DNA of 64,000 nt. Origin: an uncultured Dehalococcoidia bacterium (GTDB lineage Bacteria; Chloroflexota; Dehalococcoidia; Lucifugimonadales; CATOSD01). Below are positions 1-64,000 of the stretch, piece by piece. The stretch is from the NCBI GenBank assembly GCA_951812395.1, contig CATOSD010000002.1:1230442-1294441 (forward strand), given 5' to 3'. The notes below the pieces were generated by a model. That model saw only the letters and a program-made list of their open reading frames with translations. It was not told the DNA's origin and made no database searches. Positions within the stretch are counted from its first letter, which is position 1. Each line of letters opens with the position of its first letter. The position numbers were made by a program, and so were the translations under genes.

Positions 1-1
1 C

Positions 2-1852
2 GCGGTGGGAGTGTACCACTTCGAGCGTAGCGGCGACCTGAACTACCAAGCCGAAACCGAGTCGGTGCCGGCGTTAGAAGCGGCTTGGGCCGCCGCGCGC
101 GAGGCCGGACGATTACGTGTGTTGGGGCTGCAACTATTGGCCGACGCAGGCGCTGTGCCCGAGGGTTCGGTGGACAAATCCTTGGCAGATCTGGAGGCTG
201 CCCTGGCTGGAACCATTACCTTGCCGACCTTAAGAGCGGACGCCCAGGTGGTACAGGGTGCGGCCTATGACTTGGTTGAGGTGATTGACACACTTTCCGC
301 TAGCCAGGCACTCTCACAAGTGGCGAATGCGAACGCGGCTTCCTTGCGCCAAGCTCTGTCGGCAATACCTACCGACACGGACACATCCAAGGATGGTACG
401 CGCCTTTTGCAGCAGGCGCTGCAAACAGGGGACCAAGAGGCGCTGGATGCGGTGTGGGAGGATTTTAGGGCGCTCACGACCCAAGGATTGGAGCAACCAG
501 TTTTCGACATGGGAGTAGGCGATCAAGGAGTGTTCGCGGTCCGCCGCCAGCAACTGGCCCTGCAAGCCCGGGAGCGGGAGTTGGTTACAGATTTCAATAG
601 CAACAGCGCAGTTTTGGAAGAGTCAACGTCGACCCTGTTGGACGGGGCGAGAACACACAACACGACGACGTTGAGGAAGACCGTCGAGAGCCTCGACGAG
701 GGCAGAGTGGTCCTGGCCACAATCAGTGTTGTAAGCGTCGTCGCTGCCACTTTAGCCGCATGGCTCTGGGTAGGCAATGCTGTGATACGGCGGCTTTCCC
801 GCATGTCTCAGCTTATGCACAACATGGCAGCTGGCGACCTTGAAACACCGGTGCCTGAAGTGGGTAAGGATGAGATTGGACAGCTGGCCGAAGCGCTGGA
901 GCATTTCCGTCGACAAGCCCTGGAGGTACAGCGTCTGAACTTGGTCGAGAAACTCTACGGTGAGTTGAGGGAGGCAAACGCTGAACTCCAACAAATGCAG
1001 CGCCGCCTGGTTGCCCAAGAGAAGCTCGCCGCCCTGGGTGAATTGGTCTCCGGCGTGGCTCACGAAATCAACAATCCGCTGAATTTCGTCAAGAACTTCT
1101 CAGAGGGATCGCTGGACTTGTACAGAGAACTAACTGAGATGCTGGACAGATACCGCGACGGCCTGTCTGCGAAGGACGCCTCTTTGCTGGACGAAATTAG
1201 CGAAGAGCTAACGCAGAATCTCAACCGCATCGCTCGCAACGGCGGGCGAGCCCTGGTCATTGTGCAGCGGATGCAAAGATTGAGCGCTGGGGGAGGGGCA
1301 CTGGTGAGGACCAACCTGAACGTTGTCTTGCACCAGGCGGCCAACTGGGGATGCAGGTCGTTCGTCGCGGAGCGGAAAGATTTCCAGGTGGCCCCTGTAT
1401 TCGACCTCGACGATTCGGTGGGAGAGCAGATGCTGGTTGAGCGGGACTTTAGCGAAGCCATCATGAATCTGGTGACCAACGCCTGCTCTGCCATGCGCGC
1501 CAAGCAGGACGAACTCGGAGAAGCCTACAGTCCGGTGCTAACCGTATCCAGTCATATGACCAATGGCGTCGTCGAAGTCAGAGTGAGAGACAATGGCACG
1601 GGGATCGCGGACGAAATGGTGGATCAGATATTCAATCCCTTCTTCACCACTGGCGAAGGGACTCAGCGTATGGGGCTCGGCCTGTCCATCACCGCCGACG
1701 TGGTCCGGCAACTGGGCGGCGATCTCGATGTGGACACGGCTTATGGCGAGTACGCCGAATTCATCATGAGGATACCAGCCATGGCGGATGCCCTCGAGGA
1801 AGGCCAGCAAGAAGACACGACCGATCTGTCGCAGCGTGCTATTCGAGCCTAG
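2..1852 (+). CDS. HAMP-domain sensor histidine kinase (5' end outside window)
   Basis: This is a membrane-bound sensor kinase that would autophosphorylate on His and pass phosphate to a response regulator. The frame is open to the left edge, so the N-terminus is missing; numbering here starts at the GTG at position 5. About 230 residues of helical sensor region precede a membrane helix near residues 235-257, a HAMP linker to about 310, and a coiled coil. The phospho-acceptor His is about residue 353 in VAHEINNPLNF. The ATPase domain has an N box (NLVTNACSAM, near 488), a G1 box (DNGTGI, near 529), an F box (NPFFTT) and a G2 box (MGLGLS, near 557). The H-box resembles HisKA kinases with a coiled-coil lead-in. 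No response regulator lies downstream, since the next gene is convergent; a partner may lie to the left of the window. The signal sensed cannot be told from the sequence. Confidence 0.93.
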   Translation, partial: AVGVYHFERSGDLNYQAETESVPALEAAWAAAREAGRLRVLGLQLLADAGAVPEGSVDKSLADLEAALAGTITLPTLRADAQVVQGAAYDLVEVIDTLSASQALSQVANANAASLRQALSAIPTDTDTSKDGTRLLQQALQTGDQEALDAVWEDFRALTTQGLEQPVFDMGVGDQGVFAVRRQQLALQARERELVTDFNSNSAVLEESTSTLLDGARTHNTTTLRKTVESLDEGRVVLATISVVSVVAATLAAWLWVGNAVIRRLSRMSQLMHNMAAGDLETPVPEVGKDEIGQLAEALEHFRRQALEVQRLNLVEKLYGELREANAELQQMQRRLVAQEKLAALGELVSGVAHEINNPLNFVKNFSEGSLDLYRELTEMLDRYRDGLSAKDASLLDEISEELTQNLNRIARNGGRALVIVQRMQRLSAGGGALVRTNLNVVLHQAANWGCRSFVAERKDFQVAPVFDLDDSVGEQMLVERDFSEAIMNLVTNACSAMRAKQDELGEAYSPVLTVSSHMTNGVVEVRVRDNGTGIADEMVDQIFNPFFTTGEGTQRMGLGLSITADVVRQLGGDLDVDTAYGEYAEFIMRIPAMADALEEGQQEDTTDLSQRAIRA

Positions 1853-4800
1853 CGCCTCCGCAGTATCAGGTAGACGTAGGCAAGGCCCGCCAGTATCAGG
1901 GCGGGGACCAAGACGACGATAAGGGTGAGGCGCTCTCGACTTGCTGCCTCGCCCACTTGACTCAGAGTGCTGCGGACGCGCTGGCCCTGTTCAGGTTCCG
2001 TCACGCCGGGGGGAGTTGACAGCTCGGCAGGCAGCGCCGTCGACGGCGTAGGCGTCACCGTTTGGGTCTGGGCGGCCGTTGGTGACGGTGTCGGGCTGGG
2101 CATGGGCGTCGCTGCCACCGCTAACACCGGTGTGGGTGTCGGCGTGGGCGGCATCGTACGCATGGGCGTCGCCGTCGGGGCCTGGCTCTGACTTGTCGTC
2201 GGTAAAGGTGTCGGGCTAGGCGTGGGTGTCGCTGCCACTACAGCTACTGGGATAGGTGTTGGCGTTGCCCTGGTCAGCACGGGCACGCGAGTAGATGTCG
2301 GCACAGTCCCAGCCGCGGATACGGACGTAGGTGTCGGGCTGGGCGTGTGCGCTGGCGCCGGGGTCATAGTCGGCGTCGGCTTGAGAAGCAACTGAGGCAC
2401 CGGCGTTGGCGTCGGCGTTGGCGTTCTCACTTCCACTGGCGCCGTGTCGTCATTAATGATGGTCCCTGTGGCGACTGCGTCTGAGATCATCACGCCCGAG
2501 AGCAGCGTGCCCGAAAGCGCGCTCGTAGAAAGCGTCATAGTGAAGGTCTCAGAAGGCTCCGATATGCCGTCCCCAAACGTATCTACCGTGATGGTCATCG
2601 TGGAGCCGGCGGGTGAGTTGGCGGGGAACGACACGGTGCCAGTGGTCGTGGCCGTGTAGTCGTCGGCCTCCGCCGTGCCAGTCGTGATCGACCAGGTGAA
2701 TCTCACCTCTTCGGACACTGACGCGCTCAGGGTGACGATGAACTGGACCTCTTGACCCTCCCACGCGCTGGCGTTTGTGATGGTGATGGAGGCGGTGTCG
2801 TCATTGGTTATGCTCCCGGTTCCCTCTGCGTCGGTAATGCTCACGCCGGAAATCAGCGAGCTCTCAGAAAGCACCACCCTGAAGGTTTCGGCAGGCTCCA
2901 CCACCGCATCCTCGGTGGTATCCACCGTGACGGTCATCGTGGATCCGGCGGGTGAGTTGGCGGGGAAGGACACGGTACCGGAAGCTGCGGTGTAGTCGCC
3001 GGCCGCGGCCGTGCCGTTCGTGGTCGACCAGGTGATGACCGAATCCTCAGAGACGGACGCGCTCAGGGTGATGATGAACTGGGCGCTGTCCCCCTCCTCC
3101 GCGTTGGCGTCTGTGATGGTTATGGCCGCGGTGTCGTCGTTGGTGATGGTCCCGATAGCCACGGCGTCGTCGATGCTCACCCCCGCGGGCAGCGAACTCG
3201 TAGAAAGCGTGACGGTGAAGGTCTCGGCAGGCTCCACCACCGCATCCTCGGTCGTATCTACCGTGATGGTCATCGTGGCGCCGGCGGCTGAGTTGGCGAC
3301 GAAGGAAACGGTACCGGAAGCTGCGGTGTAGTCGCCGGCCGCGGCTGTGCCGTTCATAGTGGACCAGGTGATGATCGAATCTTCGGACACGGACGCGCTC
3401 AAGGAGACGATTAACCGGACGCCGTCACCTTCCGACGCGCTAGCGTCTGTGATGGTTATAGCCGCGGTGTCGTCGTTGGTGATGGTGCCTGTGGCGACGG
3501 CGTCTGAGATGCTCACTCCGGCAATCAGGGAGCTCGTAGATAGCGTGACGGTGAATGTCTCGGCGGGTTCCACCACGGCGTCCTCGGTCGTATCTACCGT
3601 GATGGTCATCGTGGCGCCGGGAGCTGATCCGGCGGGGAACGACGCGCTGCGCGCGGTCGTGGAGGTGTAGTCGCCGGTCGCGGCCGTGTCGTTCGCGGTC
3701 GACCAGGTGATGATCGAATCTTCAGAGACCGACGCGCTCAGGGTGACGATGAACTGGGCGCTGTCGCCCTCCTCCGCGCTGGCGTCGGCGATGGATATGA
3801 AGGCAGTGTCGTCGTTGGTGATGCTCCCGGTCGCCTCACCGTCTGAGATGCTCACACCGGCAATCAGAGAGCTCGTAGAGAGCGTGACGGTGAAGGTCTC
3901 GGCGGGTTCCACCACCGCATCCTCGGTCGTATCTACCGTGACGGTCATCGTGGCGCCGGCGGGTGAGTTGGCGGGGAACGACACAGTTCCGGAAGCTGCG
4001 GTGTAGTCGCCGGTCGCGGCCGTGTCGTTCGCGGTCGACCAGGTGATGATCGAATCTTCAGAGACCGACGCGCTCAGGGTGACGATGAACTGGGCGCTAT
4101 CGCCCTCCTCCGCGCTGGCGTCGGCGATGGATATGAAGGCAGTGTCGTCGTTTGTGATGCTCCCGGTTGCCTCACCGTCTGAGATGCTCACACCGGCAAT
4201 CAGAGAGCTCGTAGAGAGCGTGACGGTGAAGGTCTCGGCGGGTTCCACCACCGCATCCTCGGTCGTATCTACCGTGACGGTCATCGTGGCGCCGGCGGGT
4301 GAGTTGGCGGGGAACGACACAGTTCCGGAAGCTGCGGTGTAGTCGCCGGTCGCGGCCGTGCCGTTCGCAGTCGACCAGGTGACGTTCGAATCCTCAGAGA
4401 CGGACGCGCTCAGGGTGATGATGAACTGGGCGCTGTCGCCCTCCTCCGCGCTGGCGTCGGCGATGGATATGAAGGCAGTGTCGTCGTTTGTGATGCTCCC
4501 GGTCGCCTCACCGTCTGAGATGCTCACACCGGCAATCAGAGAGCTCGTAGAGAGCGTGACGGTGAAGGTCTCGGCGGGTTCCACCACCGCATCCTCGGTC
4601 GTATCTACCGTGACGGTCATCGTGGCGCCGGCGGGTGAGTTGGCGGGGAACGACACAGTTCCGGAAGCTGCGGTGTAGTCGCCGGTCGCGGCCGTGCCGT
4701 TCGCGGTAGACCAGGTGACGTTCGAATCTTCAGAGACCGACGCGCTCAGGGTGACGATGAACTGGGCGCTGTCCCCCTCCTCCGCGCTGGCGTCGGCGAT

Positions 4801-7800
4801 GGATATCTCGGCGGTGTCGTCGTTTGTGATGCTCCCTGTCGCCTCACCGTCTGAGATGCTCACACCGGCAATCAGCGAACTCGTAGAGAGCGTGACGGTG
4901 AAGGTCTCGGCGGGTTCCACCACCGCATCCTCGGTCGTATCCACCGTGACGGTCATCGTGGAGCCGGCGGGTGAGTTGGCGGGGAACGACACAGTTCCGG
5001 AAGCTGCGGTGTAGTCGCCGGCCGCGGCCGTGCCGTTCGCGGTAGACCAGGTGACGTTCGAATCTTCAGAGACCGACGCGCTCAGGGTGACGATGAACTG
5101 GGCGCTGTCCCCCTCCTCCGCGCTGGCGTCGGCGACGGTGATGGAGGCGGTGTCGTCGTTGGTGATGGTGCCTGTGGCGACTGCGTCTGAGATGCTCACG
5201 CCGGCAATCAGAGAACTCGTAGAGAGCGTGACGGTGAAGGTCTCGGCGGGTTCCACCACGGCGTCCTCGGTCGTATCTACCGTGATGGTCATCGTGGAGC
5301 CGGCGGGTGAGTTGGCGGGGAACGACACGGTTCCGGAAGCTGCGGTGTAGTCGCCGGTCGCGGCCGTGCCGTTCGCGGTAGACCAGGTGACGTTCGAATC
5401 TTCAGAGACCGACGCGCTCAGGGTGACGATAAACTGGGCGCTGTCCCCCTCCTCCACGCTGGCGTCAGCGATGGACATGGAGGCGGTGTCGTCGTTGGTG
5501 ATGGTGCCTGTGGCGACGGCTTCTGAGATGCTCACGCCGGCAATCAGAGAGCTCGTAGAGAGCGTGACGGTGAAGGTCTCGGCGGGTTCCACCACGGCGT
5601 CCTCGGTCGTATCCACCGTGACGGTCATCGTGGAGCCGGCGGGTGAGTTGGCGGGGAACGACACGGTTCCGGAAGATGCCGTGAAGTCGGTGGCCGCGGC
5701 CGTGCCGTTCATAGTGGACCAGGTGACGTTCGAATCTTCAGAGACCGACGCGCTCAGGGTGACGATGAACTGGGCGCTGTCCCCCTCCTCCGCGCTGGCG
5801 TCAGCGACGGTGATGGAAGCGGTGTCGTCGTTGGTGATGGTGCCTGTGGCGACTGCGTCTGAGATGCTCACGCCGGCAATCAGAGAGCTCGTAGAGAGCG
5901 TGACAGTGAAGGTTTCGGCGGGTTCCACCACGGCGTCCTCGGTCGTATCCACCGTGATGGTCAACGTGGAGCCGGCGGGTGAGTTGGCGGGGAACGACAC
6001 GGTTCCGGAAGATGCCGTGAAGTCGGTGGACGTGGCCGTGCCGTTCATAGTGGACCAGGTGACGTTCGAATCTTCAGAGACCGACGCGCTCAGGGTGACG
6101 ATGAACCGGGCGCTGTCCCCCTCCTCCGCGCTGGCGTCGGCGACGGTGATGGAAGCGGTGTCGTCGTTGGTGATGGTGCCTGAGGCGACGGCGTCAGTGA
6201 TGCTCACGCCGGCAATCAGAGAGCTCGTAGAGAGCGTGACAGTGAAGGTTTCGGCGGGTTCCACCACGGCGTCCTCGGTCGTATCCACCGTGATGGTCAT
6301 CGTTGTACCGGCGGCTGAGCCGGCGCCGAACGACACGGTTCCGGAAGATGCCGTGAAGTCGGTGGACGTGGCCGTGCCGTTCGCGGTGGACCAGGTGACG
6401 ACCGAGTCCTCAGAGACCGACGCGTTCAGGGTGACGATGAACCGGGCGCTGTCCCCCTCCTCCGCGCTGGCGTCGGCGACGGTGATGGAGGCGGTGTCGT
6501 CGTTGGTGATGGTGCCTGTGGCGACGGCGTCTGAGATGCTCACATTTGCGGGCAGCGTGCCCGAAAGCGTGACAGTGAAGGTCTCGGCGGGTTCCACCAC
6601 CGTGTCCTCAGTCGTCTGAACCGTGATGGTCATCGTGGAGCCGGCGGGTGAGTTGGCGGGGAACGACACGGTTCCGGAAGATGCCGTGAAGTCGGTGGCC
6701 GCGGCGGTGCCGGTGGCGGTGGACCAGTTGAGGGTGACCGCTTGGGAGGTAGTCGTACTCAGGGTGACGACGAACGTAACGCTGTCCCCCTCCTCCGCGC
6801 TGGCGTCGGCGACGGTGATGGAAGCGGTGTCGTCGTTGGTGATGGTGCCTGTGGCGACTGCGTCTGAGATGCTCACGCCGGCAATCAGAGAGCTCGTAGA
6901 GAGCGTGACAGTGAAGGTTTCGGCGGGTTCCACCACGGCGTCCTCGGTCGTATCCACCGTGATGGTCAACGTGGAGCCGGCGGGTGAGTTGGCGGGGAAC
7001 GACACGGTTCCGGAAGATGCCGTGAAGTCGGTGGACGTGGCCATGCCGTTCATAGTGGACCAGGTGACGTTCGAATCTTCAGAGACCGACGCGCTCAGGG
7101 TGACGATGAACCGGGCGCTGTCCCCCTCCTCCGCGCTGGCGTCGGCGACGATGATGGAGGCGGTGTCGTCGTTGGTGATGGTGCCTGTGGCGACGGCGTC
7201 TGAGATGCTCACATTTGCGGGCAGCGTGCCCGAAAGCGTGACAGTGAAGGTCTCGGCGGGTTCCACCACCGTGTCCTCAGTCGTCTGAACCGTGATAGTC
7301 GTTGTCGCGCCGTGGGCTGAGTTGGCGGGGAACGACACGGTCCCGGTAGCTGAGGTGAAGTCGACGGCCGCGGCGGTGCCGGTGGCGGTGGACCAGTTGA
7401 GGGTGACCGCCTGGGAGGTAGTCGTGCTCAGGGTGACGATGAACCGGACGCTGTCGCCCTCCTCCGCGCTGGCGTCGGCGATGGATATGGAGGCGGAGTC
7501 GTCGTTGGTGATCGTGCCTGTGGCCACGGCGTCTGAGATGCTCACGTCTGCGGGCAGCGTACCCGAAAGCGTGACGGTAAAGGTCTCGGCGGGTTCCACC
7601 ACCGCGTCCTCAGTCGTCTGAACCGTGATAGTCGTTGTGGCGCCGTGGGCTGAGTTGGCGGGGAACGACACGGTCCCGGTAGCTGAGGTGAAGTCGACGG
7701 CCGCGGCCGTGCCGGTGGCGGTAGACCAGTTCAGGCTGACTGCCTGGGAGGTAGTCGTACTCAGGGTGACGATGAACCGGACGCTGTCGCCCTCCTCCGC

Positions 7801-10800
7801 GCTGGCGTCGGCGATGGATATGGAGGCGGTGTCGTCGTTGGTGATGGTGCCTGTGGCGACGGCGTCAGTGATGCTCACGTCTGCGGGCAGCGTGCCCGAA
7901 AGCGTGACGGTGAAGGTCTCGTCGGGCTCCACGACCGTGTCTTCAGTCGTCTGGACCGTGATTGTCGTTGTGGCGCCGTGGGCTGAGTTGGCGGGGAACG
8001 AAACGGTGCCGGTAGCTGTGGTGTAATCGCCGGTCGCGGCGGTGCCGGTGGCGGTCGCCCAGTTGAGGCTGACCGCCTGGGAGGTCGTCGTGCTCAGCGT
8101 GACGACGAACCGGACACTGTCACCCTCCTCCGCGCTGGCGTCGGCGATGGATATGGAGGCGGTGTCGTCGTTGGTGATGGTGCCGGTGGCCACGGCGTCT
8201 GAGATGCTCACATTTGCGGGCAGCGTGCCCGAAAGCGTGACGGTAAAGGTCTCGGCGGGTTCCACCACCGTGTCCTCAGTCGTCTGAACCGTGATAGTCG
8301 TTGTCGCGCCGTGGGCTGAGTTGGCGGGGAACGACACGGTCCCGGTAGCTGAGGTGAAGTCGACGGCCGCGGCGGTGCCGGTGGCGGTGGACCAGTTGAG
8401 GGTGACCGCCTGGGAGGTAGTCGTGCTCAGGGTGACGATGAACCGGACGCTGTCGCCCTCCTCCGCGCTGGCGTCGGCGATGGATATGGAGGCGGAGTCG
8501 TCGTTGGTGATCGTGCCTGTGGCCACGGCGTCTGAGATGCTCACGTCTGCGGGCAGCGTACCCGAAAGCGTGACGGTAAAGGTCTCGGCGGGTTCCACCA
8601 CCGCGTCCTCAGTCGTCTGAACCGTGATAGTCGTTGTGGCGCCGTGGGCTGAGTTGGCGGGGAACGACACGGTCCCGGTAGCTGAGGTGAAGTCGACGGC
8701 CGCGGCCGTGCCGGTGGCGGTAGACCAGTTCAGGCTGACTGCCTGGGAGGTAGTCGTACTCAGGGTGACGATGAACCGGACGCTGTCGCCCTCCTCCGCG
8801 CTGGCGTCGGCGATGGATATGGAGGCGGTGTCGTCGTTGGTGATGGTGCCTGTGGCGACGGCGTCAGTGATGCTCACGTCTGCGGGCAGCGTGCCCGAAA
8901 GCGTGACGGTGAAGGTCTCGTCGGGCTCCACGACCGTGTCTTCAGTCGTCTGGACCGTGATTGTCGTTGTGGCGCCGTGGGCTGAGTTGGCGGGGAACGA
9001 AACGGTGCCGGTAGCTGTGGTGTAATCGCCGGTCGCGGCGGTGCCGGTGGCGGTCGCCCAGTTGAGGCTGACCGCCTGGGAGGTCGTCGTGCTCAGCGTG
9101 ACGACGAACCGGACACTGTCACCCTCCTCCGCGCTGGCGTCGGCGATGGATATGGAGGCGGTGTCGTCGTTGGTGATGGTGCCGGTGGCCACGGCGTCTG
9201 AGATGCTCACATTTGCGGGCAGCGTACCTGAAAGCGTGACGGTGAAGGTTTCGTCCGGCTCCACTACCGCGTCCTCGGTGGTCTGGACCGTGATGGTGGT
9301 CGTGACGCCTGCGGCGGAGTTTGCCGCAAAGGACACGGTGCCGGTAGCCGTGGTGAAGTCGCCTGCCGCGGCCGTGCCGGTGGCGGTGGACCAGTTGAGG
9401 CTGACCGCCTGGGAGGTAGTCGTACTCAGCGTGACGACGAACCGGACGCCGTCACCCTCCTCCGCGCTGGCGTCGGCGATGGATATCTCGGCGGTGTCGT
9501 CGTTGGTTATGGTCCCGGTGGCCACGGCGTCTGAGATGCTCACGTTTGCGGGCAGCGTACCTGAAAGCGTGACGGTGAAGGTCTCGTCGGGCTCCACGAC
9601 CGTGTCTTCAGTCGTCTGGACCGTGATAGTCGTGGTAGCGCCGTGGGCTGAGTTGGCGGGGAAGGACACGGATCCGGAAGATGCCGTGAAGTCGCCGGTG
9701 GCGGCCGTGCCGGTGGCGGTGGACCAGTTGACGCTCACCGCCTGGGAGGTAGTCGTGCTCAGCGTGACGATGAACCGGACGCTGTCACTCTCCTCCGCGC
9801 TGGCGTCGGCGATGGATATTTCGGCGGTGTCGTCATTGGTGATGGTCCCGGTGGCCACGGCGTCTGAGATGCTCACGTTTGCGGGCAGCGTGCCCAAAAG
9901 CGTGACGGTGAAGGTCTCGTCGGGCTCGACGACCGTGTCTTCAGTCGTCTGGACCGTGATAGTCGTGGTAGCGCCGTGGGCTGAGTTGGCGGGGAACGAA
10001 ACGGAGCCGGTAGCTGTGGTGTAATCGCCGGTGGCGGCAGTGCCGGTGGCGGTCGCCCAGTTGAGGCTGACCGCCTGGGAGGTCGTCGTGCTCAGCGTGA
10101 CGATGAACCGGGCACCGTCACCCTCCTCCGCGCTGGCGTCGGCGATGGATATGGAGGCGGTGTCGTCGTTGGTGACGGTGCCTGTGGCGACTGCGTCTGT
10201 GATGCTCACGTTTGCGGGCAGCGTACCTGAAAGCGTGACTGTGAAGGTCTCGGCGGGCTCCACGACCGCGTCCTCGGTGGTCTGGACCGTGATGGTGGTC
10301 GTGGCGCCTGCGGCGGAGTTTGCCGCAAAGGATACGGTGCCGGTAGCCGTGGTGAAGTCGCCTGCCGCGGCCGTGCCGGTGGCGGTGGACCAGTTGAGGC
10401 TGACCGCCTGGGAGGTAGTCGTGCTCAGCGTGACGATGAACCGGACACCGTCACCCTCCTCCGCGCTGGCGTCGGCGATGGATATCTCGGCGGTGTCGTC
10501 GTTGGTTATGGTCCCGGTGGCGACGGCGTCTGAGATGCTCACGTTTGCGGGCAGCGTACCCGAAAGCGTGACAGTGAAGGTCTCGGCGGGCTCCACGACC
10601 GTGTCTTCAGTCGTCTGGACCGTGATAGTCGTGGTAGCGCCGTGGGCTGAGTTGGCCGCAAAGGACACGGTGCCGGTAGCCGTGGTGAAGTCGCCGGTCG
10701 AGGCCGTGCCATTCGTGGTCGACCAGCCGAGCATCACCTCTTCAGACACGGGGGCGCTCAGCGTGACGACGAACCGGACACTGTCACTCTCCTCCGCGCT

Positions 10801-13800
10801 GGCGTCGGCGATGGATATGGAGGCGGTGTCGTCGTTGGTTATGGTCCCGGTGGCCACGGCGTCTGAGATGCTCACGTCTGCGGGCAGCGTACCTGAAAGC
10901 GTGACTGTGAAGGTCTCGGCGGGCTCCACGACCGCGTCCTCGGTGGTCTGGACCGTGATGGTGGTCGTGGCGCCTGCGGCGGAGTTTGCCGCAAAGGACA
11001 CGGTGCCGGTAGCCGTGGTGAAGTCGCCTGCCGCGGCCGTGCCAGTGGCGGTGGACCAGTTGAGGCTGACCGCCTGGGAGGTAGTCGTACTCAGCGTGAC
11101 GACGAACCGGACACCCTCACCCTCCTCCGCGCTGGCGTCAGTGATGGATATGGAGGCGGTGTCGTCGTTGGTGACGGTGCCTGTGGCGACTGCGTCTGTG
11201 ATGCTCACGTTTGCGGGCAGCGTACCTGAAAGCGTGACGGTGAAGGTTTCGTCCGGCTCCACTACCGCGTCTTCAGTCGTCTGGACCGTGATGGTCGTGG
11301 TAGCGCCGTGGGCTGAGTTGGCGGGGAACGAAACGGTGCCGGTAGCTGTGGTGAAGTCGCCGGTCGCGGCAGTGCCGGTGGCGGTCGCCCAGTTGAGGCT
11401 GACCGCCTGGGAGGTCGTCGTGCTCAGCGTGACGATGAACCGGGCACCGTCACCCTCCTCCGCGCTGGCGTCGGCGATGGATATCTCGGCGGTGTCGTCG
11501 TTGATGATGGTGCCTATGGCGACGGCGTCTGTGATGCTCACGTCTGCGGGCAGCGTGCCCGAAAGCGTGACGGTGAAGGTCTCGTCCGGCTCCACTACCG
11601 CGTCTTCAGTCGTCTGGACCGTGATGGTCGTTGTGGCGCCATGGGCTGAGTTGGCGGGGAAGGACACGGATCCGGAAGATGCCGTGGTGAAGTCGCCTGC
11701 CGCGGCCGTGCCGGTGGCGGTGGACCAGTTGAGGCTTACCGCCTGGGAGGTAGTCGTACTCAGCGTGACGACGAACCGGACACCCTCACCCTCCTCCGCG
11801 CTGGCGTCAGCGATGGATATGGAGGCGGTGTCGTCGTTGGTGACGGTGCCTGTGGCGACTGCGTCTGTGATGCTCACGTTTGCGGGCAGCGTACCTGAAA
11901 GCGTGACGGTGAAGGTCTCGTCGGGCTCGACGACCGTGTCTTCAGTCGTCTGGACCGTGATAGTCGTTGTAGCGCCGTGGGCTGAGTTGGCGGGGAACGA
12001 AACGGTGCCGGTAGCTGTGGTGAAGTCGCCGGTGGCGGCAGTGCCGGTGGCGGTCGCCCAGTTGAGGCTGACCGCCTGGGAGGTCGTCGTGCTCAGCGTG
12101 ACGATGAACCGGGCACCGTCACCCTCCTCCGCGCTGGCGTCGGCGATGGATATCTCGGCAGTGTCGTCGTTGGTGATCGTGCCTGTGGCCACGGCGTCTG
12201 AGATGCTCACGTCTGCGGGCAGCGTGCCCGAAAGCGTGACAGTGAAGGTTTCGTCCGGCTCCACTACCGCGTCTTCAGTCGTCTGGACCGTGATGGTCGT
12301 TGTGGCGCCATGGGCTGAGTTGGCGGGGAAGGACACGGATCCGGAAGATGCCGTGTAGTCGCCGGTCGCGGCAGTGCCGGCAGCGGTGGACCAGTTGAGG
12401 CTTACCGCCTGGGAGGTAGTCGTACTCAGCGTGACGACGAACCGGACGCCGTCACCCTCCTCCGCGCTGGCGTCGGCGATGGATATGGAGGCGGTGTCGT
12501 CGTTGGTGATGGTGCCTGTGGCGACTGCGTCTGAGATGCTCACGTCTGCGGGCAGCGTGCCCGAAAGCGTGACAGTGAAGGTCTCGTCCGGCTCCACTAC
12601 CGCGTCTTCAGTCGTCTGGACCGTGATGGTCGTTGTGGCGCCATGGGCTGAGTTGGCGGGGAAGGACACGGATCCGGAAGATGCCGTGAAGTCGCCGGTC
12701 GCGGCAGTGCCGGCAGCGGTGGACCAGTTCAGGCTGACCGCCTGGGAGGTAGTAGTGCTCAGGGTGACGATGAACCGGACACCGTCGCCCTCCTCCGCGC
12801 TGGCGTCGGCGATGGAAATTTCGGCGGTGTCGTCGTTGGTGATGGTCCCGGTGGCCACGGCGTCTGAGATGCTCACGTTTGCGGGCAGCGTGCCAGAAAG
12901 CGTGACAGTGAAGGTCTCGTCGGGCTCCACGACCGTGTCTTCAGTCGTCTGGACCGTGATAGTCGTGGTAGCGCCGTGGGCAGAGTCGGCGGGGAAGGAC
13001 ACGGTTCTGGAAGATGCCGTGAAGTCGCCGGTGGCGGCCGTGCCGGTGGCGGTGGACCAGTTGACGCTCACCGCCTGGGAGGTAGTCGTGCTCAGCGTGA
13101 CGATGAACTGGACGCCGTCACCCTCCTCCGCGCTGGCGTCAGCGATTGATATGGAGGCGGTGTCGTCGTTGGTGATGGTGCCTGTGGCGACGGCGTCAGT
13201 GATGCTCACGTTTGCGGGCAGCGTGCCAGAAAGCGTGACAGTGAAGGTCTCGTCGGGCTCCACGACCGCGTCCTCAGTCGTCTGAACCGTGATGGTAGTC
13301 GTCGCGCCTGCATCTGAGTTTGCCGGGAATGCCACCATGCCGGAAGTCGTAGCGGTGTAGTCGCCGGGGGCCACCGCCGTCCCGTTCGTGGTCGACCAGT
13401 CGAGCGTCACCACTTCAGACACGGACGCGCTCAGGGTGACCACAAACCGGACTCCCTCACCCTCCTCCGCGCTGGCGTCAGCGATGGATACAGAGGCGGT
13501 GTCGTCGTTGGTGACGGTGCCTGTGGCCACGGCGTCTGTGATACTCACGTCTGCGGGCAGCGTGCCAGAAAGCGTGACAGTGAAGGTCTCGGCGGGTTCC
13601 ACCACCGTGTCCTCAGTCGTCTGAACCGTGATGGTAGTCGTCGCGCCTGCAGCTGAGTTTGCCGGGAATGACACCATGCCGGAAGTCGTAGCGGTGTAGT
13701 CGCCGGGGGCCACCGCCGTCCCGTTCGTGGTCGACCAGTCGAGCGTCACCACTTCAGACACGGACGCGCTCAGGGTGACCACGAACCGGACGCCGTCGCC

Positions 13801-16800
13801 CTCCTCCGCGCTGGCGTCGGCGATGGTGATTTCGGCGGTGTCGTCGTTGGTGATGGTGCCTGTGGCGACGGCGTCTGTGATGCTCACGTTTGCGGGCAGC
13901 GTGCCCGAAAGCGTGACGGTGAAGGTTTCGTCCGGCTCCACTACCGCGTCTTCAGTCGTCTGAACCGTGATGGTAGTCGTCGCGCCTGCAGCTGAGTTTG
14001 CTGGGAATGACACCATGCCGGCAGTCGTAGCGGTGTAGTCGCCGGGGGCCACCGCCGTCCCGTTCGCGGACGACCAGCCGAGCGTCACCAATTCAGACAC
14101 GGACGCGCTCAGGGTGACCACGAACCGGACACTGTCACCCTCCCCCGCGCTGCCGTCGGCGATGGATATGGAGGCGGTGTCGTCGTTGGTGATGGTGCCG
14201 GTCGCCTCATCGTCGGTGATGCTCACTCCGGCAAGCGCCGTGTTCGTAGCAATCGTTACGGTGAATCTCTCGTCGGGCTCCACCACCGTGTCCTCAGTCG
14301 TTTGAACCGTGATAGTCGTTGTGGCGCCGTGGGCTGAGTTGGCGGGGAAGGACACGGTTCCGGTGGTTGTGGCGAAGTCGTCGGTCGCCGCCGGATCGAC
14401 CGTGCCGCCGGTGACGGTCCAGGTGAGGCTCACCGCCTGAGAGGTAGTCGTGCTCAGCGTGACGACAAATTGCGCGGACTCCCCCTCATTGACAGCCGTC
14501 GCGTTGGCGATGGTGATTTCGGCGGTGTCGTCGTTGGTGATGTTGCCGGTGGCCACGGTGTCAGTGATGCTCACGTCTGCGGGCAGCGTGCCAGAAAGCG
14601 TGACAGTGAAGGTCTCGGCGGGTTCCACCACCGTGTCCTCAGTCGTCTGAACCGTGATGGTAGTCGTCGCGCCTGCATCTGAGTTTGCCGGGAATGACAC
14701 CATGCCGGAAGTCGTAGCGGTGTAGTCGCCGGGGGCCACCGCCGTCCCGTTCGTGGTCGACCAGTCGAGCGTCACCACTTCAGACACGGACGCGCTCAGG
14801 GTGACCACAAACCGGACACTGTCGCCCTCCTCCGCGCTGGCGTCAGCGATGGATACAGAGGCGGTGTCGTCATTGGTGATTGTGCCGGTGGCCACGGCGT
14901 CAGTGACGCTCACGTCTGCGGGCAGCGTGCCCGAAAGCGTGACAGTGAAGGTCTCGGCGGGTTCCACCACCGTGTCCTCAGTCGTCTGAACCGTGATGGT
15001 AGTCGTCGCGCCTGCATCTGAGTTTGCTGGGAAGGACACCATGCCGGCAGTCGTAGCGGTGTAGTCGCCGGGGGCCGCCGCCGTCCCGTTCGCGGTCGAC
15101 CAGCCGAGCGTCACCAATTCAGACACGGACGCGCTCAGGGTGACCACGAACCGGACACTGTCGCCCTCCCCCGCGCTGCCGTCGGTGATGGATATGGAGG
15201 CGGTGTCGTCGTTGGTGATGGTGCCGGTCGCCTCATCGTCGGTGATGCTCACTCCGGCAAGCGCCGTGTTCGTAGCAATCGTTACGGTGAAGGTCTCGTC
15301 GGGCTCCACCACCGTGTCCTCAGTCGTCTGAACCGTGATAGTCGTCGTGGCGCCGTGGGCTGAGTTGGCGGGGAAGGACACGGTTCCGGTGGTTGTGGCG
15401 AAGTCGTCGGTCGCCGCCGGATCGACCGTGCCGCCGGTGACGGTCCAGGTGAGGCTCACCGCCTGAGAGGTAGTCGTGCTCAGCGTGACGACAAATTGCG
15501 CGGACTCCCCCTCATTGACAGCCGTCGCGTTGGCGATGGTGATTTCGGCGGTGTCGTCGTTGGTGATGTTGCCGGTGGCCACGGTGTCAGTGATGCTCAC
15601 GTCTGCGGGCAGCGTGCCCGAAAGCGTGACAGTGAAGGTCTCGGCGGGTTCCACCACCGTGTCCTCAGTCGTCTGAACCGTGATGGTAGTCGTCGCGCCT
15701 GCATCTGAGTTTGCCGGGAATGACACCATGCCGGAAGTCGTAGCGGTGTAGTCGCCGGGGGCCACCGCCGTCCCGTTCGTGGTCGACCAGTCGAGCGTCA
15801 CCACTTCAGACACGGACGCGCTCAGGGTGACCACGAACCGGACTCCCTCACCCTCCTCCGCGCTGGCGTCAGCGATGGTGATTTCGGCGGTGTCGTCGTT
15901 GGTGATGGTGCCTATGGCGACGGCGTCAGTGATGCTCACGTCTGCGGGCAGCGTGCCAGAAAGCGTGACAGTGAAGGTCTCGGCGGGTTCCACCACCGTG
16001 TCCTCAGTCGTCTGAACCGTGATGGTAGTCGTCGCGCCTGCATCTGAGTTTGCTGGGAATGACACCATGCCGGAAGTCGTAGCGGTGTAGTCGCCGGGGG
16101 CCACCGCCGTCCCGTTCGTGGTCGACCAGTCGAGCGTCACCAATTCAGACACGGACGCGCTCAGGGTGACCACGAACCGGACACTGTCGCCCTCCTCCGC
16201 GCTGGCGTCGGCGATGGATATGGAGGCGGTGTCGTCGTTGGCTATTGTGCCGGTCGCCTCATCGTCGGTGATGCTCACTCCGGCAAGCGCCGTGTTCGTA
16301 GCAATCGTCACGATGAAGGTTTCGTCGGGTTCCACCACCGTATCCTCGACCGTCTGGACCACGATAGTCGTCGTGGCGCCGTTGGGGGAGTTGGCCGGGA
16401 AGGACACGGTTCCGGTGGTTCTTGCGAAGTCGTCGGTCGCCGCCGGATCGGTCGTGCCACCGGTGACGGTCCAGGTGAGGCTCACCTCCTGAGAGGTAGT
16501 CGTGCTCAGCGTGACGACAAATTGCGCGGACTCCCCCTCATTGACAGCCGTCGCGTTGGCGATGGTGATTTCGGCGGTGTCGTCGTTGGTGATGTTGCCG
16601 GTGGCCACGGTGTCAGTGATGCTCACGTCTGCGGGCAGCGTGCCCGAAAGCGTGACAGTGAAGGTCTCGGCGGGTTCCACCACCGTGTCCTCGACCGTCT
16701 GGACTGCGATGGTGGTCGTGGCGCCATGGGCGGAGTTGGCCGGGAACGACACGGTTCCGGTGGTTGTGGCGAAGTCGTCTGCCGCCGCCGGATCGATTGT

Positions 16801-17442
16801 GCCGCCAGTAACGGTCCAGGTAAGGCTCACCTCCTGAGAGGTAGTCGTGCTCAGCGTTACAACAAATTGCGCGGACTCCCCCTCATTGACAGCCGTCGCG
16901 TTGGCGATGGTGATTTCGGCGGTGTCGTCGTTGGTTATTGTCCCGGTCGCCTCATCATCGGTGATGCTCACCCCTGTAAGCGCCGTGCTCGTTGCAATCG
17001 TCACGGTGAAGCTCTCGTCAGGCTCCACCACCGCGTCGTCGACCGTCTCGATAGTTATGGTCGTGGTGGCGCCGGGGGCAGAGTTGGCCGCGAACGACAC
17101 GGTGCCGGTGGTTGTTGCGAAGTCGTCGGTCGCCGCCGGATCGGTCGTGCCACCGGCGACGGTCCAGTCGAGGCTCACCGTCTGAGAGGTAGTCGTGCTC
17201 AGCGTTACAACAAATTGCGCGGACTCCCCCTCATTGACGGCCGTCGCGTCGGCGATGGATATCTCGACGGTGCTCTGCGCGAGTGCCGACGGCACGGGCG
17301 AAAGTGTCAGATGAGCCAGAAGCACGATGGCGACCAGCGCGCAGGCCAGCGCTAGCGTACCCAGCGCTACCGTGCGAAGTGGACTAGACGCCATATCAAT
17401 CTTCACGTCCTGAAAAGTCATTCTCCCCAACCGCGGCCTCAT
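1849..17442 (-). CDS. Giant Calx-beta repeat surface protein (5197 aa, 44 repeats)
   Basis: This is a very long exported protein, probably a calcium-binding adhesin or surface fibre. An N-terminal hydrophobic segment (about residues 24-45) ends in a signal-peptidase-like site ALA-QS near residue 55. Then come 44 tandem Calx-beta domains of 111-116 residues, each with an acidic EDxxxEPxExF strand and a GTITNDDTA-like end. About 190 residues rich in TPTPTP follow, then a charged spacer, one membrane helix and a final RRR, so the C-terminus is probably membrane-anchored and the repeats held outside. Repeats fall in three zones: 116-residue NATAVNEGES types mixed with ASVSE types (1-11), STTTSQ types (12-31) and ASVSEDS types (32-43). 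The start at 17442 has AAGGA about 8 nt upstream; internal ATGs at residues 8 and 17 are alternatives. No enzymatic domain was seen. Ligand and binding partner are unknown. Confidence 0.92.
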   Translation of the reverse strand: MRPRLGRMTFQDVKIDMASSPLRTVALGTLALACALVAIVLLAHLTLSPVPSALAQSTVEISIADATAVNEGESAQFVVTLSTTTSQTVSLDWTVAGGTTDPAATDDFATTTGTVSFAANSAPGATTTITIETVDDAVVEPDESFTVTIATSTALTGVSITDDEATGTITNDDTAEITIANATAVNEGESAQFVVTLSTTTSQEVSLTWTVTGGTIDPAAADDFATTTGTVSFPANSAHGATTTIAVQTVEDTVVEPAETFTVTLSGTLPADVSITDTVATGNITNDDTAEITIANATAVNEGESAQFVVTLSTTTSQEVSLTWTVTGGTTDPAATDDFARTTGTVSFPANSPNGATTTIVVQTVEDTVVEPDETFIVTIATNTALAGVSITDDEATGTIANDDTASISIADASAEEGDSVRFVVTLSASVSELVTLDWSTTNGTAVAPGDYTATTSGMVSFPANSDAGATTTITVQTTEDTVVEPAETFTVTLSGTLPADVSITDAVAIGTITNDDTAEITIADASAEEGEGVRFVVTLSASVSEVVTLDWSTTNGTAVAPGDYTATTSGMVSFPANSDAGATTTITVQTTEDTVVEPAETFTVTLSGTLPADVSITDTVATGNITNDDTAEITIANATAVNEGESAQFVVTLSTTTSQAVSLTWTVTGGTVDPAATDDFATTTGTVSFPANSAHGATTTITVQTTEDTVVEPDETFTVTIATNTALAGVSITDDEATGTITNDDTASISITDGSAGEGDSVRFVVTLSASVSELVTLGWSTANGTAAAPGDYTATTAGMVSFPANSDAGATTTITVQTTEDTVVEPAETFTVTLSGTLPADVSVTDAVATGTITNDDTASVSIADASAEEGDSVRFVVTLSASVSEVVTLDWSTTNGTAVAPGDYTATTSGMVSFPANSDAGATTTITVQTTEDTVVEPAETFTVTLSGTLPADVSITDTVATGNITNDDTAEITIANATAVNEGESAQFVVTLSTTTSQAVSLTWTVTGGTVDPAATDDFATTTGTVSFPANSAHGATTTITVQTTEDTVVEPDERFTVTIATNTALAGVSITDDEATGTITNDDTASISIADGSAGEGDSVRFVVTLSASVSELVTLGWSSANGTAVAPGDYTATTAGMVSFPANSAAGATTTITVQTTEDAVVEPDETFTVTLSGTLPANVSITDAVATGTITNDDTAEITIADASAEEGDGVRFVVTLSASVSEVVTLDWSTTNGTAVAPGDYTATTSGMVSFPANSAAGATTTITVQTTEDTVVEPAETFTVTLSGTLPADVSITDAVATGTVTNDDTASVSIADASAEEGEGVRFVVTLSASVSEVVTLDWSTTNGTAVAPGDYTATTSGMVAFPANSDAGATTTITVQTTEDAVVEPDETFTVTLSGTLPANVSITDAVATGTITNDDTASISIADASAEEGDGVQFIVTLSTTTSQAVSVNWSTATGTAATGDFTASSRTVSFPADSAHGATTTITVQTTEDTVVEPDETFTVTLSGTLPANVSISDAVATGTITNDDTAEISIADASAEEGDGVRFIVTLSTTTSQAVSLNWSTAAGTAATGDFTASSGSVSFPANSAHGATTTITVQTTEDAVVEPDETFTVTLSGTLPADVSISDAVATGTITNDDTASISIADASAEEGDGVRFVVTLSTTTSQAVSLNWSTAAGTAATGDYTASSGSVSFPANSAHGATTTITVQTTEDAVVEPDETFTVTLSGTLPADVSISDAVATGTITNDDTAEISIADASAEEGDGARFIVTLSTTTSQAVSLNWATATGTAATGDFTTATGTVSFPANSAHGATTTITVQTTEDTVVEPDETFTVTLSGTLPANVSITDAVATGTVTNDDTASISIADASAEEGEGVRFVVTLSTTTSQAVSLNWSTATGTAAAGDFTTASSGSVSFPANSAHGATTTITVQTTEDAVVEPDETFTVTLSGTLPADVSITDAVAIGTIINDDTAEISIADASAEEGDGARFIVTLSTTTSQAVSLNWATATGTAATGDFTTATGTVSFPANSAHGATTTITVQTTEDAVVEPDETFTVTLSGTLPANVSITDAVATGTVTNDDTASISITDASAEEGEGVRFVVTLSTTTSQAVSLNWSTATGTAAAGDFTTATGTVSFAANSAAGATTTITVQTTEDAVVEPAETFTVTLSGTLPADVSISDAVATGTITNDDTASISIADASAEESDSVRFVVTLSAPVSEEVMLGWSTTNGTASTGDFTTATGTVSFAANSAHGATTTITVQTTEDTVVEPAETFTVTLSGTLPANVSISDAVATGTITNDDTAEISIADASAEEGDGVRFIVTLSTTTSQAVSLNWSTATGTAAAGDFTTATGTVSFAANSAAGATTTITVQTTEDAVVEPAETFTVTLSGTLPANVSITDAVATGTVTNDDTASISIADASAEEGDGARFIVTLSTTTSQAVSLNWATATGTAATGDYTTATGSVSFPANSAHGATTTITVQTTEDTVVEPDETFTVTLLGTLPANVSISDAVATGTITNDDTAEISIADASAEESDSVRFIVTLSTTTSQAVSVNWSTATGTAATGDFTASSGSVSFPANSAHGATTTITVQTTEDTVVEPDETFTVTLSGTLPANVSISDAVATGTITNDDTAEISIADASAEEGDGVRFVVTLSTTTSQAVSLNWSTATGTAAAGDFTTATGTVSFAANSAAGVTTTITVQTTEDAVVEPDETFTVTLSGTLPANVSISDAVATGTITNDDTASISIADASAEEGDSVRFVVTLSTTTSQAVSLNWATATGTAATGDYTTATGTVSFPANSAHGATTTITVQTTEDTVVEPDETFTVTLSGTLPADVSITDAVATGTITNDDTASISIADASAEEGDSVRFIVTLSTTTSQAVSLNWSTATGTAAAVDFTSATGTVSFPANSAHGATTTITVQTTEDAVVEPAETFTVTLSGTLPADVSISDAVATGTITNDDSASISIADASAEEGDSVRFIVTLSTTTSQAVTLNWSTATGTAAAVDFTSATGTVSFPANSAHGATTTITVQTTEDTVVEPAETFTVTLSGTLPANVSISDAVATGTITNDDTASISIADASAEEGDSVRFVVTLSTTTSQAVSLNWATATGTAATGDYTTATGTVSFPANSAHGATTTITVQTTEDTVVEPDETFTVTLSGTLPADVSITDAVATGTITNDDTASISIADASAEEGDSVRFIVTLSTTTSQAVSLNWSTATGTAAAVDFTSATGTVSFPANSAHGATTTITVQTTEDAVVEPAETFTVTLSGTLPADVSISDAVATGTITNDDSASISIADASAEEGDSVRFIVTLSTTTSQAVTLNWSTATGTAAAVDFTSATGTVSFPANSAHGATTTITVQTTEDTVVEPAETFTVTLSGTLPANVSISDAVATGTITNDDTASIIVADASAEEGDSARFIVTLSASVSEDSNVTWSTMNGMATSTDFTASSGTVSFPANSPAGSTLTITVDTTEDAVVEPAETFTVTLSTSSLIAGVSISDAVATGTITNDDTASITVADASAEEGDSVTFVVTLSTTTSQAVTLNWSTATGTAAATDFTASSGTVSFPANSPAGSTMTITVQTTEDTVVEPAETFTVTLSGTLPANVSISDAVATGTITNDDTASITVADASAEEGDSARFIVTLNASVSEDSVVTWSTANGTATSTDFTASSGTVSFGAGSAAGTTMTITVDTTEDAVVEPAETFTVTLSTSSLIAGVSITDAVASGTITNDDTASITVADASAEEGDSARFIVTLSASVSEDSNVTWSTMNGTATSTDFTASSGTVSFPANSPAGSTLTITVDTTEDAVVEPAETFTVTLSTSSLIAGVSISDAVATGTITNDDTASITVADASAEEGDSAQFIVTLSASVSEDSNVTWSTMNGTAAATDFTASSGTVSFPANSPAGSTMTVTVDTTEDAVVEPAETFTVTLSTSSLIAGVSISEAVATGTITNDDTASMSIADASVEEGDSAQFIVTLSASVSEDSNVTWSTANGTAATGDYTAASGTVSFPANSPAGSTMTITVDTTEDAVVEPAETFTVTLSTSSLIAGVSISDAVATGTITNDDTASITVADASAEEGDSAQFIVTLSASVSEDSNVTWSTANGTAAAGDYTAASGTVSFPANSPAGSTMTVTVDTTEDAVVEPAETFTVTLSTSSLIAGVSISDGEATGSITNDDTAEISIADASAEEGDSAQFIVTLSASVSEDSNVTWSTANGTAATGDYTAASGTVSFPANSPAGATMTVTVDTTEDAVVEPAETFTVTLSTSSLIAGVSISDGEATGSITNDDTAFISIADASAEEGDSAQFIITLSASVSEDSNVTWSTANGTAATGDYTAASGTVSFPANSPAGATMTVTVDTTEDAVVEPAETFTVTLSTSSLIAGVSISDGEATGSITNDDTAFISIADASAEEGDSAQFIVTLSASVSEDSIITWSTANDTAATGDYTAASGTVSFPANSPAGATMTVTVDTTEDAVVEPAETFTVTLSTSSLIAGVSISDGEATGSITNDDTAFISIADASAEEGDSAQFIVTLSASVSEDSIITWSTANDTAATGDYTSTTARSASFPAGSAPGATMTITVDTTEDAVVEPAETFTVTLSTSSLIAGVSISDAVATGTITNDDTAAITITDASASEGDGVRLIVSLSASVSEDSIITWSTMNGTAAAGDYTAASGTVSFVANSAAGATMTITVDTTEDAVVEPAETFTVTLSTSSLPAGVSIDDAVAIGTITNDDTAAITITDANAEEGDSAQFIITLSASVSEDSVITWSTTNGTAAAGDYTAASGTVSFPANSPAGSTMTVTVDTTEDAVVEPAETFRVVLSESSLISGVSITDAEGTGSITNDDTASITITNASAWEGQEVQFIVTLSASVSEEVRFTWSITTGTAEADDYTATTTGTVSFPANSPAGSTMTITVDTFGDGISEPSETFTMTLSTSALSGTLLSGVMISDAVATGTIINDDTAPVEVRTPTPTPTPVPQLLLKPTPTMTPAPAHTPSPTPTSVSAAGTVPTSTRVPVLTRATPTPIPVAVVAATPTPSPTPLPTTSQSQAPTATPMRTMPPTPTPTPVLAVAATPMPSPTPSPTAAQTQTVTPTPSTALPAELSTPPGVTEPEQGQRVRSTLSQVGEAASRERLTLIVVLVPALILAGLAYVYLILRRR
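7246..9219 (-). repeat. Recent 999-bp tandem duplication of three Calx-beta domains
   Basis: The stretch from about 7246 to 8220 reappears from about 8245 to 9219 with an offset of exactly 999 bp (333 codons) and I saw no difference between the copies by eye. It corresponds to repeats 24-26 duplicated as 27-29. The identity is much higher than between other neighbouring repeats, which points to a recent unequal exchange or gene-conversion event. A short-read assembly could also mis-assemble here. Confidence 0.85.
13700..16780 (-). repeat. Three tandem 1026-bp higher-order units (three Calx-beta domains each)
   Basis: Matching blocks recur at exact 1026-bp steps, for example 14450, 15476 and 16502, and 13727, 14753 and 15779, and 14114 and 15140. 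Each unit encodes one 116-residue NATAVNEGES domain followed by two 113-residue domains (342 residues in all). Boundaries are approximate. The exact shared spacing shows expansion by three-domain blocks rather than by single domains. Confidence 0.85.
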
Positions 17443-17775
17443 CTATACATCCTTGCTGTCGCAACACTTGCCTTGCACTACAAGGGCCACACATCAAGAC
17501 TTCCGGAACTAACTTTACCACAAAAGGGGATGGCTTCGCGCGCCGCGCGAAAATTGTGAGCAGGGCAATCGCATACCAATTGCTCGGCTTCAAATCAGGC
17601 TTGCCCTCACATCTGAAGGCTCAAATCTGCCCCAGATTCGCGCAATCGAGTGCCACTTATGAGATGTAAATCCCCTAAGCTGGCTCATAGACGCCAAGAG
17701 CGCACCTGATTTGTGTCAGCGCCGACCAAAAGTGGAGTAAGATGCGATAGCCCTGAAAATCGTGAGGCAAAAGTG

Positions 17776-17805
17776 TTGACACGCCTACTGGCGGTGGCAT
17801 AGAAT
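17776..17805 (+). promoter_or_regulatory. Sigma-70-type promoter of the 16S rRNA gene
   Basis: TTGACA at 17776-17781 and TAGAAT at 17800-17805 are separated by 18 nt. Transcription would start near 17812, just before the 5' arm of the rRNA processing stem. Confidence 0.7.
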
Positions 17806-17836
17806 AGGATATCCACCCCCAAGAGCGGTGGCGGCA

Positions 17837-17864
17837 CCTTAACAATTGGATAGTGGAAGGAAAC
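17837..17864 (+). other. 5' arm of the 16S precursor processing stem
   Basis: These 28 bases are complementary to 19581-19608 at 27 of 28 positions (one A-C mismatch). Long stems that bracket 16S rRNA are the known RNase III substrate in bacterial rRNA maturation. The stem closes on the 16S gene alone. Confidence 0.85.
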
Positions 17865-17866
17865 AA

Positions 17867-19384
<1,518 letters not shown>

Positions 19385-19580
19385 GGGAGAACCTCCAATA
19401 CCCGAACGCCCGGTTCACTCCGGTCCGAGGGCAAAACGGAGATACTCCTAGGTCGATCGGTGGGTGGGGCGCCAAGGAAATCGAGTCGAGCCGGATCTGC
19501 ATCTTGCAGAGGAGCTCCTCTGAGATCCGAAGCGTCTCCCTGAGAAAGCCCGCCGTTCACTCACATAGCACAACTCTAAT

Positions 19581-19608
19581 GTTTCCTTCCACTATCCAAC
19601 TGTTAAGG
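19581..19608 (+). other. 3' arm of the 16S precursor processing stem
   Basis: It pairs with 17837-17864 over 28 bp with one mismatch. It lies 200 nt after the mature 16S 3' end and before the terminator, so tRNA-Ala is outside the processed unit. Confidence 0.85.
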
Positions 19609-19618
19609 CGCAAGCCCA

Positions 19619-19650
19619 GGGGCCGGCCTCCAAGTCGGCCCCTTGCTTTG
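19619..19650 (+). terminator. Intrinsic terminator after 16S rRNA
   Basis: GGGGCCG (19619-19625) pairs with CGGCCCC (19636-19642) and is followed by TTGCTTT. It fits a Rho-independent terminator that ends the 16S transcript before tRNA-Ala. Confidence 0.65.
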
Positions 19651-19843
19651 CCCGCCGCCAGAGGCCAACAGCCAATAATCCCATCTCCCTCGCGGGGGAA
19701 AGGTTAGGGGGTGCCTCCGCGCCGCAGAGCCTTGATTTCTCAATACCTATCCCTGGTCTCAGACCCTCGCAGCTAGAAGAGCCCGCCCTGAGACTGTCGA
19801 ACGGTAAGAATGGGGGTGATGGGGTGCAAGGCGGCCACACTAC

Positions 19844-19919
19844 GGGGCTGTAGCTCATCAGGGAGAGCGCCTGCTTTGCAAGCAGGAGGTAGGGGGTTCG
19901 AGTCCCCCCAGCTCCACCA
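19844..19919 (+). tRNA. tRNA-Ala (anticodon UGC)
   Basis: A 76-nt cloverleaf can be drawn. The acceptor stem GGGGCTG pairs with CAGCTCC, with one G-U pair. The anticodon arm is CCTGC-TTTGCAA-GCAGG with anticodon TGC. The T arm is GGGGG-TTCGAGT-CCCCC, and the CCA end is encoded. tRNA-Ala(UGC) is commonly in the 16S-23S spacer; here it follows the 16S gene but after a terminator, and no 23S follows. The 193 nt before it hold one copy of the dispersed repeat family at about 19672-19710. Confidence 0.96.
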
Positions 19920-20350
19920 TGAGCTTGTCGGATTCAAGAAACTCCACTTCGAGGTTAGTGTCGGAAATTTTGATCGGACCATTGGCTCGACCTCACCCGG
20001 GCTAAATCTCGCGAGGGGGCGCTCCGGGGCACCCATGATAGCGAGATTGACTTCCTGCGGTGTGGGACGAATCCCGGCAAAATTCCAAGGTGCCGACGGG
20101 ATGACGGCACTACGCGTGGGACCGGTCGCGGCATAGCCCGTATGCCGGGGATGAAGGCTCCCACAGTCTACTGCACCCGGGGGCAGCTTGTTGGGGTGGC
20201 TTGCCACGCCCGGGCGTCCCGAAGCGATCGAGTAGACTGCGGATCTGGTCACCGCGAGGTGAGGCTAGGGCATCGCCGCCCGCACCGGCTACGCAATGAG
20301 ATCGACCCCCTCCCCGCAATTCGACCAAACCCTGCCTGGAGCTGGTTGAC
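19920..20350 (+). other. Intergenic region without a recognised gene
   Basis: No convincing reading frame was seen. A 9-bp inverted repeat (CAGTCTACT at 20164-20172 and AGTAGACTG at 20231-20239) encloses smaller GC-rich hairpins, so a structured RNA or a recombination remnant is possible. I did not recognise RNase P RNA, tmRNA or SRP RNA motifs. Confidence 0.4.
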
Positions 20351-21202
20351 ATGGAGACTAAGAAGAAACGGAACCACATGCAGGAGATTTACGTCAGGGA
20401 GGCGATGTGCGAAGAGATCTTCGCTACGAGGATCTCGGAGCAAGGGGCAGAGGGAGTCCTCGAAACTCTAGGAGAGTTGCTCTGGTGGCTGGACGGCATC
20501 GCTTCATGTAGATGGGGGTGCAGGGAAGGAGATCATGAGGAGGAGCATCTCCTGGGTCGAATTTCAGCAAATGCCGCTGCCGCTCTTCTCCTGGTCAGAA
20601 GGGGTTACCTCGATCCTGCCTCCGGAGTATTCAGGCAGTTAGCCGAAACGAGAAACCTGTTGGACCTCTTCACGCATTCCAGCAGTGACTATCAGGCGTG
20701 GCTAAGTGCGGATGAGCGCGCAAGGAAGGACCGATACAGCGCCTTCAACGTCAGGCTCAAGCTGGAGATGCTCAGTGTCGACCCTGTCATGGGAGAGGAC
20801 GCGTACAAAGTGCTTAGCAAGTACGGTGCGCATCCAGGCCCAGGTGCTGAACCTCGCCCCCATGATTCACCAGAAGAGCCGACGGTTGGGACAGCTTATC
20901 GGCCCGCCGTAGGTCTTTCCTTCACTGTCGCGGTAGCGAGTGTGGTCGTCGGAGCATTGCTTTTCGGCAGCAAATTGGTGACTCAGGCCGATGTGAAGCG
21001 GGATATTCTCAACGCAGTCATCGCGGCTAATGAGGAGCTCCGTGGGATAGACTTGGATGTTCTCAGGGAGGAATCTACATTAGTTCTTCAACCGCCAAGC
21101 ATCGAGGTGATTGTGGAGACACACAAGGACATGGATGATAGCGCGCCGGATGCGACCGACACTTCCAGCCATGAAAACGACGGTCGATTGGGCCGTCACT
21201 AG
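20351..21202 (+). CDS. Hypothetical protein with one membrane helix
   Basis: A 283-residue protein that I do not recognise. The first 150 residues are helical, with a stretch around residues 75-105 (AAALLLVRRGYLDPASGVFR followed by QLAETRNL) similar in style to uncharacterised helical proteins with a central R-x-L-x-E/R motif. A Pro-rich linker follows at about 160-185, a hydrophobic helix at about 188-207, and an acidic tail. The ATG at 20351 has TGGAG about 9 nt upstream; ATG 20378 is an alternative. It stands alone between tRNA-Ala and the MITE. Codon use is less GC-biased than in the core genes, so horizontal origin is possible. Confidence 0.6.
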   Translation: METKKKRNHMQEIYVREAMCEEIFATRISEQGAEGVLETLGELLWWLDGIASCRWGCREGDHEEEHLLGRISANAAAALLLVRRGYLDPASGVFRQLAETRNLLDLFTHSSSDYQAWLSADERARKDRYSAFNVRLKLEMLSVDPVMGEDAYKVLSKYGAHPGPGAEPRPHDSPEEPTVGTAYRPAVGLSFTVAVASVVVGALLFGSKLVTQADVKRDILNAVIAANEELRGIDLDVLREESTLVLQPPSIEVIVETHKDMDDSAPDATDTSSHENDGRLGRH

Positions 21203-21462
21203 CTCGAACGGTGGGAGTGGCGATCTCTCTAGCGCCCAGCTGGAAGCCAGGAATCTCGTGTCGGTGCGACTAGGACACCCTTTGCGCCCTGCTGGCCAAT
21301 CGAGCCATGTTGCTGCTCGCTGAGGGCGTCGGGCGCTTTGCAGGTGTGCTAAGACACATTTCTAAGATGGTGCCATCTACCGTCCACCTCGGCCCACCAA
21401 GGAGGAGTACTTTCAACAAGGCCTCCCACCGAAGAGTTCGCAGAACAGTAAACTCTGCTCCA

Positions 21463-21607
21463 GAGCCTGTGTCAGATTACTAGGTGCGCGAGGAATCATC
21501 CTTCCCACGCAAGCGGAAACCCGCCCTAAACCCTGCTTCCCGCATAACCAGGAACCTATGGGCGGAGGTCTCCATGTGTTGTCCGCCTAGTAATCTGAAA
21601 CAGGCTC
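21463..21607. mobile_element. 145-bp MITE with 22-bp terminal inverted repeats and 10-bp target duplication
   Basis: The ends 21463-21484 and 21586-21607 are inverted repeats matching at 21 of 22 positions; the termini are GAGCCTG and CAGGCTC. The element is flanked on both sides by CTCTGCTCCA (21453-21462 and 21608-21617), a perfect 10-bp duplication. The 101-bp interior has no coding frame and contains a partial palindrome like the genome's dispersed repeats. A non-autonomous insertion mobilised by a transposase elsewhere is the natural reading. The rest of the gap 21203-21793 holds nothing I recognise. Confidence 0.8.
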
Positions 21608-21793
21608 CTCTGCTCCACCTAAACTTGACAAACCCAAGAACTTCCAAACTCAGGGCCATACTGTCGGGAAGTGGGACAACCCAGAATGTTACTTTGGTGT
21701 CAAGGAGCGTCCAGCGGGGAACAGATCCGCGTCTCCGAACGTATCATAGATATGGAATGAGCCCCGTTTGAACCCCTGAGAGGCTAAAGTCGC

Positions 21794-22279
21794 ATGAAGA
21801 CTTTAATTGCCACCATCACCATTGCGACCATCGTTGGGTTGATTGCCACAGCGTGCGTGCTGTCATCAGATACACCACCGGCTCCGAGCAGATCACCGCA
21901 GGTACAACCGACGCCAACTGTTTACCGGGTCGAATTTGGTCTCGGTGAATCCGTCGAACTGCTCGAACGGGGTATTGGAATCTCCTTTGACCAGGTGGTG
22001 GAGGATTCCCGATGTCCGGCGAACGTCATGTGTATAGTGGCCGGGAGGGCAGTGATAGAAGTGACGGTGACTGAGGATGACACTAGCGCTGTCGTTCACC
22101 CTTCCATTGAACCGGGCACCATTGTCGAAAACCCGTGGGTCAGAGCAGCCCTCTCCCAGCCTGGTTCGGAAGACATCTCGATCCGGATGATAAGCTTGAA
22201 CCTTTCTCGAGGTCCTGACGACGGAGAGGAAGGCTTAACGCCGACGGCCGTACTGGAAGTCATGGCTGACGAAGAGTAG
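21794..22279 (+). CDS. Putative lipoprotein of unknown function
   Basis: A 161-residue protein with an N-terminal hydrophobic helix and a lipobox-like IATAC, so Cys21 is probably lipidated. A Pro-rich linker (about 29-42) leads to a beta-rich domain with the pattern DSRCPxxVxCxxAGxAxIxV (about 73-95). This two-Cys pattern is known from small secreted or lipoprotein families without assigned function. The protein is exported and held at the outer face of the membrane. It has no clear operon partner, and the start has only a weak ribosome site (GAGAGGC about 9 nt upstream). Confidence 0.7.
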   Translation: MKTLIATITIATIVGLIATACVLSSDTPPAPSRSPQVQPTPTVYRVEFGLGESVELLERGIGISFDQVVEDSRCPANVMCIVAGRAVIEVTVTEDDTSAVVHPSIEPGTIVENPWVRAALSQPGSEDISIRMISLNLSRGPDDGEEGLTPTAVLEVMADEE

Positions 22280-22894
22280 AGTCGGGGAACGCCGTGGCAG
22301 GCATGGCCGTCAGGGACGATGGGCCGGCGACATGGACTCCTCCGCTCGATCCCGGAGGAGCGTCGACCCCACGTCGGTTCCGGTGGATCCTGCCTTGGGA
22401 ACGACCATAACACCTCCGCCGACCCCTTGACCAAAGGCAGGAGTTGGTCGAGACCTAAGATAATGTTGGCGTGAGGTCGGTCGGGCCTAAGAGCCAGTAA
22501 GGATGCTCTAGCCTACAGGGACGCTACCCACCGAAGAGTGAGCATTAGAGCCTGTCTCAGAAGTCTGAACCGACCATGCGTATGTCATTGGGTGTATCTT
22601 CAAGGCGACGTCAGTTGGGGAGATGTTGAATAACAGCAGCTGACCCATCGCTCTGTCGCCTGTCCTACCCGCTCAGGCCAAGGCCTTTCGGCGAACCCTC
22701 TTGGCCTCTATCTGCTCCCCTCATCCGCAATTCAATCTCCTGGACAGGATCACTACCTAAGATTCCAGCCCACCATTTCTGAAGGTAGGCTGAGCCGAAG
22801 TGGCAATGGCGAAGTCTTCGGCGTCAATCCTAACTGTCCTGCGGAGCAGTGGTCTTGTAGCGCGGCTTGGCCTCGCCGGGGTCGACTACTGCTA
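22280..22894. other. Intergenic region without a recognised gene
   Basis: No supported coding frame. AGAGCCTGTCTCAG at 22547-22560 resembles the MITE terminus at 21461 and is preceded by a shared CCACCGAAGAGT, so it may be a solo end of a related element. No partner inverted repeat was found nearby. Confidence 0.35.
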
Positions 22895-23413
22895 TCACAC
22901 GTGGGACTCGCAAATGGCAGTCACGGCGGGACGCTTCCGCCGCTCCCTGTTTCTTATGAAAGCCGTTGCCTCCTCCACGTCCATGCGACCGATTGGGCCG
23001 GATGCATACATTGAACCCAATACGACCCCTCGCCGCAACAGGAACTCCATGGGCTGCAGATAGCGTCCGTGGCGTTCGTCCTTCGTCCACCACGGCGCAA
23101 GAGACTCTACACTGTCCGGGGTCACCCCGTAGGCGATCGGGAATGAAAGTCCGAGCTCCCCTGCCATGCCGGCAGCCGTCTCGCGGTCTTCCACAGTGCC
23201 ACCTAACACGGATACCCCGAGCTGCTGCAACTCGTCCATGTTCGCCTGGTAGGCGGCCAACTGCCGCCTGCAGTACGGTCACCACTCGCCCCGATAGAAA
23301 AGCAGGGCAAGGTAGCGGCTTGGGGTCTGACTCGGCAAGGTCGCCGTGGAACCGTCCGTAAGATTGAGCTCGATAGTGGGAAAGCGATCGCCCTGTTTCA
23401 GCTTCTGAGGCAT
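22895..23413 (-). CDS. Redoxin/AhpC-TSA-like selenoprotein with in-frame UGA
   Basis: Read from the ATG at 23413, the gene encodes 172 residues with UGA as codon 45 (23281-23279). The residues around it, FYRGEW-U-PYCRRQL, match the peroxiredoxin-like active site FYRGxWCPYC, with Sec in the place of the peroxidatic Cys and Cys48 as its U-x-x-C partner. The protein continues in frame for 127 residues with a normal thioredoxin-fold ending, so UGA is not a plausible terminator. The start has AAAGGAGA about 7 nt upstream. A hairpin lies at 23269-23251. The role would be thiol-dependent peroxide or disulfide reduction in the cytosol, as no signal peptide is seen. Known: Sec occurs in redoxin families of this type. 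Inferred: it is decoded here. An alternative is a nonsense-mutated gene. Confidence 0.82.
23251..23269 (-). promoter_or_regulatory. Candidate bacterial SECIS hairpin of the redoxin gene
   Basis: Nine nt after the UGA, AGGCGGC pairs with GCCGCCT (7 bp) around the loop AGTTG. The loop begins 16 nt after UGA and has G at its second position, within published bacterial SECIS limits (as I recall them). Confidence 0.65.
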
Positions 23414-23685
23414 AGCAAGTCTCCTTTGCGTCAGGCCGTATGATTCAGACACATTCAGGATAGCACACCGGCCGCTGGTTCCGGCGACGCCTCACTCACC
23501 CGGGCCGCAACCTGAAAACATTGTGGCGGTCTGAGCGCCACGCATAGATGCGGGGCAGATCACGATTCTCCCGATGACAAGTGACACCTTGAACCCGTGC
23601 CCACTGATCCAACCGCCCAGTACAGGCATTCAGTCCCTTGAGTGCGGTCCAGGATCGGGTTGCCATCCGGCCTTATGTCCTATAG

Positions 23686-23916
23686 AGCAGAACAACCATC
23701 CCGATAGATCGCGGCGGCAAAATCCTGGAGCCGTCGCCTTGGGCGCTCCCACAAATCCACGTCCTCGCCGAGGCCAACTCCCGCCTGCGCGACCACGTCG
23801 CCGCCATATCCGACCTCGTCGCCATGTCCGACGAGCCGATCACCGAGCAAGACCTCACCGCCCTCGCGCGCCAGTACCGCCCCGCCGCAATCCAGATGGA
23901 GGCTTTCGCAGAATAG
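23686..23916 (+). pseudogene. Possible gene remnant (no start codon)
   Basis: An open frame of 76 codons ending at TAG 23914-23916 has protein-like composition, including VLAEANSRLRDHVAAISDL and ARQYRPAAIQMEAFAE. It is bounded upstream by TAG 23683-23685 and has no usual start codon near its 5' end. I do not recognise it. It could be the tail of a broken gene or a chance frame. Confidence 0.3.
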
Positions 23917-23953
23917 GAGATGATTCTCTCGGTACTGAGACATTTTCCCGCCC

Positions 23954-24170
23954 AATGTCGGCAAAATGTCGGCATTTGGACGGCAAACCCGCTCTCTCAG
24001 CTACGAAAATGAGGCTCTGGTGCCGAAGGAGGGATTTGGCGGAACTACTGTATCGACGGCCGCCAGGCGTTGCCAAAACCTACTCTCAAAGCTAAGTTCA
24101 CGTCCATGTCGGCCTCTAAGGTCGCTCAAGGGTGCCGGCAATGTCGGCAAAATGCCGGCATTTTGGTTGG
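23954..24170 (+). repeat. Direct repeat pair built on ATGTCGGCAAAATG
   Basis: A 28-bp sequence with TGTCGGCAAAATGYCGGCA occurs at about 23953-23979 and again at about 24140-24167, 186 bp apart. Each copy holds two or more internal CGGCA/CGGCAT units. No gene is seen between them. Confidence 0.55.
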
Positions 24171-24181
24171 CATTCACCGCC

Positions 24182-24586
24182 TCAGGTGAGGACAATCAGC
24201 AGCACCGTCAGAACGGCCAGCGCGATGGTCCACGTAACAAAAGCGCGCATACACTGACGGCTCACAGATCTCATCAGAGACCCTTCCTGGGCCTCCGATT
24301 CCTCTTCCCTCCACATGGAATGAAAGGCTGTTGCGCTTCCAGAATTATGTCCCATCGCGAATATGATGGGACCCATCAAAACCTTCAGAACAGCGTCCGG
24401 CCAAAAGGGGCTGCCTAGGACCATCATGGCGAGCCCGCCAAGAAAGACAAGGAAATGGACGGCGTTGCCAAGGTATCCCATCGAAGCTGGCCTGCCACCT
24501 GTTAAGTGTCCAAATGGACCGGCAATGTACCCATAGCCGTGGAACGTCGCTGCCACGAGGATGACGACGGCGCCCACCACGCTCAT
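24182..24586 (-). CDS. Small integral membrane protein, unknown function
   Basis: A 134-residue protein with about four hydrophobic helices: residues 2-20, 40-62, 65-82 and 112-134. The ATG at 24586 follows GAAGGGAGTTGGTGGG, a good ribosome site. It lacks recognisable catalytic motifs. It is divergent from the membrane protein at 24800, and the roughly 210-bp gap between them could hold both promoters. Function unknown. Confidence 0.65.
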   Translation of the reverse strand: MSVVGAVVILVAATFHGYGYIAGPFGHLTGGRPASMGYLGNAVHFLVFLGGLAMMVLGSPFWPDAVLKVLMGPIIFAMGHNSGSATAFHSMWREEESEAQEGSLMRSVSRQCMRAFVTWTIALAVLTVLLIVLT

Positions 24587-24799
24587 CCCACCAACTCCCT
24601 TCTTCGCTCACCCTCCCCCTCCATCGCGTCCGCGAACGCTTCCGCCACCTGACGCTGCCAGCCCGGCACCCTGCGCCCCATAGTTCACTAGTCACAGCCA
24701 CCTTGCGGCGTATTTCCCATTTGAACTACTCGCAGCAGCTAGCCGCACGGCGCGGTTAAGGAATAATCTCGTCATTATCAATTCAGAGGGAGTCCAACA

Positions 24800-25699
24800 A
24801 TGGTGTTGCCAGAGTTCTATCTAGACTTTTGGAAGGCCTACGACGTGCTAAGGCCGCTAAGTCTGTTTGTCGTTAGCATCGTACTTTACGGGGTGTTCGT
24901 ATTCCACTTCTACAGGTTCCTTGCGAGAAAGGACATATTCCACCTCGACCTCAACAGATACAACGAATCAGGCCATCCCGTTCTCAGGAAGACAGTCTCG
25001 GTAATCTTCTACCTGACAAAGAGCCTGGTGATCTTTCCCCTCTTTGTCGTCTTTTGGTTTAGCGTTCTGGCAGGCCTGATGCTGCTGATGGGCAGGGGCC
25101 AGTCCATAGACGGCATAATGCTTGGCGCCATGGGCGTTGTGGCAACGATTCGCGTCTGTGCCTACTACAAAACCGCGCTCGCGACGGACATCGCAAAAAT
25201 ACTGCCGTTTGCCCTTCTCGGTATCATGTTGATAGACAGCAGTCTAGTCAAGATTCCCGAATCCACTGAAACCATCGAGGCAGCATCCTCGCGAATTGAG
25301 ACCGTGACATACTACCTGGTCGCCGTAGTGGTTCTGGAATTCATGCTCCGTATAGTGTCGGGCATCGCTGCGTACTTCAAGCGTTCCTTCACCAAGGCGG
25401 CGGCGGATTCCAAGGTCGCCGGCGCGGACATCGGTGTCGATCACAAGTGGCCGGCGGCTCCCACGCCGACCTTTGCCAATCGGCCCATGAACGGATCGAC
25501 TTCATCCGGAAGCCTTCGACTCGATTCGGTTTACCCGCAACCGCGGCACGACGGGGCAGTAGGCTCCACGCCAAGGTCTCTCGACACCGCACCAGCTCCT
25601 TCAGGTTCCTCCGACGGCGAAAGTGCCACAGGATATTCGGGTAGAAGGCTCATCCGCAACAGCACACTGCAAGATTCACCTGGGAGCGCCCCTCAGTGA
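24800..25699 (+). CDS. Membrane protein with cytosolic Ser/Pro-rich tail
   Basis: A 299-residue protein with about five membrane helices in the first 200 residues (near 17-37, 68-98, 103-120, 130-146, 168-192). A polar, low-complexity tail of about 100 residues is rich in Ser, Pro and Gly. The start has GAGGGAG about 7 nt upstream. I do not recognise the family. The last 7 nt overlap the end of the convergent deacetylase gene at 25693. The tail may be partly an artefact of the reading frame opening into non-conserved sequence, but no earlier stop exists. Confidence 0.65.
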   Translation: MVLPEFYLDFWKAYDVLRPLSLFVVSIVLYGVFVFHFYRFLARKDIFHLDLNRYNESGHPVLRKTVSVIFYLTKSLVIFPLFVVFWFSVLAGLMLLMGRGQSIDGIMLGAMGVVATIRVCAYYKTALATDIAKILPFALLGIMLIDSSLVKIPESTETIEAASSRIETVTYYLVAVVVLEFMLRIVSGIAAYFKRSFTKAAADSKVAGADIGVDHKWPAAPTPTFANRPMNGSTSSGSLRLDSVYPQPRHDGAVGSTPRSLDTAPAPSGSSDGESATGYSGRRLIRNSTLQDSPGSAPQ

Positions 25700-26583
25700 T
25701 AATTCCGCATCCACCAGCGAGCGATGTCGATTCGACGCGCGAACCAGACGCCGGGGAAGCCTTGGGCGTACTCAAGAAACCGCCTGAGCGCCACGATTCG
25801 AGACGGCCTGCCCACAATTCGGCAGTGCAGCCCCACGTTCATCATCTTTGGGTTCTTCTCCCCCTCAATGTAGAGGGTGTCGAAGGTGTTCTTCAGCGTC
25901 TCGAAGAAGTCCCCCGGGCTGTTCATGCCGCCGCGCCAGAAGCGCGTGTCGTTGACCTCCAGCGAGTAGGGCACGACCAGCCATTTCTTGCCGTTCACAC
26001 GAACATAGTAGGGAATATCGTCGTTGTAGGCCATACAGTCATAGACGAATCCTCCCTCCTCAACGACCAGCTCCCGGGTGTTGATGCTGGGCCCGTACCT
26101 GACGTACCAGCCAAGCGGCCGCTCGCCGGTGGTACGCTCGAGTGACTCTACCGTCCTGCGGATGGCCTCCCGCTCGTCCTCTCGTGACATCTTGAAGTAC
26201 TCTTCCCACCTGTAGCCATGACCGAAAACCTCATGCCCACGCTCGACGATCGCGCGGCCCACCTGGGGATTACGCTCAACGGCCAGCGCGCAGCAGAAGA
26301 AAGTCGACTTTACATCGAACTCGTCCAGCAGGTCCATGATTCGCCAGACGCCCACGCGGCTCCCGTACTCGAAGAAGGACTCGTTAGCGAGGTCACGGTC
26401 CTCCGTCGGGACGGGTGACGGTACCTCGTTGTTCGATTCGTGGGCAGCGTCGCCGTCCAGGGTAGAATACTCAGACCCTTCCTCGTAGTTGACAACCACC
26501 GAGATCGCGATGCGCGCCCCACCGGGCCACTCGACTTGCGGCGGGTTGCTGCCGTACCCTACCAGGTCTCTTTCAATAGCCAT
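25693..26583 (-). CDS. Polysaccharide-deacetylase-fold hydrolase, PuuE/cyclic-imide-hydrolase type
   Basis: A 296-residue protein of the NodB-like fold. The N-terminal part has WPGGARIAISVVVNYEEGSE, as in PuuE-type allantoinases and cyclic imide hydrolases, and a FGHGYRWEEY motif near residue 118-127 in place of the usual deacetylase HSxxH. The catalytic base region and STFFCCALAVERNPQ near 90-105 also fit. It lacks a signal peptide, so it acts in the cytosol, probably on a ureide, imide or related C-N bond rather than on a polysaccharide. The ATG at 26583 has GAGGGAG about 6 nt upstream. It is followed on the other strand by a convergent gene and preceded by the LRR gene on the same strand, 48 nt away, which may share a transcript. 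The exact substrate is open. Confidence 0.82.
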   Translation of the reverse strand: MAIERDLVGYGSNPPQVEWPGGARIAISVVVNYEEGSEYSTLDGDAAHESNNEVPSPVPTEDRDLANESFFEYGSRVGVWRIMDLLDEFDVKSTFFCCALAVERNPQVGRAIVERGHEVFGHGYRWEEYFKMSREDEREAIRRTVESLERTTGERPLGWYVRYGPSINTRELVVEEGGFVYDCMAYNDDIPYYVRVNGKKWLVVPYSLEVNDTRFWRGGMNSPGDFFETLKNTFDTLYIEGEKNPKMMNVGLHCRIVGRPSRIVALRRFLEYAQGFPGVWFARRIDIARWWMRNYH

Positions 26584-26631
26584 GTTATCTCCCTCTTCTG
26601 CCGCCGGCTGCGCGTTCTCAACCTCAGCCGC

Positions 26632-29292
26632 CTAAGGTGTCGCAGACCCAGGATGCACCAGCACGAAGTCGCCGAGTCTGCTGATTCGTGCATATGCGGT
26701 TGTTGGCCTCGCGCTGTCCACACTGAAACCCAAGGAGATTTCCGTCCACTGTTCTCCTGCCGCCCTGCGGGAAAGAAGCTTCAGGTCACCGTTAAGGTAA
26801 TGCCGGAAAAGCTCGGCCAACCCCCCGGACTCATCTATCAGTACTGGAGACAACACGATAGCGATTCCCATCGGCCTCTGAAGCCGCGCCGGCCGTGCCG
26901 GACTGTCGTCACCGCCTGGAATTTCGACTCGCAGGCACTCCAGCACTGTACCGGGTGCGGAGCCATCCTCGCCCTCTACACCGCAGCGCGCCACGTCGGC
27001 GGACGCCCGCACCTGGAAATCGTTTTCCCTCGACCCTGCGCCGAACGTCAGCGCGGTACGGCCCACGTGTACCGTCGTTCTAGCGTCGCTGGCTACGCGC
27101 GCCTCGACCTCGGACTGTCTGGTGGTGGTGACGGCAGCCTCCGAGGGGAAGCTGTCACCCACTCTGCTGAGCGCGGACACGCGGTAGTAACGCGTGTCCG
27201 CGGCGCTCAGTCCAGTATCGTAGAAGGTCGTGCCAGTGGATTCCGTGTCGTCGATTAACTCGGTCCATTCTCCGTCGACGTTTGGCGACGACTCCACGCG
27301 GTATCCTGTGGTGTCTGCGGTCGTCGTTGAGACATCCGCTATCCAGGATATCTCCACGGTGTCCGTGCCCCACACCCTTGTCGCCACTTCGGACGGAGCG
27401 TTGGGCGCCGGGACGTACTCCACCCTCACTCCCCTGCTCCTTAGCTCAGAAATGTGGGTATCCAAAGATTCGCCGCTCAATGGGTTGCCGCTGATGTCGA
27501 GACTGTCTCCTCTGTCCAAACCCTCGTTGGCCAGGAGTGGCGAGACGTCCACTATGTCGTTGCCGTAGAGATGCAAGAGATCGAGGTTCTCCAAACCTGA
27601 CAAAGGTGATACATCCGAGATCAAGTTCAATCCCAGGTGAAGGTCTTCCAGACCCGTAAGGCCCGCCAATGGCGACAGATCAGCAATTCGGTTGCCATAG
27701 AGATGAACCCTGTTCAGGTTCGAAAGTCCCGACAGTGGAGACAAGTCCTCTATCTCGTTGAGGAACAAATGCAAGTGCGACAGGCCCTCCAAACCGGCTA
27801 TCTGGCTTAGGTCCGAGATCGAGTTATCTCCGAGGTGGAGTTCGTCCAGACCGGTCAGACCCGTCAGAGGCGAAACGTCGACTACCTCGTTCCCGTAAAG
27901 GTGCAACAGCTTGAGGCTTGTCAAACCAGACAGCGGAGACAGGTCCTCAATCTCGCAGTTCCACATGTATAGCCGTTCCAGCTTGCCCAGATCAGTGTTC
28001 GCGAAAGGCGTGAGGTCCGAAATTGGATTCTCGCCAAGAGCTATCTCCTCCAAATTCACCAGACCTGCAATAGGCGACAAGTCCACGATGTTGTTCCTAT
28101 AAAAGTGCAACTCCGTTAATCCCGTCAGGCCGGAAAGGGGCGATAGGTCGGAGATTTCGTGCCCCTCGACGTGGAGCTGCTTAAGGTTCGCAAGGTTCGC
28201 GAGCGGCGAGATGTCCGTGAGGACATACTTGTCCGGGTCGGCGTAGTATTTCCCGACGTCCAGCCATTCTAGGTTGGTCAGTCCCTCAACAACAGATAGC
28301 TTTTCGTCCGTCAACTTGTTGTCGCTGATGTCCAGCTTCGTTAGCCCTTTCAGCAGATCCAGTGGGCTGAAGTCCTCAATGTCGTTGTGCCAAAGTTCCA
28401 GCGTTTCCAGGTTGGACAGGTGAGCCAGAGGTGTAATGTCCGACACCGACCCCCAGTTCATGGCAAGTTCGGTCAATCTGGATAGGCCGGCCAGCGGCGA
28501 TACGTCGCTCACCGAGCTATGCGTCACGTGCAATGTCTCCAGGTTTATCAGTTGCGCCAACTGCCCTAGATCCGTGATCGACTCGCCACTAAGGAGCAAT
28601 TGTGTCAGCCCCGTCAAACGCGCCAACACCTCAAGATCATCATCGTCAAGATTGTTGCTCCAGAGGTGCAGGATCTCCAGATTCCGCAAGTCGAGCAGCG
28701 GCTCGACGTCTGAAATCGCGTTCCTGCCCAGATGCAGCTCCTTCAGTGACGCGAGGCCTCTGAGTGGCTCAACACTAACGATTATGTTCTCCCCCAATTG
28801 CAGCAATTCCAGCTTGTCGAGGCCGGCCAGCGGCGAGAGGTCCCAGATGGAATTCTCTTCCAGTTTTAGCTCGGTCAGGTTTGTGGCGTGCTCCAGTCCC
28901 CGAATACTCAGGATACTCGTGCCGGTCGCGGTGAACGTGGTCAGCGAAGCCATGTCGCCGGCGGTTATGGCCTCTCCTTCACTCTTGCCGAATTCCGCTT
29001 CCAGCGCGGTGCGCAGCTTGGAGTCGGGAATTTCCACCACGGACGTTGTCGAGACCTGCTCGGCAATCAGGGTCGGCGCTGTCGAAGTGCTGCTGCTCTC
29101 CCCTTGACCCATCACAGTACGGGGCGAACCCGAATGCAGGAAAGACATATACGCCATCGCCGCCAGTACCAGAGTCGTGTAGCCGACCCGAAGCAAGACC
29201 CTTCGACAGCCGAATCTCACTAACCCCAATGGCACTAATCCGTTCCACATCTGGCCCAACCTCCGTACTCGCAGTATGTCAGACCGTTTCAT
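26632..29292 (-). CDS. Internalin-like leucine-rich-repeat surface protein with FN3 domain
   Basis: An 886-residue exported protein. A basic N-terminus leads to a membrane helix at about 36-53, acting as uncleaved anchor or signal. After a Ser/Thr-rich linker come about 22 leucine-rich repeats of 22 residues (consensus LxxLxLxxNxIxDLSPLxGL, roughly residues 100-620), of the internalin/SDS22 type used for protein binding. A fibronectin type III domain (about 625-725) and a beta-rich C-terminal domain with two Cys follow, without C-terminal anchor. The ATG at 29292 has GAAGGATGT directly upstream, close to the leader of the Calx-beta gene. Probably a cell-surface binding protein; ligand unknown. 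All repeats are intact. Confidence 0.88.
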   Translation of the reverse strand: MKRSDILRVRRLGQMWNGLVPLGLVRFGCRRVLLRVGYTTLVLAAMAYMSFLHSGSPRTVMGQGESSSTSTAPTLIAEQVSTTSVVEIPDSKLRTALEAEFGKSEGEAITAGDMASLTTFTATGTSILSIRGLEHATNLTELKLEENSIWDLSPLAGLDKLELLQLGENIIVSVEPLRGLASLKELHLGRNAISDVEPLLDLRNLEILHLWSNNLDDDDLEVLARLTGLTQLLLSGESITDLGQLAQLINLETLHVTHSSVSDVSPLAGLSRLTELAMNWGSVSDITPLAHLSNLETLELWHNDIEDFSPLDLLKGLTKLDISDNKLTDEKLSVVEGLTNLEWLDVGKYYADPDKYVLTDISPLANLANLKQLHVEGHEISDLSPLSGLTGLTELHFYRNNIVDLSPIAGLVNLEEIALGENPISDLTPFANTDLGKLERLYMWNCEIEDLSPLSGLTSLKLLHLYGNEVVDVSPLTGLTGLDELHLGDNSISDLSQIAGLEGLSHLHLFLNEIEDLSPLSGLSNLNRVHLYGNRIADLSPLAGLTGLEDLHLGLNLISDVSPLSGLENLDLLHLYGNDIVDVSPLLANEGLDRGDSLDISGNPLSGESLDTHISELRSRGVRVEYVPAPNAPSEVATRVWGTDTVEISWIADVSTTTADTTGYRVESSPNVDGEWTELIDDTESTGTTFYDTGLSAADTRYYRVSALSRVGDSFPSEAAVTTTRQSEVEARVASDARTTVHVGRTALTFGAGSRENDFQVRASADVARCGVEGEDGSAPGTVLECLRVEIPGGDDSPARPARLQRPMGIAIVLSPVLIDESGGLAELFRHYLNGDLKLLSRRAAGEQWTEISLGFSVDSARPTTAYARISRLGDFVLVHPGSATP

Positions 29293-29464
29293 ACATCCTT
29301 CATACCATTCTAACTGGCGGGGATTAGCTTTTGCACCACACTAAGACTTGTCCCTACCAGAGCTAGAACAGTTGGGCGGTACGTTTCAGACTGCAAGCCT
29401 GAACTGAGCCGGCTAACTGTTCAGGGCGTTATCTAACACTAGCCACCGCCAGGGGGATTATCCG

Positions 29465-30651
29465 ATGACTGCCGCACTCAGGACGGGCCTACTTCTGCTG
29501 GTCAGCCTCTGGATCGCCGCGATCGTGACGGCAGCCTGCCAGTCCCAGCCCACGCCCGAAGGCGCCACGTCCCAGGTCGTTTCCGGCCGTGCGCCCAACG
29601 CGTCAATATCTGGCGCCGTCACCTATCGGGAGGGGCTGGCACTCTCGCCGGACACATCCCTTGTCGTCGAGGTGCGTGACGTGTCTTTCGCCGCCGCCGC
29701 CGCGCCACTCATCGCAAGCCAGACTATCTCAACGCCGGGACAGGTTCCCACTCAACGCCGGGGCAGGTTCCCATCGACTTCAGAGTCGAATGCAACCGCG
29801 AGGACATTTGCCCCCGGAACACATACGCCATCAGCGCAAGAATAGTCGAGTCCGATGGCCGGCTCGCTTCCACCAACGACACAGCCTACGAGGTAACCAC
29901 GCGGGGAAATCCCGACAGCGTGGACATGGCGCCGGTAATGGTGCAGCCACCGCACGAACATGTCGAGAGCGCAGTCTCCGGCTCGGACGGGCGGACTTGG
30001 ATAGAGGTCCCAGCGCCCATAGTGTCGGCCAACCTGATACCCAACGAGCCTGAGCACATGTTGAGGATCGTATACCTCCAGTTCACAGTCGAGGGCTGTG
30101 TCCGCCCCGGCATCCAGGACATGCAACTAGATAGCAACGAAGTCTCCATTCGGGTGACTCTGTTTCAGCCGCCGCCAACAGCCTGGGCAATTCCCTGCGA
30201 CGAAAACCTAGTGGAACGCGACACCGTAGAACACCTGGGAACCAATCTCCAACCCGGCGAGTCCTACCGGGTGATAGTGAATGACGTCGAGACCACCGCA
30301 TTCACGACTCCCAGGGAAGCGCTCGGGCACCCCGTTATCGTCGAGTCACCTATAGAGAGCGAGGAGGTTATCTCGGCAGATATCACGCCGCCCCAGTATC
30401 GGGCGCGCGTCGTCTCCGGGATGCCGAAGGGCGGCGGCGGCTCCCGGTTCAACGGCTACGAAATCCGGCCCGACGGGCCGAACACGATCGCCGTCACGGT
30501 CCCACACTACGAGGTTGCCGATCCGTTCGTGGTGTGCTCCGCAGACTTTCCCTTTGTGGAGACGGGCTTTCCTCTTGGATCGGATTTCGAGGCGGCCGTA
30601 GAGTACACAGTCACCGTAAACGCCAACACGACGTCATTCGTCGCCCGCTAA
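29465..30651 (+). pseudogene. YbaY-like lipoprotein gene split by a 23-bp tandem duplication
   Basis: The first frame (29465-29845) has a signal sequence with VTAAC lipobox and the start of a YbaY/YscW-like domain (SLVVEVRDVSFA, PLIASQTI). It shifts frame where 23 bases are duplicated in tandem. The second frame (from about 29774, open to 30651) continues the domain: PIDFRVECNREDICPRNTYA, NDTAYEVTTRGNPDSVDM, then about 230 residues of beta-rich sequence. Removing one 23-bp copy joins the two into one protein of about 387 residues. YbaY-like lipoproteins are outer-face lipoproteins of unknown role. As it stands the gene yields a truncated protein; a reversible switch by repeat loss is possible. 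Confidence 0.82.
29728..29773 (+). repeat. Two tandem 23-bp copies causing a frameshift
   Basis: 29728-29750 and 29751-29773 are the same 23 bases with one A/G difference (CTCAACGCCGGG then A or G then CAGGTTCCCA). As 23 is not a multiple of three, the second copy shifts the frame of the lipoprotein. Confidence 0.9.
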
Positions 30652-30700
30652 CGACAACCGAGTCTGAAGACGAGCCTCACGCCCACCATGCAGTCCCGCC

Positions 30701-32665
30701 TCAGCCGTGATTGCAGTGGCAACCGTGCGATGCCGCGTTGCTATGAACGCTCGGCGGCACGTCGAGCACCGGGTTCGTGTCGAAGAACCCCACCGGCTTG
30801 AGACTGAAGCCGCAGTAGGCCACCGGCGATATGGGCCAGTCCTCCGGACGCGGCACGTGGTGATAGCCGAGCGTGTACCAGACGACGACGTCTGTGTCCT
30901 CCACGTTGCGATCATTCCTGGTGTACTCAGGAAGGCCCGCGCCGCCCCGATGCTGGTTCGGGTACGCTCCGGTCGCCGCGGTCTCGTCCGGTGCGTACGG
31001 CGTCACCCACAGGTGCTTGGCCATGAAACCCGCACGCTTGATGATGCTCGAGTTGGGCTGTGCGAAGGGCAAGATGTTCTCGCCCGGCATCAGCTTGTAC
31101 CCCACCGGCGACCCCAGCGCGTTCTTCGCGGACGGATTCGTCACCACCCAGTAGCGGCCGCTCAACGGGTCCACTACTCTCTGCGCCTCAATCTCCGTCT
31201 TCAGCGGCGTGGCCTCAGCGTAGAATGCGTTACCGTGGGGATTGTCCGGTCCTGGGGGCTCGGCCAACGTGTTCACCTCGTAGACCGTGTTCGACTCGCC
31301 GTCCACGCTCATGTCCAGCCGGAAGCTGAAGAAGTGCTGGTGGATGTGCGCATTCAGTCCCGGCGCCACCAGCGTCCCGTACTTCGGCGTCTCGCCCTCC
31401 TCTATGCCGGCGGTGTTGATGATGCCCGTCAGCTTCACCTCGTGCTGTATGGTCCCGTCTTGGTAGAAGTACCAAAAGAACCCGTACTCGTAGTTGCCCA
31501 CCGTCGCGATGCTGGAAATCACCAGCCGCCTCGACCGCCGCACCTCCACATTGCCGTTGCGCCAGTCGGTGTGCTTCCACAGGATGCCGTAGTCCTCCTC
31601 GTGCATGCACACGGCGTTTGGTATGGTGACTGCCCCGCCCTTGCCGTCATTGAGATTAGCGTCGAAGTAGTAGATCTCGCCCAGGCAGTCGCAGCCGAGC
31701 GTGAGTGAGTTGGTCAGCGAGCCAATCCCATACTCGCCGGCGTCGAACGCGTTCTTTCGGTAATGGTCCTTGCCAGGCTCACCGTAAGGCACGACCATGT
31801 CGGACAGCGCGGCCCTGTACAGGATCGGCCTAATCCGTCCCTGGTCTTCGTACCCGACGGTGTGAATCACCAGCCCTTCCCTGGGAGTGAAGCCCACGCG
31901 CAGATGCCATTTTTGCCATGTTACGCCGTAGCCGTCCACAGTGAAGCTGGGCCCTTGGGGCTGCGTGATCTCCAGCGGCTTCAGGTCCTGGCGAAACTCG
32001 CCGACGAACTCGGAGGCGTAGTTTCCGTCATTGGGGGCCAGCGGGACCACCCCATAGTCGTCGATCCGCATCACTTCCATGGCGTTCAGGTCCACAAACA
32101 CGCCCAATCCCTCTATTGGCCGAGCGTAGCCGTTGTCATTGGGGCCGGCGCGAAGGAAGTTGCGGGTTAGCACCAGGCGCCGTCCCTCCTCCTCCGCGTA
32201 CCCGAAGTTGCCCGCCGACCACGGCTCTACCATCACCAGATCCGGGTCAGTTATGCCACGCTTTCGCAGGGCCGCCCGGAAGTCGGGGTCTGCTTTGACC
32301 ACAGCCTCGCACTCGAGAAACTCATCCAGCATTATACGGGGCTGCACACCCTGGAGCCGCTTCCAGTCGATTACACGACCCTGATCGAGGGAGACTATCG
32401 CTTCGTAGGTGACCTTGTCGTCATTGTCCAGCACCACTACGAACGCCCGCCTGTCGAATGGACTGCCAGCCTTGTAGCCCAGGACATCCGCCTTGTCCGG
32501 CTCCTTCAGGACGATAGTTTCGAATCGCACCCGTGTGCCGAGGGCTCGCTCTGACGTGAGGATCCGCGTAGCTTCCACGATCTCCTCGGCCGTGAGCGGA
32601 TCAAGAGGGTGGAAAGGGGACTGCCGGGTCTCCGTGGCCGTTCTATTGCCCTCGGAAATGATCAT
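30701..32665 (-). CDS. Copper amine oxidase (TPQ cofactor)
   Basis: A 654-residue primary-amine oxidase that turns amines to aldehydes with release of ammonia and hydrogen peroxide. The TPQ-forming Tyr is in TVGNYEYGFF (about residue 390), inside the known N-Y-[DE] context. Copper ligands fit HIHQHFF (about 440) and YHHVPRPEDWPI (about 600). The catalytic Asp region is DAGEYGIGSLTNSL (near 310). The N-terminal Cu_amine_oxidN domains are present. No signal peptide is seen, so it is probably cytosolic. A strong ribosome site AAGGAGG lies 6 nt before the ATG. The end carries a Cys/His-rich tail (SHGCHCNHG). Expected length for the family is 620-700. Confidence 0.95.
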   Translation of the reverse strand: MIISEGNRTATETRQSPFHPLDPLTAEEIVEATRILTSERALGTRVRFETIVLKEPDKADVLGYKAGSPFDRRAFVVVLDNDDKVTYEAIVSLDQGRVIDWKRLQGVQPRIMLDEFLECEAVVKADPDFRAALRKRGITDPDLVMVEPWSAGNFGYAEEEGRRLVLTRNFLRAGPNDNGYARPIEGLGVFVDLNAMEVMRIDDYGVVPLAPNDGNYASEFVGEFRQDLKPLEITQPQGPSFTVDGYGVTWQKWHLRVGFTPREGLVIHTVGYEDQGRIRPILYRAALSDMVVPYGEPGKDHYRKNAFDAGEYGIGSLTNSLTLGCDCLGEIYYFDANLNDGKGGAVTIPNAVCMHEEDYGILWKHTDWRNGNVEVRRSRRLVISSIATVGNYEYGFFWYFYQDGTIQHEVKLTGIINTAGIEEGETPKYGTLVAPGLNAHIHQHFFSFRLDMSVDGESNTVYEVNTLAEPPGPDNPHGNAFYAEATPLKTEIEAQRVVDPLSGRYWVVTNPSAKNALGSPVGYKLMPGENILPFAQPNSSIIKRAGFMAKHLWVTPYAPDETAATGAYPNQHRGGAGLPEYTRNDRNVEDTDVVVWYTLGYHHVPRPEDWPISPVAYCGFSLKPVGFFDTNPVLDVPPSVHSNAASHGCHCNHG

Positions 32666-33473
32666 TTCGGCCTCCTTGACGTGGCGCCGGTTATTCGTTC
32701 TGCAAGTCTACGGGGCGTTGCCGAAACTAGCACAAGCAGACTGTGGGGTCAACAAATGCCGCTCGTTGGATCCTGCTTCAGACTACTCGGCACCCCCTAA
32801 TAGTTGGCCCCGCGAAAGCGGGAAAGCGAATTCTGTTGGATTCTGCGACATTCTGTGCGACTCCTAGCTGGGGGCGCCGACGGTTCTGCGCAATTCTGGA
32901 ATGCCGGCGTGGGCAATTCGGCGCAGAAGTGTCTCGCCGCGTGACAGAGTAGGACAAGGGGTCGACGGGCCGACCGGCCGTGTTTCCGTTGGCACAGGGC
33001 GCCCACAAGGGACGGCCCTACGGATGCCTGGGGCATTGTCCCTATTGGGGGGTAGGGATTCCGGGCCGCGGGGTCTGTCCCTCGCCTGGGCGAGGGTAGC
33101 ACGTATGTACGCATATTGCAAGAGGGGGTGGCGAGACTGCGGGATTGGGCGGGAACGGTGGGGAGAAACTGCGCAGACGTGGGCCAGTGGTTGGGCGCCT
33201 GTAGGACGTGTGGGTGGCAGGGCCAGAGCACGGGCGGCGCAGGAGAGTGACTGTTTTTTCGGGGCGCCGGGGAGCGAAAGGGTTGGGTTTGGGTGAGGGG
33301 GCGCGGCCGGGGCGTGCGTTGGGGAGTCGGCAGGGGGACATTGGCTCAACAACGTCAAGGCGATGGCCGTTGGTTCAGAGTTGAGTGTGGGGGCAGGTTT
33401 TTCGCGAGGGAGATTGTTTTGAGGGCGCCTGGTAATCTGAAGCAAACTCTGACTTGTCGCAAAGCCTGCTGAG
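32666..33473. other. Intergenic region with dispersed repeat elements, no gene seen
   Basis: Near 32808-32830 a short CCCCGCGAAAGCGGG hairpin occurs, and 33055-33125 contains a GC-rich block (GCGGGGTCTGTCCCTCGCC and downstream TAGCACGTATGTACGCAT) that resembles the block near 55270. Predicted frames here look like shadows. Confidence 0.5.
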
Positions 33474-36400
33474 TCAGGCGCTAGCCGCCGCTCCCAGTGA
33501 CTTCTCGGCCACGCCGGACGCATCCCGTACCGCCTCGCTGAGGTCTTCCAGTCTCTCCTCGCTCTTGGGTTGAAGGTATAGGAACACGACCTCCTTGACC
33601 TTCTTCCCCGTGACCTGCCCTATCGCGTGGGCGTAAGCCCCTCCCTGCAGGCGATAGTTCGGGACGGCGTCAGGCGAATCGGCGGCGCTCACCGAGTCGG
33701 TCTTGTAGTCGACCACCACAAGACCGTCTTCCTCCTCGAACAGGAGGTCGATGAAACCGTGCAGGGAACCGCCGCCGACTGCCGCCGCCACGGGGACTTC
33801 TCGCCAGAATCTGCCGGACGCCACCGCCCGCTTCACGACTTCGCTGTCCACTGCCGTGCGCGACAGCCGGGCGATCTCGCTTTCGCGCTCAGGTATACCC
33901 TCCGCCGCGGCCTGTGCGCGAGCGCGGTCCTCGATGTCCGCGCCGCTCGCCAGGTCTATCGCCTGAAGCACGGCGTGGACCGCCCGGCCCACCGAAGTGC
34001 CGGCCCGGCCTCTCCGCCACGGCTCCGGGCTGTCCGGCTCCTCCTTGTCCTCCCCTGTTTGACTTCCCAGCGACGTGGCTGACACAAACGAGGGACGACG
34101 CATCTCCTCGATCAACCATTCATGGTCAATCAACCATCTGTCGCGTGCCTCCACGGTGTGCTCGACAGTCGCATCCACGCCCCCCTGTCTGTCCAGGGCC
34201 GAATCACGCGGGGGCGCCTCGCCCTGGTCGACCGGATCGATCGGCTCCCAGAGTCCGGGCCCGCTCTCCATAAGCGATGAAATCAGGCCGGCAGGCGAGC
34301 TTGCGCCACCGCGCTTCGGCCGCCGCAGACTGAGCACGAGGTGATCGCGGGCGCGCGTGGTGGCGACGTACATCAGCCGGACGTTTTCCGCGTCGGACAT
34401 CCTCTTTTCGTGCTCAGCGAGGTCCGCGTATCCTACGGTGGAAAACCCGCTGTTCCTTGGCCCCAGCCCAACCTCGACGGCGCCCATCGAGCGGTCGAAC
34501 AGTACGGGCCCTTCCCGGCCGCCTCGACTCGAGTTGATTCCGGTCAAGACGACGACGGGAAACTCCAACCCTTTCGAGGCGTGAACCGTCATCACACGCA
34601 CGGCCTCCTCGTCGGACTCCGGCACCGGCGTTTCGGTGACTCGCGCTCGCTCGTTCATCTGGTCCTCGACCCACCTGAGGAATGCCCTCAACGACGTTCC
34701 GCCGGCGGTGGCAAACTGTCTCGCCCGCTCCACCATGAACCGGTACCGACGCCAATGCTCGCGCATTCTCGGGTGGCCGGACGCGGCCTCCATCAGCCCA
34801 TGCTCCCGCACGAATCGGTCGATTAGCGCGCCGGGGGACTCCCAGAGGCGGTCCATGTGAAACGAATGCAGGGCATCCAGGGCTTCAATCACAGCTTTGT
34901 GGCCGCGACCGGCAGTCTGCCTCAGATAGTCGAATCGCCCTCCGTCCTCGCAGTGCCTTAGCAGCTCCACGTCGCTGCACGCGAACGCCAGCGACCGCAG
35001 CGCGGCCACCGTGGCCACCTGGTCGGCCGGATCGTCTATCGCCTTCAGGCAGTTGAGCAGGTCCCGGACCTCCTGCGTCTCGAAAATGAGCGACGCGCTC
35101 TCCAGCCGGAAGGGTATGTCCTGCTCCTCCAGCTCGCGCTCAAGTATCCGGAGGCCGATGCGCGTTGGCTTCAGTATGCATATGTCCGAAAATGCTATCG
35201 GCCTGTACGTCTCGGTCCCGTTCTCTTCGGATGCCTCGCGGTCGAGTGTCCGCCACCCCTCGGCAACCATCCTCCGCAGCAACAGGGCAATCTGCCTCGC
35301 CTCATCCCTTCGAACGCCGTCGATCGGCCCCTCGACCTCCTTGTCCGCCAGTGCCCAGACACGCGGGCCGAAGGATGCGTTATGCTCCCCCGACCATCGG
35401 GCCGACATGGACTCGTACTCGGCCTGGAAAGACCCGTCGCCGTCAATCGTGTCCGGGTCGGCCTTCATCCACAGCTCGAAGACGTGATTCACCCACGCCA
35501 CCACCACGTCCTGCGACCTGAAGTTCTGCACCAGCCTGAGCGCCCGCCCGCCCGCGCTCTCCATACCCTCCTTGAGCCTGTTCATCTGCACCACGTCCGC
35601 ACGGCGAAAGCGGAAAATCGACTGCTTGGCGTCCCCAACGACGAACAGCTTGCCATTCTCGGGCAGCACCTTGTCCCACGTCGCGGGACGAGGCCCGTTC
35701 GTTCCGCCTACCGGCACGGCCTCGCTCAGGAACATGGCAATCTCGGTCTGTATCGGGTCGGTGTCCTGCACCTCGTCGATTAGAACGTGCGAGTAGCGCG
35801 CGCGGAAGTGGTCGCGCACCTGCAGGTCGTCCCGCAGCAGGTTTCGTGCCCATACCAGCAGATCGTGGAACTCCGCGCGACCCTCCGCCTTTCTCCGCTC
35901 CGCGTACCGCAGCACGAACTCTCTGAGCGCATCGAGAATCGGAACCATAGCCGCGGCCTTCGCATCCTTCAGCAGGGCGGCCGCCGTTTCCTGGGTCTCC
36001 GCGAGAAGCTCCTTCAGTGCCTTGCATGAGTTGACTCCGGTACTTGGATCGGTGTCCCAGTCGCCCTGCCTTCCCCTGCTAGTTCTCAGGGGAAGAACCC
36101 GCGAAAGCTGGCGGAACGCCAACGCCGAGCCCGCCTCCTCCTGTCCCAACCTGCGAATCTCTCTCAGCTTGAGTTGGACGTGGCGGTAGAGGGGGTCATC
36201 GTCTTTCAGCTTCGAGCGCGAGCAGAGACGCTCCATCTCGGAGCCCGCCCGTCGCAGTTCGTCCATCCAGCCGCTATCCGTGACCGGGGGTGGACCAAAG
36301 GTCTGCCCGGCGAGGTCAGCGTAGTTCCGGTGAAACTCCAGGGCCACCTGCCTGAGCTGCCGCAGGGTAACGCCGAGCGCGAGCGCCAAGCCCAGGTTCG

Positions 36401-36914
36401 GCGCCAGCACCGACTCCTCCTCGAGCGCCGCGTCAACCCACTCAGTCCAGGCCTCGTCGAACCTGATGCCGGCGGCGATTTCGTCCGAGGTCTCGAACGA
36501 AGGTGGAAGCCCCGTCTCCAGTGGTCTATCGTGCAGCAGTGCGGAGGCAAACGAGTGAAGCGTCTGTATGGAGGCCTGGTCAAGGTCCACCACCCCCTTT
36601 ACGCAGCGGGCGCGCTCCTCTTCACCAACAATGGCGTCTGCTGCCGCCTCCTCGAGGCCCTGGCGCACGCGGTCTCGCAGCTCCGCGGCCGCAGTCTCGG
36701 TGAACGTGATGGCTACTATGCGGTCGAGCGTTGTCCTGCCGGTCATGACCAGGCTCACCAACCTCGCGACCAAGCTGGCGGTCTTGCCTGTGCCCGCGCT
36801 GGCCTCCACGAACAGCGTCTCGTCCAGTTGTTCCGCGATTACGCGCCTCGAGTATTCGTCGACGGGAACGAAGCGCTTCCCGCGCTCACCGGCAGTGCTT
36901 GGCGGATGTGTCAT
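33474..36914 (-). CDS. addA: AddA-like UvrD/REP helicase with PD-(D/E)XK nuclease domain
   Basis: A double-strand break resection enzyme subunit that would unwind and cut DNA to make recombination substrates. From the ATG at 36914 (AGGA about 6 nt upstream, 11 nt after the addB-like stop) it has 1146 residues. Walker A ASAGTGKT is near residue 38-45; DEVQDTD (about 395), VVGDAKQSIFRFRRADV, VMTVHASKGLEFPVVVL and YVATTRARDHLVL follow as UvrD motifs. The C-terminal nuclease has GRAVHAVLQ, a GFIDLL and VVVDYKTDS core, and Q-x3-Y. The frame is open upstream to 37058 inside addB, but the coupled ATG is better. It works with the addB-like protein in the same operon. Confidence 0.9.
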   Translation of the reverse strand: MTHPPSTAGERGKRFVPVDEYSRRVIAEQLDETLFVEASAGTGKTASLVARLVSLVMTGRTTLDRIVAITFTETAAAELRDRVRQGLEEAAADAIVGEEERARCVKGVVDLDQASIQTLHSFASALLHDRPLETGLPPSFETSDEIAAGIRFDEAWTEWVDAALEEESVLAPNLGLALALGVTLRQLRQVALEFHRNYADLAGQTFGPPPVTDSGWMDELRRAGSEMERLCSRSKLKDDDPLYRHVQLKLREIRRLGQEEAGSALAFRQLSRVLPLRTSRGRQGDWDTDPSTGVNSCKALKELLAETQETAAALLKDAKAAAMVPILDALREFVLRYAERRKAEGRAEFHDLLVWARNLLRDDLQVRDHFRARYSHVLIDEVQDTDPIQTEIAMFLSEAVPVGGTNGPRPATWDKVLPENGKLFVVGDAKQSIFRFRRADVVQMNRLKEGMESAGGRALRLVQNFRSQDVVVAWVNHVFELWMKADPDTIDGDGSFQAEYESMSARWSGEHNASFGPRVWALADKEVEGPIDGVRRDEARQIALLLRRMVAEGWRTLDREASEENGTETYRPIAFSDICILKPTRIGLRILERELEEQDIPFRLESASLIFETQEVRDLLNCLKAIDDPADQVATVAALRSLAFACSDVELLRHCEDGGRFDYLRQTAGRGHKAVIEALDALHSFHMDRLWESPGALIDRFVREHGLMEAASGHPRMREHWRRYRFMVERARQFATAGGTSLRAFLRWVEDQMNERARVTETPVPESDEEAVRVMTVHASKGLEFPVVVLTGINSSRGGREGPVLFDRSMGAVEVGLGPRNSGFSTVGYADLAEHEKRMSDAENVRLMYVATTRARDHLVLSLRRPKRGGASSPAGLISSLMESGPGLWEPIDPVDQGEAPPRDSALDRQGGVDATVEHTVEARDRWLIDHEWLIEEMRRPSFVSATSLGSQTGEDKEEPDSPEPWRRGRAGTSVGRAVHAVLQAIDLASGADIEDRARAQAAAEGIPERESEIARLSRTAVDSEVVKRAVASGRFWREVPVAAAVGGGSLHGFIDLLFEEEDGLVVVDYKTDSVSAADSPDAVPNYRLQGGAYAHAIGQVTGKKVKEVVFLYLQPKSEERLEDLSEAVRDASGVAEKSLGAAASA

Positions 36915-36925
36915 CGCTGTTCCTG

Positions 36926-39900
36926 TTACTCCTGGCTGGAGAGCGCCAGATAGTCGGCCAGCCCCGGGTCCGACTTCTTCCGGTCCCAGAGGTCTGCCCG
37001 CCGTGTGGCGCAAAGTGAATCGAAGTCGCAGTAGGCGCAGTTCGAGGGGCCGCCCCAACCGGGTGGCCCCGGATTCGCCGGGAACATACCCGCGCCAATC
37101 CCGGAAACTATCGTCCTGAGCCCCTCCCTGAACCGCTCCCCTACCTCGTCCTCCCCAAGGTCGAACGCCTTCGCCGGCTCACGTCTGAACTCCCCCCTGC
37201 TCGTCGCAAACCAGTACGCCGCTTGAACATCAGCCCCGGGCACGAGGGTCCTCGCGGCGAGGGAGTACACACCCAGTTGCAGCCGCTTGCCGCCGTCGAT
37301 GGGGTCATCCTCAAGCGCCCTGTACGGACTCGCCCTGCCCGTCTTGTAGTCGATCACGAGCGCCGACTTTCCGTCTTCGCTCACGTCGATTCGGTCGATG
37401 TATCCCCGGAAACGCAACCCAGTTTCGGGGTCCTTCACGTCAAAGGAATCGCCGCCAAAGCCGAATGCCTTCTCAACTACGATCCGCCCGGTGCGCTGTC
37501 CGGCCCGCAGCTTGGTGTCCTCTTCGAGGAAGGTCTCCAGATCGGCAAGGATGTCGCGCTTCTCCAAGCCCCACAGCAGGGGTTTGCCGGTGACGCCCTG
37601 CGATTCAGCGCCATCGAACTCCTCATCGGCGATGGCGAACAGCCTCCGTCGCAAGGCCGGCGCCCACTCCTCGTCGGGAGCCGGCATTTTTCCTCCGGCG
37701 TCTACCTCCTGTGCGAATCGTTCCAGAATCCGGTGTATCAGCGAACCGCGGTCCAGTGGCGAGATAGACGCGCTTTCCTCCGCCGAATCCAGGGCGCTGA
37801 GCCTCAGCACTTGCCCCAGGAAGTACCGGAACGGGCAGGTGGCCCAGCTCTCCAGGCTCGTGGCCGATACCGGCGAACGGTCCAGGTTGCGCCGGAACCG
37901 CGCCTCTCCGCTCATCGCCGACAGGTTGCCGTCGAACTCCGTCAGCCGGTCGAAGCCGCGGCTTCGGGCCAGGCGCACTGCGTTAAACAAGCTCCCCTCG
38001 CGGGCGAATGGATGGTCGCCCAGACTCGAGCCGTCTCTTCTCCACTGGAGCAGCCGGCTCAGGCTGTAGTCGAGCATGTCGGACAGCGCCGCCTCAGGCG
38101 TGGCGGACAGCGCGTGCTCCGGCGAGTAGTCCACCGAGAGCCACTCGCGGTCGCCTAGTCGCCCAAGGCCGCTGGCGCGAACAGGCGCACCCTCCAGCAA
38201 TGATGCCTGCTCCAGAAACCACCGCGACGGATAAGCCTGGCGTTGTGATGCCGGACTCGCTACCGGATACGACAGCTCGCGGTGCGGCGCGGTAGCCAGT
38301 GCCGAAAGGTAATCGTAGCGCTCCGCGGCGATGCGCTGGGCGACGCGCGATTGCCCCCCCGCGGCCTGCCAATCCCCCTCGGGGAGCAACGGGTCCGGGC
38401 GGATGGCCGGCGGCATTCCTCCCTCCACCATGCCCACCAGCCACACCATATCGAAGCTCATGCCGGCAGCAACGGCAACCGAAGAGACGAACACTCCCTG
38501 GCCCGTAACGCCAAGGTGACCCACCGTCGCACGCAGGGAATCTCCCACGGACTGCCGAAACTCCTCTAGTGTGGTGGCCCCTACCCCAACGCTGTCGGCG
38601 GCTCCCAGTTCCGCCAGCACCCGCAACACCTTGTCCCTTGCAAGGTCTTCGGCCTCCGGCAGGCGGCCGTCCAGGTAGCGATCGAGGAGACGCGATGCCC
38701 ACGCGCAGAACTCCTGCCAGTGGCTGCCGTCTATCGGCGGCTCGACGTCCCGCGCCAGGCCCTCCACGAACTCCAGCACGTCTCTGGCGGTGGCAGCCTC
38801 GGAAATCATGCGGTCGGCCCTTGCGTCGGTAATCTCCTCCGTGGCCATGCGCCGTGAAGCCTCCACGTCCAGCCGGGCCGCATGATTGTTAAGTCGGTCT
38901 CGCCACTGGTCTAGCCCCCGAACTATTCCTGCCGTCCTGGTCAAGGAGTCCCACCGGCTGGGGCTGAAGACGCCTTGTCCGGCTTCGGGCGGGCGGACCG
39001 GGCAGCCGGTCAACCACTCCATCACGTCCGCGCGGCGGAATTCACTGCCGGGCATCGCGAGCAGACCCGTCAGCGTCCGGCCCGCGGCGCTGTCGGCAAG
39101 AGTCTGCCGGTCCGGACCGGCCGCGGGAATTCCGACCATCGTCAGCTCGTCCCGCACAAGGGAGGCATAGGGGCTGTCCATTCTGTACAGAATCGCCATG
39201 CGGTGGAAAGGAACTCGTCGCTCCCTCGCCTCGTGCACGATCCTTCTTATCGCCCACCTGACCTCTTCGTGCGCGTTCGGCGCTACGTGCAGGTGTACCT
39301 CGCCGGACAGCAGCTGGCCGTCAGTATCGTCCCGGGCGACCTGCCTGGGTCTGCCCAGCACGGCGCTCAGCGATTCCGCGAGCGCGTTTATCGGCCTGTC
39401 CGCGTCAGCGTCTCCTGTCGTTCCCAGCACCACGTAGCAGTGGTCTCTCTCCGCCAACGACTCGATGAGACCCAACTCTGCCGGGCTGAAGTTACGCGGC
39501 AGGTACACGATCACCGCGCCCAGATCGGCCAGCGCGGGAACCTCGCCGCGCCGCACCGCACCGGCGGCCGCTTCCGTCAGGTCCTCTGCGTCGTACCATT
39601 CGCCACGCACTTTCCGGCGGAACTCCCGATACAGACCTACGAGGTCGCGCCGCAACCCGCCCTGCCTGTCGAGCGCATCGAGTACGTCCCAATCGGCCCG
39701 GCGCAGCTCGCCAAAGGACCCGCGCACGCTGGCCTGCGTCGCGGCATGGTCCCTTACCGGCGCAAGTGGTCCCGTCGCGCCTGACATCACCTCCCTGAGC
39801 CACACCCTCTCCAGCACGGGCGTCAGTGGCCTGCGCCCCGAGCGGGCCATCGCGGCCCCTCCCAGCAGTTCCGCCAGCACCGGCAGGACGATGAAGCGAA

Positions 39901-40108
39901 CGTTCGCGAATCCTACTCGTCCCAATTCGTGCCGCAGGCTGAGGTTCGCGTACCTGGACGGACCTACCACCGTCACAGGTGCGAGTTGGTCGCCCCGCTT
40001 TACTTCGCGGGTAAGCCGCCAGACCGCCTCCCGCAGTTCGGGTGACTGCCGGCCCATGAGCAAACTGCCCGTATCCGGGCGGCTCCCGCTGCTTGAATTG
40101 GATTCCAT
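36926..40108 (-). CDS. addB: AddB-like PD-(D/E)XK nuclease subunit
   Basis: A 1060-residue partner of AddA. The N-terminal part has the fold of an inactive helicase; where other AddB proteins have a Walker A motif it reads VVGPSRYANLSLRHEL, so ATP binding there is unlikely. The C-terminal nuclease has ATCPFRYFLG near residue 790, LDRGSLIHRILERF, YIDRIDV and VIDYKTGRA. Cysteines at CPF and in SNCAYCDFDSLC suit the AddB iron-sulfur staple. The ATG at 40108 is preferred to an in-frame start at 40189, because the extra 27 residues fall in a dispersed repeat. The addA-like gene follows 11 nt downstream, so they are co-translated. Confidence 0.85.
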   Translation of the reverse strand: MESNSSSGSRPDTGSLLMGRQSPELREAVWRLTREVKRGDQLAPVTVVGPSRYANLSLRHELGRVGFANVRFIVLPVLAELLGGAAMARSGRRPLTPVLERVWLREVMSGATGPLAPVRDHAATQASVRGSFGELRRADWDVLDALDRQGGLRRDLVGLYREFRRKVRGEWYDAEDLTEAAAGAVRRGEVPALADLGAVIVYLPRNFSPAELGLIESLAERDHCYVVLGTTGDADADRPINALAESLSAVLGRPRQVARDDTDGQLLSGEVHLHVAPNAHEEVRWAIRRIVHEARERRVPFHRMAILYRMDSPYASLVRDELTMVGIPAAGPDRQTLADSAAGRTLTGLLAMPGSEFRRADVMEWLTGCPVRPPEAGQGVFSPSRWDSLTRTAGIVRGLDQWRDRLNNHAARLDVEASRRMATEEITDARADRMISEAATARDVLEFVEGLARDVEPPIDGSHWQEFCAWASRLLDRYLDGRLPEAEDLARDKVLRVLAELGAADSVGVGATTLEEFRQSVGDSLRATVGHLGVTGQGVFVSSVAVAAGMSFDMVWLVGMVEGGMPPAIRPDPLLPEGDWQAAGGQSRVAQRIAAERYDYLSALATAPHRELSYPVASPASQRQAYPSRWFLEQASLLEGAPVRASGLGRLGDREWLSVDYSPEHALSATPEAALSDMLDYSLSRLLQWRRDGSSLGDHPFAREGSLFNAVRLARSRGFDRLTEFDGNLSAMSGEARFRRNLDRSPVSATSLESWATCPFRYFLGQVLRLSALDSAEESASISPLDRGSLIHRILERFAQEVDAGGKMPAPDEEWAPALRRRLFAIADEEFDGAESQGVTGKPLLWGLEKRDILADLETFLEEDTKLRAGQRTGRIVVEKAFGFGGDSFDVKDPETGLRFRGYIDRIDVSEDGKSALVIDYKTGRASPYRALEDDPIDGGKRLQLGVYSLAARTLVPGADVQAAYWFATSRGEFRREPAKAFDLGEDEVGERFREGLRTIVSGIGAGMFPANPGPPGWGGPSNCAYCDFDSLCATRRADLWDRKKSDPGLADYLALSSQE

Positions 40109-40240
40109 GCCTGCACTATACCACATACACCGCGCGTTCCGCGCTATGCCCTGTTGCCGTAGAACACGAAACGCGCCACCCATCGTCATTCCAGCGAACG
40201 CGGGAACCCAGGGGAGCGGACGTACCCCAATTCGGAGTCA

Positions 40241-41733
40241 CATGCGCCGCTTCACGCAATCCACAATAGCCAGCCTAAACCCGATCAGCCACAACCGGCT
40301 CGAGGCTGCCTTCCCCTGGCTCCTCGCGCTGCTGGTCGTCGGCTACATCGCGTTCCACTGGTCCGACCCGGTGTCCCCGGCGCCGGACAGCGGCGGCTAC
40401 CTGAACTTCAGCGAACACCGGACCGCCGGCTACCCGCTCTTCCTCGGGGCGGTCGAGGCGCTCTTCGGCACGATGGACGCGGCGTTGAAAGTGCGGGTCG
40501 TGTTAGCGGCGTGAGCGTTCGCATTGCTGGCCTGAAGCGTCCGCCGCTCCTTTTGGTCACCCTTTTTCGCAATTGCGCCCGTTGTCGCGCTTATGCTGTA
40601 TACCCCCATCTCAAACCTGCACGGTTACATCCTCACCGAGTCAATCTCTGTCTCGCGGCCGTCCCTTATGATAGGGGCAATTGCGCCTTCGGCCCAATGC
40701 CCGACGTGGCAGTGGTTTGCAGTCGTGGCGTACGCTTACGGCCTTGCGATTGCGGTCCGGGAAGGACAAGCCTGCTGGTGGTCTGGCCGCCCCTCTTCTG
40801 GCTGATCTGGAGGCGTTGCGAAGGGAGGCGGCTGGTGCTGGTTGGGGCGGTCGTGGCGCCCATAGCGCTCTGCCTGGGGCTGAGAACGTGGTATGGCAGG
40901 CATACCACTATGCCTATCCTCGCCCCAGCCTCGCCGATAGGCACATGTTCTCCAAGGCGCTGTCGCTAGAGCTGAAGCCGTAACTTTCCGACCCGAAACT
41001 CGCCGGTATCGTCGCAATGGGCCGCGAGGTCATGGCCCCGGCCCACGCGCCAGTCGCCGGCGCGCCCAGCCTCTATGCCCGTGCCACACTGTTGGCGGAG
41101 TTCGAGGTCATCGGGCAACACGAGACCTATGGGAAGGTGTTCTCACCGGCAGTGAGAGCTGTGGCAGGCCGACGCGGACTCGAAGAGCATCGCCTCCTCG
41201 CGCAGATGGGACGCCCGGCCATGCTGTCCTCTCCCATCGCATGGATTGGGAACGGGCTGACTCACTACATCCGACTTTGGTCCCGTGCCTTCGTAACACC
41301 CGCGACTTTGGACGAGTTTCAATCGTACGTCGACGGAACTCAACGCAACGAGCTTTTCGAACGAATCTCGCCATTTCTTCAAGGTATCCTCCACGGTACC
41401 AGGCCGGGGTTCGTAGTCCGATATGCTCTGGGCATAGCCTTGGCGATCCTGCCCATTGCCGCTGTGATTGCGGTATGGCAGCGTATTCGCCAGCCGTGCC
41501 CCGACAGCAGATTGGTTGTTGCGGCAGTCGGCGGGTGGGCTGTCCATTCGCATCTCGTATTCATCGGACTGTTCGGCGTGATGGCCGGCCGCTACGCCGA
41601 TTCCATGGCGCCCATGATCGCAGTATCGGGAACGCTACTCATCCTATGGGCATTTGACCGTCTAGCCATCAAGATTTTGACGCCCAAGCTTCGCAATCCC
41701 TCTCCGAGCGAGGGAAACAACTCGCAAATCTAG
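40241..41733 (+). pseudogene. Decayed copy of the polytopic glycosyltransferase at 42269
   Basis: The sequence follows the downstream gene along its length (LEAAFPWLLALLVVGYIAFH at the start, RPAMLSSPIAW and later helices at the end). It has TGA at 40512-40514 where the intact copy has Ser (TCA), TGA at 40533-40535 where it has Trp (TGG), a frameshift near 40760, and TAA at 40981-40983. Two UGA codons here are nonsense mutations, not selenocysteine, since the paralogue residues are Ser and Trp. The last open part (41017-41733) could still be translated but would lack the N-terminal half. Confidence 0.9.
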
Positions 41734-42268
41734 TTGCTGTCTCACTTCAGCAGACACCGGTTCCAGCAGTCCCAACCGACAGCCCACCAGGCTGTCGCAC
41801 GTTCGATTTCGCTACTCACACTTGAACTGTCCGTACATCCGTGCTACTCTTCCTTGCATGACAGACCGACGTCGCCGGCAGTCTGACTAGGAGGCCCGGT
41901 ATGTGACCACTCCACGAACGTCTCAATTCTGTCACATTTCGGCGCTTTCATTGCCAGATTCGGCCCGGCGAGGTCCCCTGAAAGATTCAAACCGACACTG
42001 CCCCACCTATGAGGTGGAACAGAATAGCACAAAATGGCACATGTTTCGGCGAAATCCCCCTCTCGCGAAGGGCCCGCCGCCCACCGTCCACTGGCACTAC
42101 GGGTCGAACAGGACCGCCTTCTACACCTGAGAAGGCCTCAGTCGATTGACTCAGGCCAAAGTGGACTCCACACAAGAAGCTCCCTGCTCGCGATCCCCGC
42201 AAAGTAGCGCCTGGACTGCCAGTAGATGGTAGACTAACTTGGCTGATCAACCACTACTGGCTGAGCAT
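41734..42268 (+). other. Intergenic region, no gene seen
   Basis: I found no convincing frame on either strand. It contains CAGTAGATGGTAG just before the downstream gene and no strong promoter I can name. Confidence 0.4.
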
Positions 42269-43798
42269 ATGAGACAAGACTCTAACCGAGACATCCAAAA
42301 CCTGACCACAAGCGAAAACGGAGATTCGACAGACTCGAACACCAAGCAAGTGCGACGACCGCGCCTGGTCGCCGCCTTCCCCTGGCTGCTCGCACTGCTG
42401 GCGATCGGCTACATCGCGTTCCACTGGTCGGACCCGGTGAACCTGGCTCCGGACAGCGGCGGCTATCTGCAATTCAGCGAGCACCGGACCGCCGGCTATC
42501 CGATCTTCCTCAGGGCCGTCGAGGTCCTGTTCGGCACGACAGACGCGGCCCAGAAAGCACAGCTCGTAATCGCGGCGTCAGCGTTCGCCTTCCTAGGCTG
42601 GAGCGTCTACCACGCCTTTCGCTCCTCATTCTTCGCGTTGGTCCCAGTCGTGGCGCTGATGCTCTATCCCCGCATCGCCGACCTGCACGGCTACATCCTC
42701 ACCGAGTCCATTTTCATCTCACTGCTGTGCCTCGTGGTCGGGTGCATCGTGCTCTCCGCCCAGCGTCCATCGTGGCGGTGGTTTGCGCTCGCGGCGCTCG
42801 CCTGTGGCCTGGCGATAACAGTCCGGCCGGCCGCGCTGAGCCTGCTGGTGGTATGGCCGTTCCTGTTCTGGCTCACTTGGAGGCGCAGCGAAGGGCGACA
42901 CCTTGCGCTGGCCGCGGCGGTAGTCGCGCCCATCGTCCTCTGCATTCTGGCCGAGAGCGTGGTCTGGCACGCGTCCCACGATTCGGATTCGCGCCCCAAT
43001 CTCGCCGACAGGCACCTGCTCGCCAAGGCGCTAATAGTCGAGCCGGCGCCTTCACTTGCCGACCCCGAGCTTGCCGGAATCCTGGCCATGGGCCGCGAGG
43101 TCTTTGCGCCGGCAAGAGAGCTTGTCACCGGCGCGCCCAGCCACTATGCGCGCACGCGACTGCTCGTGGATTTCGAGGTTGCCGCTCAACACTCCACCTA
43201 CTCGCGCGTGTTCTCCCCTGCACTGCGAGATTTGGCAGCCCAGAGAGGAGAGGACGAGTACAGCCTGCTCGCACAGATCGGCAGGCCCGCCATGCTGTCC
43301 GCGCCTGTCGCCTGGACCAGGAACGCGCTCGCACACTACCTGGGCCTATGGTTCCCATACTGGGCCTACGTCAGCCCCACGATACTGCAAGAATACCAAG
43401 ACTACATCGAAAGCGTGGATCCCCAGGTATTGTTCGACGACAGTCCAATCTTTGGCTACAAGGAGCCGCCGGGGCCCCTACTGGCGTTTGCGGTCAGAAC
43501 GACGCTGGGGGCAGGACTGATTCTTACGGTGGTGGCAATAGCGCTGGCCGTGTGGCAACGATTCCGCGGCGAAACCCGAACGCCGGACGCCCGGCTGACA
43601 GTGGCCTCGGCGTCTGGCCTGGCGATCCACGCTCACTTTCTTCTCATTGGATTGACCGGCGTAGTGGCTACGCGGTACGCCGGGGCTATGGGACCGCTGC
43701 TGGCCATGTCCGGAACCCTGTTGGCCGCCTGGTTGTTTCATGAGTTGGCGTTCCCACACATGAACCGCCTGTTTGGTATATTAGTTCGGGGGCGGTAG
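42269..43798 (+). CDS. Polytopic glycosyltransferase of GT39/ArnT-like fold
   Basis: A 509-residue integral membrane protein with about 10 helices, as in lipid-sugar dependent glycosyltransferases (GT39/RgtA-D-like). An Asp in the first extracellular loop (APDSGGY, near residue 68) takes the place of the catalytic acid of this class, followed by SEHRTAGYPIFL. The ATG at 42269 fits the start of the decayed copy upstream; a TTG at 42239 is possible. It lies 6 nt before the GT2 gene, so both are likely co-expressed: the GT2 would make a polyprenyl-phosphate sugar and this enzyme would transfer the sugar outside. Acceptor unknown. Family call is from helix pattern and loop motif. Confidence 0.75.
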   Translation: MRQDSNRDIQNLTTSENGDSTDSNTKQVRRPRLVAAFPWLLALLAIGYIAFHWSDPVNLAPDSGGYLQFSEHRTAGYPIFLRAVEVLFGTTDAAQKAQLVIAASAFAFLGWSVYHAFRSSFFALVPVVALMLYPRIADLHGYILTESIFISLLCLVVGCIVLSAQRPSWRWFALAALACGLAITVRPAALSLLVVWPFLFWLTWRRSEGRHLALAAAVVAPIVLCILAESVVWHASHDSDSRPNLADRHLLAKALIVEPAPSLADPELAGILAMGREVFAPARELVTGAPSHYARTRLLVDFEVAAQHSTYSRVFSPALRDLAAQRGEDEYSLLAQIGRPAMLSAPVAWTRNALAHYLGLWFPYWAYVSPTILQEYQDYIESVDPQVLFDDSPIFGYKEPPGPLLAFAVRTTLGAGLILTVVAIALAVWQRFRGETRTPDARLTVASASGLAIHAHFLLIGLTGVVATRYAGAMGPLLAMSGTLLAAWLFHELAFPHMNRLFGILVRGR

Positions 43799-43804
43799 CG
43801 TGCT

Positions 43805-44866
43805 ATGACAGCTTGCTGCCTCCGTATTGCCGTGCTGTTGCCGTGCCTCGACGAGGAGGCCGCTATAGCCGGCGTAGTCAAGGCGTTCCGGCAGGCGCTG
43901 CCGAACGCGCAGGTCTACGTTTACGACAACGGTTCGACCGACGCCACGGCGGAGCGGGCGCTCGAGGCCGGTGCGGTGGTGAGGTCGGAGCCCCTGAGGG
44001 GCAAGGGCAACGTGGTTCGCCGCATGTTCGCGGACGTCGACGCGGATGTGTACATACTCGCCGATGGCGACGGCACCTACGACGCCTCTGCCGCGCCGGC
44101 CATGGTGGACAGGCTGATTGCCGGCAATCTGGACATGGTTGTGGGAGTCCGCGTCGAAGCTGAAGGCCAGGACGCCTACCGCCCGGGCCACGAGATGGGC
44201 AACGCTCTACTGAACCGGATGATCCGCGGACTGTTCGGCGGGGTCTTTACGGACATCAGCTCCGGCTACAGAGTCATGTCGCGCCGGCTTGTGAAGTCCT
44301 TCCCCGCCCTGTCGCAGCGGTTCGAGATCGAGCCGGAGCTGGCAGCCCACTGTGCTCACCTGCGTCTGCCCTGCGCCGAGATGCCCACTCGGTACGTCGA
44401 GCGCCCCGAAGGAAGCGAGAGCAAACTCAACACGTTGAAGGACGGCAGGAGAGCTTTGCTCACGATCGGTCTGCTCGTCAAGGAGTTCCGACCGTTCCAG
44501 TTCTTCACTGTGGTGGCCGCAACGCTATCGCTCGTGTCCCTCGTTCTGGCGGTTCCCATCGTCCTCACCTTCTGGGAAACGGGCCTGGTCCCCAGGCTGC
44601 CCACGGCAGTGCTGTGCGCCAGCCTGGCACTGGCGGCGATGGGCAGCTTTCTCAGCGGGATCATCCTGGACAGCGTGAACAGAGGCCGGCACGAGCTCAA
44701 GCGCATGGCCTACCTCTGCTACCCTCCGTTCGCGAGACCTGCCGCTCCCGCAACGGGCCGCCCTGAACCAGCGCCGGCGATTGCCAAGAGTCCCTTCCCC
44801 CTCACAGGGCTAACAGGGGTAGGCGTCCTTCCGATTATCCCTTCCCTCTCGCAGGGGGAAGGTTAG
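43805..44866 (+). CDS. GT2 polyprenyl-phosphate glycosyltransferase
   Basis: A 353-residue protein of the dolichol-phosphate mannose synthase type: nucleotide-sugar domain (about 1-230) with AVLLPCLDEE, YDNGSTDAT, a LADGDGTYD motif near residue 85 (DxD), and DISSGYRVMSRR, then two helices at about 235-260 and 265-290. The enzyme would transfer sugar from NDP-sugar to polyprenyl phosphate on the cytosolic face. The last 30 residues (about 320-353) read through a dispersed GC-rich repeat (44800-44876), an odd, low-conservation tail. It starts 6 nt after the GT39-like gene, so the two form an operon. Confidence 0.85.
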   Translation: MTACCLRIAVLLPCLDEEAAIAGVVKAFRQALPNAQVYVYDNGSTDATAERALEAGAVVRSEPLRGKGNVVRRMFADVDADVYILADGDGTYDASAAPAMVDRLIAGNLDMVVGVRVEAEGQDAYRPGHEMGNALLNRMIRGLFGGVFTDISSGYRVMSRRLVKSFPALSQRFEIEPELAAHCAHLRLPCAEMPTRYVERPEGSESKLNTLKDGRRALLTIGLLVKEFRPFQFFTVVAATLSLVSLVLAVPIVLTFWETGLVPRLPTAVLCASLALAAMGSFLSGIILDSVNRGRHELKRMAYLCYPPFARPAAPATGRPEPAPAIAKSPFPLTGLTGVGVLPIIPSLSQGEG

Positions 44867-44876
44867 GATGGGGGTG
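44800..44876 (+). repeat. Dispersed palindromic repeat inside the GT2 3' end
   Basis: The element contains CCCTTCCCTCTCGCAGGGGG and AAGGTTAGGATGGGGGTG. Similar sequences are seen at 19672-19710, 53228-53264, 55190-55285 and 63480-63503. It is a short intergenic repeat family, here overlapping the C-terminal codons of the GT2 gene. Confidence 0.75.
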
Positions 44877-44900
44877 CTGACCGGATTGTCGGATCAGCCC

Positions 44901-46391
44901 TTAATCGTTACCCGCCACGCCGGCCCTCTCGTCCGCCGTCGCCGTCTCTGGCTCGGCGCTCCTTTTGAATGCTGACGCGGCGGCCCCAATCAGTTGGAGA
45001 ACGGCCATCACCAGGAAGGCCGTTGTCAGACCAGTCATGAAGGAGCCCACCAACCTTGAGCCAGACTCCGCCTCGAGGACCGCGTCGATGTTCGGCTCGA
45101 ATCCCTGGCCCACCATAACCGCGGTCACGATGGACGCGGCTATGGCGATGCCGGTCACGTTGCCGGCGTTGCGGGAAAGGTTGACGAATGCCGCGACCAC
45201 GCCATGCCTTCTCGGGTCCGCGGCGCTGAAAATGGAAGCGGAGTTTGGAGACTGGAACAGGCCCGATCCGGCGCTGTGGAGCACTATGCCCACTAGCGCC
45301 ACAACGATAGAAGAGGACACGGTGATTGAGGCAAGCGCGAAGAGCCCGGCTGCCGAAAGCAGCAGCCCGACTACGTTGAACAGCCTCCATCCGTAACGGT
45401 CCGAGAGCCGCCCGCTCACCGGCCCCATCACGATCCTGCTCACAGCGTTCGGCAGCAGCACCAGGCCGACCAGCGCGGGCGTGTATCCGAGCGCGGCCTG
45501 CAGGTAGAACGGCAGCAGGAATCGCGCGGAGGTTATCCCCAGGAAGGACATGAAGTTGGTCGAGATTCCGATGGCGAACACCCTGCTCTTGAACAGGCCC
45601 AGGTCCAACATCGGCGAGGGAGCGCGGTTCTCCCACCAGATGAACGCCGTCAACAGCACGACGAACGCCAGCCCGGCCGCCACGATGGGCGGTGAACCCC
45701 ATCCCAGGCTCGCGCCGTTCGACACCGCAAGCAGGAACGTGACCAACACAGCCGTGGAGAGCGCCGCGCCCGGAAAGTCGTAAGACCGGTTGCGTGTGTC
45801 CTGCCTGAAGGCCTGGCCTCGGACAACCGCCACCACAACGATCATGGCCAAGATTCCCATCAGCACGTTAACGTAGAACAGCCAGCGCCAGTCCAGGGCG
45901 GTTATCAGGAAACCTCCGGCCACTGGGCCGAGAACCCCGCCCGTTCCGACTACGCTCGCGTGTGTGCCGATTCCCTTTCCGCGCTCCTCGGCCGGGAACA
46001 CCGACGTAATCATCGCCATGCCCGTGCCCTGCGTCATCGCCGCGCCGATTCCCTGCACAGCCTTGAAGGCTATGAGCATCAGAATGCTCTGCGAGCCGGC
46101 GGCCAGCAGCGCGGCTGCGGCGAAAATTGCCATGCCGGCGAGATACACGGTCTTGCGGCCGATAATGTCCGAGAGCCGGCCCATAGGGAGTATCAGCGCG
46201 CTGATGGCGAGTCCCTCTGCGACAACCACCCACTGCGCAGCGGACAGGTCGGCGTCGAAATGTTGCGCAATGGTGGGAAGCGCAACCGACATCCCGCCGT
46301 GATTGATGACCGACGTGAGTGTCCCAAAGGCCACCGCGGAGAACACCCACCACTTGTAGGCGGGTCTGTTGAATACTCCGGAAGCTAGCAC
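44901..46391 (-). CDS. MFS drug-exporter-type transporter (DHA2, 14 helices)
   Basis: A 496-residue permease of the EmrB/QacA type with about 14 helices. The loop 2-3 motif GRLSDIIGRKTVYLAG (near 70-85) and the motif C-like VVGTGGVLGPVAGGFL (about 145-160) mark a proton-coupled exporter. It begins with GTG 6 nt after the stop of the MFS gene at 46398, with GAGAGGA inside that gene as its ribosome site. The two are one operon. Substrate unknown. Confidence 0.88.
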   Translation of the reverse strand: MLASGVFNRPAYKWWVFSAVAFGTLTSVINHGGMSVALPTIAQHFDADLSAAQWVVVAEGLAISALILPMGRLSDIIGRKTVYLAGMAIFAAAALLAAGSQSILMLIAFKAVQGIGAAMTQGTGMAMITSVFPAEERGKGIGTHASVVGTGGVLGPVAGGFLITALDWRWLFYVNVLMGILAMIVVVAVVRGQAFRQDTRNRSYDFPGAALSTAVLVTFLLAVSNGASLGWGSPPIVAAGLAFVVLLTAFIWWENRAPSPMLDLGLFKSRVFAIGISTNFMSFLGITSARFLLPFYLQAALGYTPALVGLVLLPNAVSRIVMGPVSGRLSDRYGWRLFNVVGLLLSAAGLFALASITVSSSIVVALVGIVLHSAGSGLFQSPNSASIFSAADPRRHGVVAAFVNLSRNAGNVTGIAIAASIVTAVMVGQGFEPNIDAVLEAESGSRLVGSFMTGLTTAFLVMAVLQLIGAAASAFKRSAEPETATADERAGVAGND

Positions 46392-46397
46392 GACCGG

Positions 46398-47723
46398 CTA
46401 TTCCTCTCGCGCTGGGTTCATGTTCACTGTCGCCTTCTGCGATCGTGACGCCGATCCCGCACCGCGACCGACGCGCCTGGTGGGCGCGCGCGTGGAGAGA
46501 ACTAGCGCCGCGGCGAACGCCATGAGCGCCACTCCCGCCCACCACGCCGGATCGTAAGTCCCCCAGATGTCCCGCACGTACCCGGCGGCAGGAGCGCCCA
46601 GTCCCCCCACGACGAGATTTATGGGGTTGACGAGACCGCGAATGCTGCCCACACTCTCCCGACCATAGTAGTCTGCCCAGATGAAGTTCTGCAGGAACAT
46701 CATACCGCCGATGCCAAGGCCGAACAGCGCCATGGACGCGAACATCACCGGCAGATTGTTCGCGTAGATTGTCATAATGCTGGCGGCCGCCAGCATCAGG
46801 AAGCCGGCCGCTCCGAGCGTGCGCGCCGGAACGTGCCTCACCATCAGCCCGAAAGCGAAGGTGGTCACACCCGCGCACACGGCGTCGAGCGCCGTCGCGA
46901 ACGAGATGAGCGTCGGGTCGAGTCCCTTGTCCATGAAGTCGGCTATCCTGTGCAGAGCGACCGTGCCGGTGGCGAGCGACACGGAACTGAACACCACGAC
47001 CAGCTTCCACAGCGTGGCCGTGCGCACGGCTTCATACAGGCTCCAAGAGACCTCCTCCGGGGCCCCTCTCGATGCCCCCCGTTCGCGCAGCACGGGGTCC
47101 TGGCCTGTGACGCCGTCCGGCCGCAGTCCCATGTCCTCGGGCTGACGCCTCACGAATATAGCCGCGAGCGGAACGATCACGCCCATGCCGAGCACCGCCA
47201 ACATGATCCAGGCCTTGCCCCACCCGACCGAGTCAATCAGGTACTGGGTCAGCGGCACGAACAACAGCGCGCCCACCGGGATTCCGACCGACATGAACGC
47301 GATGGCCTTGCCGCGGTCCGCGACGAACCACTTGAGCACCGGAACCGAAGTCACCAGCGCGCCCGGGCCGCTCATGCCGACCAGCCCCATAACCGCAAAC
47401 AGGGCGACCAACTGCCAGGACTGGCCGATGTTGGCCAGTCCTATCATGGAGAATCCGGTCATCATGGCCGCGACAGGAAGCATCACGCGCGCGCCGAACC
47501 TGTCGAGAAGAATTCCGACTACCGGGCTGGTCACGGAGCTCGCACCCTGCCGGGCGGTGTGCGCCCAGCCGAACGCGGCGCGCCCGATGCCCAGGTCGTC
47601 GCCCATGGGCTTGATGAACAGGCCGAAGTTGAGCGACCCCATCGCCATGCTCACAGCGCCGGTCGCCGCCATGACCCATACGATCACCCAGCCGTAGTAG
47701 AGCCGGCGGGGCCTATGCTTCAT
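46398..47723 (-). CDS. MFS transporter (OFA/monocarboxylate-like)
   Basis: A 441-residue 12-helix permease. The start RLYYGWVIVWVMAATGAVSM and the motif GILLDRFGARVMLP (near 80) resemble OFA and monocarboxylate-porter families, which move small organic acids. GGGGATGATAC precedes the ATG. It is divergent from the MFS gene at 47812, with only 88 nt between the start codons. The substrate cannot be assigned, but the neighbouring hydratase would suit an organic acid. Confidence 0.85.
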   Translation of the reverse strand: MKHRPRRLYYGWVIVWVMAATGAVSMAMGSLNFGLFIKPMGDDLGIGRAAFGWAHTARQGASSVTSPVVGILLDRFGARVMLPVAAMMTGFSMIGLANIGQSWQLVALFAVMGLVGMSGPGALVTSVPVLKWFVADRGKAIAFMSVGIPVGALLFVPLTQYLIDSVGWGKAWIMLAVLGMGVIVPLAAIFVRRQPEDMGLRPDGVTGQDPVLRERGASRGAPEEVSWSLYEAVRTATLWKLVVVFSSVSLATGTVALHRIADFMDKGLDPTLISFATALDAVCAGVTTFAFGLMVRHVPARTLGAAGFLMLAAASIMTIYANNLPVMFASMALFGLGIGGMMFLQNFIWADYYGRESVGSIRGLVNPINLVVGGLGAPAAGYVRDIWGTYDPAWWAGVALMAFAAALVLSTRAPTRRVGRGAGSASRSQKATVNMNPAREE

Positions 47724-47811
47724 GTATCATCCCCGTTATCCTCTCTCAAAGGCGTTGGCGCTCATTGAGACTAGCATGTTATCAGGTATTATTGCGGCTG
47801 GTAGGAAAGGC

Positions 47812-49107
47812 ATGGAAGGTCGCGCATTGGGTGTGCGAATGAGGTTGATTGTCCCCGCCGGGATGGTGTTCGCGGTAGCCCCGATTGCCGCGGTCATCAT
47901 GGGCGACTCGCTGATGTACGTCGTGCTGCCGGTGGCGGCGGACGATTTCGGCGTGAGCGACCGGCTCGGTCTTGCGGCCTCGTTCTGGATTGGACTCGCA
48001 CTCAGCATCAATCGTTTCATTCGTCTCCTCAGCAACGCCGCCGCCGCCTCAGTCTACCAGCGGTTCGGAGTACGCTGGCCTTTTGCCGCTTCCATCGCCG
48101 CCGGCGCCCTGACGACGCTCGCGTGTGGCCTTGGCAGGGGCCTAGCGCCGTTGTTGCTGGCCCGCGCCTTTTGGGGGATTTCGTACTCCTTCATGCGGCT
48201 TGCCGCGCACCTGATGGCGTTTGGAGTCGGCGCCTCAAACATCCGGGGCAGGCTGATGGGCTTCTTCAACTCCGGGCAGCGACTCGGTAGCCTGATAGCG
48301 GTCACAGCCGGTGCGCTGCTGTTCCAAGCGACGTCCAGGGAGGTGACTTTCGCCGCGCTCGCCGCTGTCGGGATTCTCGGAGTGATCGCGGCAGTCTTGG
48401 TTCCCGACCTCAGGCCCGGTCGCATGGCTACAGGCCGAAGAGGACTCCGAGGCGGCTTCGGTCTCTGGAACATTGCCGTGTCAAGGCTCCCGGATGATAG
48501 CCACGTACTGAGATTTCCTCTTCTCTCCATCAGCCTGATGCGCTTCGCCACGGCGTTCGCGGCCAACGGTCTCGCCATTGCTACTGTGGCCCCCTACCTT
48601 GCCGAGATCGCCGGCGAGGACGAGACAGTGTTGGGTGGAGCACTCACCGTCGTGACACTTTCCGGCCTCCTGGTCGGATTCAGGTGGTTTTCCGATCTTG
48701 GCCTTGGAGTGCCGTTGGGGCACGTCTCCGACCGCATCGGCAGACGGTTGTCAATCGCGATTGGAATGGCCTGGATGGTCGCTCCCCTGTCCCTGATTGC
48801 CACGCTCGACACCGACGGCGCCGCGGTCGTTGCGCTGCCGGTGCTGTTCATCGCCGCCGTGGGCGTGAACACGGCGCTTGACGCGGCCGTGGGTGAGACG
48901 GCGCCTACCGCTGCACGCGCCTCAGCAATGGGCAGGTACTCCACCTGGCAGGATCTGGGTTCGGCCCTGGGCCCGTTCGCCGGCTTCCTGATCGCGGCGA
49001 GAATCGGCTTTCAGGGTGGTTTCCTGATCGCAGCCGCGTTGCTTGCGGCATCTTGGGCGCTGTACGTGATCGCCGTCGGCAGCCCGCTGCGGCAGGGGGC
49101 GCGCTGA
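47812..49107 (+). CDS. MFS transporter
   Basis: A 431-residue permease with about 12 helices. The frame is open from 47722, but ATG 47812 has GTAGGAAAGGC just upstream, and earlier codons overlap the promoter region of the divergent gene, so 47812 is chosen. It has LGHVSDRIGRRLSIAIGM (near 300-315) as loop motif. It is followed at 43 nt by the hydratase gene, so the two are probably one operon. Substrate unknown. Confidence 0.85.
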   Translation: MEGRALGVRMRLIVPAGMVFAVAPIAAVIMGDSLMYVVLPVAADDFGVSDRLGLAASFWIGLALSINRFIRLLSNAAAASVYQRFGVRWPFAASIAAGALTTLACGLGRGLAPLLLARAFWGISYSFMRLAAHLMAFGVGASNIRGRLMGFFNSGQRLGSLIAVTAGALLFQATSREVTFAALAAVGILGVIAAVLVPDLRPGRMATGRRGLRGGFGLWNIAVSRLPDDSHVLRFPLLSISLMRFATAFAANGLAIATVAPYLAEIAGEDETVLGGALTVVTLSGLLVGFRWFSDLGLGVPLGHVSDRIGRRLSIAIGMAWMVAPLSLIATLDTDGAAVVALPVLFIAAVGVNTALDAAVGETAPTAARASAMGRYSTWQDLGSALGPFAGFLIAARIGFQGGFLIAAALLAASWALYVIAVGSPLRQGAR

Positions 49108-49150
49108 TGGAATGCGAAGTATGTGACGGACCCTTTGAGGAGATAGAGCC

Positions 49151-49942
49151 ATGACCAGATCCATGGAGAGTCTGGCCGAGAAGCTCTGGCGTGCCCGCAC
49201 ATGGGGCGGCCAGGCGCCGGTCGAGGCCGCGGACGGGCTTGCGACGGTGGAAGACGCCTACCGCGTCCAACGCAAGATAGAGGCACGGTCGTCCATGTCG
49301 CGCTTCGGCTGGAAGGTCGGCGCAACCAGCGAGGCCGCGCAGCAAAGCCTCGACTCCGACGGGCCGGTTTCGGCCCCGATGCACACCCCGTTCTGCTTCG
49401 AGAGCCCGGCGTCAGTCACCGTCTTCCCTGGACAGAGCGCCAGCGTCGAGTGCGAGTTCGCGTTCCGTTTCAGCCACAACCTGCCGCCCCGGACCGTGGC
49501 GTACTGCTTGGACGAGGTCCTTGAGGCCGTAGGAGGCTTGCTTCCCGCGATTGAGGTCGTCGGTGGACGCTTCGAGGACGGCCTTGGCCGAATTGGGCAG
49601 CAGCGGTTGATCGCGGATATGTCGGCGCACACCGCATTCGTCTACGGCCAGGAAAGGTACGACTGGCGCGCGACAGACGCAAAGTCCCATGGCGTCAGCC
49701 TGTACAGAAACGGAGGAGCGGTGCGGCATGGAGTTGGATCAAATGCACTCGGAGACCCGCTGTTGGTCCTGCACTGGATCGCAAATCACCTCTCCCTCAG
49801 GGGCGAGAGCATCGAGGCGGGCCAGGTCGTTACAACCGGCACCTGCACCGGAATCACGCCAGTGACTCACGCCGACCAGTTCGTCGCCGATTTCAGGACG
49901 CTCGGACAGGTGGAGGTTACGATAGCAGAGCAGCCTACTTGA
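49151..49942 (+). CDS. 2-keto-4-pentenoate hydratase-like enzyme (MhpD/FAH fold)
   Basis: A 263-residue member of the fumarylacetoacetase-like fold, closest in look to MhpD-type hydratases that add water to 2-hydroxy-dienoates in meta-cleavage pathways. Visible features are SRFGWKVGATSEAAQ near 49-63, a metal-ligand pair VECEFAFRF near 97-105, LPAIEVVGGRF near 128-138, and VVTTGTCTGITPV near 228-240. The start has GAGGAGATAGAGCC upstream. Cytosolic. It follows an MFS gene and precedes a convergent MFS gene. No ring-cleavage dioxygenase is nearby, so its pathway role is open. Confidence 0.82.
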   Translation: MTRSMESLAEKLWRARTWGGQAPVEAADGLATVEDAYRVQRKIEARSSMSRFGWKVGATSEAAQQSLDSDGPVSAPMHTPFCFESPASVTVFPGQSASVECEFAFRFSHNLPPRTVAYCLDEVLEAVGGLLPAIEVVGGRFEDGLGRIGQQRLIADMSAHTAFVYGQERYDWRATDAKSHGVSLYRNGGAVRHGVGSNALGDPLLVLHWIANHLSLRGESIEAGQVVTTGTCTGITPVTHADQFVADFRTLGQVEVTIAEQPT

Positions 49943-49985
49943 GCTGAAATCACGGGCGCCGACAGCCGGTGCACAGTCGCACTTG

Positions 49986-51233
49986 CTACGGCAGGCGCCT
50001 GATTCGGGGCATTGCGATCGCCGATGCCACGGCTAGAACTGCCAGTATGGCTCCGTTGACCAGCAGCGCGCCCTGGGCTCCCAGCGCGCCTGCCATAGCC
50101 CCGATGCCCAGATGACCCATGGGCGCCATGCCGATACTGAGCGTCCACGACCCCATCGCCCGTCCCCTCTCCTCGTTAGAAACGTTGGACTGCATGATCG
50201 TCCGGTAGATTATGTCCGAAGCCGAAGCGCAGGCGTTGATGAACGCAAGTATCACCAGGAACACCACGAGGTTGGTGGTCAGATAAAAGGCCATCTGGCC
50301 CAGGCCGAATCCAGCAACGACTATGAAGGCGGCCAGTCCCTTTCGGTTGAGGTTGCTGACAGCGGCGAGAAGCACCAGGGCGAGTATTCCTCCCCCCTGT
50401 CGCACCGCCGACATAACACCGAATCCAGTGGCTCCCACGTTCAGCACGTCCCGCGCGAACACCGGCAACACGCTCTGGTGGGTAAATCCGAAAACTTCCG
50501 TAATCGCGGTCATGAACATCATGGCGCGCAGAATGGGGTTGTGACGCAACACCTCAATGTAGCCCGAGAGGTTTTGTAGTACGGTTTCGCGCTTCACGGG
50601 CGCCGCTTGTCCCGCGCTTCGCAGAGTCAGCATCAGGGCGGCGGCGGTGAGATAGCTAACGCAGATCACGGCATACTGGTTACCCAGGCCCCAAGCGGCG
50701 ATGAAGCTCCCCGCGATCAGGGCGCCCATAACTCCGCCGATCCTCTGATTCATAGAACTCAGGGCAAGGCCGTTCATCGCATTTTCGGCGCCCACGATGT
50801 CGTAGACGTACGAATGCCTCGCGGTCATCAGAAACGCCCAGAACGAACCGGAGGCAGCCGCCAGCGCGATGACGTACCAGACCTGCGTCACGCCGGCCAA
50901 CAGCATGACAGCCATCGTGCCCGGGATGACGCTGCCTGCCCATGCGATGACCTTCAGAAAGTTGCGCCTGTCCACTCTGTCGGAAACCGCACCAGACAGG
51001 ATGCCCAGGAAGAAGAAAGGGGCTATGCGAGCCGCGGACGCCACGCCGACCATGAAGGGCGAATCCGTCAGTTCCAGCACAAGCCAGCCTAGCGCAACGT
51101 GGTCCATGCCCATGCAGAGCGAATGGAAGAGCGACGCAGCCCAGAGGAGCCTGAAGTCCCGGTATCGAAAGGACCGGGCCCATTCGGATTCTGTCAGAAA
51201 GGACGCCACGCAGAAACTCCAAGCCTTTGGCAT
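49986..51233 (-). CDS. MFS transporter (EntS/MFS_3-like)
   Basis: A 415-residue 12-helix permease with the start FRYRDFRLLWAASLFHSLCM, a GILSGAVSDRVDRRNFLKV loop near 75-93, and a central AAPVKRETVLQNLSGYIEVL loop, all usual in the enterobactin-exporter-like MFS group. The start has a weak ribosome site, so a shorter start is possible. It converges with the hydratase gene and is divergent from the UGSC gene (244 nt gap). Substrate unknown. Confidence 0.85.
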   Translation of the reverse strand: MPKAWSFCVASFLTESEWARSFRYRDFRLLWAASLFHSLCMGMDHVALGWLVLELTDSPFMVGVASAARIAPFFFLGILSGAVSDRVDRRNFLKVIAWAGSVIPGTMAVMLLAGVTQVWYVIALAAASGSFWAFLMTARHSYVYDIVGAENAMNGLALSSMNQRIGGVMGALIAGSFIAAWGLGNQYAVICVSYLTAAALMLTLRSAGQAAPVKRETVLQNLSGYIEVLRHNPILRAMMFMTAITEVFGFTHQSVLPVFARDVLNVGATGFGVMSAVRQGGGILALVLLAAVSNLNRKGLAAFIVVAGFGLGQMAFYLTTNLVVFLVILAFINACASASDIIYRTIMQSNVSNEERGRAMGSWTLSIGMAPMGHLGIGAMAGALGAQGALLVNGAILAVLAVASAIAMPRIRRLP

Positions 51234-51477
51234 CCGTCACGCAATGAGAACGCAGGTGCGAGTGCGGTAAGAACTGGAATCCTGCGCGTTGGCGTAGTTT
51301 AACCCGTTTCGCTAGCAGGCCCCTAGCGCATCGAAGGCGCGGTTCTACTGAGTTACGCCGGGAAGACTCCACTTACCACCGCACTTGACAGCGCGCCGTG
51401 TGCAAGGCAAGGTTAGCCGCATACCATCGGCACGCCAGGCCGGTGGAGGACTCCTAAGCTGAACGGAAGGTGAAGCC

Positions 51478-53166
51478 ATGCCAACCATCGAAGTCCTCAG
51501 CCCCGTCGCATCCAAGTACACCGGCCTCACGGTGCGTCCCGCGCCGCGGCTGGATACGCTCAACGGCAAGACCATTGGCCTCTACTGGAACCAGAAGTCC
51601 GGCGGAGACGTGGTGTTGGCCCGGCTCTCGGACCTGATACGCCAGCGCTTCCCAGAGGTGCAGTTCAAGAATTACACCGGCTCCATCGGCTGGGGCCGCA
51701 CCGTCGCCTCGGAAGAGGACATCGACCGCATCGCCGAGGAGTGTGAGGGGGTGATAGGCACCACAGCCGATTGAGGGGGATGCACGTCGTGGCTTGCCCA
51801 CGACACGGTAGCGGTCGAAAAGGCGGGTCTACCCGCCGTGGCCGTCGTAGCGCAGCGCTTCTCCTCAGCGTGGCGCACCAGCATATCGGCGTGGGGCCAG
51901 CCCTTGCTTCCCTCGGTCACCATTCCCAACGTAGTTGCGGGCCAGGACCATGACTTGATTCGCAGCATGATCGACGAACAGATCGACGGCATAGTCCGCG
52001 GGCTGCTCGACCCCGTCAGGGAGCCGGCCGCGGCTCCGGGCGCCAACGGCGCGGCGGGTTCCGTGGCAGTAGGCGGCGACGACTTCCTGGCGACCGTGGA
52101 AGCGGTCAACAAACTGTTCCTGGACAGGGGTTGGGGCGACGGCTTCCCCGTAGTGCCGCCCACGCCGGAGGCCGTCGAGCGTATGCTCGGCGGCACGCGA
52201 CGCGACCCCCAGGACGTCGTGTCCATCATGGAGCCGGGCTTTGGCATAGCCAGCGTAGAGAAACTGGCGATAAACGCGGTGATGGCAGGATGCCGGCCAG
52301 AGCACCTGCCAGTTCTCATCGCGGCGGTGGAGGCGCTGGCCGAGCCCGACTGCATCCTCCGCGAGATGCAGGTGTCCACGGTGCCCGAGGCCCCACTGAT
52401 GATAGTCAACGGCCCTATCGCCAAGCGGCTCAGCATCAACGCAGGCACCGCGGCGATGGGACCGGGCGCGATCAACTACGCCAATACCGTGATTGGCCGG
52501 TCACTGCGCCTCTCGCTGATGAACATCGGCGACTGCTATCCCGGCGAGGCGGACATCAACACGATGGGCCTTCCCACCAAGTACAGCATGTGCATAGCCG
52601 AGAACGAGGAAGCCAGCCCCTGGACACCCTACCACGTGGACAAGGGCTTCCGGCCCCGCGAAAGCACCGTAACAGTGGTCGCGGTCTCAGGCGTGGGCTC
52701 CATAGTGGACGTGTCCAGCAACAGACCGGAGACGATCCTGGACGGCGCCGCTTCCGCCCTGCACTTCACCGGCAGCGCACCCATGGGCGACTGGCTCACC
52801 GGCGGCAAGATAAACCCCGCCATAAACAAGAAGGTGCTCGCCCAGCACACGCTGTTGGTTGCGCCGGACCACGCACGCATCATCGCGCAAGCCGGCTGGG
52901 ACAAGACGGATGTGCGCAACTACCTGCACCGCATGGCGCGGCTGCCGTTTAAGACGATGTACGGCGACGGCAATATCAAGCGCGACGAGCTTGGCAACTG
53001 GTACGACCGACCGGACCTACAGTGGCTGGAGAACTACCCCGACGTTGAGGTGCCCATCGCCGCAAGCCCGGACTCGTTCATCGTGGCGGTCGCGGGCGGC
53101 CTCGGCAACGTGAGCGAGTTCTTCTGGGGCATTTACGGCTCGGCCACGAAGGCCGTCGAGGCTTAG
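51478..53166 (+). CDS. UGSC-family (seleno)protein with in-frame UGA, fused to a long C-terminal domain
   Basis: The reading frame from ATG 51478 (GGAAGGTG about 5 nt upstream) is interrupted only by TGA 51772-51774 and goes on, in the same frame, to TAG 53164-53166: 562 residues with UGA as codon 99. The site reads GTTAD-U-GGCTSWLAHD, which matches the UGSC motif of a known selenoprotein family with one change (Gly for Ser). The pattern of a beta strand, then U-x-x-C-T, then a helix and GLPAVAVV resembles the active site of GrdB-type reductases (inference). Residues 1-180 are the UGSC domain; after an Ala/Gly-rich linker (about 182-205) comes a 355-residue domain with DRGWGDGFPVVPPTPEAVER. 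A hairpin follows the UGA. Cytosolic. Substrate unknown. Confidence 0.85.
51786..51804 (+). promoter_or_regulatory. Candidate bacterial SECIS hairpin of the UGSC gene
   Basis: Eleven nt after the UGA, GTCGTGG pairs with CCACGAC (7 bp, perfect) around the loop CTTGC. Loop distance from UGA is 18 nt. The loop lacks an early G, so it fits the consensus less well than the redoxin hairpin. Confidence 0.55.
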
Positions 53167-53227
53167 CCTCCCAGAACGAGTTCGACCCTCCGCAGAGAGG
53201 ATGGAGCGCATTCGAAAGGGCAAGGTA

Positions 53228-53315
53228 TCCCCTCTCCCCCGGAGAGAGGGCTAGGGTGAGGGCGTCCCCACTGGCTGAACACACAACCGTAGGGGCGGTT
53301 CGCGAACCGCCCCTA
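53228..53315. repeat. Dispersed repeat and perfect 26-bp palindrome
   Basis: 53228-53264 is a member of the CCCTCTCCC...GAGAGAGGGCTAGG family. 53290-53315 is a perfect 26-bp palindrome whose half is TAGGGGCGGTTCG. It lies just after the UGSC gene and may fold as a hairpin that ends transcription. Confidence 0.8.
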
Positions 53316-53333
53316 TGTGCGGCGACGAGTGAA

Positions 53334-53782
53334 ATGCCTCTGAAAGTTGTCGCGAAAGTCGTGGCCTATGTGACGAGAGGCAATAGCCTGCTCGTGTTTA
53401 GACACCTGCATGTCCCGGAAGCGGGGATACAAATCCCAGCCGGACCGCTCGAGCCAGGCGAGTCTCCCGATGATGGGGTCCTTAGAGAGGCCCAGGAGGA
53501 GGCGGGTCTTGACTGCCTAGCTATCCATCGTTTCCTGGGCGCCCGTGACTATGATATGTCACCCTATGGGTTTGCCGAGCTGCGCCATCGCTCCTACAAT
53601 CACCTACATTGCAAAGGCGACACACCCTTAGTTTAGCGCCACTTCGAGTCCGGTCCGAGCGGACGCGCCTCCAAAGGGTTTGAGTTGAGCTGTACTTGGT
53701 CGTGATGCCTGACCATGTACCTGAGCTTGCGGCAGCCCAAGGTGACTTCCTGACTGAATTGGACGTGGCCACGTGTTCAGAG
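53334..53782 (+). pseudogene. NUDIX hydrolase pseudogene
   Basis: The open part (53334-53636) has the NUDIX box GPLEPGESPDDGVLREAQEE followed by AGL, so the parent would hydrolyse a nucleoside diphosphate derivative. TAG 53634-53636 interrupts it where a Trp codon would suit, as the frame continues with RHFESGPSGRASKGFELS. A further frameshift near 53695 leads to MPDHVPELAAAQGDFLTEL. Two lesions make it a decayed gene. The start is uncertain (ATG 53334 has no clear ribosome site). Confidence 0.78.
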
Positions 53783-53822
53783 CAGACACCAGACTGCCAG
53801 AACCTCCGTAAGGACAAACTTG

Positions 53823-54764
53823 ATGCATATGCCGCTACTCACAGAATCCGATGTGCAGAAGTTTCTTCTTAAGCGTGTGAGTCCGGAAGTGACGGACGTT
53901 TCACCTATTGAACAACAAGGTGAATGGGCTCTAGCTTACTCCTTCAGAGATGGGGATTCTGAACGGATTGTACGCTTCAGTAAAATGGACGAGGATTTTC
54001 GCAAGGACCAGTTCGCTAAGACGTTTTCGTCGTCTCGACTTCCGATTCCCCAAGTTCTCGACATAGGTCAGGCTTTTGGAGGATTCTACGCGGTCTCAGT
54101 AAAGGCCGACGGGGGTCCAATAGACAACCTCTGCCCGGGAGAGATGTTAAGTGTACTGCCAGAACTACTCGGCTTACTCGATGCTCTCCGGTTGGTTGAT
54201 GTTTCAAGAACAACTGGGTATGGGACCTGGACATCAGACGGCAACGCACCTCATACGAGTTGGCGTAAGTCACTTCTTGATGTATCTCATGATCGACAGG
54301 GTGAGAGACTCAGCGGTTGGAAGCGAAAACTGGCAGCTTCGTCAGTCGGCAACGAAGTTTTCTGCCGAGCGTATGAAAAGCTCGTTGCCCTTGTTGCCTT
54401 CTGCCCAGAAGAACGACACCTCATTCACGCCGACCTTCTCCACTTCAATCTACTGATTGCGAATAGCCAGATTTCTTCTGTTCTTGACTGGGGCTCCGCA
54501 AAGTACGGGGACTTTCTCTATGAGCTGGCGTGGTTTTCGTTTTGGACACCATGGTTTCCCTCTATGGCAGGAATCGATTTCAGGAGAGAGGCTTTGCGTC
54601 GCTTCGCCGATAATCACATAGAGACTCCCTACTTTGAGGAGCGTATGAGATGTTACGAAATCCATATCGGGCTTGACAGCCTCGCGTATTCCTCGTTCAG
54701 GGAGAACTGGGAATTTGCCAGAGAGGTATCTAAGTACATGGTTGATTTTCTTCAGCTGGAATAG
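53823..54764 (+). CDS. Aminoglycoside/choline-kinase-like phosphotransferase (APH fold)
   Basis: A 313-residue kinase-fold protein. The catalytic loop is HLIHADLLHFN (Asp near residue 202), and the metal-binding motif is VLDWGSAKYGD (near 220). The N-terminal lobe is short. The ATG at 53823 has AAGGA about 8 nt upstream; ATG 53829 is possible. Enzymes of this family phosphorylate aminoglycosides, macrolides, choline or other small alcohols; substrate is not shown by the sequence. Codon use is less GC-rich than in the neighbours, so recent acquisition is likely. Confidence 0.83.
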   Translation: MHMPLLTESDVQKFLLKRVSPEVTDVSPIEQQGEWALAYSFRDGDSERIVRFSKMDEDFRKDQFAKTFSSSRLPIPQVLDIGQAFGGFYAVSVKADGGPIDNLCPGEMLSVLPELLGLLDALRLVDVSRTTGYGTWTSDGNAPHTSWRKSLLDVSHDRQGERLSGWKRKLAASSVGNEVFCRAYEKLVALVAFCPEERHLIHADLLHFNLLIANSQISSVLDWGSAKYGDFLYELAWFSFWTPWFPSMAGIDFRREALRRFADNHIETPYFEERMRCYEIHIGLDSLAYSSFRENWEFAREVSKYMVDFLQLE

Positions 54765-55361
54765 CGAGGAAGCCGACAGAAGACCATACAGATGCGCTAT
54801 TGGCAATTGTGATTGAAACCGGCCCCACCCAACTGGACAAAGTAGAAGATCTTGACCCTCGAACTGTCGCTCGTCAAAGGCTTCAGGACTAGAATCTGAA
54901 ACTCTACATCGTCGAGCAACTCCCCGTCATCGCGCCGGAGACCTCGTCCTCGCCTACATGAGCGCGCTGGCCGTTGGAGACACCGAGTCGGTGGAGTCGA
55001 TCTAGCGCGCGGTTGGGCGAGCCGCGGGTTAGAAATTCTCAGAAATGTGTCTCATGCTGTCTGATTCGTTTCACCCCGTAGCCAGGAGACTCGCTGTCCA
55101 CACCGCTTGGGAGACTTTCGGGTACGGATACGTCCACCATTACGACTAACTGTGACACCTAAGGGACGGCCGGCGGAAGGTGCACATTGCCGAGTCTTCA
55201 CCCCCATCCCGCATTTGGCACGAGGCAAGTTCTAGCCTTCTCCCATCGCGGGGGAAGAGACTCTCGCGGCGGGGTCGGTCCCACGCAGAGATAATAGCAC
55301 GGATGTGCGTCTTTTCAATAGCGTGGGCAGCGCACTCCGGGAGGAAAGCGCAACCCGCAAC
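54765..55361. other. Intergenic region with a dispersed repeat, no gene seen
   Basis: From 55190 to 55310 the sequence has the dispersed repeat (CTTCTCCCATCGCGGGGGAAG and GCGGCGGGGTCGGTCCC) and TAGCACGGATGTGCGTC, similar to 33060-33110. Between 54860 and 55015 a broken frame resembles a gene remnant but is not identifiable. Confidence 0.5.
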
Positions 55362-57167
55362 CTACGCACGCGCCGGCTCGGCTGGGCTGCCTTCGTCGGG
55401 CGCGGCGGACTGCGTGTCGACCATGCGCGTGAACTCGCCGTTACGCGCGTAGAGGGCCGCGTAGCCGCCCTGCTCGACGAGCCGGCCCTCCCTGAGAACA
55501 AAGATGGTGTCGGCGTTCCGCACGGTGGAGAGCCTGTGCGCTATGACGATGACCGTCTTGTCTCCCCTGAGGGAGTCGATGCTCTGCTGCACCACGCTCT
55601 CGGACTCGCTGTCGAGCGCGCTGGTGGCCTCGTCGAGTATGAGCACGGGCACGCTCTTGTACAGCTCCCGCGCGATGGCTATGCGTTGCCGCTGCCCACC
55701 GGAGATGTTCAGGCCGTCCTCGCCAAGCGCCGTGTCGTAGCCGTCGGGGAGGGACTCGATGAACTCGGCGATGTTGGCCGCCTCTGCCGCCTCCCGCATC
55801 GCGGCGTCCACGTCCGGGGCGTCGCCTTCCCACAGCGTGATGTTGTTTCGTACCGAATCGCTGAAGATGACGCTTTCCTGGGTCACGTAGCCGATCTGCC
55901 GCCGCAACTCCGCCTGGTCCAGGTCGCCGTAGGGCGTATCGCCCACGCGCACCGTGCCGGTCGTTGGGGGCAGGATGCCGGTCAGCAGCGTCGCGAGTGT
56001 GGACTTACCCGCGCCGGAAGCGCCGACGAAGGCGACGGTTCTGCGGGGCGGAATCTCGAGACTGAGATCACTCAGCGCGGGCGCGCCGTCGCCGTACCGG
56101 AAGGTCACTCCCTCGAGCGCGATGGGCCGGTCGAAGTCGGGCGCCCTACCCTCCGATGCGATGCGCTCCTCGTTGTCCTCGAGCTCGCGTATCAGCTCAC
56201 GGAAGTTTCGCGCGCTGCCAACGTACCGGAGAAAGCTCTGGAAGGAGTTTTGGGCCTGCAGCGCGTAGTTCATGCCTCGGCGCACGATGAAGAGGATGAA
56301 GAGGATCTCTATCACCTCCTGCCGCGCTATCTCCACGTAGTACACCAGCAGCGCGGCGATGACGATCATGAAGAACAGTTCCGCGCCATTGCTTACGAAC
56401 GCGCTCAGGGCCCGCTGCCGGTACTCCAGGTCGCCCTGCTCGGTGCTGGTGGCGCTGAGCCGCCGCGTCAACTTTCCGCTGCCGTGCGTGGACTTCAGGT
56501 ACTTGAGCGAGCCGAAAGCCTGTACTAGCTGAGACTGCAGCGCGGCGTTGGCGGCTGTGGCCCTGACGGAGTACCTGGCGGCGAGCCCAAAGGCGCGTTT
56601 GATGAGGAAGTAGCCCGGGATACCGACCAGGATGACGACGCTAGTGAACACGGGGTTGATGGCTAGCGGTAGCGCAACGTATACGACGGTGTAGGCCAGG
56701 GCGACCATGAAGCGTGCGCAACTGTTGAGCACCTGCGCGACGTTTCCTATCTCGATGGTGGCCACGTTGGTGTACGCGCTTACGCCACGCTTCAGAACGT
56801 GCTGGTAGTCGGCTCTGAAGACCCTCTCGACAAGCTCTATCTTCATGCGGGCGAGCTGCGAGCCGGTTATCCTGCCGGCGACAACCTCCTGGAAGATGAT
56901 GCAACCCGTGCGAGCGGAGTAGAGAGCGGCCATGCCGATAACCGCCACCCAGAGGTTGTAGGGCAGCCCCAGGAGGGCGGCGCCTCGCGTGAGCGCCTGG
57001 TACAGCGTCGAGTCCGTGGTCGTGGCCGAACCGGCGAGGATCGGCAGGATCAGGCTGATGCTGATACCTTCGAGCAGAGAGGCCGCACCGACCAGCCCAA
57101 GCCACGCGACCAGCCGCCACCCAATCGAGGCGTAGAGGTATCGAACCAGATATATGAAGTCGCTCAT
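55362..57167 (-). CDS. ABC exporter, fused permease-ATPase (MsbA-like)
   Basis: A 601-residue half-transporter with about six membrane helices (residues 15-310) and an ATPase domain from about 350. Walker A is GASGAGKST near 382, the signature is NISGGQRQR near 484, Walker B is VLILDEATSALDS near 505, and IVIAHRLSTV follows. It would function as a homodimer that exports lipid, glycan or drug. The helices lack a peptidase domain. No strong ribosome site is seen before the ATG at 57167. It stands alone, with 197 nt to the cbiO stop. The tail is Ala/Pro-rich and free of motifs. Confidence 0.9.
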   Translation of the reverse strand: MSDFIYLVRYLYASIGWRLVAWLGLVGAASLLEGISISLILPILAGSATTTDSTLYQALTRGAALLGLPYNLWVAVIGMAALYSARTGCIIFQEVVAGRITGSQLARMKIELVERVFRADYQHVLKRGVSAYTNVATIEIGNVAQVLNSCARFMVALAYTVVYVALPLAINPVFTSVVILVGIPGYFLIKRAFGLAARYSVRATAANAALQSQLVQAFGSLKYLKSTHGSGKLTRRLSATSTEQGDLEYRQRALSAFVSNGAELFFMIVIAALLVYYVEIARQEVIEILFILFIVRRGMNYALQAQNSFQSFLRYVGSARNFRELIRELEDNEERIASEGRAPDFDRPIALEGVTFRYGDGAPALSDLSLEIPPRRTVAFVGASGAGKSTLATLLTGILPPTTGTVRVGDTPYGDLDQAELRRQIGYVTQESVIFSDSVRNNITLWEGDAPDVDAAMREAAEAANIAEFIESLPDGYDTALGEDGLNISGGQRQRIAIARELYKSVPVLILDEATSALDSESESVVQQSIDSLRGDKTVIVIAHRLSTVRNADTIFVLREGRLVEQGGYAALYARNGEFTRMVDTQSAAPDEGSPAEPARA

Positions 57168-57364
57168 CTGCGCGAGTCAGCGATGCCAGGCGTGAGGATT
57201 GCGCTCGGCACGCCGGGGCTGTGCCAGAGTCCGGGCATACAGCGTAGCACCAAGCCCAGCGCGCCGCAATTCGCGGACGCGGCACAGAGCCGCCCAACCG
57301 TCAGTCCGGCCCTCGAGCCGGAATCCAGGGGCGCCGGGGCTTGGACACCGTTCATCCTGCTCGT

Positions 57365-58090
57365 CTACGGCAGCTCCAGGCCGTGGGACTCGAGCAGTTC
57401 CTGATCGGCGAGAATCTCGGCGGTTGGGGCGTCCGCCACTATCACGCCGCCGTCCATTATAATCGACCGGGGAAACACTTCCTTGACCATGTGCATGTCG
57501 TGCGTGGTGATCAGGATGGTCTGTTCCAGCCCGTCCAGAAGGGTAATCAGCCCCCGGCGCGCCCTGGGGTCCAGGCCGGCGGACGGCTCGTCCAGCACAA
57601 GCACCCTCGGTCGCATCGAAAGGACCGTCGCTATCGCTGCACGCTTCTTCTCTCCACCGCTCAGGTGGAACGGCATCCTCGTATCGTAGCCTTCCAGACC
57701 GACCTGGCCTAGCGCAAGCTTGACTCGCTCGTCGATCTCCTGTTGCGGCAGTCCCATGTAGATAGGGCCGAACGCCACGTCGTCGTACACCGTTGGCGAG
57801 AAGAGCTGATCGTCGGGGTCCTGGAACACCAGCCCCACAAGCGAGCGGATACGGGCGAGCGTCTTCTTGTCGTCCTCGACTACGCGCTCGCCCATCACCG
57901 ATACCTCGCCGTGGCCGTGCATGAGGCCGTTCAGATGGAGCAGCAGCGTCGACTTGCCGGCGCCGTTCGGGCCGAGGATGGCCACTTTCTCGCCGGCCCC
58001 GAGCCGGAAGCTCACGCCGCGCAGCGCCTCCCGCCCGTCCGGATAGGCGAATTGCAGGTCCCGCACCTCCAGCGCCGTCTCGGCGATCAC
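57365..58090 (-). CDS. cbiO: ECF-type cobalt/nickel transporter ATPase CbiO
   Basis: A 241-residue ATPase that energises cobalt or nickel uptake. GTG at 58090 overlaps the cbiQ stop by the GTGA tetranucleotide, so it is translationally coupled. Walker A GPNGAGKST near residue 41, Q-loop GLVFQDPDDQLF near 84, signature LSGGEKKR near 142, and VLDEPSAGLDP near 162 are clear. The frame remains open upstream to 58972 through the cbiQ region, but that extension is shadow. Its partners are CbiQ and the CbiM-type subunit upstream in the same operon. Confidence 0.93.
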   Translation of the reverse strand: MIAETALEVRDLQFAYPDGREALRGVSFRLGAGEKVAILGPNGAGKSTLLLHLNGLMHGHGEVSVMGERVVEDDKKTLARIRSLVGLVFQDPDDQLFSPTVYDDVAFGPIYMGLPQQEIDERVKLALGQVGLEGYDTRMPFHLSGGEKKRAAIATVLSMRPRVLVLDEPSAGLDPRARRGLITLLDGLEQTILITTHDMHMVKEVFPRSIIMDGGVIVADAPTAEILADQELLESHGLELP

Positions 58091-58869
58091 ATCAGCACCC
58101 TTGCGGACACGGCGACGGTGGCGAACAGGGCGAGCGCCAGGCACGTCGCCGCGACTGCGTGGCGGCTCACCGGCGGCGTCTCGCGCTGGCGGATCGTGCC
58201 GTCGTAGCCGCGGGCCAGCATTGCCATGTAGATGCGTTCCGTGCGGTCCATCGTGCGAATGAATAGCGACCCGGCCATCCCGCCAGCGCTCTGAGCACGC
58301 CAAACAATGGAGCCGCCCGAGCCTCTGCCGACGCGCGCGCTCCGGGCGGCCCTGGAACGCATCATGCGCTGGGCCTCGTCCACCAGAACGAACAGGTACC
58401 TGTACATGAGCATGACCACCACGACCAGAATCTGGGGAATCTTGAGCGCCCTGAGCGCCGCCAGAAGCTGAAACGCAGGCGTGGTCGACGTGAGCACCAC
58501 GGCGGCGGTCACGCTGGCCCAGGACTTTATCATAACGCTGGCGAAGAACTCCACGCCTTCGACGGTCCCTGTCAGCGTGAACAGCCCGAACGTTAGGTCG
58601 AAGAGGGGGTCCCCCGGCTTGGTGAACACCGTGGGCAGCGCGATCATGATGAACGGCAGCGCGATCAGCGAGCGCAGGAACACGCGGCCCAAGCCCACTC
58701 CGGCTAGTGCCGCCGCAACCCAGACCAGCCCCACCATGATGCCGAACGCGGGCCATTTGCCGGGCGGCACAGAGGTCGTGGCGAAGATGAAGGCGAGCAC
58801 GGTCACCAGCTTTACTCGCGCATCGGCCCGGTGGAGGAAGCTCTCCCCCTCGAGATAGCGGTCTAAGAC
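58087..58869 (-). CDS. cbiQ: ECF-type cobalt/nickel transporter permease CbiQ (start codon unclear)
   Basis: An integral membrane coupling protein of about 260 residues, with five or so helices and the coupling motifs RSRAARSAR and RTERIYMAMLARGYDG that contact the ATPase. The conserved N-terminus LDRYLEGESFLHRADARVKL is encoded from 58869 on, overlapping the end of the CbiM-type gene by 7 nt. No ATG, GTG or TTG lies before it in the frame. The first usual start is GTG 58806, which would drop 21 conserved residues. An ATT 12 nt further upstream or a frameshift from the preceding gene are alternatives. Confidence 0.85.
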   Translation of the reverse strand, partial: VLDRYLEGESFLHRADARVKLVTVLAFIFATTSVPPGKWPAFGIMVGLVWVAAALAGVGLGRVFLRSLIALPFIMIALPTVFTKPGDPLFDLTFGLFTLTGTVEGVEFFASVMIKSWASVTAAVVLTSTTPAFQLLAALRALKIPQILVVVVMLMYRYLFVLVDEAQRMMRSRAARSARVGRGSGGSIVWRAQSAGGMAGSLFIRTMDRTERIYMAMLARGYDGTIRQRETPPVSRHAVAATCLALALFATVAVSARVLM

Positions 58870-59915
58870 GCCGGCGGTGGAAATTGGTCTGCCCTGGTCC
58901 TGCCCCGGTTGGCGGTGGCCCTGTACACCAGGTACGCCAAACCGGCAAACAGGACGTACACCGCGGTGACACCGATCAATCCGGCGAGAATCGTAGCGAC
59001 GGCTTCGTTCTCGATACCCGGTACCGCATAGTCGGCGATTATGCCATAAGGCGCGTCCAATGCGGTCTCGATGAAGCCCTGATCTTCCGCTACGCGCTCC
59101 AGGCCGTCGGGCGAGCCGGACGCGAGGGGCGCGAGCAGTGTTACGCCGACAGCGATCAAGTAGCCGACTATCAGCACGCCTCGCAGGCCAATTCCGCGCC
59201 TCGAAGCCGGCGTAGGTTTGGAGTCCGCCTCACGGCGCACCTTGAGCAGTTCCGGCCGCGCCGCCAGTATGAACGTCAGCGCGAACACCGTGATCAGCCC
59301 CTCGCCGATACCTATCAGCGCGTGCACGCCGGCCAGCGCCGGCAGTGCAAGCTGAATAGGCGACGTGCCCGACGCCGCGAGCTGGAATGCAGCCAGCACC
59401 GCGGCCGCCATTACGGACACCCACGCGGCCGCGAATCCTCCGACGACCAGGGTCTTCTTTGCCGACGCCCCAATGAGGCGAACGGCGGCGTAGACTCCAT
59501 ATCCGGCCAGCACGCTCACGATGGACATGTTGAACAGGTTTATGCCGAGCACCACCAGGCCGCCGTCCTGGAACAGCAGCGCCTGCAGACCGACCACCGC
59601 GGTCATCACCAGAATGGCCGCCCATGGCCCAAGAATGATGGCCGCCAGCGCGCCGCCCACCAGGTGGCCGGACGTGCCGCCGGCCACGGGGAAGTTGATC
59701 ATCTGAGCGGCAAAGATGAAAGCGCCCATCACGCCCATCATCGGAACCATGCGCTCGCTCAGCTCGCGGTTCGTCTGACGCGCGGCGAAGGCGATCACCA
59801 ACGCAACCACGACGTAGCCCGCTATGGCCAGGGGGAGGCTGAAGAAGCCGTCCGGGGCGTGCAGCGGCGCCCACGAATCCCACCTGGGAATGTTCACGCC
59901 GATGCTCAGATACAT
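58863..59915 (-). CDS. cbiM: ECF-type cobalt/nickel substrate-binding subunit, CbiM-CbiN (PDGLE) fusion
   Basis: A 350-residue membrane protein. The N-terminal CbiM part has HAPDGFF, the metal-binding motif of CbiM/NikM, and HLVGGALAAIILGPWAA and NMSIVSVLAGYGVY. The C-terminal part has the CbiN-like PDGLE motif (SGSPDGLERVAEDQGF) and a final helix. Metal is bound by the N-terminal amine and the second-residue His in NikM structures; the ATG at 59915 would put 18 residues before that His, whereas CTG 59864 would make M-H-A-P-D-G-F. A start at CTG is therefore possible. The Fur-family gene ends 22 nt upstream. Metal (Co or Ni) is not decidable. Confidence 0.85.
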   Translation of the reverse strand: MYLSIGVNIPRWDSWAPLHAPDGFFSLPLAIAGYVVVALVIAFAARQTNRELSERMVPMMGVMGAFIFAAQMINFPVAGGTSGHLVGGALAAIILGPWAAILVMTAVVGLQALLFQDGGLVVLGINLFNMSIVSVLAGYGVYAAVRLIGASAKKTLVVGGFAAAWVSVMAAAVLAAFQLAASGTSPIQLALPALAGVHALIGIGEGLITVFALTFILAARPELLKVRREADSKPTPASRRGIGLRGVLIVGYLIAVGVTLLAPLASGSPDGLERVAEDQGFIETALDAPYGIIADYAVPGIENEAVATILAGLIGVTAVYVLFAGLAYLVYRATANRGRTRADQFPPPAS

Positions 59916-59937
59916 AAGGTGTGCTTCTTTCGGCGGG

Positions 59938-60381
59938 CTAGCTGCCGCCCTCGTCGTCAGAGTCGCGGCAACTGCTGCAATGACCGAAAACCGCGAGGTG
60001 GTCGATGTCCACCTCAAAGCCGTAAGTTTCGAGTATGTTCTCGCCCAGCGACTGGAGTAGCTCCTGGTCGAGCAAGGCGACGCCTTCGCATCCCTGGCAA
60101 ACCAGGTGGTGGTGCCTGACCTGATCGATCCACTCGTAGGTGTGCTGGTCCCCACCCATGTGGGTTTCAGAAACGAGGCGCATCTGTTTAAGCATGTCGA
60201 GCGTTCTATACACCGTCGAGAGATCGATGAAGGAATATGACTCCTTCACCTGCTCCAGCACCTCTCCCGCCGTGACGTGACCCGGCGCGTGTCGCAGCGC
60301 GGACAGAATCATCATCCGCTGCGGCGTCGGCCGGTGGCCCGACTCCTTGAGTCTCTCGATTATCTGGTCTTCGCAGCTCAT
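59938..60381 (-). CDS. Fur-family metal-responsive repressor
   Basis: A 147-residue regulator with a winged helix (RPTPQRMMILSAL, STVYRTLDMLKQM) and the Fur metal sites HHHLVCQGC (about 91-99) and GHCSSC near the C-terminus, forming a Cys4 structural zinc site. ATG 60381 is preferred to a longer frame from 60423. It heads the ECF operon, 22 nt before the CbiM-type gene, so it probably controls cobalt or nickel uptake (Nur-like) or another metal. A clear promoter lies upstream, and the palindrome TGCAA-N4-TTGCA at 60473-60486 may be an operator. Confidence 0.9.
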   Translation of the reverse strand: MSCEDQIIERLKESGHRPTPQRMMILSALRHAPGHVTAGEVLEQVKESYSFIDLSTVYRTLDMLKQMRLVSETHMGGDQHTYEWIDQVRHHHLVCQGCEGVALLDQELLQSLGENILETYGFEVDIDHLAVFGHCSSCRDSDDEGGS

Positions 60382-60410
60382 GTTCGCTTCCGCCAATCGT
60401 CGCGAGGCCA

Positions 60411-60439
60411 AACATAGCACCACAGCCAGAGCACGTCAA
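60411..60439 (-). promoter_or_regulatory. Promoter of the Fur-ECF operon
   Basis: On the minus strand TTGACG (60439-60434) and TATGTT (60416-60411) are 17 nt apart. The transcript would start about 23 nt before the fur-type ATG. Confidence 0.7.
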
Positions 60440-60472
60440 CCCCCCAACTCTGCAAGAACTGCTTTTTGTTTA

Positions 60473-60486
60473 TGCAACATTTTGCA
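60473..60486. promoter_or_regulatory. Palindrome TGCAACATTTTGCA, possible metal-regulator operator
   Basis: A 5-4-5 inverted repeat lying 34 bp upstream of the -35 box of the Fur-ECF promoter, also about 54 bp before the -35 box of the ferredoxin promoter. Fur-family operators are inverted repeats of similar size. The assignment is by position only. Confidence 0.4.
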
Positions 60487-60539
60487 AGAGAAATCACGGT
60501 GTCAGATTGTCGAGTGCAATCTCCCCTGGCTCTTATGCC

Positions 60540-60568
60540 TTGAAACACACCACGCGCCGCAATATAAT
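60540..60568 (+). promoter_or_regulatory. Sigma-70-type promoter of the ferredoxin gene
   Basis: TTGAAA (60540-60545) and a consensus TATAAT (60563-60568) with 17 nt between them. A transcript would begin near 60575, giving a leader of about 98 nt. Confidence 0.78.
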
Positions 60569-60672
60569 TGGTGTCGGCACTGGTCGCGGTGCCCGGGCCG
60601 CGTTGACCGATGTGCGGCTGAAGCCTCGCGGTACGGCGGCCGCCGTGACAACCCAAGGAGGAGCCAGCAGGT

Positions 60673-60921
60673 ATGACCTACATCATCGCTGAACCATGCA
60701 TCGACCTCAAAGACGGAGCCTGCGTGGACGTCTGCCCGGTGGACTGCATTTATACTACCGACGAAGACAACATGTACTACATCAACCCGGACGAGTGCAT
60801 CGACTGCGCCGCCTGTGAGCCGGTCTGCCCGGTAACTGCCATTTTCGCGGAAGACGACACCCCATCCGAGTGGCGCCAGTTCATAGACCTCAACTACGAG
60901 TATTTCGGGCTGTCTCGCTAG
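60673..60921 (+). CDS. fdxA: 7Fe ferredoxin (FdxA type)
   Basis: An 82-residue electron carrier. Cys9, Cys17 and Cys21 with the distal Cys (C-x7-C-x3-C-P) fit the 3Fe-4S site and CIDCAACEPVCPV (near 41-53) the 4Fe-4S site. The tail ends EDDTPSEWRQFIDLNYEYF, as in mycobacterial FdxA. It would donate electrons to oxygenases or P450-like enzymes. Ribosome site AAGGAGG lies 11 nt before the ATG. It has its own promoter and terminator, so it is a single-gene unit. Confidence 0.95.
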   Translation: MTYIIAEPCIDLKDGACVDVCPVDCIYTTDEDNMYYINPDECIDCAACEPVCPVTAIFAEDDTPSEWRQFIDLNYEYFGLSR

Positions 60922-61060
60922 CCCATCGCATTCTGCCGGACGACTCGTGCCGCAGTGCGGTCATTTCGCTGACCCGACGCAAGGTGGGGCGGTCGTACCG
61001 CGAGTGGTTAGCCAACGAGCAGAGTCTATGGTTTAACGCAGCGAATGCTTGAACACCGTC

Positions 61061-61101
61061 AGGCCCGGACGCTTGCTCAATCCGTCCGGGCCTCTTCTTT
61101 G
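61061..61101 (+). terminator. Intrinsic terminator after ferredoxin
   Basis: AGGCCCGGACG (61061-61071) pairs perfectly with CGTCCGGGCCT (61083-61093), loop of 11, followed by CTTCTTTG. It is a strong 11-bp hairpin. Confidence 0.8.
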
Positions 61102-61175
61102 AGCCGGCGGCCCGCCGCCACAGCCCGGCCACCACGTGCACCAGCAACAACTCAGACAGGTTAGGAGGCTCCCTA

Positions 61176-63449
61176 ATGCCCAGCATAGACTCGACTCCGG
61201 TCTTCGTATCAGCCGCTTACGAGAAGATGCAGCGCAATCTCAAGGTCGTGCGCCGCAGGCTTGGCCGGCCTCTCGGCCTCGCCGATAAAGTACTGCTCGC
61301 ACACCTCGATGACCCCGAAAGCCAGGAGCTCGTGTCCGGCAGCAGCTATCTCAACCTGAATCCGGACCGGGTCGTGCTCCAGGACGTGCTGGGGCAGACG
61401 GTGATGCTCCAGTTCATGCAGACCCGCAGGGAGCGCACGGCGGTGCCCACAACCGTGCACTGCGACCACCTGATACAGGCGCGTGTCGAGGGCGAGTCCG
61501 ACCTGCGCGAGTCCATCGCTGAGAACAACGAGGTGTACGACTTCCTCAAGTCCGCGTCCGCCAAGTTCGGTGTAGGCTTCTGGGGGCCGGGCGCCGGCAT
61601 AATTCACCAGGTGAACCTGGAGAACTACGCGTTCCCCGGCGCGCTCATCATCGGCACCGATTCGCACACGCCAAACGCGGGCGGACTGGGTAGCTGCGCC
61701 GTGGGCGTCGGCGGAGCGGACGCGGTGGAGGTCATGGCGGGCCTGCCCTGGGAGGTTCTGTACCCTCGCCGCATCGGTGTGCACCTGACCGGCGAGATGA
61801 GCGGTTGGACCGCGCCAAAGGACGTCATCCTATATCTGGCCGGCCTTCTCACGGTGTCCGGCGGAACCAACGCGATAATCGAGTACTTCGGGCCGGGGGC
61901 GCGTTCCATAAGCTGCACGGGGAAGGCGACCATTACCAACATGGGCGCCGAGCTCGGCGCTACCACCTCGATGTTCCCGTACGACGATCGGATGGCCGCC
62001 TACTTGCGCGCTACCGGCCGGGCTGAGCTCGCCGAGCTCGCCGGCAGTTACTCGCACCTGGTGACCCCCGATCCGGAGGTTGAGGCCAATCCAGAGGACT
62101 TCTTCGACCGCGTGGTGGAGATCGACCTGTCGCAGCTAGAACCGCACGTCGTCGGTCCGCACTCCCCCGACCGCGCCCGCCCGATCTCGGCGCTGGCGTC
62201 GGAGCTGTCCGGGAGCGCGGACGAGCTAGTGGACCAGATCTCCTCCACGCTCATCGGAAGCTGCACCAACTCGTCCTACGAGGACATGAGCCGGGCCGCC
62301 GACGTTGCCGAGCAGGCAGCCGCGCATGGAGTTGGGGCCGCTGTGCCGTTCATGGTGACGCCAGGCTCCGAGCAAGTGCGAGCCACGATCGAGCGCGACG
62401 GCCAGATGGACTCACTGAAGCGCATGGGCGGCACGGTGCTCGCGAACGCCTGCGGTCCGTGTATCGGGCAGTGGCGGCGCGCCCAGGAGATGGTGGGCGT
62501 TCCCAACACCATCGTTACGTCGTACAACCGCAATTTCCCACGCCGCAACGACGGCCAGGCCCAGACGATGAACTTCATTGCCAGCCCGGAGATAGTCACC
62601 GCCCTCTCGCTTGCTGGCAGCCTGTCGTTCAATCCGATTACCGATACGCTCACCGGAGCCGACGGTGAGGCCTTCAGGCTGGAGCCTCCCAAGCCGGCGC
62701 CGGAGGTGCCGGAGAACGACTTCGACCGGGGCGAGTCGGCCTACGTCGCTCCGCCTGACGACGGCAGCTCTATCGAGCTGAGTGTCAGCCCGGATAGCGA
62801 ACGAATCGAGCTGATGGCGCCGTGGCCGGCCTGGGACGGCAACGATTTTCGCGACATGCCGGTGCTTATGAAGACGCAGGGCAAGACCACCACTGACCAT
62901 ATCTCGCCCGCCGGGCCATGGCTGCGATTCCGCGGTCACCTTAGCAAGTTCAGCGAGAACATGTTCATGGGCGCCACGAATGCCTACACGGGCGACACTG
63001 GCACGGGCAAGAACGTCGTGACCGGTGAAGAGCGGCACGCCATTTCGCGTATCGCCACCAACTACCGGGACGCGGGCCTGCGCTGGGTGGTGGTGGGAGA
63101 CGACAACTACGGCGAGGGTAGCAGCCGCGAGCACGCGGCGTTATCGCCGAGGCTGCTCGGCGGCGCGGCGATCATCGCCCGCGGCTTCGCGCGCATCCAC
63201 GAGACCAACCTGAAGAAGCAGGGTCTGCTGCCGTTGACCTTCGCCGACCGCGACGACTACGACCGCATACGCGAGGACGACCGCATCAGCCTCGTGGGTC
63301 TGAAGGATCTCACACCTGGCCGGCCCGTCGAGTGCATAGTTGCGCATTCCGACGGCACGTCCGAGACGCTGCACCTCAACCATTCGATAGGCGAGTCACA
63401 GGTGGAGTGGTTCCGCATCGGCGGCGCGCTGAACATGTTCCACAAGTAG
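61176..63449 (+). CDS. acn: Aconitate hydratase, mitochondrial type
   Basis: A 757-residue TCA-cycle enzyme turning citrate to isocitrate through a 4Fe-4S cluster. The cluster Cys are in IGSCTNSSYEDM (near 360) and NACGPCIGQW (near 425-430). IIGTDSHTPNAGGLG (about 160), TNMGAELGATTSMFPYD (about 253) and the swivel-domain GDDNYGEGSSREHAALSPR (about 646) are present. The length and order match the mitochondrial-type AcnA. The ribosome site GGAGG lies 7 nt before ATG 61176. Cytosolic. Confidence 0.97.
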   Translation: MPSIDSTPVFVSAAYEKMQRNLKVVRRRLGRPLGLADKVLLAHLDDPESQELVSGSSYLNLNPDRVVLQDVLGQTVMLQFMQTRRERTAVPTTVHCDHLIQARVEGESDLRESIAENNEVYDFLKSASAKFGVGFWGPGAGIIHQVNLENYAFPGALIIGTDSHTPNAGGLGSCAVGVGGADAVEVMAGLPWEVLYPRRIGVHLTGEMSGWTAPKDVILYLAGLLTVSGGTNAIIEYFGPGARSISCTGKATITNMGAELGATTSMFPYDDRMAAYLRATGRAELAELAGSYSHLVTPDPEVEANPEDFFDRVVEIDLSQLEPHVVGPHSPDRARPISALASELSGSADELVDQISSTLIGSCTNSSYEDMSRAADVAEQAAAHGVGAAVPFMVTPGSEQVRATIERDGQMDSLKRMGGTVLANACGPCIGQWRRAQEMVGVPNTIVTSYNRNFPRRNDGQAQTMNFIASPEIVTALSLAGSLSFNPITDTLTGADGEAFRLEPPKPAPEVPENDFDRGESAYVAPPDDGSSIELSVSPDSERIELMAPWPAWDGNDFRDMPVLMKTQGKTTTDHISPAGPWLRFRGHLSKFSENMFMGATNAYTGDTGTGKNVVTGEERHAISRIATNYRDAGLRWVVVGDDNYGEGSSREHAALSPRLLGGAAIIARGFARIHETNLKKQGLLPLTFADRDDYDRIREDDRISLVGLKDLTPGRPVECIVAHSDGTSETLHLNHSIGESQVEWFRIGGALNMFHK

Positions 63450-63479
63450 CGGCCCCAGCGGCGTCACCCGCATCCTGAA

Positions 63480-63502
63480 CCTTCCCCCATCAAGGGGGAA
63501 GG
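63480..63502. terminator. Bidirectional hairpin between convergent genes
   Basis: CCTTCCCCC pairs with GGGGGAAGG (9 bp, loop ATCAA). No T-run follows on either side, and it resembles the dispersed repeat family, but its site between aconitase and the convergent hydrolase suits termination. Confidence 0.55.
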
Positions 63503-63511
63503 GACAAGCGT

Positions 63512-64000
63512 TTAAAGCGACGCCAACCAGCCGTACATCGTGTCGAACAGCTCCTGCTCACGGCCCTGGTAGCCGTGATTGGCGCCCTCGATCTCGCTCA
63601 CGACAACGTGGGAGTATCCCGCCTCGGCCAGGCTCCGCCGCGCCGCGCCGCACACCGGCAACTCCTGCGGGCCGCCAACGGCGCACTCCTCCCCGCCGAA
63701 GATGAACCGCGTCGGGCAGCCGGTGTTGGCCGCGTGCGTAGTGACGCTGTAGCGATTGTCCGGGTTGAAGCAGTCCACGAACGCGCGGGCGCTCCAGGTC
63801 GAGCCCCACGGCACGCCGGGGCGCAGCAGCGTATCGGGCCGGCCCTCGGACAAATTGCGCTCCGACTCGCGGAACGGCCCGGCGAAATCCTCGCCGTCGA
63901 GCGCGACAACGCCCTCGTGGTTGTACTCCCCCGGCGACACCGGGACGACAGCCACGACGTTGTCGTATCGCTCTGTTGCCTGGGCGTAAGTGGCCCGCAC
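63512..64000 (-). CDS. Alpha/beta hydrolase C-terminal part (5' end outside window)
   Basis: The frame runs off the right edge, so the N-terminus is missing. The visible 162 residues end with the catalytic His in GANHGYQG, preceded by an Asp- or Glu-containing strand (RFIFGGEECAVG) and VVVSEIEG. The pattern fits a dienelactone-hydrolase or acetyl-xylan-esterase type. The nucleophile would lie outside. A signal peptide cannot be judged. Convergent with aconitase. Confidence 0.72.
   Translation of the reverse strand: MRATYAQATERYDNVVAVVPVSPGEYNHEGVVALDGEDFAGPFRESERNLSEGRPDTLLRPGVPWGSTWSARAFVDCFNPDNRYSVTTHAANTGCPTRFIFGGEECAVGGPQELPVCGAARRSLAEAGYSHVVVSEIEGANHGYQGREQELFDTMYGWLASL

Follow-up and report, generated by a model that had tools for sequence, protein, structure and literature searches.

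A UGSC-family selenoprotein of a Dehalococcoidia bacterium fused to the constant partner domain of its family, with a probable remote link to selenoprotein B

UGSC proteins were reported among the most abundant selenoproteins of aquatic metagenomes, with 255 members in the GOS survey, and a fusion of UGSC with a conserved, function-unassigned domain, Unknown_1, was published in 2008 in Fig. S1A of the same paper (PMC2398784). In the selenocysteine (Sec) enzyme glycine reductase, protein B binds the substrate, the Sec attacks the carbon, a thiolate cleaves the resulting selenoether to give a selenenylsulfide, and thioredoxin supplies the electrons (PMC10298544). The fluoroacetate reductase FarB/FarE likewise combines a GrdB-type Sec protein, a partner, and a transporter within a single operon, and its substrate is not an amine (PMC10838667). 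The gene described here lies in a window of 64,000 nucleotides (the whole stretch of DNA that was analyzed) and resembles each of these systems in part. Its features are as follows.

51478–53166, forward strand: complete selenoprotein gene, 562 amino acids, Sec as residue 99, TAG stop at 53164–53166.
51465–51473, forward strand: purine-rich stretch GGAAGGTGA immediately 5' of the ATG, read from the sequence; a plausible ribosome-binding site.
51490–52005, forward strand: UGSC domain (PF24696), residues 5–176, predicted Rossmann/flavodoxin-like α/β fold with the Sec at the N-terminal end of a helix.
51772–51774, forward strand: UGA codon for selenocysteine 99 in the motif U-G-G-C, with Cys102 as the putative resolving residue; assigned from homologues and the Sec machinery.
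51786–51804, forward strand: SECIS-like hairpin within the coding sequence, with a 7-bp stem and a loop of 5 nt, beginning 11 nt past the UGA.
52021–52071, forward strand: Ala/Gly/Pro-rich linker, residues 182–198, from the translation; the lowest-pLDDT block of the model.
52072–53163, forward strand: partner (D) domain, residues 199–562, C-terminal, modelled with AlphaFold.

The initial annotation joined two open reading frames (51478–51774 and 51838–53166) into one gene, and this is confirmed from the frame and from the translation with TGA as U: the two share a common frame, the TGA at 51772–51774 is the sole intervening stop, and the gene is otherwise open from 51478 to 53166, an extent that full-length relatives support. 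The membership in the UGSC family proposed at the same time holds as well, with PF24696 matching residues 5–176 across the UGA (E = 1.8e-29, 103.5 bits against a gathering score of 25). The NCBI equivalog NF041046 scores 92.9 bits, below its 125-bit cut-off, and the relative L031, which has a literal UGSC, also falls under that cut-off (109.8 bits). The window protein thus belongs to the Pfam family but falls outside the equivalog of NCBI. It shares the full-length domain, the position of the Sec, and the UxxC arrangement with the UGSC family of the GOS and Sargasso surveys, and it differs in a Ser-to-Gly exchange that is common in the family, in the missed NF041046 cut-off, and in the fused D domain.

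The Sec site of the window protein reads TTAD-U-GGCTSWLAHD, with U-G-G-C in place of the literal U-G-S-C. This had been put forward as noteworthy, yet it ranks second in frequency among the motifs of 124 Sec members, 74 of which carry UGSC, 19 UGGC, 18 UGTC, and 6 UGAC; with UGGC in 19 of the 124, the literal U-G-S-C does not define the Pfam family. The nearest relatives, all from Chloroflexota (L043–L046), have UGGC without exception, and the same motif occurs in Beta- and Deltaproteobacteria. The window gene is an added member of a known selenoprotein family, and its novelty at the level of the gene is modest. The Sec/Cys-G-x-C motif is retained in ~95% of the aligned members. Five members lack both Sec and Cys at this position, so the motif can be lost. 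Such Sec/Cys-less UGSC-D paralogues were seen at L120:3280–12076 and L097:5892–9686, and the L120 copy adjoins a glycyl-radical enzyme and a radical-SAM protein.

The AlphaFold model of the whole protein has a pLDDT of 94.9 and a pTM of 0.94, with the lowest block (pLDDT 67) at residues 181–190 in the linker. Strands and helices alternate in the N-terminal domain, and the Sec is situated between a core strand (residues 91–97) and a helix that starts at residue 100. The PDB fold matches of the UGSC domain are weak and are mainly Rossmann- or flavodoxin-like α/β domains. As modelled, the UGSC domain is not thioredoxin-like, contrary to what the literature has assumed. Sequence searches of the PDB with full-length, UGSC, D, and GrdB profiles gave no credible match, and PADLOC assigned no defence family.

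A resemblance to GrdB reductases had been noted from the order of elements around the Sec, and profile searches support it at the family level. Among 20 UGSC domains, 13 match TIGR01917 (GrdB), the best at a weak E-value of 8.2e-7, and there are also matches to GrdF (10), TIGR01918 (8), GrdH (8), and PrdB (7). Against TIGR01917, L031 reaches 13.2 bits, where the cut-off is 602. In a profile–profile comparison, UGSC aligned with the Sec half of nine Chloroflexota GrdB proteins over 87 columns, Sec on Sec, at a probability of 94.6%, compared with 0.1–5.4% in four control comparisons. The window protein itself gave no match at E ≤ 1 to the GrdB models, and likewise none to PF07355. The matches of PF07355 (GRDB) in L123–L131 stop at the residue just before the Sec; hence, this Pfam model comes without the Sec half, which leaves the UGSC–GrdB link invisible in Pfam; the sequences used to build it had probably been truncated at the UGA.

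Judged from these profiles, the UGSC domain is, as a family, very probably remotely homologous to the portion of selenoprotein B (GrdB, GrdF, GrdH, and PrdB) that carries the Sec. The two systems share, besides this homology around U-G-x-C, the pairing of a Sec component with a partner, multiple paralogues within a genome, neighbouring transporter genes, and a link to thioredoxin. However, the Sec component of UGSC is much shorter and is without the N-terminal part of GrdB, and UGSC-D also occurs in presumably aerobic lineages. The D partner is unrelated to GrdE (probability of 0.1% in a profile comparison with PF09338 members), so the UGSC-D complex is not a glycine reductase. UGSC-D may work like protein B but is not protein B by the tests that define it, and, unlike FarB/FarE, it is not a true GrdB/GrdE-type pair.

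The second long domain that had been described after an Ala/Gly linker is real, and full-length relatives align over both domains. No Pfam or NCBIfam family was found for the C-terminal 355 residues. AlphaFold predicts D alone with a pLDDT of 94.0 and a pTM of 0.93; a fold search with this model gave no convincing relative among PDB structures (best match E = 5e-4, TM-score 0.25) and no match in a viral fold library, and D is possibly a new fold when this model is compared with PDB structures. A kinship of D to class I fumarase and cyclic amide hydrolases was considered and dropped because profile comparisons with fumarase and with the cyanuric-acid hydrolase AtzD were nil.

The distribution of D follows that of the UGSC domain (U). 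In 40 related genomes, surveyed with the sensitivity of one protein query, both are present in 17, neither is present in 23, and one alone is present in none; the copy numbers of the two per genome agree within one. For 26 of the 34 separate U genes, a D gene lies within 1 kb on the same strand, with a median gap of 170 nt. The 80 fetched loci gave 72 fusion calls, versus 39 U and 50 D genes that stand separately (L107 offers one such U/D pair); the count is biased toward fusions, as loci were ranked by their similarity to a fused query, and some loci overlap. Fusions, together with many adjacent U/D pairs, occur across phyla, and the fused state requires 10 changes on the D tree versus 46 for shuffled labels. 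Up to five U/D pairs stand in a row within 17 kb (L048, L049, and L062). By these sequence patterns, D is the constant partner of UGSC proteins, either fused or encoded in the next gene. With so many fusion calls, and with the UGSC/Unknown_1 fusion already in PMC2398784, the fusion is not the novelty it had been taken for; D is likely identical with Unknown_1. At L084:2464–4930, a DUF6282 gene sits between a separate U and a separate D gene, and an amidohydrolase-like gene (by eye) follows them.

The gene neighbourhoods are rich in importer components. Substrate-binding proteins (SBP_bac_5 and TctC) account for 32 of 88 immediate same-strand neighbours versus 14 of 278 ORFs more than 3 kb away, with an odds ratio of 10.8, or 6.7 without the most copy-rich genome, and MmgE/PrpD and TPP enzymes are also recurrent neighbours. 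TrxR-like neighbours were seen in four loci only. L047 (3–7243) has the order selA, selB, TrxR-like gene, and UGSC-D; in L109 (4951–11208), selB and a TrxR-like gene are divergent from UGSC-D and selA; in L105, a TrxR-like gene comes after UGSC-D; and in L056, from a Mycobacteriaceae MAG, a TrxR–thioredoxin fusion lies upstream of a Cys version, followed by a substrate-binding protein, two Opp-type permeases, and an OppD-type ATPase. In both L047 and L109, selA, selB, and the TrxR-like gene are placed directly around UGSC-D, as though this selenoprotein and the Sec machinery had travelled together. The JACPQD010 contigs of a groundwater Chloroflexi MAG (L048, L049, L050, L062, L098, and L104) carry many tandem UGSC-D copies that alternate with genes for SBP_bac_5 lipoproteins; for one genome, this is a selenoprotein expansion of unusual size. 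Beside the window gene lie MFS transporters, a NUDIX gene, and a gene resembling FAA hydrolases, and none of these turned up as a recurrent neighbour; the window gene adjoins neither a TrxR nor a substrate-binding protein.

We lean modestly toward the reading that UGSC-D is a thioredoxin-fed reductase that handles small molecules taken up by an importer in the manner of protein B of glycine reductase, and that the window gene fuses both halves of a widespread two-component enzyme. An importer would supply a small molecule, which would bind at the U/D interface, with D probably binding the substrate. Sec99 would be the nucleophile, attacking a C–N, C–O, C–halogen, or C–S bond, or else accepting oxidising equivalents; Cys102 would resolve the intermediate as an Se–S bond, and thioredoxin would restore the selenolate with electrons from NADPH via thioredoxin reductase. 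By analogy, the logic of protein B would fit UGSC-D, with Sec99 as the nucleophile, Cys102 as the resolver, D as the substrate partner, and Trx/TrxR as the donor. We infer the reductive chemistry, the binding of the substrate by D, and the role of thioredoxin as electron donor, the last from the TrxR-like genes in L047, L109, L105, and L056. Counted against this reading are the lack of a TrxR or substrate-binding-protein neighbour at the window gene, the lack of a GrdB match for the window protein, the unrelatedness of D to GrdE, the low number of loci (four) with TrxR-like neighbours, and the Sec/Cys-less members that keep much of the conserved set of D.

More tentatively, and with somewhat less than even confidence, UGSC-D might form a large unrecognised branch of the selenoprotein-B type, in which a minimal Sec domain and a new-fold partner, fed by NADPH and thioredoxin, have radiated in Chloroflexota, Proteobacteria, Actinomycetes, and other groups, some of them presumably aerobic, into many substrate-specific copies for catabolising compounds that the cell imports. 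The functional assignment appears new, and its main value lies in the family rather than in the single gene: the constant partner, the link to the glycine-reductase type, and the TrxR/importer operons make the function-unassigned UGSC family testable. If true, selenoprotein-B-like chemistry would reach beyond anaerobic amino-acid fermenters.

The metagenome papers imply a different role, in which UGSC would serve as a general oxidoreductase of thiols and selenols, whether thioredoxin-like, peroxidase-like, or detoxifying, with D as its auxiliary domain for redox or substrate. We consider this unlikely, though it deserves some weight: the Rossmann/flavodoxin-like model, with fold matches that are not thioredoxins, stands against the listing of the family among thioredoxin-like oxidoreductases with UxxC motifs in PMC2398784. 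The same paper states conserved Cys for the fused Unknown domains, and two Cys residues of D (272 and 372) are indeed ~80% conserved, but the profile matches point to selenoprotein B, and the paralogue arrays that alternate with substrate-binding proteins suggest metabolic substrates. It is more doubtful still that catalysis lies mainly in D, acting for example as a hydratase, lyase, or hydrolase, and that the Sec domain merely activates, regulates, or regenerates it, as the retention of Sec/Cys-G-x-C in nearly all members would be improbable for a dispensable regulator. Invariant residues are more numerous in D than in U and include acids, Arg, and Asn; D221, N266, R341, E375, and W382 are among the conserved positions of D, and some Sec/Cys-less members retain much of its conserved set; the faint fold similarity of D to class I fumarase and cyclic amide hydrolases, however, comes with TM-scores of ~0.25 or less and with nil profile comparisons for fumarase and AtzD.

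Comparative sequence evidence makes it virtually certain that 51478–53166 is one selenoprotein gene in which the UGA at 51772 is read as Sec. In the 40 related genomes, 8 genes besides that of the window align across the two domains and contain a single TGA, and 2 more distant full-length matches have a TGA plus one additional stop; full-length relatives from the same order as the window retain a TGA. A UGA occupies the site in all 124 Sec genes compared, the window gene included, and a TGA does so in most of the 80 loci of a broader contig collection, which were found by an alignment-based scan of genome contigs, a single-protein scan of the same collection giving no matches. Six homologues have a Cys codon instead, with hosts comprising Nonomuraea, a Mycobacteriaceae MAG, another actinomycete MAG, Sphingomonas, and the haloarchaeon Natronomonas; L052, L054, L056, L075, and L092 read CGSC, which aligns the in-frame UGA with Cys. 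The genome of the window encodes a tRNA-Sec with the anticodon UCA, SelA (447 bits), SelB (above its cut-off), and a SelD (L167, C1:1530968–1531885) with one in-frame TGA, which is thus itself a selenoprotein. A second match to the tRNA-Sec model in this genome is a tRNA-Ser.

Among the close full-length relatives, none carries a TAA or TAG at this position. Conservation begins at residue 2, not at 51838. The reading of the UGA as a true stop between two separate genes, the second from the GTG at 51838, has a negligible probability: mechanical ORF calling does yield two ORFs, but it is contradicted because homologues keep the whole frame across the site, with a TGA or a Cys codon there, and also by the PF24696 match that runs across the UGA and by the Sec machinery in the genome.

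The perfect 7-bp hairpin reported 11 nt downstream of the UGA is exact in the sequence, with the arms GTCGTGG (51786–51792) and CCACGAC (51798–51804) around the loop CTTGC (51793–51797), and its position is conserved in 122 genes. In these 122 Sec genes, the hairpin at the same offset pairs in 82% of the cells, versus 22–51% with the 3' arm slid by 1–3 nt. The energy of the window hairpin is ordinary (z of −1.1 versus shuffles and −0.2 versus synonymous recodings), and the synonymous-recoding test is modest overall, with a mean z of −0.94 for Sec genes and −0.34 for 6 Cys genes. An Rfam search at the site found no RNA family. At codon 8 after the Sec, where it is fourfold degenerate, the third base tracks its pairing base, with 52 G–C and 20 C–G pairs versus 5 G–G and 1 C–C mismatches; the Fisher p of 5e-13 counts sequences rather than events, with relatedness left in, and a tree-aware covariation test had two independent pairs, too few for power. 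As far as these sequence comparisons reach, the support for the hairpin is its conservation and not its folding energy. Elsewhere in the window, at 57365–60423 on the reverse strand, ORFs that by eye look like a metal transporter of the ECF type (CbiM/CbiQ/CbiO-like) lie beside a Fur-family regulator (FUR).
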